This document shows positions 1 to 42,500 of a DNA stretch of 42,500 bases, in pieces. The notes under the pieces were generated by a model. It made no database searches and was not told where the DNA came from. It saw only the letters and a program-made list of their open reading frames with translations. The stretch is taken from the IMG/VR virus record IMGVR_UViG_3300010400_000013, positions 1 to 42,500 of that record. The stretch is one strand, 5' to 3'. The position numbers and the translations under genes were made by a program. Origin of the DNA: a virus. Numbering within the stretch: position 1 is the first letter of the stretch; each line of letters opens with the position of its first letter.

Positions 1-123
1 CTGACACGCACCCCTGCCGCAAACGATGTCAGGGCGCAACTGCCCACCATGATCGATACTCAAAAAGAATCGTCACGGCAGCAGGCCTTCATTGATGCGC
101 AGCTCAAGCGGAGCGAGGGCCTC
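1..123. repeat. Terminal direct repeat, left copy
   Basis: These 123 bases are identical to 42378-42500. The tape-measure reading frame continues exactly through the overlap, so the repeat shows the contig closes into a circle of 42,377 bp. It may be an assembly overlap or true terminal redundancy; the sequence alone cannot separate these. Confidence 0.95.
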
Positions 124-1191
124 TTTCAAGAGCAAGAGATGATGGCGCGGACAGGACTTGCCCATCGCATGGCGATCATTGATCAAGAGCAAGCCTTCGG
201 GATTAAGACGGAGCAGGAGGCAGGGCTGGCTCGTCAAGCCGCACTGGCACAAATGGATGTCTTCACAGATACCAGCCTCAAGAGGCAACTCGAAAACTAT
301 CGGCGATTCATTAAGGCGAAAGAAGCCTTATTCACCGAAGACGACAAGGGACAGGCCGAATTGGCGAAATTTCGAGAAGAAGCGGCGACGAAAGAATCGA
401 AGATGATTGCCGATATTAGCGCACAGACGATTCAGGCCGATACGACGAGGATTCAATCGGGTCTCCAAGTCAAAACTTTCTGGACGAAGCAGTTACAAGA
501 TATTGTAGCCAGCAATGCCTTCTCCGTCTCCACGATTATTACGACATGGACCAGTGGCCTGGCGAATGCCATCGTGAACGGGGGAGATTTCATGCAAGCC
601 GCATGGAAGCAGACGCAAGTGGCGATCATCCAGGGGGGGCTGAATCTCGTTGTTCAATCACTGGCACAGGACGCCTTGAAAGTCGCGTCATCGGAAGCTG
701 CCGCTGCTACGACCACGGCTGTGTGGGCTGGCGCAACCACTGCGATCTCTGGATTCTTCGCCGCCACAAGCGCCGCCTTTACCGCCATGATGGCGAATAT
801 GGTGGTAGTGGTGACGGCGGTGGGTGAATTCATCATGGGTGTGCTGACGGCCATTGGTGAGGCCCTCGGCTTTACAGGTTTTGGCGCACCGCTCGCTGGC
901 GCGGTCTTGGCTGGAGTGGCATTGATTGCAGTGGCCCTTGCCGCAACCGGCAACCTCGGCTTTAAGGAGGGCGGCATTGGAGACTTTGGCAGCGGCACGC
1001 CCGCGATGTTGCATGGACCGGAAGCGATCATCCCGCTGAATGGACGCGGCGCGGGCTTCATGCGTGAGGCGTTCGGCGGCGGCGACGGTCAGATCATTCA
1101 TACCCATGTCTATCTCGATGGCCGACAGATCGCGAAGGCGACGGCCAGGCATACGGGCGAGGCGTGGCGATCTGCAGGAGTTCCTGCATAA
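1..1191 (+). CDS. Tail tape measure protein, C-terminal part
   Basis: This is the C-terminal 396 residues of the tape measure protein whose N-terminus begins at 41427. Across the circular join the protein is about 713 residues, with the codon phase preserved. It sets tail length and is threaded inside the tail tube. The first ~150 residues here are helical and rich in Gln, Glu and Lys. A long hydrophobic Ala/Val/Gly region follows (about 210-310), typical of membrane-active tape measure segments. The C-terminus ends in a short conserved-looking motif (HVYLDGRQIAKATARH) common at tape-measure ends. The stop overlaps the next start by one base (TAATG). Confidence 0.9.
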   Translation: MTRTPAANDVRAQLPTMIDTQKESSRQQAFIDAQLKRSEGLFQEQEMMARTGLAHRMAIIDQEQAFGIKTEQEAGLARQAALAQMDVFTDTSLKRQLENYRRFIKAKEALFTEDDKGQAELAKFREEAATKESKMIADISAQTIQADTTRIQSGLQVKTFWTKQLQDIVASNAFSVSTIITTWTSGLANAIVNGGDFMQAAWKQTQVAIIQGGLNLVVQSLAQDALKVASSEAAAATTTAVWAGATTAISGFFAATSAAFTAMMANMVVVVTAVGEFIMGVLTAIGEALGFTGFGAPLAGAVLAGVALIAVALAATGNLGFKEGGIGDFGSGTPAMLHGPEAIIPLNGRGAGFMREAFGGGDGQIIHTHVYLDGRQIAKATARHTGEAWRSAGVPA

Positions 1192-2012
1192 TGAGTTTAT
1201 TGCTACGAGCACGAGTCGAAGAAACCTCAACGACGACCGGCACCGGCTCGCTCAGTCTTGATGGAGCCGTGTCAGGATTTCGGACCTTCGTGAGTGCATT
1301 TGGCACGGGCGGGAAGTGCTACTACACAATCATCGACGGAACCGCTTGGGAAATGGGGCAAGGCACCATAACGAGCGGGACGCCAGATGTGCTCTCACGA
1401 GACATTATTCTAGAGTCGAGCGCAGGAGGATCGGTCTTAACATTGAGCGCGGGCATCAAGACCGTGTATTGCGCTGCGCCGGCAGTAGGCTATTTCGACC
1501 CAGAGGATCGCGTCCTGAGATCACGATTGACCTTTACCGGAGTGCAACAGACAGGGAGCGGCGTAGCCTATTTCGTCTATGTCGGGAAGACTTCGCGACC
1601 ACTCACTGTCGCGTTTGTAGAATGCTATATGACGACATCAGGGACAGGGGCGCAGACCGCAGAGGTGGGCTTGTTTTCCACTCCGCTTGCGCCGAATAAG
1701 TCCGGGCAGACCCTAACAAAACTCATAGCGACAGGAACCGTAGATAGTCTCACGGCGGCGGCGAACATGCGGCGGAATACGACAACCTTCGCATTGGCGG
1801 TGCCAGCGGGGACATTTCTCTGGGCAGCCATTCGGACGGCTATGGCGTCCACGCAACCGACGTTTGCGGGTGTGGCCTATGACCTTTTAGAAGGCTATAT
1901 CCTGACGACGAGTGGGCAGGGCGCACTTACGAGCCTCACAACCACGGCAGGGGCCTTATTTGGGTTGAGTACGTCAACATTATGTCCAGCGTTGAACGTT
2001 ACGCTTGACTAA
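1191..2012 (+). CDS. Distal tail / minor tail protein
   Basis: A 273-residue protein directly after the tape measure, with its ATG sharing a base with the previous TAA. The N-terminal ~100 residues match a recurring phage tail pattern as I remember it: an RVEET opening, a conserved CYYTIIDG stretch, a WEMGQGTI strand and an LSRD..LESSAGG segment. The C-terminal half is beta-rich, rich in Thr, Ser and Gly, and resembles a carbohydrate-binding or fibre domain. Its position suggests a distal-tail or tip-associated structural protein. The exact role is inferred. Confidence 0.65.
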   Translation: MSLLLRARVEETSTTTGTGSLSLDGAVSGFRTFVSAFGTGGKCYYTIIDGTAWEMGQGTITSGTPDVLSRDIILESSAGGSVLTLSAGIKTVYCAAPAVGYFDPEDRVLRSRLTFTGVQQTGSGVAYFVYVGKTSRPLTVAFVECYMTTSGTGAQTAEVGLFSTPLAPNKSGQTLTKLIATGTVDSLTAAANMRRNTTTFALAVPAGTFLWAAIRTAMASTQPTFAGVAYDLLEGYILTTSGQGALTSLTTTAGALFGLSTSTLCPALNVTLD

Positions 2013-2021
2013 AAGGCATAG

Positions 2022-3692
2022 ATGGTTGGTACACCAGCGATCGGCGATGAGCCCATTGGCGGCGCACTCGTCCTCCCATATCCCGCCCTGGACTACTGGG
2101 TGCAGATCGGCGCCTCGACCGAGGGCGAAGTGCTCTTCGATTCCTTGAGCATTGAGGAGGGCGGCGATGGGATTACGCGAGCGAGATGTTCCATCGTCAA
2201 TCCAGACACGAGTGTTCGCGAGGGGAAAACCTTCTCGGTGATCTGGCGCGGGGAGGTAATCTTTGCGGGCATTATTCGAACAATGACGATTGACACGGAT
2301 CAATCGGAAACGGTCTTTATCTACGCGATTGAAGCCGATGGCTGGGACGCCTTGTTAGCCAGGCATCTCATCACGGCGACCTATAACAATCAAACGGCTG
2401 GATTCATTCTGCGCGATGCGATCACGGCGAGTGGGCTCGATCTCGATGGTGTCACGGCGGGCATGATTGATGAGGGGCCCAATCTCATTCTCGTGGAGGC
2501 CGACCATGTGCGCGTCGGTGATTTCATTCGCGATGTAGGTTCGGCGGGAGGCGGGCTGGCGTATATCGATCCGTATAAACGGATTCAGTTCAGGCCGACG
2601 ACGCTAGACGTGTCGGATGTCCAGGTGACGAATGCGCGCTGCGAGAAGATCAGCCACATGGGCGATCTCGATAACTACCGCAACCGGCAGATCGTCAAAG
2701 TCACTGGCTTGGATGGGACGACGACCGTGACGGAGACTCGTGATGATCTGGCGCAGCAGGCCTTGCGGATTGCGGATGAAGGTGGGAGCGGGATCTATGA
2801 GGCCTATGAAGAGGTGAAGCATCCCACGTCGAGCGTGTCCGGTGAATTGTCTATTCTCGGCCAGGCGGTGGGCTATGTGGACCTGCGGACCTATGCGAGG
2901 AATGCCCGGCGCGTCACGGTGACGATGCGTGATCCGGCGCCTCGCATTGGGCAGCTCGCGACACTGAGCCTGCCTGGCTTCACGCTCTCCGGCACCTTTG
3001 TGGCCATGCGCAAGACCTGGCGCGATGTGGCGGGGCAATTCCTCTTCGATATCGAATTCTGGGCGTCCAGTTTTCAACAGCAGGCCTTGCAATCGCTCCT
3101 GAAGATTGTGGGAGCCGGAAAGTCGACGGTCTCAATTTCGGCGGAAGTGTTTCCGAACGTGCAAGTCTATAGCACGGCAGGCACAGGATTTACCTTCACG
3201 GTGCCAGGCGGCATCACGGCCGTGCAATTCACGGCCTATGGTCCCGGTGGTGGTCCGGGCGGGAATCTTGATATTGGAAGCGGGTTTCATTTTAGTGGCG
3301 GGACTGGTGGGAATGGCGGGAAAGCGGTCACGATTTTAGCCGTGACGCCCGCGCAGGTCTTCGATATTACGGTGGGGGCTGGCGGGACGGGAGGCACAAA
3401 TGGGCGATCAAATGGCTCAGCGTTTTATTTTGACGTGCCGACAGATGGCGCAGCGGGGACCAATAGTGTGGTCTCTTTAACAGGCGTCATTAAATGCCAA
3501 GGCGATTCAGGCAACGGTGGAATTCATGCTAACAAGGATACTGGCAACGGCGCGGCAGGCAGTAATGGTGGCGGCAGTGGTGATGCCGTTGTCGTGGGAG
3601 GAGGCTCGACGGGGGGCGGGCAAGATGGGAACTTCTTTACCTTGCACGTGCAACCGAATGGCCCGGCTGGTCTGGTGGAGGTGCGTTGGTGA
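2022..3692 (+). CDS. Tail hub/tip protein with Gly-rich C-terminal domain
   Basis: A 556-residue protein. Residues ~1-360 look like a baseplate hub: they open with a beta-rich segment and include a YAIEADGWDALL..H stretch and a TYNNQTAGFILRDAI stretch typical of gp27-like hub proteins. Residues ~380-556 form a separate domain that starts with FTFTVPGGITAVQF and is very rich in Gly (many GG and GGxGG turns), as in glycine-rich tail-tip domains. Such domains often contact the host receptor. It precedes the endolysin gene, whose start overlaps its stop (GTGA). The hub role is inferred from order and fold-like features. Confidence 0.7.
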   Translation: MVGTPAIGDEPIGGALVLPYPALDYWVQIGASTEGEVLFDSLSIEEGGDGITRARCSIVNPDTSVREGKTFSVIWRGEVIFAGIIRTMTIDTDQSETVFIYAIEADGWDALLARHLITATYNNQTAGFILRDAITASGLDLDGVTAGMIDEGPNLILVEADHVRVGDFIRDVGSAGGGLAYIDPYKRIQFRPTTLDVSDVQVTNARCEKISHMGDLDNYRNRQIVKVTGLDGTTTVTETRDDLAQQALRIADEGGSGIYEAYEEVKHPTSSVSGELSILGQAVGYVDLRTYARNARRVTVTMRDPAPRIGQLATLSLPGFTLSGTFVAMRKTWRDVAGQFLFDIEFWASSFQQQALQSLLKIVGAGKSTVSISAEVFPNVQVYSTAGTGFTFTVPGGITAVQFTAYGPGGGPGGNLDIGSGFHFSGGTGGNGGKAVTILAVTPAQVFDITVGAGGTGGTNGRSNGSAFYFDVPTDGAAGTNSVVSLTGVIKCQGDSGNGGIHANKDTGNGAAGSNGGGSGDAVVVGGGSTGGGQDGNFFTLHVQPNGPAGLVEVRW

Positions 3693-4180
3693 GCCTCACC
3701 ATTGCCCAGATGCGCCTGGCTCCTATTATGGAAATGCGGGCGCGAGAATTGGAACTCGCCTTTCCGGGATTGATCCACTGGAACAGCGGCCGGCGCACGG
3801 TGCTGGAGCAAGCGCGGGCCATGGCGACGAATCACCTCGATGATCCGCTGCGGTATCTCACGAAGAATTATCTGGGGGCGTCGACGCTCTTACAGGCCCT
3901 CTCCATGGCTCCGTCGATCCATACCGTCGATGGCGTCACGGCGGTGTTCTACGAGTGCATGGTCCGACAGCCTGGCCTGGTGCGCTCGCCGCATTTAGAT
4001 GGCAATGCCGTTGATCCGCAATGGATGGAAGATGCGGAAGGGAATCCGACTGCCGATGGCCTGCGCGTGATTCGATGGATTCGAGAATGCTCTGACACGG
4101 TGGATTTTCGGACTCGTGAGGGCTATCTGCGGCGGTGGCATTGGGCCGTGAGGGCCAGCCTCTTGCCGGTTGAGGTGTGA
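3689..4180 (+). CDS. Endolysin, M15-type peptidase
   Basis: A 163-residue zinc peptidase of the VanY/M15 type that would cleave peptidoglycan cross-links at lysis. The signature SPHLDGNAVD (residues 100-109) supplies zinc ligands His102 and Asp109, and His151 in RRWHW is the expected third ligand. An SGRRT..EQ motif near residue 33 is also typical. The start is taken as GTG, which overlaps the TGA of the hub gene; a TTG lies one codon upstream. There is no signal peptide, so export would need a holin. Small membrane-protein genes follow immediately. Confidence 0.85.
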   Translation: MSLTIAQMRLAPIMEMRARELELAFPGLIHWNSGRRTVLEQARAMATNHLDDPLRYLTKNYLGASTLLQALSMAPSIHTVDGVTAVFYECMVRQPGLVRSPHLDGNAVDPQWMEDAEGNPTADGLRVIRWIRECSDTVDFRTREGYLRRWHWAVRASLLPVEV

Positions 4181-4497
4181 TGGAGGAGACGCCTCTAAGT
4201 ATTTGGACGCCAGCTACGCTCAAGGCGCTCATGGACGAGCGAGATCGGCGCTATGAACAACGCTCAGTCGACAGTGAGAAGGCCTTACAAGCGGCGCTGA
4301 GCGCTGTGAAGGAAGCACGGGACGAGAATAAACATCAGACCGATAAATGGCAGGCCAGCGCGAACGAATGGCGGCAGGCGATGACGGATAAGGATCGGAA
4401 CTTCGTGACGAAATCGACGCTCTGGGGCACGGTGCTCGGTATCGTGGGGCTCGTGCTGGCTCTCGTGCAGATTCTCGAACGGATCGGGAAGCCGTAG
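4180..4497 (+). CDS. Coiled-coil protein with C-terminal membrane segment (lysis-associated)
   Basis: A 105-residue protein whose ATG overlaps the endolysin TGA. Residues ~15-75 are charged and helical (many Glu, Lys, Arg, Gln) and look like a coiled coil. Residues ~80-98 form one hydrophobic helix (LWGTVLGIVGLVLALVQIL). Similar coiled-coil plus tail-anchor proteins often sit beside phage endolysins. It could be a holin accessory or antiholin; no specific family was identified. Confidence 0.55.
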   Translation: MEETPLSIWTPATLKALMDERDRRYEQRSVDSEKALQAALSAVKEARDENKHQTDKWQASANEWRQAMTDKDRNFVTKSTLWGTVLGIVGLVLALVQILERIGKP

Positions 4498-4512
4498 GGA
4501 AGGGGGTTCTAT

Positions 4513-4701
4513 GTGGGGGATCTTATCACTCTGCTTGACCATCTTAATCTTAGCCCGGTTAATTCGGTTCTGCTGGCGGCGGTCTATTTCGTGCTGCGGT
4601 CTATTTTCAAACGCATCGAAGAGATGGAGCGTCTTGCAGTTTGCCACGCCGAGGATATCGCCCATCTCAAAGGGCGGCTTGAAATTCAGGAAGATCGGTA
4701 G
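4513..4701 (+). CDS. Small holin-like membrane protein
   Basis: A 62-residue protein. The start is GTG, with a G-rich ribosome binding site (GGAAGGGGG) a few bases upstream. An ATG two bases earlier opens another frame, which gives an Arg/Cys-rich protein with no plausible fold. A single membrane helix (about residues 15-30) is followed by a basic patch and an amphipathic helix (FKRIEEMERL). The basic residues after the helix suggest the C-terminus stays in the cytoplasm. Its place after the endolysin supports a holin or related role. Confidence 0.55.
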   Translation: MGDLITLLDHLNLSPVNSVLLAAVYFVLRSIFKRIEEMERLAVCHAEDIAHLKGRLEIQEDR

Positions 4702-4719
4702 TCGTTAACCAAGGAGGAT

Positions 4720-5010
4720 ATGATGGATTGGTCAGCCTTTGCATCCACGGTGAATTGGAAAACCAGCGCGTTTGCGGCAGGCTATGTGATCTGTTCGATC
4801 GTAGGCTATTTCGTGCCGACCGTGCAAGCGATCTGCGGAACACTTGAAACACTCGCCGTCGCTGGCGGCATTGTCTCAGCGGCCGATGCGAACCGCGTGA
4901 ACAATGTAGTGAAGGCGGTCGATTATCTGTTGATTAAAAGCAAAGTGGACCCGAATGCGATTCCGCCTGAACCCGTGTTGATTCCGGCGACACCGACGAC
5001 GGTGCAATAA
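4720..5010 (+). CDS. Putative holin, single membrane span
   Basis: A 96-residue protein preceded by a perfect AAGGAGG at 4711-4717. There are two adjacent ATG codons; the second (4723) has the better spacing. One hydrophobic helix covers about residues 17-38. It is followed by a mildly hydrophobic Ala/Gly-rich stretch and a Pro-rich tail. The NWKTSAFAAGYVI opening resembles small phage holin-like proteins. It lies within the lysis region. Function is inferred from size, topology and location. Confidence 0.5.
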   Translation: MMDWSAFASTVNWKTSAFAAGYVICSIVGYFVPTVQAICGTLETLAVAGGIVSAADANRVNNVVKAVDYLLIKSKVDPNAIPPEPVLIPATPTTVQ

Positions 5011-5213
5011 TGCCGGGCGACGTCGGCCTAGTCGCCAAGCTCGTCGATACGGTCTTCAGTTGGTTCACCGATGAAGCGGGCTATTTGGAGATCAAGAAGC
5101 GGCGAGCCTTGGCCGCCAAAAAGGAGGAGTGTCGCCGTGCGCTATTGGATAATCGCTGGGATGATCTCAAGCGTCTTACTGACGAGCTGCGGCGTCTTTC
5201 AAGCGAAGCCTGA
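5010..5213 (+). CDS. Small lysis-region protein, unknown
   Basis: A 67-residue protein starting in the TAATG overlap with the preceding gene. The N-terminal ~20 residues form an amphipathic helix (VAKLVDTVFSWF) and the rest is highly charged. There is no clear transmembrane span. The last 77 bases encode a second protein in another frame (the lipoprotein at 5137), an arrangement reminiscent of nested Rz/Rz1 spanin genes. A classical inner-membrane spanin would need an N-terminal membrane helix, which is weak here. Confidence 0.5.
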   Translation: MPGDVGLVAKLVDTVFSWFTDEAGYLEIKKRRALAAKKEECRRALLDNRWDDLKRLTDELRRLSSEA

Positions 5214-5334
5214 ACCGTGCAATTGCGATCGGGCCGAGAAGGAAATGCGGAGTTATATGGGCCAGTATTTCGACGCGATTGAAGATGTCGGGAATCTCCG
5301 CCAACAGCTCAAGGCCTGTCAGGAAAAGAAATAA
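5137..5334 (+). CDS. Small lipoprotein, o-spanin candidate
   Basis: The start is GTG at 5137, supported by AAGGAGG at 5121-5127. It gives a 65-residue protein that opens with RYWIIAGM, a hydrophobic stretch, and a lipobox LLTSC. The mature part is short, Cys-containing and helical, with charged heptad-like spacing to the end. It begins inside the preceding gene in another frame, as Rz1 does in Rz. In a diderm host, an outer-membrane spanin is the natural reading. The likely inner-membrane partner is not certain; the proteins at 4180, 4513 or 5010 are candidates. Confidence 0.6.
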   Translation: MRYWIIAGMISSVLLTSCGVFQAKPEPCNCDRAEKEMRSYMGQYFDAIEDVGNLRQQLKACQEKK

Positions 5335-5547
5335 ATGGTCTGCCTGCGTTGTGACGGCTTCATCTGCTCCGAGCGCTTGAATAAATATGGGAAGTGGTGT
5401 TGGCGCTGCGTCAACTGTGGCGACCGCGTCGATGCCGTGATTCTGAGGCACCGAGCTGAACAGGAAGCCGAGGCAGCGGCCAGACGCATTGATCAGGATC
5501 AGGATCTGAAGGAATGGGCGAACTGGTTTGCGAGGGTGCCTGCCTAG
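5335..5547 (+). CDS. Small zinc-ribbon protein
   Basis: A 70-residue protein with CLRC near the N-terminus and a WRCVNCG knuckle about 18 residues later, forming a four-Cys zinc ribbon. A DAVILRHR helix and a charged tail follow. The WRCxxCGxxxDxVI pattern resembles small proteins I recall from Nitrospira genomes; this is memory, not a search. It starts directly after the lipoprotein stop. Its TAG shares a CTAG palindrome with the stop of the convergent minus-strand gene. Confidence 0.6.
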   Translation: MVCLRCDGFICSERLNKYGKWCWRCVNCGDRVDAVILRHRAEQEAEAAARRIDQDQDLKEWANWFARVPA

Positions 5548-6161
5548 CGAGCTAGCCGTCGTCGTACCGCGATCATCACTCCAAGACCGACAGCCACTAA
5601 GGCGAGTGAACTGGTCTCCGGCACATTCGCGCTCGGCTGGCTCACCGATCCACTCAATGCTCCACTGGTAAAGATCGTCACTGGCACACAGATCGGGCAG
5701 GGCACGCGATAGACGGCCTCTCGCAGGGTGCCCCATTCACTGATATCAGCGGGCGGGGTGACAAGTGGTGTCGGATCAGTCATCTGAAACGTGATCTGCA
5801 TCAGCAAATTCTGATCGTTCTTGAAAATGAGATTCGTAGTATCACCAGCAGAAAACACGCAATTCCCCAAGCAGAACTCAGCGGTATTGCCAGCCAGCCC
5901 ACTCGCAAAGGTCGTGGAGGGCAGGACGAACTCGGTTGCCGTCACGGTGAAATCCCATGCAGTCAAGGCATAGATGGCATTATTGGCCAGCCCGCGCACA
6001 TTCAAGGCGGTGGGGCCTTCCGCATTGTCATAAGTAAAGGACCCTGACGCAATCCCACTGCCGCCAAAGCTGCCGATAAACTCTAGACTGACCGGCGTAG
6101 CGAGCGCAAATGCCGGTAGACTCAGCCAGACGAAGAGCACGAAGACTCCAAGCGCTTTCAT
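5544..6161 (-). CDS. Secreted protein with PEP-CTERM-like sorting signal
   Basis: A 205-residue protein. The start is fixed by a strong ribosome binding site (GGAGGTGG) just upstream on the minus strand; longer versions of the frame have none. It has an N-terminal signal peptide (hydrophobic core, then LPAFALA). The body is a beta-rich domain with Cys pairs (CLGNC, CPIC). The C-terminus is VPET, a hydrophobic helix, then RRR, which is the layout of PEP-CTERM signals cut by exosortase (canonical VPEP). The protein is thus expected at the surface or in the matrix of the lysogen. It is a probable moron gene in the lysogeny block. Confidence 0.75.
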   Translation of the reverse strand: MKALGVFVLFVWLSLPAFALATPVSLEFIGSFGGSGIASGSFTYDNAEGPTALNVRGLANNAIYALTAWDFTVTATEFVLPSTTFASGLAGNTAEFCLGNCVFSAGDTTNLIFKNDQNLLMQITFQMTDPTPLVTPPADISEWGTLREAVYRVPCPICVPVTIFTSGALSGSVSQPSANVPETSSLALVAVGLGVMIAVRRRLAR

Positions 6162-6222
6162 CGTTCCACCTCCCTCCATGCATGGACTGCCATCGTCGGA
6201 GTCTGTCAATCAATTTGCAACC

Positions 6223-6609
6223 CTACGGAAGAGGGGGTCGCTTCACAATCTCTCGCGTCGTCCAATCCCCCAGCCGCCAGACCGACTCATTTCTGACAAG
6301 GAATGTAAAGGGTTTTTCGCCGGCATAGCCGCCCATGCGATTCTTCGCATTGATCCTCACATTGACGAGATAGCCGAATTGAGGAGCCTGGAAGTCACCG
6401 TTGATATAAGCGTAGCCCCTGGTGGGTTCACCGAGATAACGGTAGCGTGCTGATTCAGGATCATAGAAAAGCGGGAACATATGCGCCTGAATGTGCTCTT
6501 TATAGGCTGGACTGAGCTGCCCATACTCAGCATGGGATATCTGTTCAGGTGTGGGGATGGTGGCACAGGCGCTCAGTAGCAGCATGGCCACGGCGAGACT
6601 CCATTTCAT
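6223..6609 (-). CDS. Lipoprotein, unknown function
   Basis: A 128-residue protein with a lipobox (LLLSAC) after a short hydrophobic signal, preceded by GAGGAGGG. The mature part includes DPESARYRYLG, a YGYLVNVRINAKNR..GGY motif and a terminal Pro-rich end. I recall this pattern from small lipoproteins found in bacteria and prophages, with no defined function. It is co-oriented with the integrase and the PEP-CTERM gene, so it may be expressed in the lysogen. A superinfection-exclusion or envelope role is possible but unproven. Confidence 0.65.
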   Translation of the reverse strand: MKWSLAVAMLLLSACATIPTPEQISHAEYGQLSPAYKEHIQAHMFPLFYDPESARYRYLGEPTRGYAYINGDFQAPQFGYLVNVRINAKNRMGGYAGEKPFTFLVRNESVWRLGDWTTREIVKRPPLP

Positions 6610-6623
6610 GATGCCCTCCTCGG

Positions 6624-7565
6624 TTAATCCTTATTGGGCGGCAATCCTAACATTCGCCTACTGTTCAGTTCCAAGGCTCGACTGACGGGCGACACATTTA
6701 ATCGCGCATAGATCGCCGTATGCTGGAGCCCACTATGGTTGAGCACGTTCCCGATGATCGCCAGATTTTCCCCATGACAAGCCAGCCAGCTCGCGCACGT
6801 CCGTCGCAAATCGTGAATTGTGAGATCGGGCATCCCTGCTAGCGAACGGATCAGATCCCATCGCTCAAAGGCTAATGAGGTGGACCAATGCCCGCGTTCG
6901 GTCGCAAAGACAAAGGCATTCGTGCGTGGTAAGCCATTAAGCCGTTGCATGAGGATGAATGGAATGGGCACCGTTTGAGCGCGATCCGTCTTGGTATGGG
7001 GTTTATGCCAGAGTCCCCCGTCAATGTCGAGATCGCACCAGCGCATCGTCAAACCTTCAGTCCGCCGACAGCCCACTAACAGGCAGAGGAGGAAATAGCA
7101 TTGAGTCGGCTCATCCTGTTCACGAATCGCGTCCATCAACTTCGGCATTTCATGCGGCTGGACGAAGCGTTTCCGGGAGTGCTCCCGATATTTCTTGATG
7201 CGCGCTGCCGGGTTCTCGCCAATATAGATGCGCCAGTCGTGAGCTTTGCCAAACATCGTCCGCAGGATGGAGAGGCACTTATTCCCCATGCTTGGTGAGG
7301 TCTGACCGATCTGATGGAACCATTCTTCGATTTGAATCGGGGTGAGCTGATCGAGTCGGCTGGCCATCAAGGGGCCGAAATATCGGCGGATCGTCCCGGC
7401 CATTTCGCGGCCAATGGACAATTGCGCCACATGATTCCTGAGATAGAGCGGAATGAACGCCTCCATGTCAGCCTCCGAATCAGGAAGGAGGCTAAGTGAT
7501 TCGGCTGTGGCTTGGCTACCCCTCGCGAGGGTTACAGAGTCATGCGTAATCTGTATGCCTGTCAT
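6624..7565 (-). CDS. int: Tyrosine recombinase integrase
   Basis: A 313-residue site-specific recombinase that would integrate and excise the phage genome. The core-binding domain spans about residues 35-125 and the catalytic domain about 140-300. Catalytic residues are visible: Arg167 (GCRRTEG), Lys192 (HTKTD), His251 and Arg254 (HDLRRT), His277 (LNHSG) and Tyr286 (IYARL). It has no obvious long arm-binding domain. The ribosome binding site at the annotated start is weak, so a downstream start (such as the Met at residue 34) is possible. No attachment core could be recognised next to it. Confidence 0.93.
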   Translation of the reverse strand: MTGIQITHDSVTLARGSQATAESLSLLPDSEADMEAFIPLYLRNHVAQLSIGREMAGTIRRYFGPLMASRLDQLTPIQIEEWFHQIGQTSPSMGNKCLSILRTMFGKAHDWRIYIGENPAARIKKYREHSRKRFVQPHEMPKLMDAIREQDEPTQCYFLLCLLVGCRRTEGLTMRWCDLDIDGGLWHKPHTKTDRAQTVPIPFILMQRLNGLPRTNAFVFATERGHWSTSLAFERWDLIRSLAGMPDLTIHDLRRTCASWLACHGENLAIIGNVLNHSGLQHTAIYARLNVSPVSRALELNSRRMLGLPPNKD

Positions 7566-7651
7566 CGTTGCGCCTACGTAAACTACCTGCGTCCTGTTTG
7601 TTCTGACTCAGACTGTTTACCGACCGAACCGTCAGGCCCCCAAAATCTCCC

Positions 7652-7858
7652 CTATCCAGCGGTGCGTCGTCGCTTGCTTGGGCCAAGCTGAATAGGGCTT
7701 GTCATTCCTTCCATGCGTTCCACCTTCTCTAGCACGGCATCCTCCACGAATCGGCTTCGGCTCGTGCGGCGCAGGCTGGCTCGCGCCTGCTCCATACGTT
7801 CATAGAGCGTCGGCTCCATATAGCTGCGCACGGGTACTAATCGCGTCGATGGCATCAT
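7652..7858 (-). CDS. Ribbon-helix-helix regulator, candidate repressor
   Basis: A 68-residue protein (two adjacent ATGs) behind a perfect AAGGAGGTGA. The N-terminal VPVRSYMEP strand, a TLYERMEQARASLR helix, a turn, and a SRSRFVEDAVLEKVER helix match the Arc/CopG ribbon-helix-helix layout. The tail is basic (SKRRRT). It is transcribed divergently from the early operon and lies next to the integrase, the usual place for an immunity repressor. Paired GTAGGCTAC-type operators occur in its own leader and in the opposing promoter, suggesting autoregulation and repression of the early genes. Function is inferred from fold and context. Confidence 0.65.
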   Translation of the reverse strand: MMPSTRLVPVRSYMEPTLYERMEQARASLRRTSRSRFVEDAVLEKVERMEGMTSPIQLGPSKRRRTAG

Positions 7859-7879
7859 ATCTCACCTCCTTTCCTAGAA

Positions 7880-7898
7880 GTAGGCTACATTAGGCTAC
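7880..7898. promoter_or_regulatory. Tandem operator pair in the minus-strand leader
   Basis: GTAGGCTAC (7880-7888) is a perfect odd palindrome. TTAGGCTAC (7890-7898) follows with its centre 10 bp away, one DNA turn. The pair sits just downstream of the minus-strand -10 box and upstream of the ribosome binding site of the 7652-7858 gene. Ribbon-helix-helix repressors characteristically bind tandem sites on one DNA face. Confidence 0.6.
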
Positions 7899-7927
7899 AG
7901 TCTAACTACTCCGGCCTACCACGTCAA
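7899..7927 (-). promoter_or_regulatory. Leftward sigma70-type promoter
   Basis: On the minus strand TTGACG (7922-7927) is separated by 17 bp from TAGACT (7899-7904). Transcription would start about 7892, inside the operator pair, and run into the ribbon-helix-helix gene and possibly the integrase. Confidence 0.55.
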
Positions 7928-7991
7928 GCCTCTTCCATGCCTCTTAAGTATTACGTAGAACACCTCGCTAAAAATATATTTTGCGGCCTAC

Positions 7992-8020
7992 TTGACAAGT
8001 AGGCTACTTAGGGCTACAGT
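7992..8020 (+). promoter_or_regulatory. Rightward early promoter
   Basis: A perfect -35 box TTGACA (7992-7997) is followed after 17 bp by TACAGT (8015-8020). The operator pair 7999-8017 fills the spacer and overlaps the -10 box, so a bound repressor would block RNA polymerase. It drives the operon that starts at 8051. An AT-rich tract (7968-7983) lies just upstream. Confidence 0.65.
7999..8017. promoter_or_regulatory. Tandem operator pair in the early promoter
   Basis: GTAGGCTAC (7999-8007) is followed by TAGGGCTAC (8009-8017), again with centres 10 bp apart. The wider AGTAGGCTAC...CTACAGT block matches the one at 7879-7901. A further pair of CGGCCTAC sequences lies at 7912-7919 and 7984-7991. 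Confidence 0.6.
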
Positions 8021-8050
8021 GTGCCCACGTTAAGACTATGGAGGGTTACA

Positions 8051-8218
8051 ATGAATCTGTCGAACCCGAAAACCTACCGCTTCAAATGCAGACAGGAAGC
8101 CTGGTTGCAGCGCCGAGCCAATCGAGATGGACACGGCAACAAGGCCATTGTCCTGCGATTACTTATTGACCGTGCGATGCAAGAAGAAAAGCAAAACGGG
8201 AAAACGCAAGCCGCCTAA
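8051..8218 (+). CDS. Second small ribbon-helix-helix-like protein (Cro-like position)
   Basis: A 55-residue basic protein, the first gene of the rightward operon, with GGAGGG upstream of the ATG. The pattern is TYRFKCR (strand), QEAWLQRRANRDG (helix) and NKAIVLRLLIDRAMQEE (helix), which fits a ribbon-helix-helix fold. Its place opposite the 7652-7858 regulator is that of Cro opposite CI, or of Arc and Mnt in P22. It may compete for the same operators. The fold is read by eye. Confidence 0.55.
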   Translation: MNLSNPKTYRFKCRQEAWLQRRANRDGHGNKAIVLRLLIDRAMQEEKQNGKTQAA

Positions 8219-8243
8219 CTCACGACCGAACCGGGAGGGCCTC

Positions 8244-8411
8244 ATGACCAGCCACACCAAGCAGCCCTTATTGCTCGTGCGTCCGATCAAGTCCTATGAA
8301 ATGGAAATGGGCGAGAAGTCGGCCTCTGAATTGCCGCTGGGCTGGCTCCTGTTTTGGATTGCTGTAGGCAGTGCCATGTGGACCGGCTTGGCCTGGTGGG
8401 TGCTGTCGTGA
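8244..8411 (+). CDS. Small membrane protein
   Basis: A 55-residue protein with GGGAGGG before the ATG. The N-terminal half is polar and the C-terminal ~25 residues form one Trp-rich membrane helix (LGWLLFWIAVGSAMWTGLAW). It is the second gene of the early operon. Small early membrane proteins in phages often interfere with host or competing phage, but nothing here shows the function. Confidence 0.6.
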   Translation: MTSHTKQPLLLVRPIKSYEMEMGEKSASELPLGWLLFWIAVGSAMWTGLAWWVLS

Positions 8412-8557
8412 CGCGAGAGCCGATGACCGTCCAACTCTATCGCCAGAATGTTTATGTAAAGCCTCGACCAGGGCGCGATATTTTAGACATCTGTTTTGGA
8501 GCCACATTGCTCCTGATCATTTTCTGGATCGTCATCCTCATTATGGGCGGATTTTAA
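8408..8557 (+). CDS. Small membrane protein
   Basis: A protein of about 49 residues. The GTG start overlaps the previous TGA; an ATG at 8423 is an alternative. A basic N-terminal part (YVKPRPGRD) is followed by a strongly hydrophobic helix (ATLLLIIFWIVILIMGG) ending at the stop. It is probably translationally coupled to the preceding membrane protein, and the two may work together. Confidence 0.55.
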   Translation: MTREPMTVQLYRQNVYVKPRPGRDILDICFGATLLLIIFWIVILIMGGF

Positions 8558-8559
8558 GT

Positions 8560-8739
8560 ATGGGATTCCCGAAAATCAGCCGCAAGGCTCGCTATAAGGC
8601 ATCATCAGGCCGGCTAGCCGGTCAGTTTCTCAAGCGCCTCAATAAGGGCCTTCTCATCGATCGCACGGCGCAAGAGATCGGCGATAAAGATCCGCGCATC
8701 GTGCCGGTGCCGAAGGCGCTGGCGGGGAGGATGCCGTGA
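8560..8739 (+). CDS. Small basic protein, unknown
   Basis: A 59-residue protein very rich in Lys and Arg (FPKISRKARYKASSGRLAG). The ATG follows the previous stop closely, with a weak GGGCGG upstream. The composition suggests nucleic-acid binding, but no domain was recognised. Confidence 0.5.
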   Translation: MGFPKISRKARYKASSGRLAGQFLKRLNKGLLIDRTAQEIGDKDPRIVPVPKALAGRMP

Positions 8740-8924
8740 GCGCAGAAACCACACTCCGCATTTCTCGTCAGGTCGCGCAGAACTTTATTGTGCAGCGCCT
8801 TTTGTTTATGGGAGATGCGGTGCTAGGTGATGTCATATCAGCAATAATTCCGTATTCCCTAATTGATCCAAGCGTCGGTGAGTCCGGTGAGGATGATGAA
8901 GAGTTTATCAGGAGGACTTCATGA
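8736..8924 (+). CDS. Small acidic-tailed protein, unknown
   Basis: A 62-residue protein starting with GTG in the GTGA overlap with the preceding stop. The N-terminal half is helical and amphipathic (LRISRQVAQNFIVQRLLF) and the C-terminus is acidic (ESGEDDEEF). No family was recognised. It is part of the overlapped early operon. Confidence 0.5.
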   Translation: MSAETTLRISRQVAQNFIVQRLLFMGDAVLGDVISAIIPYSLIDPSVGESGEDDEEFIRRTS

Positions 8925-9136
8925 ATTCACTCGCCGTCAAATATCTCACCTATGCCGAGCTTCACAGGCAATTTTGGCAGAACGGTATCGGGCTGCTCGA
9001 CCTGTCAATGGGCAAGCCGGCGCCGGAGAAGGTAGTGATTCGCTGCGAGGACGGTGACAGGGAACTGGCGGCGATTCATCGGGAAGGGAATGTGCTGGTG
9101 TTCGACTTGGGTCAGAAGGTTGACGATGCCCTATGA
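8921..9136 (+). CDS. Small protein, unknown
   Basis: A 71-residue protein with an ATGA overlap with the previous gene and an AGGAGG shortly upstream. The middle part alternates hydrophobic and charged residues (KVVIRCEDGDREL, NVLVFDLG), suggesting a small beta-rich fold. No family was recognised. Confidence 0.55.
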   Translation: MNSLAVKYLTYAELHRQFWQNGIGLLDLSMGKPAPEKVVIRCEDGDRELAAIHREGNVLVFDLGQKVDDAL

Positions 9137-9290
9137 CGTGAATGTCTGGCGATTGGCCAAACTTTTCGCGCTGGAGCATGACTTGACCGATGAGGAAATC
9201 GCGAAACTCTCACAGCACATCCAAGATGAGATCGAATCGGAAATAGAAAACATTGTGTTCTTCCGAAAGGAGCCGAAGGTTCATGGTTGA
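9126..9290 (+). CDS. Small helical acidic protein, unknown
   Basis: A 54-residue protein whose ATG lies inside the end of the previous gene. It is mostly helical, with NVWRLAKLFALEHDLTDEEI and then a Glu-rich helix (DEIESEIENIVFF). The next gene, an exonuclease, starts before this one ends, so the two are coupled. Confidence 0.5.
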   Translation: MPYDVNVWRLAKLFALEHDLTDEEIAKLSQHIQDEIESEIENIVFFRKEPKVHG

Positions 9291-10140
9291 GAATCCGGGC
9301 CTCTATTCCATGCCCCTTACTGACTACATCGCGGACCCATGTCCAGAGCCGTCGCTGTCGGCGAGCGTGGCGCACAAACTCATTACCGAATCGCCGATCC
9401 ATTCGTTTATCTATCACCCGCGCCTCAATCCTGGTGGAGCGCGTGAGGAATCGAACAAGATGGATCTGGGCACGATCTGTCACGGGATTCTGCTTGAGGG
9501 GGACGAGAGCCGTTTGGTGATCATCGAAGCCGACGACTATCGAACCAAAGTAGCACAGGAGACGCGGGACAGTGCGCGAGCGGCAGGGCTGGTGCCTGTG
9601 CTCGCGGGCAAGATGGGACAGATTCATGAAATTGTGAATGCGGCGAAGTCGGCGATCGCGAACAGCGAACTGGGTTCAGCCTTTACGAAAGACGCGGGCC
9701 AGGCTGAGCAAACGATGGTCTGGAAAGAAGGCGAGATCTGGATGCGATCGCGCCCGGACTGGCTCACCAACGACCGGCGCTTGATCTGCGACTATAAAAC
9801 CACGGCGGGGAGTGCGGAGCCCAATGCCTGGATGCGAGGGCCACTGCTGTCGAATGGTTGCGACCTTCAAGCTGTCATTGGATTGCGAGGACTCAGGAAA
9901 CTATTCAACGCGAGAGATCCGCAATTCGTCTTTATGGTGCAGGAGCAGGAGCCGCCATATGCGATGTCGTTCGTCGGACTCTCGCCCGCATTCCTCGAAA
10001 TGGCCGAACATAAGCTAGCAAGAGCCATGCGGCTCTGGGGCGATTGCACCTTAACAAATACCTGGCCGAGCTATTCATCGCGTGTGGCTTGGGTAGAACC
10101 GCCAGCATGGGCCTATACCGAAGAGGAGATGAAAGCATGA
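9283..10140 (+). CDS. PD-(D/E)XK exonuclease, RecE-like
   Basis: A 285-residue nuclease of the RecE/YqaJ-like type. The active-site pattern is visible: a GTICH segment (His67), RSRPDW (Asp159) and DYKTT (Asp170, Lys172). The ATG at 9283 follows an AAGGAG; upstream in-frame starts lack one. It would resect double-stranded DNA to give single strands for annealing by a phage recombinase. The adjacent ATPase gene overlaps it by 4 bases, a typical recombination pair. Confidence 0.8.
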   Translation: MVENPGLYSMPLTDYIADPCPEPSLSASVAHKLITESPIHSFIYHPRLNPGGAREESNKMDLGTICHGILLEGDESRLVIIEADDYRTKVAQETRDSARAAGLVPVLAGKMGQIHEIVNAAKSAIANSELGSAFTKDAGQAEQTMVWKEGEIWMRSRPDWLTNDRRLICDYKTTAGSAEPNAWMRGPLLSNGCDLQAVIGLRGLRKLFNARDPQFVFMVQEQEPPYAMSFVGLSPAFLEMAEHKLARAMRLWGDCTLTNTWPSYSSRVAWVEPPAWAYTEEEMKA

Positions 10141-11117
10141 GTTATCAATTTCGTCCCGCCGTTCGAACCAATACCCCGCTGATCATTGGCCTCGCGGGTC
10201 CCACGAAGTCAGGCAAGACCATGAGCGCTTTGCGATTGGCCACCGGCATGGCGAACGGCGGCATTATTGCGATGATCAATGCCGAGGGGCCACGCGGACA
10301 CCAATATGCGGATAAGTTCGAATATGTCGCTTGTGAACTAACCGCCCCTTATCGACCGGACAAATATACTGAAGCACTCGAAGCAGCGAAGGCCGCGAAT
10401 CCTGCGGTGATCATCATCGATAGCATCTCGCATTGCCATGACGGGCCAGGCGGCATCCTCGAATGGCATGAGGAAATCCTCGATAAGATCGCAGGCAATG
10501 ATTACAAACAACGGGAAAAATCGACGTTCGTTGCCTGGGTTAAACCGAAGGCCTCAGAGAATCAATTGATCTATACCATGCTGGAGATGAAATGCCCAGT
10601 GATCCTCTGTATGAGAGCGAAAGAGAAGATCAAGATTGTGACAGGGAAGCCGATCATTGATCTGGGTTGGCAGCCCATCGTCGGCGAGCGCATTGCCTTT
10701 GAAACGATCTTTACTCTCATGTTCGTCCCGCATTCGAAGGGCGTCCCGGAACTGGAATTGTCCGATATGCGCGAGCCGTTCGATACGCTAGTTCCTAAAG
10801 GCAAGCCGATTGATGAAGCGCTTGGCAAGCTCTTGGCTGAGTGGTCGGCAGGTGGACGATCGAAACATTTCACCGCGCCAGCACAAACCACGAATGGCCA
10901 GCAGAAAATGAGCGAAGGCGAGACGGCCTCTCAAGAACAATTGAACATCGCTCAAGATCCCTCAGAACCATACAAGGCCAAACTCTATACCTGCGAGCGC
11001 ACCAAGCAGGCTATCACCGACACCTATAATGCTATCCCTGATTATATTCGGCAAGATTGCTTCCAGGAATATCAGAAGCAATTGCGCTCGCTCGATTACA
11101 AACCGGCAACCGTCTAA
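10137..11117 (+). CDS. RecA-fold ATPase, Sak4-like recombinase candidate
   Basis: A 326-residue protein with Walker A GPTKSGKT (residues 21-28) and Walker B VIIIDSIS at about residue 96. The core (~1-235) looks like the AAA_24/Sak4-type phage NTPase family, and the C-terminal ~90 residues are a Gln/Ser-rich linker and a helical tail. With the exonuclease immediately upstream (ATGA overlap), the likely role is single-strand annealing or strand exchange during phage recombination. The family call is from motif pattern only. Confidence 0.72.
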   Translation: MSYQFRPAVRTNTPLIIGLAGPTKSGKTMSALRLATGMANGGIIAMINAEGPRGHQYADKFEYVACELTAPYRPDKYTEALEAAKAANPAVIIIDSISHCHDGPGGILEWHEEILDKIAGNDYKQREKSTFVAWVKPKASENQLIYTMLEMKCPVILCMRAKEKIKIVTGKPIIDLGWQPIVGERIAFETIFTLMFVPHSKGVPELELSDMREPFDTLVPKGKPIDEALGKLLAEWSAGGRSKHFTAPAQTTNGQQKMSEGETASQEQLNIAQDPSEPYKAKLYTCERTKQAITDTYNAIPDYIRQDCFQEYQKQLRSLDYKPATV

Positions 11118-11138
11118 CCAACAATGAAGGAGGCTTCC

Positions 11139-11435
11139 ATGTCAGTTGACACCGACCTTTCCTGTTTCGAGAAAGCGCGGGCGAGCGGCGAGCAAACTTT
11201 CAGCCTTCGCTCGCAGGACATTACCGCGCCGCTCGTGATCGACTTCTGGGTCCGCGTCCAGCAGAAGGTCCGCGAGCATGTGAAGGCGGGCCTCACCGCG
11301 GAGCAGGCCGTCAAGGCGGTACGCTCCTACTATTTCCTTGAGCCAGACGTCCACCTTGAAGATACCAAGCTCTCAGAGGCCTGTCGGATCGCTGGCGCGA
11401 TGGAAGAATGGCCGAGTAGGAAAATTGCGGATTAA
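11139..11435 (+). CDS. Small protein, unknown
   Basis: A 98-residue protein. The start is the second ATG, because AAGGAGG (11127-11133) lies right before it; the upstream in-frame ATG at 11124 overlaps that site. It holds an FWVRVQQKVREHVKAGLTAEQAVKAVRSYYF helical region. It sits between the recombination pair and a nuclease-like gene. No family was recognised. Confidence 0.6.
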   Translation: MSVDTDLSCFEKARASGEQTFSLRSQDITAPLVIDFWVRVQQKVREHVKAGLTAEQAVKAVRSYYFLEPDVHLEDTKLSEACRIAGAMEEWPSRKIAD

Positions 11436-11438
11436 ATC

Positions 11439-11777
11439 ATGAGCAGCCCCTACGAGAAAGCGAAGAAGGCCTTCGTGGAGCGCGGCTATACCGTAGGCAA
11501 AGTGGAATATTGGAACGGCTTTGTGAATCGCCGGGTCGATCTCTTCGGCTGCATTGACGCGATTTGCATGCAGCACGGCTACCCGCTGATTGCCCTGCAA
11601 GTGACTGGGATTACCAATGTGTCAAGTCGCATGAATAAATCGCATGCGGTGGCGCTCCAATGGGTCAGTACGGGCAATCGCTTCGAAGTCTGGGGGTTCA
11701 CGCCGAAATCAAAGAAGCCGCCTCGCGTGATGGCGATGACGATCACCGGGGAATGGGCAATGGGAGAAACTGCATGA
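11439..11777 (+). CDS. PD-(D/E)XK-like nuclease-fold protein
   Basis: A 112-residue protein. The pattern RRVDLFGCIDAI followed by PLIALQVTG, then a helix and a WVSTGNRFEVWGF strand, resembles a small endonuclease-like fold with an Asp and a Gln-x-Thr in place of Glu-x-Lys. Related proteins occur widely in phage replication regions. It may be a resolvase or an inactive relative; the replaced Lys leaves activity uncertain. Confidence 0.55.
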   Translation: MSSPYEKAKKAFVERGYTVGKVEYWNGFVNRRVDLFGCIDAICMQHGYPLIALQVTGITNVSSRMNKSHAVALQWVSTGNRFEVWGFTPKSKKPPRVMAMTITGEWAMGETA

Positions 11778-12139
11778 GCGACTCGAAATCTCTCACCGTC
11801 ACGCGCCACTTGCCGGTCAAACTGACGAACCAGGAAAAGAATGAGAAGAACGATTCACTCGTTCGGACCATCAATGACCTCGAACGCCTGGAGGACAACT
11901 TCACCATGCTGAAGGACCAGCATAAGGCCAATGTGAAGTCCCGCCAGGTGGCGATTCGAGAACTGTCGCACGATCTCGGCAACGGCTTCGTCATGCGGCC
12001 AGTGGCCTGCGAGCAGATGGTGAATCTCATAACGAATGAAATGGAAACTCGGCGATCAGATACCGGCGAGCTGTTCGAGAAGCGGGCGCTGACGGTGGAT
12101 GAGATGAAGCATTACGCCTCAAAGAATGGGAAGCCGTGA
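11774..12139 (+). CDS. Helical protein, unknown
   Basis: A 121-residue protein starting in the ATGA overlap with the preceding gene. Residues ~18-55 form a charged, coiled-coil-like helix (EKNEKNDSLVRTINDLERLE). The C-terminal half holds an ALTVDEMKHY segment. It is part of the overlapped early operon, and no domain was recognised. Confidence 0.6.
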   Translation: MSDSKSLTVTRHLPVKLTNQEKNEKNDSLVRTINDLERLEDNFTMLKDQHKANVKSRQVAIRELSHDLGNGFVMRPVACEQMVNLITNEMETRRSDTGELFEKRALTVDEMKHYASKNGKP

Positions 12140-12387
12140 CATGCCCCATTCTCGGCTGTCCCTGGCCTGCCACGGGACTCGGCCTCTGCCATGGGCATTG
12201 GAAGCATGTCCCGCGCCCGATTCAATCGGAGATCTATCAACTCGTGAAGCGCCATCGCAATGGGCCGGCGCATTCGAAGGCGATTCGTCGGGCGATCACC
12301 GCCGTCGATGGGTTACTGATGAAGCATGAACGTGAAGCGGCACCGAGTCGTAAGCAACCGGCTCCGATGCCATACAGAGACGATTAA
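12136..12387 (+). CDS. Small zinc-finger-like protein
   Basis: An 83-residue protein with a GTG start in a GTGA overlap. The N-terminal CPILGCPWPATGLGLCHGHW pattern (C-x4-C, then GxC-x-H) matches short zinc-binding knots seen in many phage proteins and HNH relatives. The remainder is basic and helical (YQLVKRHRNG). A DNA-binding role is plausible, and no nuclease motif follows. Confidence 0.55.
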   Translation: MTCPILGCPWPATGLGLCHGHWKHVPRPIQSEIYQLVKRHRNGPAHSKAIRRAITAVDGLLMKHEREAAPSRKQPAPMPYRDD

Positions 12388-12396
12388 GGAGGAGTC

Positions 12397-12654
12397 ATGA
12401 CTTATCTCGTCGTCTGCGACCATCTCAAGCAAGTAATTAACACGCCGGATTCGATGAGGGCGCGGCAGGAGTTCGGTTGCAAGCTCTGTGTGCGGTTCGA
12501 TCTCAAGAAGAAATCCGAATGGATATTCCATAATGTGCGCGTCTATCGGGCCGATGACAAGGATGCTGGGATTGTCGCTAGTCAACGAGAGGAGCCGCCA
12601 CGCGAGCGGCAAGAGAGACAGCCGAAGGTTGAGCCTCGATATATTCCACTATGA
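12397..12654 (+). CDS. Small protein, unknown
   Basis: An 85-residue protein preceded by AAGGAGG. It has an N-terminal VVCDHLK stretch and a CKLC pair, so it may hold one metal, and a charged Pro/Arg/Glu-rich tail (EEPPRERQERQPK). No family was recognised. Confidence 0.55.
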   Translation: MTYLVVCDHLKQVINTPDSMRARQEFGCKLCVRFDLKKKSEWIFHNVRVYRADDKDAGIVASQREEPPRERQERQPKVEPRYIPL

Positions 12655-12965
12655 CGCAACTCACCTTAACCGACGCCTGCACCGCCGATGCCTTGAAACG
12701 AGAAGGCCGGGATGCCATTGAGCAGACTGATCGCGCCTTCATCGTCACGATGCGCGGGATTGCGAAACGGATCAGCCAAGAATCGGGATTCGTCTCGATC
12801 GACAATCTGCGTGTGCATGCCGATCGTATGGGCTGGCAGCCGAAGCATCCGAATAGTTGGGGGTCAGTAATGAAAGGCAAGGGCTGGACGATCATCCGCT
12901 ATCAGAAGTCGGCACTGCCGAGCAATCATGCACGACTCATCGCCGTCTGGAAATGGGAGCCATGA
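12651..12965 (+). CDS. Small phage protein, winged-helix-like
   Basis: A 104-residue protein with an ATGA overlap. The middle reads FVSIDNLRVHADRMGWQPKHPNSWGSVM, which resembles a small phage family (VxxDxLR...HPNxWGxxF) that I recall near replication genes and that probably adopts a winged-helix fold. The next gene encodes a HerA-like ATPase and overlaps by 4 bases. Confidence 0.55.
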   Translation: MTQLTLTDACTADALKREGRDAIEQTDRAFIVTMRGIAKRISQESGFVSIDNLRVHADRMGWQPKHPNSWGSVMKGKGWTIIRYQKSALPSNHARLIAVWKWEP

Positions 12966-14677
12966 GCAAACTGCATCTGTCTACTGATCTCTCTGTCCCC
13001 ATCGATGCCTGTACGCAGACCTTCGCCTGGATCGGGCGCAAGGGTTCTGGGAAGACCTATGGTGCAGGCAAACTCGTTGAGGAGCTAATGGACCACGATG
13101 TCCAGGTTGTGATTCTAGATACGGTAGGAAATTGGTACGGCTTGCGTCTCTCTTCTGATGGCAAACCCACGGGCTATGAAATCCCGGTCTTTGGGGGACT
13201 CAGGCAGGATCTGCCATTACTCGCGACGGCCGGTGAGGTCGTGGCCGATGTGGTCATTGACAGCCAACGGAGCGTCATTCTCGACGTGAGCCAATTCAAT
13301 TTTTCTGAACGGAAACGCTTTGCCGCCGACTTCGGGACGCGCCTCTGGCAGCGGAAAAAAGGCGAATCGCAACCGTCTCCCCTCCATCTCATCATTGAGG
13401 AATGCCAGTTGATCGTGCCACAGTTCGTCGGCAAAGACGATACGCGCATGGTGCATGTCTATGAGGAGATCATTCGGCTCGGGAGAAATTACGGTATCGG
13501 TATCTCCATGCTCACCCAGCGTCCCCAGTCGGTGAATAAGGAAGTCTTGACACAAGCCGAATGCATCATGGCCTTTCAATTGAACGGGGTCCCTGAACGC
13601 AAGGCCCTGAAGGATTGGCTCACCTATGAAGGCGGGGATGTCAATCTGGTCAATGAGCTGCCAGGCCTCGCGGTAGGCACTTGCTATCTCTGGTCTCCGC
13701 AATGGCTACATAAGTTCGAGAAAATCACCATCGCCAAAAAGACAACCTTCGATGCGAGCGCGACACCGAAGATGGGCGCGAAAACCATTCGCAGAGATCC
13801 GGCACCACTCGATGTGAAAGATATCGAAGCTCGCATGGTGTCGACCATCGAGAAGGCCAAAGCCGACGATCCGCGCCTGCTCAAGCAGGAGATTGCGAAG
13901 CTAAAAGCGGAACTGCAACGGACGCCCGTTGCTGCGATTCCACCATCCAAGGTCAAGGAAGTCCCGGTACTCAAAGGCAAGCAGCTCGCACAATTGGAGA
14001 CCTTTTGCACCAAACTGATGCGCGAAGCGGAACGGCATGGCAGCGCGATGTCCATCTTTTGGAGCAATCTGAATCAGGTGGCGGAGTCGCTACTGAAGGC
14101 GATCAAGTCAGTCTCGCAAGAGCGGTCGGTTGTGGCCGTGACGTCTCACCGGGATACCAGGATGATCCAGGCACCGATGCATATTCATAGGCAGGAGTCT
14201 ATCTCAGACGCCGAGATCGGCAAGAGCGGTCTTCGACGCATGCTCGTTGCGCTCGCGCAGAGATCTGTCGGACTGACGAAACGGCAACTCGGCGTCCGGG
14301 CTGGACTCTCCTCACAAACGGGGACGTTTTCGACCTATCTCTCCAAGGCCAAGAGTAATGGCTGGATGGCGGAGCAGGCTGGCGTCCTGGTCATTACGGA
14401 GAAGGGCCTTGCCGCGCTCGGCGACTATGCGCCACTACCGGCAGGTAAAGACCTCTTATTGTATTGGCTCTCAGAATTGGGGGAGAGTGGCGCCGGCCGC
14501 ATGCTGCACGTCCTGTCAAAGGTCTACCCCAGTACCATGACAAAAGAACGCCTCGGCGTAGAGGCGAATCTCTCGCCGACGACCGGCACGTTTTCCACCT
14601 ATCTCAGCAAACTGCGGGCGCTCCAACTCATCGAAGGGAGCCGAGAGATTCGGGCCAGCGAGGAATTATTTCTATGA
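12962..14677 (+). CDS. HerA-like ATPase with duplicated winged-helix C-terminus
   Basis: A 571-residue P-loop ATPase of the HerA/FtsK-like group. Walker A is GRKGSGKT (residues 25-32) and Walker B is LHLIIEE (141-147). A following LGRNYGIGISMLTQRPQ segment is typical of the sensor region in this group. Residues ~290-390 form a charged linker. The C-terminus holds two similar winged-helix repeats (~423-484 and ~510-571) that share the string TGTFSTYLSK. It is probably a DNA translocase or helicase working with the nuclease genes upstream. The start is the ATG in the ATGA overlap. Confidence 0.72.
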   Translation: MSKLHLSTDLSVPIDACTQTFAWIGRKGSGKTYGAGKLVEELMDHDVQVVILDTVGNWYGLRLSSDGKPTGYEIPVFGGLRQDLPLLATAGEVVADVVIDSQRSVILDVSQFNFSERKRFAADFGTRLWQRKKGESQPSPLHLIIEECQLIVPQFVGKDDTRMVHVYEEIIRLGRNYGIGISMLTQRPQSVNKEVLTQAECIMAFQLNGVPERKALKDWLTYEGGDVNLVNELPGLAVGTCYLWSPQWLHKFEKITIAKKTTFDASATPKMGAKTIRRDPAPLDVKDIEARMVSTIEKAKADDPRLLKQEIAKLKAELQRTPVAAIPPSKVKEVPVLKGKQLAQLETFCTKLMREAERHGSAMSIFWSNLNQVAESLLKAIKSVSQERSVVAVTSHRDTRMIQAPMHIHRQESISDAEIGKSGLRRMLVALAQRSVGLTKRQLGVRAGLSSQTGTFSTYLSKAKSNGWMAEQAGVLVITEKGLAALGDYAPLPAGKDLLLYWLSELGESGAGRMLHVLSKVYPSTMTKERLGVEANLSPTTGTFSTYLSKLRALQLIEGSREIRASEELFL

Positions 14678-14913
14678 CCCCCACCCCCCAGCAGATCGAG
14701 GCGGCGCGGGCGCTGGTCAACACGATTGACCAAATGCTTCGACAGAAGAACGTAATGATGAACGACATTGATATGTTCCTTGCGAAATCCCTCGCCGACT
14801 GTGAGCGGCGGGTGTGGCTGGAGGCGGCGAAACTTATTGAGGATGAGTGGGAGCAGCCCGGAGAATGTTGGCTGGCAAATAAGTGTCGCGCCCGCGCCAG
14901 CGAGCCGACTTAA
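14674..14913 (+). CDS. Small helical protein, unknown
   Basis: A 79-residue protein with an ATG in the overlap with the ATPase stop. It is helical (QQIEAARALVNTIDQML, then a CERRVWLEAAKLIEDEW helix) and ends in a Cys-containing tail. It resembles small phage accessory proteins I recall. Its TAA is part of the first copy of the intergenic repeat element. Confidence 0.55.
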   Translation: MTPTPQQIEAARALVNTIDQMLRQKNVMMNDIDMFLAKSLADCERRVWLEAAKLIEDEWEQPGECWLANKCRARASEPT

Positions 14914-14936
14914 CGCATTTTACTGAGGGGCGGTAA
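14910..14936 (+). repeat. Intergenic stem-loop element, copy 1
   Basis: Arms TTAACGC (14910-14916) and GCGGTAA (14930-14936) can pair with one mismatch. The upstream stop codon lies in the left arm, and the downstream ATG begins on the last base of the right arm. Confidence 0.6.
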
Positions 14937-15106
14937 TGAACGTTATTCATTTAAGTAAACTTGACGGCACCGAAGTGACACCCGGTGTGTTCATAATTGG
15001 TGAGCCGACACCTATACCAGGAACGAACACCATGGTCGCGCTAGCTAATGTTTATGGTTGTCTATGTAAGGTTGAATTGAGCATCACGTTTGCCAAGCAA
15101 ACTTAA
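14936..15106 (+). CDS. Small protein, unknown (first cassette)
   Basis: A 56-residue protein (opens MNVIHLSKLDG) with GGGGCGG just before the ATG. The sequence alternates short beta-like stretches (VFIIGEPTP, VALANVYGCLCKVEL). No family was recognised. It is the first of a run of small genes bounded on both sides by copies of the intergenic element. Confidence 0.5.
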   Translation: MNVIHLSKLDGTEVTPGVFIIGEPTPIPGTNTMVALANVYGCLCKVELSITFAKQT

Positions 15107-15123
15107 CGCATTAACTAGGGGGG
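15103..15123 (+). repeat. Intergenic element, copy 2 (degenerate)
   Basis: The left arm TTAACGCA (15103-15110) is present, but the right arm is lost and replaced by a G6 tract that forms the next ribosome binding site. Confidence 0.45.
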
Positions 15124-15327
15124 ATGAACGTGACAGATAAAGAAGCGAGCAGTGTTATTGAGTTCACGAGAAGATTGGTGAAAGGGAAAATGGATGTAGA
15201 GAAGTTGTCGTATCGGCAAATGTCGCTGTTGTGTGAGGTATCACCAGCCGCCATTTGTCGTTTCCTTCAGGGGCGCATGATCGATGCAGTGACTTTTCTG
15301 AAGTTTTGTGCATGGATACGACCATGA
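15124..15327 (+). CDS. Small helix-turn-helix protein
   Basis: A 67-residue protein behind a G6 ribosome binding site. The C-terminal part reads YRQMSLLCEVSPAAICRFLQG, an XRE-type helix-turn-helix, followed by TFLKFCAWI, typical of very small phage HTH proteins. It probably binds DNA as a regulator. It lies in the cassette array rather than in the switch region. Confidence 0.65.
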   Translation: MNVTDKEASSVIEFTRRLVKGKMDVEKLSYRQMSLLCEVSPAAICRFLQGRMIDAVTFLKFCAWIRP

Positions 15328-15332
15328 GCGAG

Positions 15333-15359
15333 TTACCGCATCAGTCGTTAATGCGCTAA
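15333..15359 (+). repeat. Intergenic stem-loop element, copy 3
   Basis: Arms TTACCGCA (15333-15340) and TGCGCTAA (15352-15359) pair with one mismatch around a loop containing GTCGT. Confidence 0.65.
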
Positions 15360-15369
15360 TTGGAGGGTT

Positions 15370-15630
15370 ATGACTGAGAAAGTGTATCCTGTTGAGAATT
15401 GGCCCGCTGCGCATTTTGTAGCCGAGGAACTAGAGGCGCGAGGGGTGTCAATCACCGCTTATTTGAGACTCATTGGAATGGACGAGAAGCGGTGGATGGA
15501 TCTCGTGAATGGGCAGAAAAGCATGCTCTTGAGCGAGGTACAACGGATTGCTGGATCGCTGAATGTCCAGCCTGAGTTTATCGCTAATTTGAACCTACGA
15601 TATGGACAATGGAAAAGGATGCAGCGGTGA
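15370..15630 (+). CDS. HigA-like helix-turn-helix protein, no toxin partner
   Basis: An 86-residue protein with GGAGGG before the ATG. The arrangement AAHFVAEELEARGVS, then a helix-turn-helix (YLRLIGMDEKRWMDLVNG), then QRIAGSLNVQPEFIANLNLRY matches HigA/XRE antitoxin-like proteins. No HigB-like toxin gene is adjacent; the neighbours are an HTH protein and a 42-residue protein. It may act as a regulator or an orphan antitoxin. Confidence 0.65.
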   Translation: MTEKVYPVENWPAAHFVAEELEARGVSITAYLRLIGMDEKRWMDLVNGQKSMLLSEVQRIAGSLNVQPEFIANLNLRYGQWKRMQR

Positions 15631-15632
15631 AC

Positions 15633-15660
15633 TTAATACATTTGGTCGTAAATACGATAA
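15633..15660 (+). repeat. Intergenic element, copy 4 (weak stem)
   Basis: Arms TTAATACA (15633-15640) and TACGATAA (15653-15660) pair poorly, but the loop core GGTCGTAA and the spacing are kept. Confidence 0.5.
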
Positions 15661-15676
15661 CAGAGAGGAAAAGCCA

Positions 15677-15805
15677 ATGAAGCTGCGTATTACAGTACTT
15701 CCTAGAACATTGGCAGAAGCCGTAAAGGTGCTGGAGGTGCTCAACCAACACCTTGGACCTTTAAGACTTGATGAATCAAATCCTAAAAAGAAGTCACCGA
15801 AATAG
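15677..15805 (+). CDS. Small protein, unknown
   Basis: A 42-residue protein (starts MKLRITVLPRTLAEAVKV) with GAGAGGA upstream. It has a short strand and one helix, then a Lys-rich tail. The start at 15677 is preferred because the longer frame has no ribosome binding site and would run through the intergenic element. Confidence 0.5.
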   Translation: MKLRITVLPRTLAEAVKVLEVLNQHLGPLRLDESNPKKKSPK

Positions 15806-15834
15806 TTACCGCAGTTGGGTCGTAGGTGCGGTAA
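15806..15834 (+). repeat. Intergenic stem-loop element, copy 5 (perfect stem)
   Basis: Arms TTACCGCA (15806-15813) and TGCGGTAA (15827-15834) are perfect reverse complements. The 13-nt loop includes GGTCGTAGG. This copy best defines the element, and no T-run follows it. Confidence 0.75.
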
Positions 15835-15849
15835 GAGGGGGGCTGAGAG

Positions 15850-16056
15850 ATGGATAGCGATCAGATGAAACTAGAGAATGTCATTGGACTCATCGAGAAG
15901 TATGGTGGAACCGACGGGGGACACCACAAGCAGTGGGTTATCGATCAGATTGTGAGAATCATTAAAGGCGACCAGTATGGGCAATGGGTTGAGGACATGA
16001 AGGATGGAGAAGATGGGCCAAATACCTATGAATGGGATGAAGGAATAGCGCCATAA
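15850..16056 (+). CDS. Small conserved phage protein, unknown
   Basis: A 68-residue acidic protein. The GGTDGGHHKQWVIDQIVRII pattern and the terminal GPNTYEWDEGIAP match a small family I recall from many phages, with no known function. It is preceded by a G-rich ribosome binding site right after the copy 5 stem-loop. Confidence 0.65.
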   Translation: MDSDQMKLENVIGLIEKYGGTDGGHHKQWVIDQIVRIIKGDQYGQWVEDMKDGEDGPNTYEWDEGIAP

Positions 16057-16085
16057 CTTATCGCATTGTCGTAGATGCGGTAAGT
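16056..16085 (+). repeat. Intergenic stem-loop element, copy 6
   Basis: Arms ACTTATCGCA (16056-16065) and TGCGGTAAGT (16076-16085) form a 10-bp stem with one G-U pair as RNA. The loop is TTGTCGTAGA. The G-U change opposite copy 5 keeps pairing at the RNA level. Confidence 0.7.
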
Positions 16086-16091
16086 GGGTAC

Positions 16092-16304
16092 ATGATGATG
16101 ATTTGTCCTCAATGTTCCGGGGCGAAGGGCTGGCATACGATCCAGCACGATCAAACCTGTGTGTTTGAGGTGGAATGCGAGAGGCACTCGCCGCACTGGA
16201 CAACCTGTTGGACGTGTCACGGCGAAGGAAGCGTTAGCGATCTCATCTATGCTGTCTATCGGGCTCGCGGTGGACCGGCACCATGCCCAGTCAAGGGATA
16301 CTAG
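16092..16304 (+). CDS. Small zinc-finger protein (DnaJ-like CxxCxG repeats)
   Basis: A 70-residue protein with three candidate ATGs in a row (16092, 16095, 16098). It contains CPQCSGAKGW and CWTCHGEGSV, two CxxCxG knuckles like half of a DnaJ zinc centre, plus further Cys and His. It is probably a zinc-binding adaptor. A similar Cys-rich style recurs in other small proteins of this phage. Confidence 0.6.
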   Translation: MMMICPQCSGAKGWHTIQHDQTCVFEVECERHSPHWTTCWTCHGEGSVSDLIYAVYRARGGPAPCPVKGY

Positions 16305-16332
16305 TTACCGCACTCGTCGCAGGTACAGTAAC
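16304..16332 (+). repeat. Intergenic element, copy 7
   Basis: GTTACCGCA (16304-16312) and GTACAGTAAC (16323-16332) share a five-base outer stem (GTTAC/GTAAC). The loop has CGTCGCAG. Confidence 0.55.
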
Positions 16333-16343
16333 CGGAGGGGGAA

Positions 16344-16562
16344 ATGAGCAATACGAGGGATAAACTAGAGGCATTGGTCCGCGAGAAGGATCTATTGACT
16401 AGGCTTGAGGACTGTGAACGTCGTATTGGCAAGATGTGCTCAGAGGGTAGACCGCCGAAAATGAGTATTCCTGTTCAGCATACCGATGACGATTTCTTTA
16501 TCTGTACAACCTTGAGAGATGCGATCCATTACTACAAGGCCGTGGAAGGAGCGTTAGTCTAG
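16344..16562 (+). CDS. Small phage protein, unknown
   Basis: A 72-residue protein behind GGAGGGGG. The N-terminal half is a charged helix (DKLEALVREKDLLTRLEDCERRI) and the C-terminal half has DDDFFICTTLRDAIHYY. No family was recognised. Confidence 0.55.
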   Translation: MSNTRDKLEALVREKDLLTRLEDCERRIGKMCSEGRPPKMSIPVQHTDDDFFICTTLRDAIHYYKAVEGALV

Positions 16563-16564
16563 GA

Positions 16565-16592
16565 CTTACCGCATTCATCGTGAGGGCAGCAA
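16565..16592 (+). repeat. Intergenic element, copy 8
   Basis: The left arm TTACCGCA (16566-16573) is intact. The right arm GGCAGCAA (16585-16592) pairs at only five of eight positions. The loop has CATCGTGA. Confidence 0.5.
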
Positions 16593-16807
16593 TGAAATGG
16601 ACCCCCTATCAGTTGCGTGTAATTGAGGCGTTAAAGGACGGTGAACGGTTATATTATCTGTCCGGCATAAATGCCTACTACTTTATCGGGCGCGTGAAGC
16701 CTCGACCAACGGAGCGTACAGTCAATAAGTTGAAGCAAGCCAATATCATTACGCTCGTAAAGGCAGACTGGCGCGGATCAGTGTGGAAGTGGGCGAAAGA
16801 GACGTAA
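16592..16807 (+). CDS. Small basic protein, unknown
   Basis: A 71-residue protein. The ATG at 16592 is chosen because GAGGG precedes it; a GTG at 16580 would lie in the repeat element. It reads like a small winged-helix (TPYQLRVIEALKDGE, then PTERTVNKLKQANIITLV, then a VWKWAKE strand). This is a suggestion only. Confidence 0.5.
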   Translation: MKWTPYQLRVIEALKDGERLYYLSGINAYYFIGRVKPRPTERTVNKLKQANIITLVKADWRGSVWKWAKET

Positions 16808-16830
16808 CGCCTTGTCGTGGAGTACAGCAA
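16804..16830 (+). repeat. Intergenic element, copy 9 (weak stem)
   Basis: GTAACGCC (16804-16811) and GTACAGCAA (16822-16830) flank a TTGTCGTGG loop. Primary sequence is kept better than pairing. Confidence 0.45.
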
Positions 16831-17141
16831 TGGGTGACTATCCAGAAGATGAAGAAGTCGAGCGAGTGAGAACGTGGGAGTTCGACTCCCGTAACTCGTT
16901 CGCTGAGTTCATGGAGTTCGTCAAATCTATTGGTCACTACTGGCCTAAAGAGACGTTCGGCTGGACCCAGGAGGGACGCATCTATCATGTCTCGACTGGC
17001 GGCTGGTCTGGGAACGAGGAGATCCTAGGGGCTATGCAAGACAACATGACCTTTTGGATGGTCTGTTGGCAGGAACATCGGCGCGGTGGACATTACATTT
17101 TCGAGCTGCCAGACCCGGACGTGTATTTCAAGAACACGTAA
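16830..17141 (+). CDS. Small protein, unknown
   Basis: A 103-residue protein with GTGGAG upstream of the ATG. It is rich in aromatic residues (FGWTQEGRIYHVSTGGWSGNEE, then FWMVCWQEHRRGGHY). The FGWT..G..YHVSTGGWSGNEEI pattern seems familiar from phage genomes but has no function I can name. Confidence 0.55.
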   Translation: MGDYPEDEEVERVRTWEFDSRNSFAEFMEFVKSIGHYWPKETFGWTQEGRIYHVSTGGWSGNEEILGAMQDNMTFWMVCWQEHRRGGHYIFELPDPDVYFKNT

Positions 17142-17165
17142 CGCCTTGGTCGTGAAGTGCGGCAC
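17138..17165 (+). repeat. Intergenic element, copy 10
   Basis: GTAACGCC (17138-17145) and TGCGGCAC (17158-17165) flank TTGGTCGTGAAG. Five of eight arm positions pair. This is the last copy seen; genes after it overlap directly again. Confidence 0.5.
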
Positions 17166-17176
17166 GAGGAGGGGCG

Positions 17177-17380
17177 ATGACCTGGACGACTGACAAGCCG
17201 ACCACGCCGGGGTGGTATTGGTGGCGCAGTCACCCCTATAAATCTGGCGAGCATATCATTCGAGTGCTTGACGTGCTTCAGGTCGGTCACAATCTATGGG
17301 CTAAAGGCATTGGCGAAATCACTGATTTGAGTTGTTCCTGGTCCTCGACCGCCATCGAGCCGCCCAAGGAGGAGCCATGA
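17177..17380 (+). CDS. Small phage protein with WTT-KPT-PGWYW motif
   Basis: A 67-residue protein with GAGGAGGGG before the ATG. The opening TWTTDKPTTPGWYWWR and a terminal Trp/Pro segment belong to a widespread small phage family (DUF551-like), of unknown function. A relative with the same motif is encoded at 24213-24503, so the phage carries two paralogues in different operons. Confidence 0.6.
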   Translation: MTWTTDKPTTPGWYWWRSHPYKSGEHIIRVLDVLQVGHNLWAKGIGEITDLSCSWSSTAIEPPKEEP

Positions 17381-17505
17381 AGTTTGAACCTGGACATCTA
17401 CACGTCTTCAGTGCAACTACGAATCGATGTATTTATTGTGGGATACATCGTCGGCTGCTACAGCCTATTCGTTATGGACCACATTCAAGAACGACGGGAG
17501 AATAA
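17377..17505 (+). CDS. Small CxxC/His protein, unknown
   Basis: A 42-residue protein with AAGGAGG upstream and an ATGA overlap with the previous gene. It contains EPGHLHVFS, then CIYCG-I-H, a likely one-zinc knuckle (H..H..C-x2-C..H). A larger overlapping frame starting with TTG at 17384 has no proper ribosome binding site. Confidence 0.5.
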   Translation: MKFEPGHLHVFSATTNRCIYCGIHRRLLQPIRYGPHSRTTGE

Positions 17506-17530
17506 CTATGTCGCCTTTCAAGGCCCAGCC

Positions 17531-17791
17531 ATGAAGCGCGTGGAGCGGGAGCGGATTGAGCTGGCAGTGGGCGACGTGCTCAAAACGTCTGAGCTGGAGC
17601 CAGAGGATCTGTCCTGGCTGCAAGGGCAATGCGTCAACCTTCTCCGCCGCGAGCTGGCCACGGAGCGGGCGCGGGTGCGGAGGATCGTCAATGCCCTGTC
17701 AGATAATGAGCACTGGCAGGATAATTATGGCTATTTGCAAGCCTGTCAAGATCTGCTCGCCGCGCTCAGCGGCAGGAAGGGGACGCGATGA
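17531..17791 (+). CDS. Helical protein, unknown
   Basis: An 86-residue protein (MKRVERERIELAV...). The ATG at 17531 overlaps the TGA of a tiny eight-codon frame (17508-17534), which might couple translation. It is mostly helical with a charged LLRRELATERARVRRIV segment. No family was recognised. Confidence 0.5.
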   Translation: MKRVERERIELAVGDVLKTSELEPEDLSWLQGQCVNLLRRELATERARVRRIVNALSDNEHWQDNYGYLQACQDLLAALSGRKGTR

Positions 17792-17997
17792 GCGATACGC
17801 ATCTTCTGACAGCCTCGCATAAGATTCGCGGGACTAAGCGGGCGTGGTGGTATGAAGAGTCTGCCGGTGTCTGTATCGTGCAGGAATACTGGAATATAAA
17901 GGAGGAATATCAGGGCACTAGCTCGGTCATGATTCCCTGGCGTGCGCTCCGTGGGGCCTTGGCACGCAAGGATCGACCCAAGGGCAGGAAGGGGTGA
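17788..17997 (+). CDS. Small protein, unknown
   Basis: A 69-residue protein with an ATGA overlap. It is beta-rich in the middle (RAWWYEESAGVCIVQEYW) with a basic C-terminal tail (RKDRPKGRKG). No family was recognised. Confidence 0.5.
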   Translation: MSDTHLLTASHKIRGTKRAWWYEESAGVCIVQEYWNIKEEYQGTSSVMIPWRALRGALARKDRPKGRKG

Positions 17998-18001
17998 GGG
18001 G

Positions 18002-18256
18002 ATGAGTGAGCCTGAACCGCTGGAGGCTATTCCAGAGCAACTACGGACGCTCCCGACAGGTGATATTATCCACGAACTCCCCTGTGAGGCACCATGGATG
18101 AGCGGATTAGGGACTTGTTTAATTAACGTCACAGCTCTGCGTTATGCCGATGATGGTTCTATTGAATGTCAACTAGGTGATGAAGATGGCGTACCCTACA
18201 AGGATGGCACGATATGGGAGAACATAAAGAACTTCCCGAACGAATGGCCTCAATGA
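18002..18256 (+). CDS. Small acidic protein, unknown
   Basis: An 84-residue protein with GAGGGG before the ATG. It contains DDGSIECQLGDEDGVPYKDG and two Cys in the first half. No family was recognised. Confidence 0.5.
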   Translation: MSEPEPLEAIPEQLRTLPTGDIIHELPCEAPWMSGLGTCLINVTALRYADDGSIECQLGDEDGVPYKDGTIWENIKNFPNEWPQ

Positions 18257-18516
18257 CCTCCCTACGGCGCGAGGCGGAAGCGTTATTAAAAGAATGGTTT
18301 AATTCTACGCGGGCTGGAAATGATGAAGCGTATATTGGGATTAGCGAAGATGAATGGAAGGGGTTGGAGGCTAGTATCGAAGCCTTCGCCAAGGCCCAGC
18401 GCCGGAAGGAAGTGGAGGCGATCCAACAGGCCTATACTGAAAAAGCTATTAGAAAAATGAATCCTCGAACATTTGTTGACTGGCTCTCGCAGCGGGCTAA
18501 GGCGTTGGAACCATGA
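18253..18516 (+). CDS. Small helical protein, unknown
   Basis: An 87-residue protein. The ATG at 18253 overlaps the previous TGA; earlier in-frame ATGs at 18214 and 18244 lie inside the upstream gene. It is helical (LRREAEALLKEWF, then FAKAQRRKEVEAIQQAY). No family was recognised. Confidence 0.5.
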   Translation: MTSLRREAEALLKEWFNSTRAGNDEAYIGISEDEWKGLEASIEAFAKAQRRKEVEAIQQAYTEKAIRKMNPRTFVDWLSQRAKALEP

Positions 18517-18983
18517 TGACACCCTATTGGTTGGATTGTTCGGACGGCATTCCCTCCTTAACACCTCATGAACAAGGTGGGTATTATAAAAGAACTGAAG
18601 CTGACGCCTATGTTGCCGCCTTGCGCCTAGAGCTTGCCGAGGCCAGGGAAGCCCTGCGCGTTCATTCCTCATGTTCTGTGGCGCAGTTGCAACAGCAGTG
18701 TGCCGACCTCCAGGCGAAGCTGGCGCTAAAAGAAAAGATGCTCGACGGCCTGCCCCACGATTATTGCGAACTGGAGCGAGGCATTGAGGCGTTAGGGATT
18801 AAGTTGACCGATGATTATGGGGCTTTGGATCCAGAGGAGGAATTGATGAAATTTGTCAAAGACCTCCAGCGCCAACTGGCCGAGGCGCAGGGGAGAATCA
18901 AAGAATTGGAGAGCGTCTGCAGCGCTGATTATGGGCCAGCGGGCAATCTGCTCACTGATAATTTTGGAAAACCGCTCGCATAG
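18513..18983 (+). CDS. Coiled-coil protein, unknown
   Basis: A 156-residue protein with an ATGA overlap. Long Glu/Gln/Leu-rich helices (ALRLELAEAREALRVH, LQQQCADLQAKLALKEKM, DLQRQLAEAQGRIKELE) point to coiled coils. Such proteins are common in phage accessory regions and have no known function. Confidence 0.55.
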   Translation: MMTPYWLDCSDGIPSLTPHEQGGYYKRTEADAYVAALRLELAEAREALRVHSSCSVAQLQQQCADLQAKLALKEKMLDGLPHDYCELERGIEALGIKLTDDYGALDPEEELMKFVKDLQRQLAEAQGRIKELESVCSADYGPAGNLLTDNFGKPLA

Positions 18984-18993
18984 AAGAGGGAGT

Positions 18994-19761
18994 ATGCCCA
19001 ATCGTGACCTGAAAGAATCGAATCGCAGGAGTCCGAGCTTGCAACTGCTCTCTGATGCCGCGGAACGCCTCTGGTATAGGATTATTACCGCCGTCGATGA
19101 TTATGGACGCATGGAGGCTGATCCTGCAGTCGTCTTCACCACTTGCTTTCAGCGCGTCCCGAAGGGATGGACCGTGCAAAAAGTCAAAGGATGCCTCGAA
19201 GAATTGGCCATGAAATCCCTTCCCGGTGATCAACCTCTCGTCTCACTCTATCAAGTCGGGGTTCGGGTCTTTCTCGAAGTCGTCACAGCCAAACAGCACA
19301 TTTATCAGCGTGCGAAGACATCAAAATATCCAGCACCTCACGAAGGCCAATCAATTCAACAACTTACCAAATCATGCCCGCAGATGTGCGCAGATGCACG
19401 CAGATGCACGCAGATTCCCTCGTATCCCGAGTCCCGAATCCCGAGTCCCGAGTCCCGAACTTCGAATCCCGAACTTCGAGTCTCGGGGGGGGCAGAGTCT
19501 GCGCACGGATGCGCGCAGACCCAGGCACAGGCGCTAGGCAGTATGGACAGCTTCGTGCTGACAGCTGAACTCGAAGCCTGGAGCGTGAAGGAAGGCATCG
19601 ACAATCCAAGCCAGTATTTGGAAGAGTTCAAAGATTACTGGCGCAGTAGCGGGGGAAAACGAAAGAACGGACAGCCCATCAAGGACTGGACCGCCGCTTT
19701 TAGAAACCGCCTGCGATATTTGAAAGATCATAATCAACTGAAATCGAACGTGTGGACATGA
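18994..19761 (+). CDS. Replication initiator-like protein with repeat-bearing linker
   Basis: A 255-residue protein with GAGGGAG before the ATG. The N-terminal ~110 residues resemble a winged-helix replication protein (LLSDAAERLWYRIITAVDDYGRM, then VKGCLEELAMKSL). Residues ~125-175 are a low-complexity linker rich in Pro, Ser, Glu and Arg, encoded by short direct repeats. The C-terminal ~75 residues (EFKDYWRSSGGKRKNG..DWTAAFRNRL) match the DnaD-like C-terminal motif seen in phage replisome organisers. As in lambda gene O, the origin may lie inside this gene. Confidence 0.65.
   Translation: MPNRDLKESNRRSPSLQLLSDAAERLWYRIITAVDDYGRMEADPAVVFTTCFQRVPKGWTVQKVKGCLEELAMKSLPGDQPLVSLYQVGVRVFLEVVTAKQHIYQRAKTSKYPAPHEGQSIQQLTKSCPQMCADARRCTQIPSYPESRIPSPESRTSNPELRVSGGAESAHGCAQTQAQALGSMDSFVLTAELEAWSVKEGIDNPSQYLEEFKDYWRSSGGKRKNGQPIKDWTAAFRNRLRYLKDHNQLKSNVWT
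19379..19416. repeat. Four 10-bp direct repeats (iteron candidates)
   Basis: CGCAGATGTG, CGCAGATGCA, CGCAGATGCA and CGCAGATT lie head to tail with a 10-bp period, inside the linker of the replication gene. They could be binding sites for the initiator. They also resemble interspersed repeats found in many bacterial genomes. Confidence 0.6.
19426..19487. repeat. Eight 7-bp direct repeats
   Basis: Units of CCCGAGT/CCCGAAT, with variants CCCGAAC and TTCGAAT/TTCGAGT, repeat with a 7-bp period. The period is not a multiple of three, so the encoded linker cycles through frames and reads SPESR-like. The tract ends in a G-rich run. Confidence 0.6.
19497..19520. repeat. Inverted repeat in the replication gene
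   Basis: GTCTGCGC (19497-19504) and GCGCAGAC (19513-19520) are perfect complements with an 8-nt spacer. It directly follows the two direct-repeat tracts and may be part of the origin. Confidence 0.55.
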
Positions 19762-20111
19762 CGCAAGAGGAATTCAAAATCGAGTTCAAGCGTCTCTGTG
19801 ATGGCTATGACTATAAGCCACGGCAGATGCAAATGGAGGCTTTTTATGAAAGGCTCAAGCACTATCAGCGATCGGATTGGCATGAGGCGGTGACCGATCT
19901 CCTGTGCGCATCACGATTTCCGATGAATCTCGAAGCGATTCTTGCCTGCATTGAGAAACGCGCAGAGGAACGAAGGCGCACTGCGGTACGGCAAGAGCGG
20001 CATGATGCGAAGGGACAAGTCGAACAACTGACGAGATCACTCGACATGCGTAAGGCGTTAGCCGAAAAGCCAGAGCTGCTCGCGTCAATGGAAAGGTTAT
20101 TGCGATCATGA
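19758..20111 (+). CDS. Possible helicase loader or replication accessory protein
   Basis: A 117-residue helical protein. The ATG is in the ATGA overlap with the replication initiator. It contains YKPRQMQMEAFYERLKHY, then WHEAVTDLLCASRFPMNLEAI, then a charged helix (EKRAEERRRTAVRQERHD). The position after an O-like gene is where phages keep a helicase loader, but no ATP-binding motif is present. The role is inferred from order only. Confidence 0.5.
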   Translation: MTQEEFKIEFKRLCDGYDYKPRQMQMEAFYERLKHYQRSDWHEAVTDLLCASRFPMNLEAILACIEKRAEERRRTAVRQERHDAKGQVEQLTRSLDMRKALAEKPELLASMERLLRS

Positions 20112-20205
20112 ACACGTTCGCGGGTCCTTCCTGGCTATATTTACAAGCGGGTAGCCTGCTGCGCAGTTAATTGCTAGGGATAGATCGCTAGAAGGGGTTG
20201 ACTGA

Positions 20206-21482
20206 ATGCGCTTTGAAAAGGCCGTCAACATCGCGCAGTTGAAACCATGGGCCAAGAATCCGCGCCAGCATGGGCAGGATGTTGACGCGCTGATTCGCTC
20301 AATCGAGCATTTCGGCTGGACGAATCCAATCTTAGTGCAGGAACGCACGAACCGAGTGATCGCGGGCCATGGGCGATTGGAGGCGGCGAAACGTGCAGGA
20401 TTGCTCAATGTGCCAGTGATCTTTCTGAATATGTCTATGCGAGACGCGACGGCCTATACCCTCGCGGATAACAAACTCGCGGAACTCTCGTCGTGGGATA
20501 ATCTGGCACTCAAAGGCGCCATCGATGATCTGAAACGTCAGGATTATGATCTCTCGCTGATGGGGTTCAGTGACGATGAAATCAATCAGATCGTGACGTG
20601 GGAATCGGACGAACTCGAGAGGACGGCCTCGGATGACATTCCGGCTATGCCGAATGAATCGATCTGCAAGCCAGGCGAGGTCTATGAATTGGGGCCGCAT
20701 CGGCTGTTGTGTGGCGACAGTACCGATCCTCTGCAAGTGGCGCTGGCCATGGGGGGGGCCAGGCAGACATGGTGTTTACCGATCCGCCGTATGGCGTGGA
20801 CTATGTCGGCAAAACGAAAGAGGCGCTCACGATCACGAACGATGATCTGGGCGATCGAGGCACGATGGCGCTAGTCACAGATGCAGTGAAAGCCTGGCCA
20901 CTCAAGCCAGGCGGCGTGTTTTACCTCTGTGGTCCAGCAGGCGATACCGAGACGGCGTTTCGGTTGGCGCTGCGGGCGGCAGGATTCACGCTGCGTCAAT
21001 GTCTGGTCTGGGTCAAGCATCATTTCGTCATGGGGCGCCAGGATTATCACTGGCGGCATGAAACCTTGCTGTATGGTTGGGCCGATGGGGCTCCGCATTA
21101 TTTCATTCATGATCGCACGAGGAATACAGTCTTCGACGAGGAGCGCAATCTCCGAGAGTTGAATCAAGAGCAGCTCATCGACATCATCGACGAGTATCGA
21201 CGACAGGATCAGACCAGCGTCTGGCGCGAGAACCGGCCTTCTGCGAGTCTGCTACATCCGACCATCAAACCCATCGCCTTAATCGCGAAGGCGATCAGGA
21301 ACTCGTCCTTGCCTGACGGCATGGTTTTCGATGGGTTCGCCGGGAGTGGGTCGACGCTGATCGCGGCACAGGAAACCGGACGGAGGGCCGTGCTGATGGA
21401 ACTCTCGCCACGGTACTGCGATGTGATCGTCGAGCGGTGGATGCAAACAGCAGGAGAGGGAGCGGCAAGGAGGTCTGCCTAA
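20206..21482 (+). pseudogene. ParB-domain DNA methyltransferase, frame broken at a G8 tract
   Basis: The first part encodes a ParB-type N-terminal domain (AKNPRQHGQDVDALIRSIEHFGW, then VIAGHGRLEAAKRAG). The second part, one base back in frame, encodes a beta-class N6/N4 methyltransferase with TDPPYGVDY (motif IV) and DGFAGSGSTLIAA (motif I). The frames meet at eight G bases (20751-20758). In the read sequence the first frame runs on to a stop at 20874 without the catalytic motifs, while the second stays open to 21482. A tract of nine or six G would give one fused protein. This could be phase variation, programmed slippage or a sequencing error. The next gene is the small terminase subunit. 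Confidence 0.75.
20751..20758 (+). repeat. Poly-G tract at the methyltransferase frame break
   Basis: Eight consecutive G bases directly follow CAT. The frame needed for motif IV starts within this run. Confidence 0.8.
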
Positions 21483-21484
21483 CG

Positions 21485-21931
21485 ATGGCACGACCAGCGC
21501 GAGCCGGGAACGGCAATGCACTGGCTAAGCGTCTGCAGGTCTCACGTCAGCGCGTCAGTCAGATGAAGAAGGCAGGCAAAGTGCTGTTCAAACCGCGAAG
21601 CCGGGAGATCGATGAAGACGCGACGGCGCGTATGCATCAGGAGCGGTTGGCGGTGCAGCAAGCCAGCCCATCTCGGCAGATCCGAGATCACTATGATGCG
21701 AAAATGGCGAAGCTGCAATATGAACGGGCGATCGGACTGGTGGTCGACATTGACAAGGTCAAGAAGGCGACATTTGAGGCGGGCAGGCGCGTGCGAGACA
21801 ATCTGGAAAATCTGCCGGCGCGGCTCAGTGGGATTTTTGCCGCCGAGCGGGATCAGCAGAAAATCTTCGCCTTGTTCACGAAGGAAATCCATAATTGCTT
21901 GGAAGGATTGACGCATGCCGGTAGCCGTTGA
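21485..21931 (+). CDS. Terminase small subunit
   Basis: A 148-residue protein with AGGAGG upstream of the ATG. An N-terminal helix-turn-helix (ALAKRLQVSRQRVSQMKKAG) would bind the packaging site, as in Nu1-type small terminases. A charged helical middle and a C-terminal part (FALFTKEIHNCLEGL) follow. It overlaps the large subunit start by 17 bases. The identity rests on the helix-turn-helix and the location. Confidence 0.7.
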   Translation: MARPARAGNGNALAKRLQVSRQRVSQMKKAGKVLFKPRSREIDEDATARMHQERLAVQQASPSRQIRDHYDAKMAKLQYERAIGLVVDIDKVKKATFEAGRRVRDNLENLPARLSGIFAAERDQQKIFALFTKEIHNCLEGLTHAGSR

Positions 21932-23819
21932 TGAAGCCGCCTTTGTTGAAGCGTCCTTCCTGGCCGGGCTCCGGCCCGATCCGCTGCAGACCATCGCGCA
22001 ATGGGCCGACGAGCATATGTTGCTGCCGAGCTGGTCCGCAGAACCAGGCCGCTGGCGCACCGATCGCACGCCCTACTTGCGCGAGATCATGGAATGCTTG
22101 TCACCGTCTTCGCCGGTTCGGCGCGTGGTCTTTATGAAATGCGCGCAAATCGGCGGGACCTCCTGCGGGGCGAACTGGATCGGGTACACAGTCCATCGGG
22201 CTCCCGCGGCCATGCTCATCGTGGAACCGACTGTCGATGTGGCGAAGAAACTCAGCAAGCAGAAGATTCAGCCGATGTTCGATACGGTGCCGGTCCTGCA
22301 CGGACAAGTCAAAGAGGCGCGATCCCGCGACTCCGGGAATACGATTCTGGCCAAGGAATATACCGGCGGCATGCTGGTGTTGACCGGGGCGAATAGCGGC
22401 GTCGGACTCCGGTTCATGTCCGCACAGAACTTGTTTCTGGACGAAGTGGACGCCTACCCCTATGACGTCGACGGCGAAGGCCCGCCCATATCCGTCGCAG
22501 AAAAGCGGGCACTGACCTATGCTCGGCATAAGATTTATATCTGCTCAACGCCAGTGCTCAAGGAAACCAGCGTCATTGAGCCGGAATATGAAGCCAGCGA
22601 TCAGCGGCATTTCTTCGTACCCTGTCCGCACTGCGGAGCCGAGCAATACCTGAAATGGGGGAATCTGAAATGGCCGAAGGAGCAGCCAGAATTGGCCCAG
22701 TATGAGTGCGAGGCATGCCTGGAAGCCATCCCGGAGCATCACAAAACCGCCATGCTGGCGTCTGGCCGGTGGATCGCGACCTATCCTGAACGATCGACCG
22801 CAGGCTTTCATCTGAACGCGCTCTATGCTCCCTATGGCTGGGTCAATTCCTGGGCTTATCTGGCGACGGAATGGACGAAGATCATTCATAAGCGGGATTT
22901 GCGGCAGCAACAGACCTTCACGAATACGAACCTGGCTGAGACGTGGGAAGACAGCGGTGAAAAGTTGGACGTGGTGGGCCTGGCCGGTCGACGCGAGGTC
23001 TATCCCGCGCCCTGCCCGGAGGGGGTCATTGTGCTCACCGGAGCCGTCGACGTGCAGGATGATCGCCTGGAAGTGGAATGCATCGGCTGGGGGCTCGGAG
23101 AGGAATCCTGGTCGATTGATTATCAGCGGTTCTACGGCTCCCCGAGTCAGCCGGATGTCTGGAGGCGGTTGGACGAATGGCGGAAGCAGACCTGGACGCA
23201 TGAATGTGGCGTAGCCATGAAGTTGATCCAGCTCGGGGTCGACACGGGGGGGCATCATGCCAAGGAGGCCTATGCCTTTGTGAAGGCGCGGCAGCGCGAG
23301 CGCGTGTGTGCCATCAAGGGGAGTAATCAACCGGGACATCCCCTAGTCGGGAGGCCTTCAAAGAATAATCTCGGCAAGGTCAATCTCTTCTCGGTCGGCA
23401 CCGATACGGCGAAAGACACGATCTTTGCGCGGCTCAAACTCGAGACGTTTGGGCCAGGTTATTGCCATCATCCGGTCGGCGAGACCTACGACGAGGAATA
23501 TTTCGCGCAGATCACGAGTGAAGAGAAGCGCAAGAAATATGACAAGGGAATTCTGCAGGGGACGTATTACAAAAAGACGAGGGCTCGGAATGAAGCGCTG
23601 GATCTCAAGGTCTACAATCTGGCCGCGTTCGCGATTCTGAACCCGAACATGGCGTCACTCGCTGGCGGATTAGAGCGGCAAGCAGCGTCGATCGCGCATC
23701 AGCAATCTGGCGCAGAGCGGGTCGACAAAGAAGAGGAATCCGACCGCCTCCCCGCGCCTCCCAGCACCCCACGGCAGCATCTACGCAGGCCGCGAGGGTT
23801 TGTGAAAGGATGGCGATGA
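21915..23819 (+). CDS. Terminase large subunit, GpA family
   Basis: A 634-residue packaging motor of the lambda GpA family. The ATPase part shows a Walker A-like region around Lys75 (KCAQIGGTS) and Walker B LFLDEVD (173-179). Four Cys (237, 240, 265, 268) form a zinc knuckle typical of GpA proteins. A TGAVDVQDDRLEVE segment begins the nuclease part, where the Asp is a likely metal ligand. The C-terminus is a Pro/Arg-rich tail. GpA-family terminases usually cut cohesive ends, so cos packaging is the likely mode; no cos site was identified. Confidence 0.93.
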   Translation: MPVAVDEAAFVEASFLAGLRPDPLQTIAQWADEHMLLPSWSAEPGRWRTDRTPYLREIMECLSPSSPVRRVVFMKCAQIGGTSCGANWIGYTVHRAPAAMLIVEPTVDVAKKLSKQKIQPMFDTVPVLHGQVKEARSRDSGNTILAKEYTGGMLVLTGANSGVGLRFMSAQNLFLDEVDAYPYDVDGEGPPISVAEKRALTYARHKIYICSTPVLKETSVIEPEYEASDQRHFFVPCPHCGAEQYLKWGNLKWPKEQPELAQYECEACLEAIPEHHKTAMLASGRWIATYPERSTAGFHLNALYAPYGWVNSWAYLATEWTKIIHKRDLRQQQTFTNTNLAETWEDSGEKLDVVGLAGRREVYPAPCPEGVIVLTGAVDVQDDRLEVECIGWGLGEESWSIDYQRFYGSPSQPDVWRRLDEWRKQTWTHECGVAMKLIQLGVDTGGHHAKEAYAFVKARQRERVCAIKGSNQPGHPLVGRPSKNNLGKVNLFSVGTDTAKDTIFARLKLETFGPGYCHHPVGETYDEEYFAQITSEEKRKKYDKGILQGTYYKKTRARNEALDLKVYNLAAFAILNPNMASLAGGLERQAASIAHQQSGAERVDKEEESDRLPAPPSTPRQHLRRPRGFVKGWR

Positions 23820-24019
23820 AAGGCCCGGATAACTATGTGGTGTCTCTTCCTAACGGCCTCGTCATATCTTACTCGGTAGACGTAATTTACGACAGAGACA
23901 AAGGCATGATCGTGACCTATACGAAACCTAGGCCGTGCGGGTTTGCGATGGGCTGCGTGAAGTCCGATGACTCGACGATCACCTGGGACGCGACGGCGAT
24001 GGAGAGGAATGGAAAATGA
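23816..24019 (+). CDS. Small accessory protein, unknown
   Basis: A 67-residue beta-rich protein (NYVVSLPNGLVISYSVDVIYD). The ATG at 23816 overlaps the terminase stop; an ATG at 23810 is an alternative. It is the first of five small genes that sit between the terminase and the portal, where most lambda-like phages have at most one or two. Confidence 0.5.
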   Translation: MKGPDNYVVSLPNGLVISYSVDVIYDRDKGMIVTYTKPRPCGFAMGCVKSDDSTITWDATAMERNGK

Positions 24020-24216
24020 ATATCGACGACCTGATTCCGACCGATGGCAGCGTCCTGATTCTCTCGGCACGCATGGTCAATGGGAAATTGCTATGGGCCA
24101 AAACGGAAGCGTCGGTCGAACTCTGGAATCGTGCAGACAATGAGGCTTTTGCGCAGCTCATTCTTGACGACTTGCGCGAGGCTGAGCGGATCGCGATGGA
24201 AAGGGACAAGCGATGA
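24016..24216 (+). CDS. Small accessory protein, unknown
   Basis: A 66-residue protein with an ATGA overlap and a strand-then-helix layout (GSVLILSARMVNGKLLW, then AFAQLILDDLREAERIA). No family was recognised. Confidence 0.5.
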   Translation: MNIDDLIPTDGSVLILSARMVNGKLLWAKTEASVELWNRADNEAFAQLILDDLREAERIAMERDKR

Positions 24217-24503
24217 GCACACAGCATAATAATCCACAGTTCGAACCAGATGTAGCCTATATGCCGGTTCTGCATTGGACGACTGCCAAGCCCACGCGGG
24301 AAGGGTGGTACTGGTTCGATGGGCGAGTGGATTGCGCTACAGATACGAGAAAACTGCGTGTGCAAGTCTATGAGGTCAAGACGAATGAGTTCTGGGGCAA
24401 AGGGGAACTTGCGCTTCATGAAACCGATCATCTGATTTTTGGATTGCATGAATTGATTGGCAAATGGTCCGGTCCCTTGCAGGCACCGGGGGAGGAGGTG
24501 TGA
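24213..24503 (+). CDS. Small phage protein with WTT-KPT-GWYW motif
   Basis: A 96-residue protein with an ATGA overlap. The LHWTTAKPTREGWYWFDG segment and the terminal KWSGPLQAPGEE place it in the same DUF551-like group as the protein at 17177-17380. Function is unknown. Confidence 0.6.
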   Translation: MSTQHNNPQFEPDVAYMPVLHWTTAKPTREGWYWFDGRVDCATDTRKLRVQVYEVKTNEFWGKGELALHETDHLIFGLHELIGKWSGPLQAPGEEV

Positions 24504-24736
24504 AAGTCCGTCGATTGCTTGTGGCTCCAGAGTTAATCATGCGGCTTGGCTCCGGGACATTTCGCATCATCAGGTCTCCAGTGCCCGACGATGCCGTTCT
24601 GAAATTCACGTCGATTGATCCAATGAGCGGACTCATTCAGTTGTTCATAGAAAGCCAGCAGTTTGAAGAGATTCCCGAAGGGTCAATTCCGCCGATATAT
24701 GAAGGCCTATCGGTTCAACGATTGCAGGAGGGCTAA
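24500..24736 (+). CDS. Small protein, unknown
   Basis: A 78-residue protein with a GTG start, preceded by a strong GGGGGAGGAGG. It is beta-rich (FRIIRSPVPDDAVLKFTSID) with an acidic middle. No family was recognised. Confidence 0.5.
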   Translation: MKVRRLLVAPELIMRLGSGTFRIIRSPVPDDAVLKFTSIDPMSGLIQLFIESQQFEEIPEGSIPPIYEGLSVQRLQEG

Positions 24737-24738
24737 TC

Positions 24739-24987
24739 CTGGCACGGCTCTACACCGTCAAAGAATTGGCGAAAATATTTCATCGAAGCACCGAAACGAT
24801 TTACACCTGGTTGTCGGAAGGGAGCATATTCCCCAATGCGTTTCAACTTAAGGATCGTTGGTATGTGCCCAGTAAGGATGTAAGAAAAATATATTGTAAA
24901 ACTGAAAAGTCCCATTCTAGCGAGAACAATTCCTCTTCCAATCCGCAATCCAAGCCCTCTCGCGCCGGTTTCGTAAATCGCTGGTAA
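24739..24987 (+). CDS. MerR/excisionase-like helix-turn-helix protein, CTG start
   Basis: The open frame reads LYTVKELAKIFHRSTETIYTWLS, then RWYVPSKDVRKI, the pattern of excisionase-family (HTH_17) DNA-binding proteins. The full domain needs a start upstream of the TTG at 24766. CTG at 24739 has AGGAGGG six bases before it and gives 82 residues. The gene is more AT-rich than its neighbours and ends in a Ser/Asn-rich tail. It may be a regulator or a directionality factor, but it lies far from the integrase. Confidence 0.5.
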   Translation: MARLYTVKELAKIFHRSTETIYTWLSEGSIFPNAFQLKDRWYVPSKDVRKIYCKTEKSHSSENNSSSNPQSKPSRAGFVNRW

Positions 24988-25072
24988 CCCCAAAAACCAT
25001 ACCGAATTTACAGGTATGTATCCCTGATTTGCCTCTGGCGCATGCTTTCTGATTTGTCGTATTGCTGCCCGT
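24988..25072 (+). other. AT-rich gap before the head genes
   Basis: This 85-base gap holds an inverted repeat, CATACC (24998-25003) and GGTATG (25013-25018) with a 9-nt spacer. No T-run follows, so it is not an obvious terminator. It could be an operator for the upstream helix-turn-helix protein. Confidence 0.3.
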
Positions 25073-25639
25073 ATGTCGGCGGCAATCCCTTCTTCTGAAC
25101 CCATCACCGCAACCGCAGGCGATACCATTGCCTGGATTAAATCGATTCCAGACTATCCGGCTAGTGACGGCTGGATTCTCAGCTATGCCCTTCGCTTGCA
25201 GCAAGGCGCGGGGCTGCTCAATAAAAACGCCACGGCTTCTGGATCTGATTTCTCCATCACCATCACCGCCGCTGAATCCGCCGTCATGCCCGCAGGGCTC
25301 TGGATCTGGTCGGCCTATGTGACGAAGGCCGGCGAACGCTACCAGGTCGGCAAAGGCTCGCTCACCCTCTCGCCGAATCTTGCCGCGATTGATTATTCCA
25401 TCGACTTCCGCAGCTCCGCGAAGAAGGCCCTCGATAATGCGCTGGCCATGTGGGAGGCCGTCAAGCTCGGGCAGACCGTCATGCTCAACGGGCGCACCTA
25501 CACGCAGCACAATTTGAAAGACCTGATCGCCTTCGTGAATCAGTGCAAGGCCGACTATGCCAAAGAAGTGCAAACGGAGCAATTCGAAACGACCGGCGTG
25601 AATACCCGGCGTATCGGCGTGAGGCTCTCGCGTGTTTGA
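25073..25639 (+). CDS. Head-associated protein between terminase and portal
   Basis: A 188-residue protein. The N-terminal ~110 residues are beta-rich (GDTIAWIKSIPDYPASDGWILSY, WIWSAYVTKAGERYQVG) and the C-terminal part is helical (FRSSAKKALDNALAMWEAV), ending with LKDLIAFVNQCKADYAKE. I recall this arrangement just before lambda-type portal genes in many phages, where it is probably a gpW-like joining or assembly protein. The portal GTG overlaps its end by 8 bases. Confidence 0.6.
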   Translation: MSAAIPSSEPITATAGDTIAWIKSIPDYPASDGWILSYALRLQQGAGLLNKNATASGSDFSITITAAESAVMPAGLWIWSAYVTKAGERYQVGKGSLTLSPNLAAIDYSIDFRSSAKKALDNALAMWEAVKLGQTVMLNGRTYTQHNLKDLIAFVNQCKADYAKEVQTEQFETTGVNTRRIGVRLSRV

Positions 25640-27251
25640 TTTCGGATTCAACAAAGTCCTTCGCGTGGTGAAGAACGCCTGGCAGGCCGTCAGGCTGTCG
25701 ACCACCAGCCTCCAGGCTCCACGCCGGCAGCAGCGCATGTATGCCATGGCCAAAGCCTCACGGTTGACCGTGGGCTGGGGCACGTCGGTCAGCAGTGAAG
25801 ATACTGAACTCTCGTCCAGCCTCCGCACCGCTCGGGCGCGATCGCGTCAACTGGTGCGCGATGCCGCCTATGCCAAACGCGCCAAGGTGATCGTCCAAAA
25901 CAACGTCGTCGGCCAGGGCATCGGCATGCAAGCGCAGGTGATGAACTCACGCGGAGAACTCAATAACCGGATCAATGACGATATCGAAGCAGCGTGGGAG
26001 AAGTGGTGTGAGAAACAATCCTGTCATACCGGCGCATCGCTGCATTTCGCGGACTATGAACGCGCCGTCATAGGGCAAGTCTTTGAAGCGGGCGAAGTCT
26101 TCACGCGGAAACATTTCAGGAAATTTGGCGACTCACAGATTCCATTGGCCCTGGAATTGATCGAGGCTGAGCGGATTGCGGATGATGCGAAGCCTGGACC
26201 GGCTGATGCAAACAATGGGGTAAGGCTTGGAATAGAAGTAAACTCCTTTGGAGCCCCGATTGCCTATCTGATTCGCACGCTCCATCCGGGCGAGCTGCGG
26301 TTGATGCCGGAGCAAACCGACAAGATCGAACGCATTCCCGCTGACCTGATTGTGCATAACCGGATTATTGATCGCTGGCCACAAACCAGGGGCATTCCCT
26401 GGATGCACGCCGCCGCTCGCAAACTGAACGATATGGACGGGCTCACGGAAGCGGAGATCACGGCAGCGCGTGCCGCCGCCTGCTACATGGGCTTCATCGA
26501 ATCACCGGAAGGCGAGTCGGAGTTTGCGACGACGCAGGAGGACGGCTCGAAGCAGTTAGAACTGGAACCCGCCGTGGTCGAGCGGCTCGATCCAGGGGAG
26601 AAGTTCACCTACGCCGCGCCCAATCGCCCAAACAGCCAGCTGGACCCGTTCATGCGGATGATGCTGCGTGAAGTGGCGGCCGGCACGGGCAGTTCATATG
26701 AAAGCCTTTCACGGGATTATTCACAGAGCAATTACTCCTCGTCGCGCCTTGCGCTCATCGACGATCGTGATCTCTGGCGTACCTTGCAGCGCTGGTTTAT
26801 CCGCGACTATCGCATGCCCATCCATCGCCAATGGCTCCAGCAAGCGGTGCTGTCAGGGGCCATTCCCAGCATCAATATCCAGGAGTATGGCGCCAATCCG
26901 TCGAAGTTCGAAGCTGTGCGGTTTAAGCCGCGTGGCTGGAGCTGGATTGATCCCACGAAGGAAGTCGAAGCCTACAAAGAAGCGATCCTCGCCGGCTTCA
27001 CGACGGTCGGCCGCGTCATTGATTTGACGGGCGACGGCTCCGACCTCGAAGACATTTTGAAAGAGCGCAAGCGCGAATTGGAACTCATGAAAGATGCAGG
27101 CCTGGTCTTTAGCACGGACCCCAGTGCGGTCCAGCTTGCCCCACTGCCCGTCGCACAGACTGATCCGAACGCACCGGCTGATCCCTTAAATGATCCGACC
27201 GTCAATGCGGCAGAAAAAATGCTACGCATCGCAGGGAGGAACCATGCCTGA
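25632..27251 (+). CDS. Portal protein, lambda family
   Basis: A 539-residue portal subunit of the lambda GpB family, forming the dodecameric ring through which DNA is packaged. A conserved N-terminal region (RQLVRDAAYAKRAKVIVQNNVVGQG) is followed by EAWEKWCE-like and YERAVIGQVFEAGEVF segments. The middle motif RGIPWMHAAARKLNDMDGLTEAEITAA is diagnostic for this family, and a SSYESLSRDYSQSNYSSSRLAL stretch also matches. The GTG start overlaps the preceding gene; the end overlaps the protease-capsid start. Confidence 0.92.
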   Translation: MFDFGFNKVLRVVKNAWQAVRLSTTSLQAPRRQQRMYAMAKASRLTVGWGTSVSSEDTELSSSLRTARARSRQLVRDAAYAKRAKVIVQNNVVGQGIGMQAQVMNSRGELNNRINDDIEAAWEKWCEKQSCHTGASLHFADYERAVIGQVFEAGEVFTRKHFRKFGDSQIPLALELIEAERIADDAKPGPADANNGVRLGIEVNSFGAPIAYLIRTLHPGELRLMPEQTDKIERIPADLIVHNRIIDRWPQTRGIPWMHAAARKLNDMDGLTEAEITAARAAACYMGFIESPEGESEFATTQEDGSKQLELEPAVVERLDPGEKFTYAAPNRPNSQLDPFMRMMLREVAAGTGSSYESLSRDYSQSNYSSSRLALIDDRDLWRTLQRWFIRDYRMPIHRQWLQQAVLSGAIPSINIQEYGANPSKFEAVRFKPRGWSWIDPTKEVEAYKEAILAGFTTVGRVIDLTGDGSDLEDILKERKRELELMKDAGLVFSTDPSAVQLAPLPVAQTDPNAPADPLNDPTVNAAEKMLRIAGRNHA

Positions 27252-29100
27252 AGAAGTGGTCAAGCAAAAAGGGCTGTTTCGTCGATTCATTAGTGACGGC
27301 ATATTCGAAGTGAGGAAGAGCGAAAACGGCAAACGCACACTCAGCTTTTCCGCGTCGTCAGAGCAACCAGTCGATCGATGGTATGGCACGGAAGTGCTCT
27401 CGCATGAGAAGGGCGCAGTCAGGATGGAGCGGGCCAATGGCGGGGCCATGCCGCTCCTGGTGAACCATGACGTGCATGATCCCATCGGCATGATTACCGG
27501 AGCGAGCCTAAAGTCCGGGCGCTTGATGGTCGAGTCTGATCAGTTCCAGACAGATCGAGCCGCAGAGGTGCAAAAGTGGATCGATGGCGGCTTGCGAAAT
27601 GTCTCAATCGGCTATCGCGTGCATACAATCGAAGAAGACGTGAAAACCGGCAGCTTCACGGTCACCGATTGGGAACCCTATGAAGTATCGATTGTCACGG
27701 TGCCCGCTGATCCTACGGTCGGCATTGGTCGGAATGAAAGTGAATACGACGTGCGAATGATTCGAGCGAGCCTCACGGCGGATAAACCCGCCATAACCAG
27801 GGAGTCTACGATGCCTGAAATTAAAGAGGTCGAGCCAGTAGCGAAAGAAGTGAAAGTCAGCGGCGTGGAAGCCGAGAAGGAACGGCGTCAAGCCTGTCTG
27901 AACCTCGGCACGTCCAATCGCATTGACCCCAGAGTGGTTGATCGATGGATTGCGGAAGGCACACCGCTCACGCAAGTGGCGAGCGAAATCCTTGACGTGA
28001 TGGAAGAGCGCGGCAAGCAAAAGCCGCTGGAAGCCGCACGGCTCGGGCTCTCCAATAGCGAATCCAAACGCTATAGCCTGTTCAATGCGATCCGCTACCT
28101 CAAATTCCGCACACCGGAATTGCGGGAGAAAGCGGCCTTCGAACTGGAATGCTCGCAAGCAGTGGCAAAGCGGATTGATCGCGGGATGACATCAAACCTG
28201 CTCGTCCCGTCAGAGGTGCTGGAACGTCCGCTGCCAGAAGAAGCGGTCAAGCGCACCATGACGACGATTCCTGGTTCGAAGGGCGGGTATCTCGTCAATG
28301 TCCAGAATATGGGCTTCATCGACATTCTGCGAAACCGCTCTGTCGCGATGGCCATGGGATCGCGGGTGCTTTCAGGGCTGCAAGGCAACGTGACCTTTGC
28401 CCGTCAAACGGGAAAAGTCTCCATTACCTGGCAGGCAGGAGAAGCCACCAGCGTAACCGCTGCCGATCAGGCACTGGGGCAGCTGTCCATGACCCCCAAG
28501 ACCTGTATTGCCATTACCGACATCTCGGAACAATTGCTCGCCCAATCCTCTCTCTCGGCGGAAGCCTTCGTCATGGCGGATTTAGCCGCAGACGTGGCCA
28601 TTGATGGGGTGGATGCCGCCGTGATCAATGGCACGGGTGGGGCGCAACCTTTGGGCATCAAGAATTCGACGGGTGTGACTACGGGACAGGATGCCGCCGC
28701 CGCGACCTATGCCAAAATTCTGGCCTTCCCAGCAACCGCAGGAGGGTCCAACGCCATCAGGGGCAATCCTGGATGGGTCACCAACATCGCGGGGGCTGCC
28801 GTGCTCATGCAAAAGTTCCGGGTCGCCAATACGGATACGCCGCTTTGGGAAGGCAATCTGATGAACGGCTCTCTGGTCGGATTCAACGCGATGTCGAGTG
28901 AGCAACTGGCCTCCGCGAATCTGATCTTCGGCTCATGGGATGAAGTCGTGATCGGGGAATGGGGCGTGCTGGAACTGTCTACTGATACCGGAGGGACACG
29001 CTTCAATACCGCCACGGTTGGCATCCGCGCCATGTGGATGGTCGATGTCATGATCCGCTATCCGCAGGCGTTTGTCGTCTCCGTCAATTTAGGAGCCTAA
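27244..29100 (+). CDS. Prohead protease fused to HK97-fold major capsid protein
   Basis: A 618-residue fusion. The ATG at 27244 follows GGGAGGA; a longer frame lies in the portal gene. Residues ~1-165 are an HK97 (S78-type) protease with His75 (VNHDVHDPIG), Ser121 (NVSIGY) and Glu147 (EPYEVS). Residues ~170-310 are a charged scaffold-like linker (ERRQACLNLG, RIDRGMTSN). Residues ~310-618 are the capsid domain (GGYLVNV, ITDISEQLLAQSS, AINGTG-like GTGGAQPLGI). The protease would cut itself off during maturation, leaving the capsid subunit. Capsid and protease usually come from separate genes, and no separate copies are present. Confidence 0.9.
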   Translation: MPEEVVKQKGLFRRFISDGIFEVRKSENGKRTLSFSASSEQPVDRWYGTEVLSHEKGAVRMERANGGAMPLLVNHDVHDPIGMITGASLKSGRLMVESDQFQTDRAAEVQKWIDGGLRNVSIGYRVHTIEEDVKTGSFTVTDWEPYEVSIVTVPADPTVGIGRNESEYDVRMIRASLTADKPAITRESTMPEIKEVEPVAKEVKVSGVEAEKERRQACLNLGTSNRIDPRVVDRWIAEGTPLTQVASEILDVMEERGKQKPLEAARLGLSNSESKRYSLFNAIRYLKFRTPELREKAAFELECSQAVAKRIDRGMTSNLLVPSEVLERPLPEEAVKRTMTTIPGSKGGYLVNVQNMGFIDILRNRSVAMAMGSRVLSGLQGNVTFARQTGKVSITWQAGEATSVTAADQALGQLSMTPKTCIAITDISEQLLAQSSLSAEAFVMADLAADVAIDGVDAAVINGTGGAQPLGIKNSTGVTTGQDAAAATYAKILAFPATAGGSNAIRGNPGWVTNIAGAAVLMQKFRVANTDTPLWEGNLMNGSLVGFNAMSSEQLASANLIFGSWDEVVIGEWGVLELSTDTGGTRFNTATVGIRAMWMVDVMIRYPQAFVVSVNLGA

Positions 29101-29105
29101 GCGTT

Positions 29106-29321
29106 ATGAAGGTGAAAGCCCTGCGCGGAGTCTGTATCGGGGTCAATCGGCATCTGAAGCCGGGTGACACTGAAGACGTGGATGCAGCCACGTCAACCTT
29201 TCTCCTCGGGATCGGTGCGGTGGAACTGGTCGCAGAACCCAAGGCAGAAATCCTAGCGAAGGACACTGAGAAAGAACCAACGAAACCCACGCCGGAGAAG
29301 CCGGGCAAGAAGGAGAAATAA
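29106..29321 (+). CDS. Small head protein after capsid gene
   Basis: A 71-residue protein. KVKALRGVCIGVNRHLKPGDTEDVDAATSTFLLGIGAVE is a small-barrel pattern common right after phage capsid genes. The tail is Lys/Glu/Pro-rich (KEPTKPTPEKPGKKEK). It is probably a head-completion or connector factor. The ATG lies a few bases after the capsid stop. Confidence 0.65.
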   Translation: MKVKALRGVCIGVNRHLKPGDTEDVDAATSTFLLGIGAVELVAEPKAEILAKDTEKEPTKPTPEKPGKKEK

Positions 29322-29323
29322 CG

Positions 29324-29713
29324 ATGTTACTGAATCAAGCCAGTTCCACGACCATGACCTCCCTCCTCGATGCCGCCTCCTGTGCTAATACGGCGGCGGC
29401 CACCAGCGGATCAGGCAAATGGCTGGATGTGCGAGCGTATGATGGAGAAATTTTGGTGGTGCAGCAGAACGGCGCCATTAATGGCGCAACCCTCATCGGG
29501 AAACTTCAGTCGGCGACTGATGTTGATGGGGCCGGAGCCGCAGACATTACCGGGGCTGTATTTGCCACGGTGACGGCGGCGAATAGCACGAAAACCCTGG
29601 TGGTCGATCCCAAGAAAGTCGTGGGGGGATTTTTGGGCTATGTGGGGACGATCTCGGTCGCAACCCCCGTGATCATCAGCGTGACGGCGGGCGGGAAGAA
29701 AAAGTACGTCTAG
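29324..29713 (+). CDS. Capsid decoration or head structural protein
   Basis: A 129-residue protein, Ala/Thr/Val-rich and beta-structured (GKWLDVRAYDGEILVVQQNG, GKLQSATDVDGAGAADITG, VVDPKKVVGGFLGYVG). I recall this pattern from phage head regions, usually annotated as hypothetical structural proteins. A capsid-cementing role fits its place and abundance-like composition but is inferred. Confidence 0.55.
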   Translation: MLLNQASSTTMTSLLDAASCANTAAATSGSGKWLDVRAYDGEILVVQQNGAINGATLIGKLQSATDVDGAGAADITGAVFATVTAANSTKTLVVDPKKVVGGFLGYVGTISVATPVIISVTAGGKKKYV

Positions 29714-29719
29714 GGTGTC

Positions 29720-30064
29720 ATGTCGCAGGCGTTGGAGCAACTGACGGCGTTAGGGGGCGAGTATGGCACCTATACGCCGTCAGGCAAGACTGGGCGCACG
29801 GTACTGGCTCTCGTTGATCCGATTCGACGGACGGATGCGTTAGGGAATCAATCATTTCTGACGAAGACCTACGAACTCTGGATTGTGAAGTCAGCGACCG
29901 AAGGCATCACGAGCGTAAAGGAACAGTTTGACACCTTCTCATTGAAACTGAATCCAGAAGACTCGGCGCCGACCGTCTTGCGGATTACGAAGATCTATCC
30001 CGATCGCGATCAAGGCATTCCTGGTGATGGGGTCGGTATGTGGCACTTAGAAGCGGTGGCCTAG
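29720..30064 (+). CDS. Head-tail connector candidate
   Basis: A 114-residue protein with a GYG-like beta-barrel pattern (TVLALVDPIRRTDALGNQSFLTKTYELWIVKS) and a terminal PTVLRITKIYPDRD segment. The size and position fit a head-tail stopper or adaptor. The motif match is weak. Confidence 0.5.
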   Translation: MSQALEQLTALGGEYGTYTPSGKTGRTVLALVDPIRRTDALGNQSFLTKTYELWIVKSATEGITSVKEQFDTFSLKLNPEDSAPTVLRITKIYPDRDQGIPGDGVGMWHLEAVA

Positions 30065-30271
30065 ATGGAGTTCTTGAAACGCAATGGGAGTCAGCCGCCT
30101 CCATTGCCGCCCGCACAAGAGTTGCCGGTGTTGATTATTCGAGCGCGTCCCGATGGATCGGTGACCGTGGAAGGCCCAGTCACGAATCGGTTTCTCTGTT
30201 ATGGACTGCTGGAGTCAGCGCGGGATGCAATTAAAGATTATAAGCCATCGCCAATCATTCCGGTTCTCTAA
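30065..30271 (+). CDS. Small protein, unknown
   Basis: A 68-residue protein that starts right after the previous TAG. A Pro-rich N-terminus (GSQPPPLPPAQELP) is followed by VLIIRARPDGSVTVEGPV and FLCYGLLESARDAIKDY. This resembles small phage proteins of unknown function. Confidence 0.5.
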   Translation: MEFLKRNGSQPPPLPPAQELPVLIIRARPDGSVTVEGPVTNRFLCYGLLESARDAIKDYKPSPIIPVL

Positions 30272-30469
30272 ATGGGCATTGGACCAGCGAGACTGATCAT
30301 GCCGTTTCCCGAGCACCGCATTTCGAACTGGCACTCGCATCGCATTGTTGACGAGGCCTGCATGGATTGCGGGAGAGCCTTTCCCGGTAAGAAGAACGGT
30401 ACGCTCTTTACCAAAGAAGACGCGACCATGACCAGCCTGCCTGGTGGAAAAGTCGAGCCATGTCGCTAA
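30272..30469 (+). CDS. Small zinc-knuckle protein, unknown
   Basis: A 65-residue protein directly after the previous stop. It contains WHSHRIVDEACMDCG, with two His and a CxxC that could bind one metal ion. The next gene starts inside its end. Confidence 0.45.
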   Translation: MGIGPARLIMPFPEHRISNWHSHRIVDEACMDCGRAFPGKKNGTLFTKEDATMTSLPGGKVEPCR

Positions 30470-30735
30470 CACCGACCTCCAAATTTGATCCAAGCACCGA
30501 ATCCGATCTGGCCGGCTATCGATATTACTATGGATTAGCCCCTAGCACCTATACCACCTTCATCGAGGTGCTCGTGCCTTGTCGCCCGTTCTTTCGTTGG
30601 TCCTGTCCGCCCTTGGTCAAAAACGTCACGAACTATTTTCGCATCACCGCCTTCGATGACAGTAACAATGAAACGCTCTTTGCAGACACGCCGGAATTCA
30701 GCCATGTGCCGAGCGGAGGATTGATCCTGAAATGA
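30460..30735 (+). CDS. Fibronectin-III-like protein, no signal peptide
   Basis: A 91-residue protein. DLAGYRYYYGLAP and ITAFDDSNNETLF are the edge motifs of a bacterial fibronectin type III domain. The same two motifs recur, slightly changed, in the next protein, so the two are related by duplication. It lacks a signal peptide, unlike its neighbours. Confidence 0.6.
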   Translation: MSLTPTSKFDPSTESDLAGYRYYYGLAPSTYTTFIEVLVPCRPFFRWSCPPLVKNVTNYFRITAFDDSNNETLFADTPEFSHVPSGGLILK

Positions 30736-31373
30736 AGATCATCCTCTCAACATTGTGTAGTTGGTTAATGTTTCTCGGTGTCGCGTTTGCCGCGAGCGTG
30801 ACCATTGCCCCGACGACATTGAACATTGCTATCCCTACTGGGCAGACTTCTGCTTGGGGTTCCATTATCTCAACGAACACGGGCACTACGAGTGTGACGT
30901 TGACCTGGGCAGATTCCATCGACTGCTTGCGGGACTTGACGCCGTTGATGCGCACCCTCTCCGCAGGGGCCTCGACGACCTGGACGATTCGTGGCATATG
31001 CGTCCAGTCTGGCAACGCGTTTCTAGCTGGATCGGGCATCTCCATCACCATTCCCGTGTCGATTATGCAAGGTGCAGCGGCGATCCCAGGTCCACCGGGG
31101 ACTCCGATTGTGACCATGAAACCCTCGCCGATCCTTGGGAGTGCGTTGTTGGGATGGGATGCGAATAAGGAAATGGATCTTGCGGGATATCGCGTCTACA
31201 TGGGGACCGCACCACGCACCTATAACTCGATCTCAGTCTTGCCGAAAGATCGCATCACGGCGACGGCGAATAATTTACAGCCAGGCAAGACATACTTTTT
31301 TGCCGTGACGGCCTTCGATTCGTCGAACAATGAAAGCCCATTTTCAACAGAACTCAGCAAAACTGTTCCGTGA
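30732..31373 (+). CDS. Secreted protein with fibronectin-III domain
   Basis: A 213-residue protein. The N-terminus is a clear signal peptide (MKIILSTLCSWLMFLGVAFA, cut before AS). Residues ~25-115 form a beta-sandwich with two Cys (IDCLRDL, GICVQSG). A Pro-rich linker (PGPPGTP) leads to a C-terminal fibronectin-III domain (DLAGYRVYMGTAPRTYN...VTAFDSSNNESPFS). A secreted or surface-attached role is expected. The ATG overlaps the previous gene. Confidence 0.7.
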   Translation: MKIILSTLCSWLMFLGVAFAASVTIAPTTLNIAIPTGQTSAWGSIISTNTGTTSVTLTWADSIDCLRDLTPLMRTLSAGASTTWTIRGICVQSGNAFLAGSGISITIPVSIMQGAAAIPGPPGTPIVTMKPSPILGSALLGWDANKEMDLAGYRVYMGTAPRTYNSISVLPKDRITATANNLQPGKTYFFAVTAFDSSNNESPFSTELSKTVP

Positions 31374-31383
31374 AAGGAATCTG

Positions 31384-31758
31384 ATGATGAAAACGATCTG
31401 GAGCCTCATCCTCGTGATCGCGTTGACGATGTTCACCGTAGGGCCATCCATGGCGGTGACACAGGATGCGACGGTCGCCTGGACCGCGCCGACTCTGAAT
31501 CCGTCGAGTGTCACGGGCTATAAGATTGAACGATGTCAAGGGGCAGGCTGCACGGCCTTTCTGCCGCTGGCTACCGTGAATGCAACAACGCTGACCTATC
31601 TGGACGCGAATCTCGCACAAGGAACCGTCTTCTGTTATCGAGAAATCGCGACCAGTGCTGCGGGTGATGGGCAGCCCAGCCCTCCAGGATGTAGCAGTAC
31701 AGCAGGAGTACCCGGTGCGCCTGGACAGCCGACAATTACAATTACAATTAAGCCGTAG
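31384..31758 (+). CDS. Secreted fibronectin-III-like protein
   Basis: A protein of about 124 residues with two adjacent ATGs and GAAAGGA upstream. It has a signal peptide (SLILVIALTMFTVGPSMA) and then a fibronectin-like domain (VAWTAPTLNPSSVTGYKIERCQG..FCYREIATSAAG). Several Cys suggest disulfides. It ends in a Thr/Ile/Lys tail (PTITITIKP). Confidence 0.65.
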   Translation: MMKTIWSLILVIALTMFTVGPSMAVTQDATVAWTAPTLNPSSVTGYKIERCQGAGCTAFLPLATVNATTLTYLDANLAQGTVFCYREIATSAAGDGQPSPPGCSSTAGVPGAPGQPTITITIKP

Positions 31759-31766
31759 GGCGAGCG

Positions 31767-33698
31767 ATGAAGCAAACAGGTCTCATGATTGCACTCTTGG
31801 CGTTGGTATTCTGGTCGAGTTCCGTCCAGGCCCAGCTCTGGTCTGGGCAACTTCCAGCCAATCGGGCGACTGATTGGTCATCTCCAGGTGCGACGATTGT
31901 GAATCGCACCACCATCTGCGCGACGATTGCGGCCTATGGGACGAGTGGTTCTCCTGGCAATCCTTCGACTATCACGAACGCGATCAATGCCTGCACCAAT
32001 GGAGTCGTGAAGCTCGGAACAGGGACGTTTCATCTGTCGAACGGCATCACCTTTGCTGATAAAAACAATATCACCCTGCGCGGAGATGGCCCACATCTTA
32101 CTCGCATCATTTTCTACAACTACCAGGGATGCAATGGTTTCACGAAAGACCTCTCGAATCGAATTTGCATCCGTACCTCGTCAAACTGGGCACCCAATCC
32201 AAGCCAGGGCACACTGAGCGGAAATTTTGCAGCAGGGTCCAACTCCCTTACGTTGACCACAACCGCTACGCCAGCGGGCGCATTGGCGGTTGGTCGCATC
32301 ATGGTGATTTCACAGGATAATGATACATCAGACAACGGCTACGTATTTGTCTGCCAGGGCACTGCGAATCCTCCAGCCGGATGTTCCTATTCTGAAGGTG
32401 GAGGGCAGCACGCCTTTCCTGGTTCTGGAGGAACCCAGCAGGCAGTTGTGGTCACAAATATAGTTGGTACTACTGTCACGTTCAGTCCGGCATTAAAAGG
32501 CCCACATTGGACTTCGAGCAAAAATCCGAAGGCATTTTGGGGTGGCGCTGAAGCCGATGGCATTGGAATAGAGGATCTTGCTATTGATGGGTCAATCGGA
32601 AACGACTCCAATGGCTCATCGAACATTGCCTACTATGGGTCAAAAAATTTCTGGCTTTTGCGCGTCGAATCCTATGGAGCTGGTTATTATCACTTGAGTT
32701 GCCGCTTCTGTGTGAACGGCACTATCCGTGATAGCTATTTCGAGAGGAACATGACACTCCAGGCTCCTGCAAGCTATCAAGAAAACTATGGGATTGGATC
32801 AATCGTCTCGACCAATCTGTTGATCGAAAACAACATCTTTCATAAGAGCGCAGCGTCCGTGTCGATCAATGGCTCGTGCACGGGATGCGTGATCGGTTAT
32901 AACTACAGTTTTGAAAGTAACTTCTTTACTGACGCGGTGAGCGCCGGGTATTGGTCGCATGAGGTTGGCAATCATCTCAATCTCCTTGAGGGCAATGATT
33001 TTCCCGGTATCTTTTCAGATGGGATTCATGGGTCAGCGCAATTTCATACCTTTTTCAGAAACTATAGTGCGGGATTCGAGGCCATTAAAACTGGGGATAA
33101 TAACTCCTATGCCGTGAGTGTCAGTGGATATAACCGTATGTTCAATGTCATTGGCAATGTGCTTGGGAAGAATGGTTATGCAACAACCTATGAGAGTGTT
33201 GGTGGTCAGAAGATAATTTTCAATCTTGGACCTGCTGGCGTCAACGATCCGCGTGTAGCGATTACGATGATGCGGTGGGGCAATTACGATACCGTCACTG
33301 ATACAAGTCGGTTTCTTGTGAGTGAGGTGCCAACTGGGTTAGCACAGTTTGCCGTGACGCTTCCAGCTAGCACTACTCTTCCAAGTTCCTATTACCTTTC
33401 TAGCAGACCATCATGGTTTGGGTATAATGGCATAGCCGTACCATTCCCCCCGATCGGTCCTGACGTGATTGGTGGGTTTGATGCCACGCTTGGCAGTCAT
33501 GTGCATAAGATTCCGGCACGTCTCTGCTATGAAAACACTGCCAAAGATGGCGCGGGGAGGCTGACCGCCTTCAATCCTGCCCTCTGCTATGCGTCGGTGG
33601 GCGGGGGCGATACGACGCCCCCAGCGGCCCCTCAGAATCCCTATATCGTTCGTCCGCCATTACCTCAAGGCTTGCGCCTAGTCAGAGAGGAACAATAA
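31767..33698 (+). CDS. Secreted right-handed beta-helix protein (pectate-lyase-like)
   Basis: A 643-residue protein. The N-terminal signal peptide (LMIALLALVFWSSSVQAQ) is followed by a parallel beta-helix of repeating strands with Asn ladders (FADKNNITLRGDG, LLIENNIFHKS, NLLEGNDF, NRMFNVIGNVLG), as in pectate-lyase-like and tailspike-type depolymerases. It has no PEP-CTERM end; the C-terminus is Pro-rich. With a signal peptide it would leave the cell by the Sec route rather than be assembled in the virion. Polysaccharide degradation or modification is the likely role, but no catalytic residues can be assigned by eye. Confidence 0.7.
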   Translation: MKQTGLMIALLALVFWSSSVQAQLWSGQLPANRATDWSSPGATIVNRTTICATIAAYGTSGSPGNPSTITNAINACTNGVVKLGTGTFHLSNGITFADKNNITLRGDGPHLTRIIFYNYQGCNGFTKDLSNRICIRTSSNWAPNPSQGTLSGNFAAGSNSLTLTTTATPAGALAVGRIMVISQDNDTSDNGYVFVCQGTANPPAGCSYSEGGGQHAFPGSGGTQQAVVVTNIVGTTVTFSPALKGPHWTSSKNPKAFWGGAEADGIGIEDLAIDGSIGNDSNGSSNIAYYGSKNFWLLRVESYGAGYYHLSCRFCVNGTIRDSYFERNMTLQAPASYQENYGIGSIVSTNLLIENNIFHKSAASVSINGSCTGCVIGYNYSFESNFFTDAVSAGYWSHEVGNHLNLLEGNDFPGIFSDGIHGSAQFHTFFRNYSAGFEAIKTGDNNSYAVSVSGYNRMFNVIGNVLGKNGYATTYESVGGQKIIFNLGPAGVNDPRVAITMMRWGNYDTVTDTSRFLVSEVPTGLAQFAVTLPASTTLPSSYYLSSRPSWFGYNGIAVPFPPIGPDVIGGFDATLGSHVHKIPARLCYENTAKDGAGRLTAFNPALCYASVGGGDTTPPAAPQNPYIVRPPLPQGLRLVREEQ

Positions 33699-34390
33699 TG
33701 GCTGTGGCGTTTGACTCCTATTTTGAGGACGGCATAGCTGGCGACACAAGTATTTCCTTTGTGAGTAATACAGCCAATGTGCCTGGATCAGTTGCGGCGA
33801 ATAGCAATCGCGTGCTGGTGGCGGCCTTAGTGGTTCGCAGTAGTGCCACGGCTCATGCAGTTAGTGTGAATACTGTGGATATGGGCGCAGCGGTGGGGAC
33901 GGCTTCCACTGGAGGAAACGGACATATCTCCATCTTCAAAATGATCAATCCCCCAACGGGCAATCTCACCATGGCAGGGAGTTGGACGGGTACCAGTGCC
34001 GCCACGCTTCACGTTTGGTCATGGTATAACGCCGACCAGACGACAGGGGTACAGAATTTCAATTCGCATACTGCAACGGATACCGCCCTTACCGTGGCCA
34101 TTACGTCAACCAGCGGGAATGCGGTGTGCGTGGCTGCCTATGACGATGATGCTGCCAGCGGCACCTTTAGTGCTGGGGGAGCGAGCTTTATCTCTGATGC
34201 CCGCGACGGGAGATTCTCCGGGAACTATCACGGGGCGCATGCGCTCTCCAATGGCAGCACGATCACGATGACCGGGACGCTGGGGAGTTCCGTCCTCCAC
34301 ATCGAGGCGGGCGTGGATGTGATTGCGGTGGCAGCAGGCGATCCCGATCAACATAATCCGTTCACGAAGATTCTGTTCAAGGCGGCGTAG
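33698..34390 (+). CDS. Beta-rich structural or secreted-like protein, unknown
   Basis: A 230-residue Ala/Thr/Ser/Gly-rich beta protein starting in a TAATG overlap. It has repeating Thr-Ser strands (TGNLTMAGSWTGTSAATLHVWSWYN, LTVAITSTSGNAVCVAAYDDD) and no signal peptide. The C-terminus DQHNPFTKILFKAA is unlike typical secreted proteins. It could be a virion fibre component or a lectin-like domain. Confidence 0.5.
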   Translation: MAVAFDSYFEDGIAGDTSISFVSNTANVPGSVAANSNRVLVAALVVRSSATAHAVSVNTVDMGAAVGTASTGGNGHISIFKMINPPTGNLTMAGSWTGTSAATLHVWSWYNADQTTGVQNFNSHTATDTALTVAITSTSGNAVCVAAYDDDAASGTFSAGGASFISDARDGRFSGNYHGAHALSNGSTITMTGTLGSSVLHIEAGVDVIAVAAGDPDQHNPFTKILFKAA

Positions 34391-34537
34391 ATGGCCGACA
34401 AGGGACCAAAAGGCAATATCATCCCGCGCTTATTGGCGTGGCTTGAATCACAAGGGATTGAGCCGAGTGAAGCGATTCTTCGACATGTACTCGGCATCGC
34501 GAAATCATTGGAGACCAAATCGAGAGAGAACAAATAA
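34391..34537 (+). CDS. Small helical protein, unknown
   Basis: A 48-residue protein starting right after the previous stop (GTAGATGG). It is a single helical domain (NIIPRLLAWLESQG, then AILRHVLGIAKSLE) with a Lys-rich start and end. No family was recognised. The UTR hairpins follow directly. Confidence 0.45.
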   Translation: MADKGPKGNIIPRLLAWLESQGIEPSEAILRHVLGIAKSLETKSRENK

Positions 34538-34557
34538 CCCATCCGCTTCCAGTACGC

Positions 34558-34587
34558 CATTCAGTCACGCGCCCGCCTCACTGAATG
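34558..34587 (+). promoter_or_regulatory. Upstream hairpin of the 34626 leader
   Basis: CATTCAGT (34558-34565) and ACTGAATG (34580-34587) are perfect complements, giving an 8-bp stem with a 14-nt loop. The leader before 39535 has a stem with the same loop length in the same relative place. Confidence 0.6.
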
Positions 34588-34588
34588 A

Positions 34589-34623
34589 CTCGCCTCCTTG
34601 AAGCCTCACCACAAGGAGACGAG
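34589..34623 (+). promoter_or_regulatory. Ribosome-binding-site-sequestering hairpin
   Basis: CTCG plus CTCCTTG (34594-34600) pairs with CAAGGAG (34612-34618) plus CGAG, interrupted by one C/A mismatch; the loop is 11 nt. The ribosome binding site AAGGAG (34613-34618) lies wholly in the right arm, ending 7 bases before the ATG at 34626. Folded RNA would hide the site. Confidence 0.65.
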
Positions 34624-34625
34624 CT

Positions 34626-35249
34626 ATGTTTACTTCTTCATTTCGCGATACCTGCCTCGGACAATTGGGCGGATTCGTCGGCCTGATCAAAGCCATTTCC
34701 GACTGGCGAGCCGGGACCGTCACCGAAGCCGCCTATACCGGCTATGGAACACGGCCAGCGATTACCTACGGGGCCGCTGCCAATACGTCACCAACTGGCG
34801 GACGGCAGAAGGCTAACTCAGCTGCCGTCACCTTCCCGCAGAATACCGGCTCGAACGAAGATCAAATCGGCTGGGGGATTTATTCAGCGGCCACCGCAGG
34901 CACACTGCAAGCGATCGGCCTGCTCGATACCGATCCACCCATCTTTGGCACCGGCCTCGTCAACGACAATATTGAAGCCTTCGCGCACGGTCTCCAAGCC
35001 GATCAGCGCGTGTTTGTGCTGGCAGCTCCTGGTGCAGTGATTCCCACGGGGCTCGCAGAGAATACCGCCTACTTTGTGCTGGCCGCTGGATTGACGGCCG
35101 ACGTGTTTACGCTCTCCACGACATCGGGCGGTGCCGCCGTGAACATCACCGTAGGCGGGGCCTCGTTGTTCATGCCCTATAAGGCCGTGACGGTGGCGAC
35201 AAACGCGACACCGGAGTTTGCGATCGGGGCCTTGGTGGTCCAAATCTAA
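34626..35249 (+). CDS. Tail-fibre-like virion protein
   Basis: A 207-residue protein with a leader containing two hairpins. The N-terminus (TSSFRDTCLGQLGGF..LIKAISDWRAG) resembles a phage virion family I recall that begins with a short helix followed by a beta domain (FPQNTGSNEDQIGWGIYSAATAGTLQAIGLL). The C-terminal half contains a beta domain (ENTAYFVLAAGLTADVFTLST) like those in phage receptor-interaction proteins. It is the first of three fibre-like genes. Confidence 0.55.
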   Translation: MFTSSFRDTCLGQLGGFVGLIKAISDWRAGTVTEAAYTGYGTRPAITYGAAANTSPTGGRQKANSAAVTFPQNTGSNEDQIGWGIYSAATAGTLQAIGLLDTDPPIFGTGLVNDNIEAFAHGLQADQRVFVLAAPGAVIPTGLAENTAYFVLAAGLTADVFTLSTTSGGAAVNITVGGASLFMPYKAVTVATNATPEFAIGALVVQI

Positions 35250-35261
35250 GAGGCTTCGCAT

Positions 35262-36248
35262 ATGTGGACCGTTCCTGATCAGGGCGAGGGCGATAGCAAC
35301 CTACAGTCGATCTTGTTCCAGGAATACCTGGACGTGCTCATCGCCGGCATCAATGGACTCGATTGTGTCTTGTCAGGCTGCGCGGTGACTGGCGGGGCCG
35401 ACATGACCCCTGCCGTCGCGAAAGGGGCGGTACTGACCAATGGGGTGCTGAAGCCGGTGACCGCTGGCGACGTCACGATTGGGACGGCGGATGCCACTAA
35501 TCCACGCATCGATCTCATCGTAGTGGATAGCTCGGGCGCGAAGCAGGTGCGGGCCGGTACGCCAGGATCCTATGTGGCCGGCACGAGTGCGCCGAAACCG
35601 CCAGCGCGGACAGCAAATGATGTGGTTTTGGCTGCCGTCTATGTCCCCGCGAATGATACCAGCATTGAGACGACCAAGTGCATTGACATGCGCATGATGC
35701 GGACACAGGGGCCGATCTGTCTCTATAAAACCACGACGGCGGAAACAACGAATACCGCTGGGACCGTTGAACTTCTGAATAAAGCCAATTCTGGCGTGAC
35801 CATTCCAAGTGGACTCTTTCTGGCGGGTCGCATGCTGCGTGTGCGCCTGGGTGGCAATATGCTTCTGAACTCAGGGACGGGCACGAACAGTGTGGCCATC
35901 CGTTATGGCGGCACCACGATGTATTCGGATACCTCGGCGGCGCAAGTGGCGGATGCAGATCGTGGGGCCTGGTGGCTGGATTTTGATCTTGTGGCACAAG
36001 GGAATAGCGATCAATCGTTAAATGGGCATTTTCAATATACAGACTGGCAGATTGCCCGCACAGCTCCAGGGACTGGGATTGGGGATATGTTTGGTGGCAC
36101 GGGAACGACGGAAGGGCCTACGGCCTTTTCAGGCGCTGCCGCCGTCGATTCCGATGCCGCAGATCGCCTCTTGTCCGTCTTGCTGACCTTTGCCAGTAAT
36201 GCGGCGAATGAAGTCGTCGTCGAATCAGCGACGGTGGAGTTGATCTAA
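35262..36248 (+). CDS. Fibre-like structural protein
   Basis: A 328-residue protein with AAGAGG before the ATG. It opens with GEGDSNLQSILFQEYLDVLIAGINGLDCV and a GADMTPAVAKGAVLTNGVLKPV stretch, common in phage tail-fibre N-terminal regions. The C-terminal half (GRMLRVRLGGNMLLNSGTGTNSVAIRYGG, VESATVELI) is a beta-sandwich like those in phage capsid or fibre decoration. The role is inferred. Confidence 0.55.
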   Translation: MWTVPDQGEGDSNLQSILFQEYLDVLIAGINGLDCVLSGCAVTGGADMTPAVAKGAVLTNGVLKPVTAGDVTIGTADATNPRIDLIVVDSSGAKQVRAGTPGSYVAGTSAPKPPARTANDVVLAAVYVPANDTSIETTKCIDMRMMRTQGPICLYKTTTAETTNTAGTVELLNKANSGVTIPSGLFLAGRMLRVRLGGNMLLNSGTGTNSVAIRYGGTTMYSDTSAAQVADADRGAWWLDFDLVAQGNSDQSLNGHFQYTDWQIARTAPGTGIGDMFGGTGTTEGPTAFSGAAAVDSDAADRLLSVLLTFASNAANEVVVESATVELI

Positions 36249-36250
36249 CT

Positions 36251-38146
36251 ATGAGCGATCTCGTTGTCGGAGGACCAGGACCTGGTGTGGGACTCGCGGA
36301 AACCGGGAGTCCAACTTCGGGCACCACGGTCAATGTCTCCGGTACGGCCAGGATGGTGGTCCGGCTGCTGGCGCTGAGTCTCTCATTAGTCTTCATGGCA
36401 ACGCCAGCGAAGGCCATGGAGCGGATCAAGGGCGCCACACTCACCGGAAAGGTGGCCCTAGCTGGCACTCTCCGGTCGACCGAGCGCCTCTCTTCTGGCT
36501 TCCTGGGAGGCAAAACCGCGCTCGCAGGGACCAGTCGAGACAGTGAGCGCTTACCTGGGGCCACCCTCGGCTGGAAGAATTCACTTACCGGAACACTACG
36601 AGCGAGTGATCGGCTCTCGTCTGGACTCTTGACGAGTAAGACCAGCCTCGCCGGGAAGTTCAGGACTAGCGAAAGACTGACCGGCAATCTTGGATTCAGC
36701 GCCGGCCATCAGCTCATTACGGGCACCACTCGAGATTCCGCACGCCTGCTGTCTACTGCCATCTCCCTGAACTATTCCGCTACTCCAAGCCGAGACTATC
36801 CACGCCTACGCGGGGCCTTCCTGGGTGGCAAGACGAGCCTGGCAGGCACGATTCGGAGCAATGAGCGAGATAATGGGCTCCTGACCAGTAAACTGCCTCT
36901 GTTCGGCAAAGTACGCGCCTCCAATCGGAGCTATGCCGTCTGGACCGTCCATGCGCCTTCAGCCATCGAAGGCAGCCTAAGAGCGCCAGCACGGCTCAAG
37001 GGGGCCACCCTGATCGGGAAGGTGGCCCTGACTGGCAAGATACGGTCTAGTTCAAGGGATCTCGCCCAACTCCAATTCCAAGGCACGACCACCTCAATCA
37101 CCGGAACGACTCGAGAGACCTCAAGACTCGTGGTCACTGGGATGTCCCTGGCCTATGCCGCAACCCCCTCCAGGGAAAGTGAGCGACTGCGCGGAGCGAC
37201 ACTGGGATTTGTCGGCGTAGGCGGGAAAGTCTTCATTGTCGGGACCAGTCGTGATTCGGATCGGCTGATCGGCAGACTTGGCCTGGTCTATGATGTCTCG
37301 CCTCTCGTCAACAGTCCGCGCCTATTAGGGGCTGCGCTGATTCAAAAGCGACTTGTGACCGGGACCGTCCGATCCACAGATCGTCTGCGAGGGGCTTCGC
37401 TCTCATTCCCTGGCGCTGCGCTCTCAGGCACCGTGCGAGAGACCGAACGCTTGCGTGGAGCATTGCTGACTGGCAAAGTCTCACTCAGCGGGACGGTTCG
37501 AGACGAGGAACGGCTGCTTGGGGCCATCCTCATCAGTAAAACGGCATTAGGCGGCACGATTCGCTCGACTGAACGAGAAACCGGCAATATCACCTTTGCC
37601 GGAGCGACCCAATTGCAAGGCTCCTCTCGCGTTCTCGTTAGCCTTCCGGGCGTCCTGCTCACGGGCAAAACCGCACTGATTGGCACGATTGTCGAGCTGC
37701 CTCGGCTGTCTAGTGGATTCCTGGGTGGCAAGACGTCGCTCATCGGGACGGTATGCGGATCTGAACTGGTCAAGAATGCCAGCTTCAATGTGCGCGTGCC
37801 GATCGCAGGGACGCTCCGCACGAGCGAGCGCGATCTTGGCGCAGTCCTGATCCTGAAAACGCTGACGGGCATCAATGGGAAAACCTCTCTGCATCCCCGG
37901 TTGCTCGGGGCCACGCTCATCGGAACGAGCACCTTCAACGGCACCATTGTTGCCGTCTCGATCTTGCCAGGGGCCGCGCTCACGAGTGATCTGGAGCTGG
38001 CGGGGATCATGCGGGCGACTGGTGCGCGATTGGTCAATGGCTTGAATCCCGTTGGCGAACCCTATCGCATTCTGGATTCGACCGATCATGCCGTCATCTT
38101 CATCGCCACAGATCGCCCGTTCACCATGCCCTTTGAGAAGACATGA
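36251..38146 (+). CDS. Long repeat protein, about two dozen 21-residue repeats
   Basis: A 631-residue protein made almost wholly of imperfect ~21-residue repeats with the pattern ERL-x-GA-x-L-x-GK-x-x-L-x-GT-x-R-x-S, one after another from about residue 57 to 600. This suggests a long beta-solenoid or fibre. Residues 35-56 look like a signal peptide (hydrophobic core, then ATPAKA) preceded by its own Met at residue 35 (36353), but with little ribosome binding site; the first 34 residues are Gly/Pro-rich. Either the protein starts at 36251 with a buried hydrophobic segment, or it starts at 36353 and is exported. The C-terminal ~30 residues are different (DSTDHAVIFIATDR). Confidence 0.6.
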   Translation: MSDLVVGGPGPGVGLAETGSPTSGTTVNVSGTARMVVRLLALSLSLVFMATPAKAMERIKGATLTGKVALAGTLRSTERLSSGFLGGKTALAGTSRDSERLPGATLGWKNSLTGTLRASDRLSSGLLTSKTSLAGKFRTSERLTGNLGFSAGHQLITGTTRDSARLLSTAISLNYSATPSRDYPRLRGAFLGGKTSLAGTIRSNERDNGLLTSKLPLFGKVRASNRSYAVWTVHAPSAIEGSLRAPARLKGATLIGKVALTGKIRSSSRDLAQLQFQGTTTSITGTTRETSRLVVTGMSLAYAATPSRESERLRGATLGFVGVGGKVFIVGTSRDSDRLIGRLGLVYDVSPLVNSPRLLGAALIQKRLVTGTVRSTDRLRGASLSFPGAALSGTVRETERLRGALLTGKVSLSGTVRDEERLLGAILISKTALGGTIRSTERETGNITFAGATQLQGSSRVLVSLPGVLLTGKTALIGTIVELPRLSSGFLGGKTSLIGTVCGSELVKNASFNVRVPIAGTLRTSERDLGAVLILKTLTGINGKTSLHPRLLGATLIGTSTFNGTIVAVSILPGAALTSDLELAGIMRATGARLVNGLNPVGEPYRILDSTDHAVIFIATDRPFTMPFEKT

Positions 38147-38436
38147 ATACGTTTAGCAAACAGCCGGCTGAGACCTATACCATCGGGATTGACTTCGCGG
38201 GCAAACTACCGGCTGGGGCGACCCTGGCGAATGGGACTGTGACGGCCATGGATGCTGCTGGTATAGACGCGCCTGGTGTGATTTCCGATGCATCGGCCAC
38301 GATCGTCGGCAATGAAGCGCGGATCAAGGTGCTGGCGGGGCTGCATGGTCAAGACTATCGCATTCGTTTTCGGATGACGCTTTCGAACGCCGACATTTTG
38401 GAAGAGGACGTGCTGATGCGTGTGGGGAATTTGTAA
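38143..38436 (+). CDS. Small beta-sandwich tail protein
   Basis: A 97-residue protein with an ATGA overlap. FSKQPAETYTIGIDFAGKLPAG, SDASATIVGNEARIKV and DYRIRFRMTLSNADILEEDVLM match an Ig-like pattern that is common at this place in phages, between head and tail genes. It probably decorates the tail or completes the head-tail joint. Confidence 0.6.
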   Translation: MNTFSKQPAETYTIGIDFAGKLPAGATLANGTVTAMDAAGIDAPGVISDASATIVGNEARIKVLAGLHGQDYRIRFRMTLSNADILEEDVLMRVGNL

Positions 38437-38948
38437 TGGCGGCGACAGCCATCACCATGACCGTCGTGAACATGCCGGGGTTCCTCAAGGCGATTGTCGA
38501 TACGCCGAAAGTCCAGCTTCGCTATATGCGCGGGGAACTCTCACGAGGCGTGAAGCGCATGCGGAAGAGTTTCATTCAGAAGCAATTGCATGGGTCGCCA
38601 GGGATCAAGGCCGAAGGCAAGCTGAGCAAGGGCAAGAACGTCTTTACCTTTGTTGATGGGCGCTCGCTCTCACAGCTCGGTGCCAAGATTGGGATTTCTC
38701 GCATTCTGCATGTCCACGAGAAAGGCCTCACGATCACGCCGAAAGGCAGCGGCATGCTATTGCTCCACGAAAAGGGACGCGGGCCGATCTTTGCGGCGAC
38801 TCGAAAGGTGGTCATTCCGCCTCGTCTCAAGTTTCAGCAACAGGTGGCACAGGAGACGCCCGCCATGCTGCGCAAGGTCGGTGAGGCGGGCACGCGAGCG
38901 ACGGAGCAGACATTGAGCAAGGGATTGCTGAAAGGAATTTCAATCTAA
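38436..38948 (+). CDS. Tail completion protein candidate (HK97 gp10 / GpZ-like)
   Basis: A 170-residue protein with a TAATG overlap. An N-terminal helix (RGELSRGVKRMRKSFIQKQL) and a beta region (ISRILHVHEKGLTITPKGSG) lead to a helical C-terminus. The size and order before a tail terminator fit the HK97 gp10 or lambda GpZ group, which act at the head-proximal end of the tail. Confidence 0.6.
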   Translation: MAATAITMTVVNMPGFLKAIVDTPKVQLRYMRGELSRGVKRMRKSFIQKQLHGSPGIKAEGKLSKGKNVFTFVDGRSLSQLGAKIGISRILHVHEKGLTITPKGSGMLLLHEKGRGPIFAATRKVVIPPRLKFQQQVAQETPAMLRKVGEAGTRATEQTLSKGLLKGISI

Positions 38949-39430
38949 TGAGCGATTCCATCCAAGAGCAAATCGTCAAGAAGATCGCGGAGGCACTAGG
39001 GATGATCTCAACCGTGAAAGGCTTCGACAATACCATTGCCTCGGTCCAGCGGCTGGATCAATCCGGCGTGGATCTCAATGTCGTGCCCACGATCCTGGTC
39101 AAAGAAGGCGACGTGTCGGTGGAGCTGAGTAATTCAATCTTCCCGAACGTGCGCAAACGGATGGAGATCTTGGCCGTCGTGATTACGCGACAGGATGAAT
39201 CGGCCAGCTCGACCGATCTGCGCAGCGGTGGGGAGCAATTGAATAGCTTGGTGGCCGATATCGAGAAGGTGGTGGCGACGAATCGCACGTGGGACGGCTT
39301 GGCCATGCAAACCGATCCTCCCAGTTATTCGGAAGTCGAGATGGATGCGACGATGCCGCACTTGGCGCGGGCCGTGCGCTTTGAGGTGCTCTATGAACAC
39401 GAGAGGGTGAATCCCTATAGGCAGATTTAA
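38948..39430 (+). CDS. Tail terminator protein candidate
   Basis: A 160-residue protein with a TAATG overlap. A helical N-terminus (SIQEQIVKKIAEALGMI), strands (VELSNSIFPNVRKRMEILAVVITRQDES) and a late HLARAVRFEVLYEHE strand match GpU-like terminators, which cap the growing tail tube. It directly precedes the tube gene. Confidence 0.65.
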   Translation: MSDSIQEQIVKKIAEALGMISTVKGFDNTIASVQRLDQSGVDLNVVPTILVKEGDVSVELSNSIFPNVRKRMEILAVVITRQDESASSTDLRSGGEQLNSLVADIEKVVATNRTWDGLAMQTDPPSYSEVEMDATMPHLARAVRFEVLYEHERVNPYRQI

Positions 39431-39466
39431 CAGTTCAATCATATGTTGACCGCTTCTCGCACGCTC

Positions 39467-39492
39467 GTCAGCCACGCTCAGGCTTCGCTGAC
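39467..39492 (+). promoter_or_regulatory. Upstream hairpin of the tail-tube leader
   Basis: GTCAGC (39467-39472) and GCTGAC (39487-39492) pair around a 14-nt loop that itself contains AGCC/GGCT. The position relative to the next hairpin mirrors the leader at 34558. Confidence 0.55.
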
Positions 39493-39494
39493 CA

Positions 39495-39530
39495 GATCGC
39501 CTCCTTGGAGCTTACCCAATAAGGAGGATC
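39495..39530 (+). promoter_or_regulatory. Ribosome-binding-site-sequestering hairpin before tail-tube gene
   Basis: CCTCCTT (39500-39506) pairs perfectly with AAGGAGG (39521-39527). GAT (39495-39497) pairs with ATC (39528-39530) beyond a 2-nt bulge; the loop is 14 nt. The whole AAGGAGG is the ribosome binding site for the ATG at 39535. Confidence 0.7.
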
Positions 39531-39534
39531 GATT

Positions 39535-39969
39535 ATGTCCAGTGGCGCAATTCCAGCATACGGCACCCTACTCAAAAGAGAAACCTCGTTCGGCTCGACC
39601 GTCTTTGTGACGGTCGCTGAAGTCAAGTCGATGAATGGCCCCTCGATGAAGGGCGACATCATTGACGTGACCACACACAGCTCCGCAGCAGCCGGAGCCT
39701 GGCGCGAGAAAATTTCCAGTTTGCTCGATCCAGGAGAAATCGGGTTTTCGATCAACCTCATTCCGGCGTCAGCCGGTCATAAGGCCCTGCTGTCCGATTT
39801 CACCGGGCGGGTGAAGACAAATTACAAATTCGTGTTCCCGGATGGAGGGTCAACCGAATGGGCCTTTACGGGCTATACCACGCAGTTCGGTGCGAAGGCG
39901 GAAGTCGATGGCGTCTTAGAAGCCGATATGACGGTGACACTCACTGGAGCCCCAACATTCCCAGCATAA
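39535..39969 (+). CDS. Major tail tube protein
   Basis: A 144-residue protein of the lambda GpV-type tube family. The N-terminus GTLLKRETSFG is followed by VAEVKSMNGPSMKGDIIDVTTHSS, the recognisable tube-protein motif, and by LLDPGEIGFSINLIPASAGHKALL. The C-terminal part (VDGVLEADMTVTLTGAPTFPA) completes the beta-barrel. Hundreds of copies would polymerise into the tail tube. Its ribosome binding site lies in a hairpin. Confidence 0.85.
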   Translation: MSSGAIPAYGTLLKRETSFGSTVFVTVAEVKSMNGPSMKGDIIDVTTHSSAAAGAWREKISSLLDPGEIGFSINLIPASAGHKALLSDFTGRVKTNYKFVFPDGGSTEWAFTGYTTQFGAKAEVDGVLEADMTVTLTGAPTFPA

Positions 39970-39970
39970 C

Positions 39971-39988
39971 TCTTTGACGATTCAAAGG
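39971..39988 (+). promoter_or_regulatory. Short hairpin before 39996 gene
   Basis: CTTTGA (39972-39977) pairs with TCAAAG (39982-39987) around CGAT, with a T-G pair outside. The stem covers the first bases of the AAAGGAGG ribosome binding site of the next gene, a milder version of the two leader hairpins. Confidence 0.4.
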
Positions 39989-39995
39989 AGGCATC

Positions 39996-40358
39996 ATGGC
40001 ACGTAAGGATATTCCGGTGATTATTCCGAAGGGACCATATCCGACACTCCCAGTCGGCGCCCTCGCACTCGATTTCGTGTGGACGACGGCAGACAACGCC
40101 ACGGGTGATCAGTTCCCGCTGACGGGGAGAGAATTGATCCTGATTAATAATACTTCTGGAGGTGGCCTCACTGTCACACTCACCAGCGCCCCAGACCCGC
40201 AAGGTCGCACGGCGGATATTACCACCTATGCCGTGGCGGCTGGGCTCTATTCCGCCTTCTGGGTCGGCAAGGTCGACGGCTGGAATCAGGGAGGTCTGTT
40301 TTTCCTGACAAGTTCAGCCGCCACGATGAAGTATGCCATTTTCCGCATTCCTGGATAG
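39996..40358 (+). CDS. Virion structural protein, unknown
   Basis: A 120-residue beta-rich protein after AAAGGAGG. It has FVWTTADNATGDQFPLTGRELILINNTSGGG and TYAVAAGLYSAFWVG motifs, a pattern I recall in phage head or tail decoration proteins. Its position between tube and chaperone genes suggests a tail-associated role. Confidence 0.55.
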   Translation: MARKDIPVIIPKGPYPTLPVGALALDFVWTTADNATGDQFPLTGRELILINNTSGGGLTVTLTSAPDPQGRTADITTYAVAAGLYSAFWVGKVDGWNQGGLFFLTSSAATMKYAIFRIPG

Positions 40359-40360
40359 TC

Positions 40361-40711
40361 ATGGAGGAATGGGTCCGACATGGTGAATGTACGCAGTGCG
40401 GGGATTGTTGCCGACAGGCGACGAATCCAATCTCTCTGTCGTTCCCTGAATCTGATGAGGCCTATGGGCGCATTCGATTCGGGGAGCCAGTCATGGAGCA
40501 CGGCATCCCCATGTTCACCGTGCGCGGGCCGATCCTCATGCCGTGCCCAAAGTTGGACGGAGATCGATGCTCGATCTATGAGACCAGGCCGCAAAGCTGT
40601 CAGGACAGTCCGCGCAGTCCGAAGGACATTGAAGGCCTGCCGCGCTGTTCCTATGTGTTTATCAATTCGATAACAGGAGAAGTTCGTACCGGAGCTTCTC
40701 CCGCGCTATGA
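40361..40711 (+). CDS. YkgJ-like cysteine-cluster protein
   Basis: A 116-residue protein. C10-x2-C13-x2-C16-C17 followed by Cys62, Cys70, Cys80 and Cys96, with CPKLDGDRCSIYETRPQSC, is the signature of the YkgJ family, which binds iron or zinc through a Cys cluster. It lies inside the tail operon between the tube-associated protein and the chaperone. Lambda tail tip protein L carries an iron-sulfur cluster, so a role in cluster delivery to the tail is conceivable. This is inference. Confidence 0.75.
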   Translation: MEEWVRHGECTQCGDCCRQATNPISLSFPESDEAYGRIRFGEPVMEHGIPMFTVRGPILMPCPKLDGDRCSIYETRPQSCQDSPRSPKDIEGLPRCSYVFINSITGEVRTGASPAL

Positions 40712-40721
40712 GGAGCATGTC

Positions 40722-41156
40722 ATGAGCGAGTCAGGCAAAGTGATTTTGAGCCGCGCACAGATTCTCAGTGCAGTGGATCTGGTCATTGAATCGGTCTTTG
40801 TCCCTGAGTGGGGCGGCACGGTCTATATCCGCAATTTGAACGGCAAGGGCCGTGACGCCTTCGAAGGGTCGCGCATTCGGCTGGACGAGCAGAACAAGGT
40901 GAAGATGGTCCATGACAATACGCGAGCGAGGTTGGTCTCGCTCACGCTCTGTGATGAGCATGGGGCCTTGATCTTCCCGGATGCGACGGATGATGAAGTC
41001 CAGGCATTGGGGGAGAAGAATGCGAGCGCCTTGGATCGTCTGTTCGAAGTGGCCCAGCGGCTCAGTGCGCTGAGACCGCAGGACGTGGAGCAGAAACTAA
41101 AAAACTCCGGGGCCGTCCTGAGCGTCAATTCGTCTTCAAGCTCGCCCTTGCACTAG
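40722..41156 (+). CDS. Tail assembly chaperone, GpG-like
   Basis: A 144-residue protein with AGGAG before the ATG. It is helical in the middle (YIRNLNGKGRDAFEGSRI) and matches the tail-chaperone group by size, order and the frameshift site near its end. It ends in a Ser-rich tail (NSSSSSPLH) after a slippery sequence at 41099. The chaperones coat the tape measure during tail assembly. Confidence 0.78.
   Translation: MSESGKVILSRAQILSAVDLVIESVFVPEWGGTVYIRNLNGKGRDAFEGSRIRLDEQNKVKMVHDNTRARLVSLTLCDEHGALIFPDATDDEVQALGEKNASALDRLFEVAQRLSALRPQDVEQKLKNSGAVLSVNSSSSSPLH
41099..41105 (+). promoter_or_regulatory. Programmed -1 frameshift site
   Basis: The heptamer A AAA AAC (41099-41105) is in the zero frame as CTA AAA AAC. 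A -1 slip continues as CTC CGG in the frame of the next reading frame, with no stop up to 41434. Confidence 0.8.
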
Positions 41157-41434
41157 GGCGCACGGTGGGGGAACTGCTTGATAGCATTTCCTCCGATGAA
41201 TTGGCGGAATGGGCGGCGTACTACCGGCTCGATCCGTTTGGCTCTTATCGGTCGGACCTGCAAGCGGCGAACGTCGCCATGTGGATTGCGCAAGTGAATG
41301 CGAAAAAGGGGCACGTCTTTAAACTGTCTGATTTCATGCTGAAGTTCGGGGAACCGGAAAAACCGAAGTCCATGAGCCCGAAGGAAATACGCGAACGCAT
41401 CGCGATGATGTTTGGACGCGCACACCATGGCTGA
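41105..41434 (+). CDS. GpT-like extension of the tail chaperone (frameshift product)
   Basis: After the -1 slip the frame gives LRGRPERQFVFKLALALGRT, then VGELLDSISSDELAEWAAYYRLDPFG, the hallmark of GpT-type chaperone domains. It extends the upstream protein to about 237 residues in all. A GTG at 41165 has no good ribosome binding site, so separate translation is unlikely. The end overlaps the tape-measure ATG by 8 bases. Confidence 0.78.
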   Translation, partial: LRGRPERQFVFKLALALGRTVGELLDSISSDELAEWAAYYRLDPFGSYRSDLQAANVAMWIAQVNAKKGHVFKLSDFMLKFGEPEKPKSMSPKEIRERIAMMFGRAHHG

Positions 41435-42500
41435 TATTGGATCGCTGATTATAAAAATCGGGGCCGATGCGAGCGGGCTACAAAAGGCCTTCTCGGATCT
41501 CGGCGGCTCGGCCAAACAGTTTCAGCGTGGCGTCGAGCAGATCGGGAAGTTTGCGGCGACAGCCTTTCTCGGGGCGGCCACGGCTGCCGTGGCCATGACC
41601 ATTGCAGCCGGAAAACAGGCTGAACAGCTTGATCAGCTCTCACAGGTGACTGGCATTAATACCGATAAGCTCCAAGAATATGATGTCGCACTGAATCGTG
41701 CTGGTCTGGATGGCAACGATCTGGCTATGGTCATGAAAGGCGTCTCGCAGAGCTTAGATCAAGCTCGGCAAGGGACTGGAACAGCAGGGGATCGCTTCAG
41801 GCAGCTTGGCATCGATATCCGCACCGTTACCAGCACGGATGATCTCATTCGGAAGATTGTCACGACTTCTGCGAATTTCGCCAATGGATTACAGAAATCC
41901 GCGCTGATGTCTGATCTGCTCGGGAAAAGCTGGCAGACAATCATTAGGACATTTCCATCTGGTGCGAAGGCCTTTGATGACATGGCTGCCGCATCGAGAA
42001 GCCTTGGGGAAACCCTGTCGACCAATCAGATTGCGGTACTCGCGAAAATGGATGACAGCATTGATGACCTCATGACGGCAACGAAGCGCTTTGGTCAACA
42101 GCTCGGTGTCTTTCTCGCGCCCTCAATTGAAATGATTACGCGGCTCCTCACGACCATGCTCTCGTTCGGCTCGCGAGCATTCGTAGCAATCGGAGTGGAG
42201 GCGGATGTCTTTGCAACGAAACTCTTGCATATGGGTTTGCAGATCCAGGAGCTACTCGGGACGGTATTCTCTGGAAATATCTTTTCTGGAGATGCATGGA
42301 AGCAGACATTGGCCAATATCAAATTCATCGGGGAGGAATCAGACAAGCAAATTGCCAAGATTCGCGCTGCCGGAGCACTGACACGCACCCCTGCCGCAAA
42401 CGATGTCAGGGCGCAACTGCCCACCATGATCGATACTCAAAAAGAATCGTCACGGCAGCAGGCCTTCATTGATGCGCAGCTCAAGCGGAGCGAGGGCCTC
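41427..42500 (+). CDS. Tail tape measure protein, N-terminal part
   Basis: The ATG lies inside the end of the chaperone frame. The first 358 residues seen here open with ADIGSLIIKIGADASGLQKAF, typical of tape measure proteins. A helical Ala-rich segment (FAATAFLGAATAAVAMTIAAG) and a TGINTDKLQEYDVALNRAG stretch follow. It runs to the end of the window; through the circular overlap it continues at position 1 and ends at 1191, giving about 713 residues. Confidence 0.9.
   Translation, partial: MADIGSLIIKIGADASGLQKAFSDLGGSAKQFQRGVEQIGKFAATAFLGAATAAVAMTIAAGKQAEQLDQLSQVTGINTDKLQEYDVALNRAGLDGNDLAMVMKGVSQSLDQARQGTGTAGDRFRQLGIDIRTVTSTDDLIRKIVTTSANFANGLQKSALMSDLLGKSWQTIIRTFPSGAKAFDDMAAASRSLGETLSTNQIAVLAKMDDSIDDLMTATKRFGQQLGVFLAPSIEMITRLLTTMLSFGSRAFVAIGVEADVFATKLLHMGLQIQELLGTVFSGNIFSGDAWKQTLANIKFIGEESDKQIAKIRAAGALTRTPAANDVRAQLPTMIDTQKESSRQQAFIDAQLKRSEGL
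42378..42500. repeat. Terminal direct repeat, right copy
   Basis: This copy is identical to 1-123. Base 42378 equals base 1, so 42377 is the last unique base of the circle. Confidence 0.95.

What the first reader, a model, noticed from the sequence alone, without database searches (positions are those of the whole stretch)
5544..6161. Phage gene for a PEP-CTERM-like, exosortase-sorted surface protein
The protein has a signal peptide and a VPET-hydrophobic helix-RRR C-terminus. It sits in the minus-strand block with the integrase, so it could be made by the lysogen and change the host's surface or biofilm matrix. Phage-carried exosortase substrates are rarely discussed.
Basis: partly seen in the sequence, partly recalled or inferred. 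Interest (0 to 1): 0.7.

Follow-up and report, generated by a model that had tools for sequence, protein, structure and literature searches.

The report
Phage gene for exosortase-tagged surface protein
A temperate phage carries a gene for a secreted protein whose tail looks like the tag that bacteria use to sort proteins to the cell surface, and many other phages turn out to carry genes with such tags too, none of those checked bringing the known enzyme that reads the tag.

Summary
The window is a complete phage record (123-bp terminal repeat). Bases 5544-6161 (minus strand) encode 205 aa with a signal peptide and a C-terminal VPET-helix-RRR tail. The tail passes the curated PEP-CTERM model narrowly (TIGR02595, 16.9 bits against a cut-off of 16; 19.2 bits). 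The normal P-E-P is P-E-T here. Fourteen control genomes and 55 related phage records score none over the cut-off. The gene follows the integrase and a lipoprotein gene. In the one relative with that integrase the slot is empty, so it looks like a cargo gene. No homologue of the protein body was found in the viral, phage or genome collections. The host is unassigned, so exosortase in the host is untested. The nearest cellular terminase lies in a Woeseiaceae MAG that has exosortase.

The wider result: one exact 9-residue motif found 37 other viral records with true PEP-CTERM tails. None of 38, the window included, encodes an exosortase. Only 4 of 38 have a tyrosine integrase. No paper seen describes this.

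The parts
5544..6161 (-). gene for the 205-aa secreted PEP-CTERM-like protein
   Evidence: open frame, RBS, phage-like codon usage; TIGR02595 over cut-off
6099..6161 (-). signal peptide, residues 1-21, predicted cut ALA|TP
   Evidence: hydropathy; AXA site read by eye
5550..5624 (-). PEP-CTERM-like tail: VPET, hydrophobic helix, RRRLAR (residues 180-204; model match 180-202)
   Evidence: TIGR02595 match 5556-5624 and residues 180-202; hydropathy
6162..6177 (-). Shine-Dalgarno-like sequence GGAGGGAGGTGG before the ATG
   Evidence: sequence
6223..6609 (-). small lipoprotein (lipobox LLLSAC) gene upstream of the tagged gene
   Evidence: phrog_2320, E 8.8e-18; 53-55% identical in relative L002
6624..7565 (-). 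tyrosine integrase gene, first of the three minus-strand genes
   Evidence: phrog_1, E 2.8e-45; PF00589 77 bits
5335..5547 (+). last gene of the convergent plus-strand gene group; its stop overlaps the tagged gene's stop by 4 bases
   Evidence: ORF list, sequence
1..123 (+). direct terminal repeat (same 123 bases at 42378-42500): record is a complete circularly closed phage genome
   Evidence: exact match

Best explanation
The gene is a cargo ('moron') gene of a temperate phage. It most likely works as follows. Step 1 (inferred): in the lysogen it is transcribed with the minus-strand integrase-lipoprotein unit or from its own unseen promoter. Step 2 (sequence-based): the protein enters the periplasm by its signal peptide and stops with its C-terminal helix in the inner membrane, RRR on the cytoplasmic side. 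Step 3 (inferred from the tag model): the host's exosortase cuts at the VPET motif, removes the helix and passes the about 160-residue body on to the outer surface or the exopolysaccharide layer. Step 4 (speculative): there it changes the surface of the lysogen, for example receptor masking, superinfection exclusion or aggregation. The phage brings the substrate and borrows the host's sorting enzyme. It is PEP-CTERM-like rather than a textbook member, because the third residue of the tripeptide is Thr.
For: TIGR02595 over its curated cut-off, none in 14 controls or 55 related phage records. Tripartite tail and signal peptide. Coding gene with its own RBS and phage-like codon usage. Placement beside the integrase in a complete phage. 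The slot is empty in the relative L002, where the lipoprotein stop (11241) is followed by the next gene at 11253. Independent precedent: 37 of 37 other viral records with a VPEPAT tail also pass the model, and 0 of 38 records carry exosortase; phage head, packaging or tail genes lie within about 1-3 kb of such genes in L146, L139, L147, L148 and L137.
Against: P-E-T instead of the near-invariant P-E-P; the score is the lowest of the best matches in the 38 records (19.2 bits; the others 22-34). The host is unknown, so the needed enzyme is not shown. No homologues, so no conservation of the tail can be tested. No sigma-70-type promoter between the lipoprotein gene and this gene and no sigma-54 site. 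No expression data. The moron argument rests on one relative.
Confidence: 0.6

Rival explanations
1. A plain membrane-anchored exported protein: the tail is only an inner-membrane anchor, is never cut, and the resemblance to the sorting tag is weak convergence. It would act in the periplasm, for example in blocking DNA entry of other phages.
For: Thr in place of the third tripeptide residue; margin over the curated cut-off only 0.9 bits; PF07589 below cut-off; neighbour gene is a lipoprotein, a kind that can also act in the envelope.
Against: The model still rings over cut-off while 14 controls and 55 related phage records do not; P-E, helix length and basic end are all in register.
Confidence: 0.27
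2. A true tag, but the gene is a passenger picked up from a host and has no role for the phage.
For: No homologue in other phages; slot empty in L002.
Against: Open, with strong RBS and codon usage like the phage's own genes, so it is not a fresh host fragment; tagged genes recur in about 11 unrelated protein groups of viral records, which speaks for selection.
Confidence: 0.1
3. The protein is a virion or lysis component rather than a surface protein.
For: The gene touches the convergent late gene group.
Against: Opposite strand to the late genes, next to the integrase; absent from the relative that has the same integrase and lipoprotein neighbours; no PHROG match.
Confidence: 0.03

Closest known systems
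PEP-CTERM/exosortase (EpsH) sorting system (TIGR02595, PF09721)
   Same: C-terminal motif, helix, basic end, N-terminal signal peptide, unconserved Ser/Thr-rich body
   Different: P-E-T not P-E-P; carried by a phage without an exosortase; no long upstream region with sigma-54 site
Floc-associated PEP-CTERM protein PepA (NF033554)
   Same: weak whole-protein similarity, 21.7 bits; the three group-1 proteins L152, L140 and L159 reach 35-48 bits
   Different: far below the curated 80 bits; not a member
Phage lysogenic-conversion ('moron') genes near the integrase
   Same: extra gene in a variable slot of a temperate phage, opposite to the late genes
   Different: product aimed at the host's exosortase route, a target not seen in the papers searched
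MYXO-CTERM/myxosortase and LPXTG/sortase tags
   Same: same tripartite logic of motif, helix, basic end
   Different: no invariant Cys or LPXTG; only seen in a search listing and abstract start for MYXO-CTERM (PMC11980579), LPXTG from recall

Membership tests
PEP-CTERM sorting-tag proteins (TIGR02595) | score over the curated cut-off of the model | tested here: met
   16.9 bits vs 16; 19.2 bits over cut-off
PEP-CTERM sorting-tag proteins (TIGR02595) | near-invariant tripeptide Pro-Glu-Pro (PMC1569441, passages seen) | tested here: not met
   tripeptide is Pro-Glu-Thr
PEP-CTERM sorting-tag proteins (TIGR02595) | hydrophobic helix then basic cluster at the very C-terminus | tested here: met
   hydropathy 2.2 over 184-198, RRRLAR end
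PEP-CTERM sorting-tag proteins (TIGR02595) | N-terminal signal peptide | tested here: met
   hydropathy and AXA site by eye; no dedicated predictor
PEP-CTERM sorting-tag proteins (TIGR02595) | exosortase in the same cell | tested here: inconclusive
   none in the phage; host unknown; present in the nearest terminase-bearing MAG and in 21 of the 60 genomes searched around it
PEP-CTERM sorting-tag proteins (TIGR02595) | sigma-54 site upstream (99 of 167 proteobacterial genes, PMC1569441; not defining) | tested here: not met
   two crude patterns, 600 bases upstream, none
Exosortase-dependent cleavage | tail removed by exosortase | not testable with these tools
   needs an experiment
Lysogenic-conversion (moron) gene | phage able to lysogenise | tested here: met
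   tyrosine integrase
Lysogenic-conversion (moron) gene | absent from close relatives at the same place | tested here: met
   absent in L002, the only relative with that integrase; n = 1
Lysogenic-conversion (moron) gene | expressed in the lysogen and changes the host | not testable with these tools
   no expression data

The most novel reading that the evidence does not exclude
Carrying secreted proteins tagged for the host's exosortase is a general phage strategy. Unrelated phages, many without a detectable tyrosine integrase and so perhaps virulent, supply only the tagged substrate and use the host's exosortase to place it on the surface or in the polysaccharide layer during infection or lysogeny. 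The window's protein is a divergent temperate-phage case.
Probability: 0.4. Interest if true: 0.75.

Novelty: new variant of a known kind. Interest (0 to 1): 0.5.

Why it matters
Exosortase substrates are tied to floc and biofilm formation in sludge and soil bacteria (abstract start of PMC9012009). If phages carry such substrates and lean on the host's enzyme, infection or lysogeny can directly edit the polysaccharide-associated surface, which is also the layer phages must cross. That would give a testable link between phages and aggregation, and a new class of phage surface genes that standard phage annotation misses: the window's protein has no PHROG match.

Tried and rejected
Homologues of the protein: none in viral contigs, phages (three Salinibacter phage matches, E 0.3, rejected as noise), genome contigs or 347 genomes of G001's phylum, Acidobacteriota; three of 369 genomes of G008's class, Gammaproteobacteria, gave E 6.5e-5 to 3.9e-4, one of them tail only, near what 369 searches would give. 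PDB sequences: none.

Host: no tRNA or tRNA-end signal; integrase in 369 genomes of G008's class at best 38% identical; best cellular terminase 61%. Nitrospirota could not be used as a centre. Host left unassigned.

Structure: AlphaFold2 of the window protein alone, mean pLDDT 43.7, unusable. Of the widespread group-1 phage proteins (alignment A4, 13 of its 19 members), pLDDT 64.2, a mostly beta body; Foldseek against PDB best E 0.36, nothing.

Tail-only tblastn in annotated phages: no match for the window tail or a generic tag; the method is too insensitive to mean absence.

A loose regular expression over 79 further viral loci gave 7 chance frames, none a real tag. Of the 44 stretches, 7 were dropped: 6 are inside a 676-678-aa ORF (L123, L126, L134, L138, L141, L150) and 1 lacks the tail (L156).

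The TIGR02595 search of relatives took 49 of the 80 portal-relative records (48, one), mostly the longest ones; the rest were not searched with the model.

Full report
What is there. The window is a virus record of 42,500 bases with a 123-base direct terminal repeat, so a complete phage genome. ORF 5544-6161 on the minus strand encodes 205 residues. It starts with a signal peptide (MKALGVFVLFVWLSLPAFALA|TP, cut site read by eye) and ends NVPETSSLALVAVGLGVMIAVRRRLAR. The ATG has GGAGGGAGGTGG just before it, and codon usage fits the phage's other genes.

Is the tag real? NCBIfam's PEP_CTERM model TIGR02595 gives 16.9 bits against a curated 16 over residues 180-202, and 19.2 bits in the six-frame search. 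The other NCBIfam matches are mostly to the same tail and all below their cut-offs. The Pfam model stays below its cut-off, as it does for most PEP-CTERM proteins according to PMC1569441 (passages read). None of 14 control genomes and none of 55 related phage records passes. The tripeptide is PET where PEP is near-invariant (PMC1569441), so I call it PEP-CTERM-like.

Where it sits. Three minus-strand genes follow each other: integrase 6624-7565 (phrog_1), lipoprotein 6223-6609 (phrog_2320) and this gene. Its stop overlaps by four bases the stop of the convergent plus-strand gene at 5335-5547. One viral contig, L002, has the same integrase (72%), the small regulators (81%) and the lipoprotein (53%). 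There the lipoprotein ends at 11241 and the next, convergent gene at 11253, with nothing between. A second search with both integrases found only L002 again. So the tagged gene occupies a slot that is empty in the one comparable relative.

Relatives and host. The body of the protein has no relative in viral contigs, annotated phages or genome contigs. The phage's terminase and portal have many relatives in viral contigs but no close provirus in the genome collection; the best is 61% in a Woeseiaceae MAG. Of the nine genomes that gave terminase matches, only that MAG passes the exosortase model (212 and 80 bits); one other, G009, is below cut-off. Among 60 genomes searched around it, itself included, 21 have exosortase. 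This is a weak hint, not a host assignment.

A wider pattern. To ask whether phages carry such tags at all, I scanned 2.9 million viral contigs for DNA encoding VPEPAT[LF]A[LF]. 44 stretches matched and 37 of them end an ORF with the full tag. All 37, and the window, pass TIGR02595 (38 of 38). The proteins fall into 13 groups by BLASTP, about 11 if two truncated copies are merged (L133 by its tail; L118 by 90% DNA identity over 4.6 kb to L147). The largest has 19 members. Neighbour genes were checked with PHROGs for six contigs: major head protein (L146), terminase and portal (L139, L147), portal (L148), tail protein (L137) and RecT-like protein (L142). Three of 17 long records have terminal repeats of 102-127 bases (L120, L160, L142). 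None of the 38 records has an exosortase, and only four have a tyrosine integrase: the window, L131, L142 and L153. Several records are short fragments, so absence is weak there. The tag of L131 lies at the very edge of its contig and could be host DNA; L143, L149 and L157 were not shown to carry phage genes.

How it most likely works. The phage supplies a secreted substrate and the host's exosortase cuts and releases it to the surface or polysaccharide layer. Export and the membrane-stop topology follow from sequence; the cutting and its effect are inferred. Unlike cellular PEP-CTERM genes, which often have long upstream regions with a sigma-54 site (PMC1569441), this gene has 61 bases to the previous gene and no such site, as expected of a phage-controlled gene.

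Literature. Searches for PEP-CTERM or exosortase with prophage, phage, bacteriophage, auxiliary metabolic gene, virome, lysogenic conversion, and phages plus viral genomes listed no paper about phage-borne PEP-CTERM genes. I read listings with abstract starts, and passages of PMC12642866, PMC4886054 and PMC1569441 only; the library lacks most subscription papers.

Verdict. Observation confirmed; interpretation partly supported. The gene alone is a modest, somewhat divergent case. The recurrence of exosortase tags in unrelated phages without the enzyme is the more interesting result.

Noticed in passing
window 30732-33698 (+): Three neighbouring genes in the late region, two with fn3-like domains and one long protein with relatives in L106/L107, begin with signal-peptide-like N-termini, odd for late phage genes; the long gene's codon usage is the least phage-like of those measured.
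   Followed up: partly
window 6223-6609 (-): Small lipoprotein with a conserved INAKNRMGGY core; relatives at 33-53% in otherwise different phage records L022, L023, L024 and in L002. Unknown function.
   Followed up: partly
L120, L139, L151, L155 (records G781, G796, G806, G810): These related phage records each carry a second, weaker PEP-CTERM tail (18.1 bits) besides the strong one, i.e. two tagged genes per phage.
   Followed up: partly
L119, L121, L122, L125, L127, L128, L132, L135, L136, L140, L142, L145, L146, L152, L154, L158-L161: A widespread family of phage PEP-CTERM proteins (about 200-224 aa, mostly beta in the model), near the head genes in L146 (also by eye in L136 and L154), weakly like flocculation protein PepA.
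   Followed up: partly
L123, L126, L134, L138, L141, L150: The peptide VPEPATFALAGW occurs inside a 676-678-aa ORF that continues with a P-loop-like sequence (ANGGVGKS); a false positive for the tag search.
   Followed up: no

Follow-up and report, generated by a model that had tools for sequence, protein, structure and literature searches.

A conserved divergent gene pair with shared, helical-turn-phased operators at the integrase/early-operon junction of a temperate phage: a likely lysis-lysogeny control region

The gene pair and its genomic setting

The window analysed here is the whole 42,500-nucleotide stretch of the virus record IMGVR_UViG_3300010400_000013. Between positions 7652 and 8218 it contains two small open reading frames, termed P1 and P2, which face away from each other next to a tyrosine integrase gene, as the first-pass annotation of this DNA had described. 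The 192-bp spacer that separates them (7859-8050) is the point where a leftward integrase unit and a rightward early unit diverge, and it carries one sigma70-type promoter for each gene. One true relative was found in IMG/VR (IMGVR_UViG_3300042874_000230, 31.7 kb), in which the order integrase-P1-P2 is kept. The features of the locus are as follows.

6624-7466, minus strand: tyrosine integrase (frame open from 7565), downstream of P1; homology to the relative begins at M34
7652-7858, minus strand: P1, 68 aa, proposed repressor; heads the leftward unit, which runs on into the integrase
7865-7869, minus strand: Shine-Dalgarno sequence of P1, GGAGG, kept in the relative
7878-7901, no strand assigned: putative left operator of 24 bp with boxes 1-2 (AAGTAGGCTACATTAGGCTACAGT), reaching from the edge of the -10 into the P1 leader; 21/24 positions kept in the relative
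7899-7927, minus strand: P1 promoter, TTGACG-17-TAGACT; the relative has the same hexamers and the same spacing
7901-7919, no strand assigned: boxes 3-4 (TCTAACTAC, CCGGCCTAC), 11 and 10 bp onward, within the -35/-10 spacer of the P1 promoter
7992-8020, plus strand: P2 (early rightward) promoter, TTGACA-17-TACAGT; TTGACA-17-TACATT in the relative
7997-8020, no strand assigned: putative right operator of 24 bp (AAGTAGGCTACTTAGGGCTACAGT), which occupies the spacer and the -10 of the P2 promoter
8040-8044, plus strand: Shine-Dalgarno sequence of P2, GGAGG, kept in the relative
8051-8218, plus strand: P2, 55 aa, heading the rightward early operon, in the position of Cro, MOR or Apl
9283-11117, plus strand: early genes of the rightward unit, exonuclease VIII-like and AAA (RecA/Sak4-like)

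The window begins and ends with an exact 123-bp direct terminal repeat (1-123 and 42378-42500). These identical ends indicate a complete genome, terminally redundant or circular, of about 42.4 kb, despite its classification as linear. The gene content includes a lambda-type terminase large subunit, portal, capsid/protease and tail genes and the tyrosine integrase, together with an early arm that codes for exonuclease VIII-like, RecA/Sak4-like and replication-initiation-like proteins. The genome is that of a complete temperate tailed phage. A tail gene that is open at the right end (from 41412) resumes at the left end (49-1191).

Several other features of the genome were recorded. The integrase is adjoined by a small lipoprotein-like gene (6223-6609, minus strand), whose counterpart in the relative is 53% identical and which weakly matches the Cor superinfection-exclusion family. 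A further gene, located between the lysis/tail genes and the integrase (5544-6161, minus strand), codes for a PEP-CTERM-type protein with an exosortase sorting signal at its C-terminus. The gap between the integrase and P1 (7466-7651) contains conserved non-coding blocks, namely GTTCTGACTCAG and, beside the P1 stop, AGGCCCCCAAAATCTCCC, which might be part of attP or a terminator. The 42.5-kb window has no tRNA, and attP was not found by that route. In the early region, a gene at 12953-14677 (plus strand) encodes a 574-aa ATPase that matches both terminase-like and Zot-like profiles and is possibly of the HerA/FtsK type; the true terminase gene is at 21915-23819.

Shared operator boxes and their conservation

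The leftward and rightward promoters have exactly the hexamers and 17-bp spacing originally claimed for them, and a count of promoter-like sites in 1 kb gave four, as opposed to 0.4 expected. A 24-bp putative operator, AAGTAGGCTACnnnnGGCTACAGT, occurs twice in the spacer in the same orientation, each copy on a sigma70-type promoter. Its layout is AAGTAGGCTAC-nnnn-GGCTACAGT, and the two copies (7878-7901 and 7997-8020) are identical at 21 of 24 positions. The presence of the same motif over both divergent promoters argues for a shared-operator switch.

The boxes had been described as two pairs, one in the P1 leader and the other filling the early promoter. Boxes resembling GTAGGCTAC do occur at 7880/7890 and 7999/8008, and the right site fills the early promoter as stated. 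The left site, however, is an array of four boxes rather than a pair, with CTAC at 7885, 7895, 7906 and 7916 and thus a spacing of 10/11/10 bp. Since boxes 3-4 lie in the -35/-10 spacer and boxes 1-2 over the -10 edge and the start, the array covers not only the leader but also the P1 promoter. Box 1 is almost a palindrome (AAGTAGGCTACTT in the right operator); the remaining boxes retain only the CTAC half.

A chance origin of the boxes is ruled out by shuffling: the likeness of the two 24-mers was reached in none of 2000 dinucleotide shuffles of the spacer (best, 19 positions), and the count of phased CTAC pairs in none of 5000 shuffles. With a matrix of the 24-bp element, the two sites score 34-36 bits and the rest of the window does not exceed about 12 bits, and neither GGCTAC-N4-GGCTAC nor CTAC-N6-CTAC recurs in the 42.5 kb.

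Comparison with the relative provided evidence independent of the first-pass reading. The right promoter and operator (7992-8020) are identical at 28 of 29 positions; on the left side, the 24-mer is identical at 21 of 24 and the four-box stretch at 36 of 44. The rest of the spacer, in its middle, is identical at only 39 of 71 positions (55%), versus 82-97% for the promoters and boxes. The 17-bp spacers of both promoters are kept, and the CTAC boxes of the relative (5834, 5844, 5855 and 5865) are spaced as they are here. Like the present phage, the relative carries two operators and no further ones, and their separation is 119 and 120 bp in the two phages.

The genes themselves are also well preserved. 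P1 and P2 are 81% and 91% identical to their counterparts, compared with 72% for the integrase and 42-65% for the tail proteins, and are the most conserved of the proteins compared. Third codon positions account for most of the nucleotide differences (29 of 43 in P1 and 27 of 32 in P2), and dN/dS is 0.12 for P1 and 0.024 for P2; judged by these values, both genes are under purifying selection. The third-position bias and the dN/dS together rule out that the two reading frames are spurious. The two genes, the boxes and the promoters form a real, conserved unit, very probably a regulatory switch.

The search for relatives covered IMG/VR, which was scanned with P1, P2, the integrase, both alignments and the operator patterns. 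Searches by tblastn with P1 and P2 against 50,697 phage records, and with P1 against 72,556 plasmids, returned nothing, and the same was true of scans of genome contigs with the P2 alignment and the integrase alignment. Among the 34 contigs bearing TAGGCTAC-N4-GGCTAC and the 59 bearing the four-box pattern, those other than the relative contain no P1 or P2 homologue and were judged to reflect chance or low-complexity tandem repeats. Phage MW202898, which has a distant integrase, was considered as the carrier of a similar pair and rejected; the gene ahead of its integrase is unrelated in sequence. An unrelated phage contig contains a run of 10-bp GCTAGGCTAC repeats (542-579, minus strand) ahead of small genes, and one of these, of 57 aa, appears by eye to be of the ribbon-helix-helix (RHH) type. 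This contig is possibly an independent case of a similar operator style.

Properties of P1 and P2

The first-pass annotation had assigned RHH patterns to both proteins. P1 matches the Pfam RHH_1 model over residues 17-48 with 14.0 bits (E 0.05), below the curated cut-off of 20.5 bits, and its other RHH matches likewise fall below their cut-offs. In a six-frame search of the whole genome with RHH_1, P1 was the only match (E 0.003 at genome scale), and none of five shuffled P1 sequences gave an RHH family. Among the NCBIfam models, P1 shows a weak match to YlcI/YnfO (E 0.01). The AlphaFold (AF2) model of P1, which was built on a two-sequence alignment and has a pLDDT of 66, contains helices at residues 18-32 and 36-49 and an N-terminus without secondary structure, an arrangement that an RHH monomer might show. 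Fold searches with this model gave no credible match, the model being too weak to conclude from. We treat P1 as probably a ribbon-helix-helix protein, an identity that has weak support.

The P1 protein of the relative weakly matches PSK_trans_fac, a family of the Rv0623/VapB type (E 0.1). Such a match would suit an addiction module, wherein P1 is an antitoxin-type RHH protein (VapB/ParD-like), the small P2 gene has no connection with it and autoregulation is the function of the operators. We consider this very improbable, as no toxin gene is adjacent, P1 being followed by the integrase and P2 being divergent, and as the same operator also covers the early promoter.

P2 is highly basic and matches no family in Pfam, PHROG or NCBIfam, neither RHH nor excisionase. 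Its model, of low quality and also built from two sequences (pLDDT 74), is a single long helix (residues 6-53). By eye, alternating basic residues (R10, K12 and R14) lie ahead of the helical stretch. An RHH identity of P2 is unsupported. The Arc domain model (PF03869), with which P22 Arc and Mnt score at about E 1e-30, matches nothing in this genome or in the relative. With hhalign, P1 was aligned to Mnt and to P2, and P2 to Arc; none of these alignments was useful, as expected from two-sequence profiles. With weak RHH matches for the left protein and none for the right one, it is an overstatement to call the locus a divergent pair of RHH proteins.

The properties of P2 also bear on another reading, in which the boxes are bound mainly by P2 instead of P1: P2 would act like Apl or Cox, with one monomer per helical turn, repress both promoters and direct excision, and P1 would act elsewhere or otherwise. 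Its position as the first early gene, its basic character and its strong conservation would all fit such a role, as would the conserved direct repeats at 10/11/10 bp that are found at the promoters. On the other hand, P2 resembles no known excisionase family, the nearly palindromic box 1 suits a dimer, and neither the integrase-P1 gap nor any other part, in which one would expect attP sites, gave a conserved array of phased CTAC boxes, attP itself not having been located. We regard a main role of P2 at the boxes as unlikely, albeit the strongest of the competing explanations.

Lysogeny control and comparison with known systems

Most phages keep a CI/Cro lysogeny switch at this position, and the characterised switches are mostly HTH-based. 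Six-frame searches of this genome and of the relative with the HTH_3, Peptidase_S24 and HTH_26 models, which match in 14 of 14 control genomes, gave no match, and a regulator with the HTH_3 or S24 domain of the CI/Cro type was found in neither genome. The only other candidate DNA-binding regulators seen are two reading frames inside the rightward lytic unit. The first (15124-15327, plus strand, 67 aa), which was missed by the gene caller, has an HTH-like pattern (HTH_6, E 0.07). The second (15370-15630, plus strand, 86 aa) weakly matches HTH_26 (E 0.0025) and the HigA antitoxin (E 0.026); no HigB-like toxin was recognised among the neighbouring reading frames, and the relative has no counterpart.

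These weak matches would allow the P1/P2 pair to be a secondary circuit, like immI of P22, that sets the levels of the integrase and the early genes, with lysogeny held by another regulator such as one of these two proteins. The separation of the Mnt/Arc region of P22 from c2/cro would provide a precedent. This arrangement seems to us improbable: both candidates sit in the lytic unit and are devoid of an S24 domain, the larger one is absent from the relative, and the window contains no second operator set.

A role of the pair in lysogeny control is likely. Divergent promoters with shared operators lie next to the integrase and the early operon, the arrangement of a genetic switch. A lysogeny switch is the best reading because the complete genome has no CI-type repressor detectable by the HTH_3/S24 models, and because the relative preserves the two proteins along with both promoters and the boxes. 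The location of the integrase on the side of P1, and of the exonuclease, RecA-like and replication genes on that of P2, also counts in its favour. In this respect the original proposal of a lysogeny-type divergent switch is well supported. Specifically, we favour the view, with a probability of about 0.55, that the 7859-8050 spacer is a lysis-lysogeny control region, P1 being a small, probably RHH repressor and P2 its lytic counterpart.

In such a control region we infer P1 to be the binder, its binding to be repressive, and P2 to oppose it. Boxes one helical turn apart would be occupied cooperatively by P1 dimers lying next to each other. At the right operator, P1 would keep RNA polymerase off the early promoter, which serves P2 and, after it, the genes for recombination and replication; at the left array of four boxes, it would cover its own promoter and so limit its own level, and also that of the integrase if the two genes are co-transcribed. 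P2 could be either Cro-like, competing for the boxes, or MOR-like, acting on P1. Several points count against this scheme, namely the sub-cut-off RHH matches of P1 with its poor model and empty fold searches, the lack of any RHH sign in P2, the fact that direct repeats at 10-11 bp equally mark proteins of the Apl/Cox/Xis type, the two weak HTH-like reading frames at 15.1-15.6 kb, and the single known relative.

If no other regulator with operators exists at the integrase/early junction, this non-HTH pair would represent a minimal switch of about 570 bp with two proteins of fewer than 70 aa. Immunity regions often diverge fastest between related phages. Here, in contrast, the region is the most conserved part compared, with identical promoter geometry and near-identical operators in a spacer that is otherwise 55% identical.

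The parallel originally drawn with P22 Arc/Mnt is a fair analogy of layout. As in P22 immI, two very small genes diverge (Mnt, 83 aa, leftward; Arc, 53 aa, rightward and first of its unit), and the operators lie within overlapping promoters (BK000583). Unlike P22, which has two distinct operators for two Arc-family proteins in a 90-bp spacer, a single motif is used here at both promoters. Moreover, the P22 pair controls ant in a secondary immunity region, whereas the present pair is at the integrase/early-operon junction, and neither P1 nor P2 matches the Arc family.

The back-to-back promoters, the divergent repressor with a small anti-repressor and the shared operators of TP901-1 CI/MOR (PMC7250872) are likewise comparable, but CI and MOR are HTH proteins, and neither P1 nor P2 has an HTH match. 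AvtR of the archaeal lipothrixvirus AFV6 (PMC5569661) belongs to the RHH regulators; it represses its own gene and has control of the neighbouring gene, whose product is likewise predicted to be RHH. AvtR differs in having two RHH motifs per chain and in also acting as an activator. The YosL protein of SPbeta, which has a predicted Arc-type domain, has been linked to induction (PMC10516654). In a literature search of limited coverage, we came across no bacteriophage whose sole lysogeny repressor is described as an RHH protein.

Two further systems are nearer in operator logic than P22 Arc/Mnt. Apl of phage 186, the product of the first early gene, binds direct repeats spaced 10-11 bp apart between promoters, represses both and serves in excision; together with Cox of phage P2, it shares with the present locus the placement of such repeats between lytic and lysogenic promoters (PMC7498355). 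The layout described here would fit 186 Apl too, with P2 in the role of Apl. Apl and Cox, however, contain an HTH motif, act at promoters that face each other and have further sites at att, as opposed to the back-to-back promoters of this phage, in which no att array was found.

The second system is F55 of SSV1, a small RHH repressor that keeps lysogeny via tandem repeats at early promoters and at its own promoter (PMC5569661). SSV1 is an archaeal fusellovirus of Sulfolobus with archaeal promoters, F55 is likened to P1 by its described action, and the cited passage describes no divergent partner for it. With F55 and P22 Mnt/Arc, RHH-based lysogeny control as such is already known, and the switch described here would be a variant of it, an RHH fold being plausible for one protein only. 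We tentatively suggest, as a possibility that falls short of even odds, that this phage makes its primary lysis-lysogeny decision without a CI/Cro HTH protein. A repressor of the RHH class would act on the helical-turn-phased boxes together with a novel 55-aa partner, in a switch more conserved than the rest of the genome. Such a switch would be a bacterial counterpart of SSV1 F55.

Follow-up and report, generated by a model that had tools for sequence, protein, structure and literature searches.

A homologous two-hairpin leader predicted to hide the ribosome binding site before the tail-tube and fibre genes of an uncultured phage

The output of structural genes is commonly attributed to transcription and to strong, open ribosome binding sites. 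Why, then, should the site of a tail-tube gene lie inside a hairpin? The question is raised by a tailed-phage record of IMG/VR (IMGVR_UViG_3300010400_000013, positions 1 to 42,500). This whole stretch of 42,500 nucleotides is called the window below. The gene for the tail-tube (major tail) protein of 144 amino acids is located at 39535–39969 on the plus strand (PHROG 158, E 6e-22; PF16461). The gap upstream of it is 104 nt long and contains both hairpins of a conserved element, leader B (39449–39534, plus strand; 99.9 bits with the covariance model R3, in which B is included). The leader begins with a 5' box (ACCGCTTCTCGCACGC, 39449–39464), which falls in invariant columns of the alignment A5 and is mostly unpaired by prediction. 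In hairpin 1 (39467–39492), GTCAGC (39467–39472) pairs with GCTGAC (39487–39492) and encloses exactly 14 nt. In hairpin 2 (39495–39534), the GATCGCCTCCTT arm pairs with AAGGAGG and CGATT and is predicted to hide the Shine-Dalgarno sequence AAGGAGG (39521–39527). CCTCCTT (39500–39506) is fully complementary to this site, which stands 7 nt before the ATG at 39535. The layout given for 39467–39535 in the preliminary description, a 14-nt loop followed by perfect pairing of CCTCCTT with AAGGAGG, was thus found in both parts. The term loop needs a correction, however; its length is exact in B, but in all seven copies known it probably holds a 3x3 internal loop and a 2-bp GC/GC helix. Comparison of the folding energy with shuffled sequences gave a divided answer. 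The minimum free energy of 39467–39535 was -25.5 kcal/mol (z -3.32), and 0 of 200 dinucleotide shuffles were as good, whereas in a 101-nt stretch the z-score was -0.65 and 46 of 200 shuffles matched it. Because the signal fades with the longer context, folding energy by itself is not decisive for leader B. The decisive evidence for the leader structure is conservation and covariation rather than energy. AAGGAGG occurs 16 times on both strands of the whole window, against about five expected, and one copy immediately precedes the next gene start at 39996.

The second leader of the window, leader A (34542–34625, plus strand), lies before a Gp80-like fibre gene of 207 amino acids (34626–35249, plus strand; PF23140, E 3.5e-9). 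It was found with R3, which was built from B and five relatives with A left out, at 68.6 bits (E 3.2e-17). The next-best R3 match in the window after the leaders scored 11.2 bits. Hairpin 1 of leader A (34558–34587, plus strand) has an 8-bp stem, CATTCAGT/ACTGAATG, and a 14-nt loop. In hairpin 2 (34589–34623, plus strand), CTCG-C-CTCCTTG pairs with CAAGGAG-A-CGAG, again hiding the Shine-Dalgarno sequence by prediction. The z-score was -3.03 for a 91-nt stretch (1 of 200 shuffles as good) and -4.86 for a 71-nt stretch (0 of 200). Leader A therefore folds as B does, with a stem, a 14-nt loop and then a hairpin pairing with the Shine-Dalgarno sequence, and the shared architecture described earlier is upheld. 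The accompanying statement that the two leaders differ in sequence apart from the site is not. Fifty-four of 84 aligned bases are identical, and the local alignment score was 42 against a mean of 15.5 and a maximum of 33 in 2000 shuffles. Among the parts they have in common are the 5' box, which is unpaired, and CACGC...GCYTC in loop 1. When the window was compared with B in 20-base steps on both strands, only the two leader places stood out. Judged by their sequences, A and B are homologous copies of one element of about 85 nt, beyond mere likeness of design.

Comparison across related phages, a check suggested in the preliminary description, bore the layout out, since the two-hairpin structure recurs before their tail-tube genes. 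Five further distinct copies were obtained from IMG/VR, each directly before a tail-tube gene. Together with A and B they make seven distinct leaders, the identical sequences of L092 and L094 being counted once. A scan of 13 tube loci confirmed by tblastn gave a leader at L002 (tube 93% identical), L003 (91%) and L005 (81%) and none at L004 (83%), L006, L007 and L009–L014; L008, with 28 nt of upstream sequence visible, was not judged. A scan with the hairpin-1 pattern added L093 (tube 71% identical) and L092. The L092 tube is just 28% identical to that of the window, yet it belongs to PHROG 158, and its leader shares 50 of 82 bases with B and 55 of 82 with A. No leader was recognisable at the more distant tubes L056–L060, L062, L063, L072, L082 and L085, or at the fibre-gene relatives L053 and L054; L052 starts inside the gene and is not informative. 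The tube matches L083 and L084 (opposite orientation), whose upstream sequence was not properly read, were excluded from every count. Because close relatives such as L004 do without the leader, hiding of the site is optional and not required for making the tube protein.

Wider searches gave few additions. The pattern CGCCTCCTTG-N5-20-AAGGAGG met 38 stretches in IMG/VR, of which L002 was the sole true relative; the other 37 had no hairpin 1. The pattern GCCTCCYTGRAGC...AAGGAG gave nine matches, namely the real leaders of L002, L003 (as L055) and L005 (as L079) and six (L074–L078, L080) rejected for the same reason. Seven weak covariance-model matches to Rfam were obtained across the window, all of them away from the leaders and below their gathering scores. 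No cultured phage or plasmid gave a convincing leader match among 50,697 phage records and 72,556 plasmids. In Streptomyces and other distant loci (L064–L071, L073), scanned with the covariance model R1 only, the best match reached 17.8 bits. It lies on the minus strand, far from the tube gene, and was taken as chance. Searches of open-licence PMC papers listed no description of such a leader.

The structure was also recovered from the alignment itself. Unguided RNAalifold on A5 independently returned the same 15 pairs, comprising hairpin 1 (6 bp), the inner 2-bp GC/GC helix and hairpin 2 (7 bp), and the length of loop 1 is 14–16 in the relatives. In A5, 94.2% of the cells are paired, against at most 52.1% in slid controls. 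Hairpin 1 carries double changes at two pairs, with C-G, G-C and U-A at one and C-G to U-A at the other. The covariation score was reached in 3 of 500 shuffles and the fraction of cells paired in none of 500. Two other measures were reached far more often (pairs with a change on both sides, 130 of 500; further pair types, 308 of 500), and the covariation signal is modest. The core of hairpin 2 is largely invariant and hence silent in covariation, and three of its seven pairs are broken in some copies. Its outer arms vary (GATCG/CGATT in B, CTCG/CGAG in A, TTCG/CGAA in L092) and are short or imperfect in L093 and L005. In L092 the site is GGGGGG, and it is still paired through a U-G change. The occluding arm thus tracks the Shine-Dalgarno sequence of each copy, GGGGGG included. 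Pairing fell in both hairpins when arms were swapped between copies; the native contiguous-pair sum of stem 1 was reached by 36 of 5040 permutations and the native duplex energy of hairpin 2 by 20 of 5040, counts that ignore the relatedness of the copies. The z-scores of single copies ranged from -4.86 (A) to -0.32 (L005), with -1.22 for L093 and -1.42 for L092. Kissing of loop 1 or of the 5' box with loop 2 fits B, but it fails elsewhere on inspection of A5 by hand.

Identity between leader copies is 0.60–0.92, and that at fourfold synonymous sites of the neighbouring tube genes is 0.39–0.51 (window, L002, L003, L004 and L005). Because the non-coding leader changes more slowly than silent sites, it is under constraint. 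On this comparison the leader is under purifying selection, the predicted-unpaired 5' box and CACGC...GCYTC included. The 5' box also resembles, in antisense, the codons for GVLEAD in the tube gene (about 12 bits), but leaderless phages show this too and it was attributed to chance.

Each of the seven copies is positioned with hairpin 2 over the site of the next gene. In the folding model, the unpaired probability of the site in the seven leaders was 0.00–0.35 with 35-nt flanks and 0.00–0.21 with 80-nt flanks, and the mean values were 0.10 for B and 0.00 for A (0.002). Among 51 start sites of the window taken from a rough gene call (median 0.42), A ranked first and B ninth. The leaderless tube and fibre genes gave 0.15–0.82 over the flanks tried, and the sites of leaderless L004 and L012 are partly closed too (0.15–0.23). 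By the model, closure of the site is clear in the leader genes but not unique to them.

A search for a common regulator, also suggested earlier, yielded no recognised RNA-binding regulator among the proteins scanned, but it did yield a candidate. An open reading frame of 48 amino acids at 34391–34537 (plus strand, stop included) ends four bases before the start of leader A. It belongs to a family of proteins of about 26–49 residues, the RH-x-x-G family, whose genes lie immediately before five of the seven leaders (A and those of L003, L005, L093 and L092); L004 has a 26-residue version and no leader. An HMM built from L093 and L004 recognised the proteins of L092, L005, the window and L003 at 16.9–18.1 bits, against 5.5 bits for the best of 1000 shuffles. 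In the reverse direction, an HMM from the window, L003 and L005 recovered L093 and L004 and missed L092. Among tube loci whose interval is visible, four of six with a leader have the small protein adjacent, versus one of twelve leaderless ones, the twelve including the near-duplicates L006/L007, L009/L011, L056/L059 and L013/L014. The leader-bearing tube loci without it are B and L002, of which L002 is a fragment. Structure prediction gave two helices (mean pLDDT 74.8, pTM 0.38). The proteins of the window, L003 and L005 had no confident Pfam or PHROG family match, and the signals in Pfam, PHROGs and PDB sequences were weak and inconsistent. A weak match at 3001–3096 of the unrelated contig L091 lies inside a longer open frame, has no leader and is likely chance. 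By analogy with Mu com/mom, the small protein is the leading candidate for a trans-acting factor; the data would fit a passenger gene that is simply linked to the leader equally well.

The alignments establish one homologous leader of about 85 nt. It has the conserved 5' box, followed by hairpin 1 and then by hairpin 2, in which the left arm is predicted to pair with the Shine-Dalgarno sequence. We lean, by a little over even chances, towards the leader being an RNA operator that acts in cis on the translation of late structural genes, off by default and opened by a trans-acting factor. On the naked transcript, hairpin 2 would lower ribosome loading. Late in infection, a factor encoded by the phage or the host would recognise hairpin 1 and the 5' box and would open hairpin 2. 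This would switch the tail tube together with, in this phage, the fibre protein, and the RH-x-x-G protein may be that factor. The earlier idea that two structural genes share a regulated leader is partly supported in this way. Its core agrees with the homology, selection and covariation seen in the sequences. A more far-reaching proposal, to which we give a low probability, is a new RNA family with a dedicated small protein. The RH-x-x-G protein would then be a Com-like translational activator of every leader copy in the genome, and virion proteins would form a post-transcriptional regulon in these uncultured, temperate phages, which probably infect Nitrospira.

Several other explanations have to be weighed against the operator. 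The closed state could be a matter of timing with no regulator, as for T4 gene e. Read-through transcripts would be silent, and a late promoter inside the leader would give a shorter, translated transcript without the left arm. T4 e is a documented case of such timing, and soc, 49 and I-TevI are given as further genes with hidden sites (PMC3014915); timing of this kind would explain the default-off state without a protein. A scan limited to sigma-70-like sites, however, gave no such promoter in leader A or B, and the compensatory changes in hairpin 1 are not expected of a promoter stretch. We regard this explanation as unlikely. The same standing is given to an RNA processing or stability element, whose hairpins would direct cleavage by an RNase or shield the structural mRNA at its 5' end, with the hidden site as a tolerated cost. 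Two adjacent conserved hairpins, intergenic and in an apparent operon, would suit it, but stability alone does not require that the left arm follows the Shine-Dalgarno sequence of each copy, as it does with GGGGGG in L092 and with the differing outer arms.

The leader might also act as DNA, either as a short conserved gene-border sequence for modular exchange or as a protein binding site. Its presence is patchy, it spans tube genes just 28% identical, and leader A with its small open reading frame is closer to L003 (0.72) than to leader B (0.64). The fixed orientation and spacing to the start codon, always over the Shine-Dalgarno sequence, and the RNA covariation speak against this, and we consider it still less probable than the two explanations above. 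An RNA thermometer or a leader-peptide attenuator is disfavoured and very improbable. Thermometers typically hide sites, but in the model the opening of the site shifts by at most 0.06 in any copy from 10 to 65 °C. One open frame through hairpin 1 is common to five of the seven copies, but no start codon is common to the copies and two of the seven frames are shifted.

The phage is probably temperate, because the window carries a tyrosine integrase gene (PF00589, 6624–7565, minus strand). A protein with a ParB N-terminal domain and a DNA methylase are encoded at 20206–20874 and 20709–21482. The nearest genome match of the tube (56%) is in a prophage-like region of the Nitrospira metagenome-assembled genome L061, and two genomes of the L061 genus match parts of 21997–22951, inside the terminase gene, at 65–68% DNA identity. 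On these two grounds, Nitrospira is the likely host. L061 itself has a diverged two-hairpin leader before its tube gene (7900–8003), the second hairpin covering GGAGGC with GCCTCC (z -2.79, 1 of 200 shuffles). It was not matched by the covariance models R1, R2 and R3, and the 31-residue reading frame upstream of it was not recognised by the HMM of the small-protein family. It may be an analogue or a remote homologue. Among the candidates scored, which were a part of the total, neither R1 nor R2 had a match at E <= 0.001 across 29 genomes of the L061 genus; the 295 genomes of the phylum, searched with R1, yielded none either. The 17 R2 matches at E <= 1 are about the chance expectation, and the seven inspected included no convincing leader. 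Elsewhere in the window, 34626–35249 and 38143–38436 match Pfam Gp80 (fibre) and Gp77 (fibre-tail adaptor) of podophage GP4, and these genes sit in a tail cluster with a lambda-like tail tube. A 636-residue protein (27190–29100) matches the PHROG 'major head and protease protein' and major head protein, and is a probable protease-capsid fusion.

Mu com is located just upstream of mom. Com is proposed to bind a hairpin beside a translation inhibition structure and so to expose the start signals of mom (PMC6483171). The leader described here likewise has a hairpin beside a predicted translation inhibition structure; were the RH-x-x-G protein an activator, the logic would be alike and the sequence unrelated. 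Mom, however, is a DNA-modification gene and the present leaders precede structural genes. Com is a zinc finger, whereas the small protein, a putative RNA binder, has two predicted helices and, as read in the window, L003, L005, L093, L004 and L092, no cysteine. No zinc-finger Com protein was found upstream of a leader among the proteins scanned (window, L003 and L005). In T4 e, soc, 49 and I-TevI, and in Aeh1 mobE, the Shine-Dalgarno sequence or start codon is locked in a helix, and late promoters relieve the hidden site of e (PMC3014915). The predicted sequestration is alike here. The T4 hairpins are gene-particular as far as that text describes them, whereas here one homologous leader with a second conserved hairpin stands on different structural genes. 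The closest in genome design are the SAS and extended SAS of Cluster K mycobacteriophages. A conserved, phage-specific repeat covers the Shine-Dalgarno sequence, with an upstream inverted repeat, at genes of different families (PMC3203893). It occurs in 11–19 copies per genome, and the authors find little support for mRNA hairpins (PMC3203893; see also PMC12699233). The present leader is unlike it in sequence, and covariation supports the hairpins here; the 13-bp SAS GGGATAGGAGCCC, within two mismatches, was not seen on inspection by eye of the seven leaders. Orf1 of lactococcal phage bIL66 activates abiD1 translation and binds to a structural motif of translation initiation regions (PMC2661086). 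This is also activation of translation by a phage protein, but its target is a host defence gene. No sequence relationship was found to the Mu com/mom, T4, SAS/extended SAS or bIL66 systems.

Hidden-site phage leaders are thus already known. We know of no other case of a homologous two-hairpin leader common to different virion genes with a linked small protein family. The tube protein is needed in many copies; that a conserved, exchangeable leader is predicted to close its site in several lineages of phages speaks for a checkpoint on tail assembly at the level of translation. The leader is a compact, directly testable RNA, with a candidate protein, in phages that probably infect nitrifiers.
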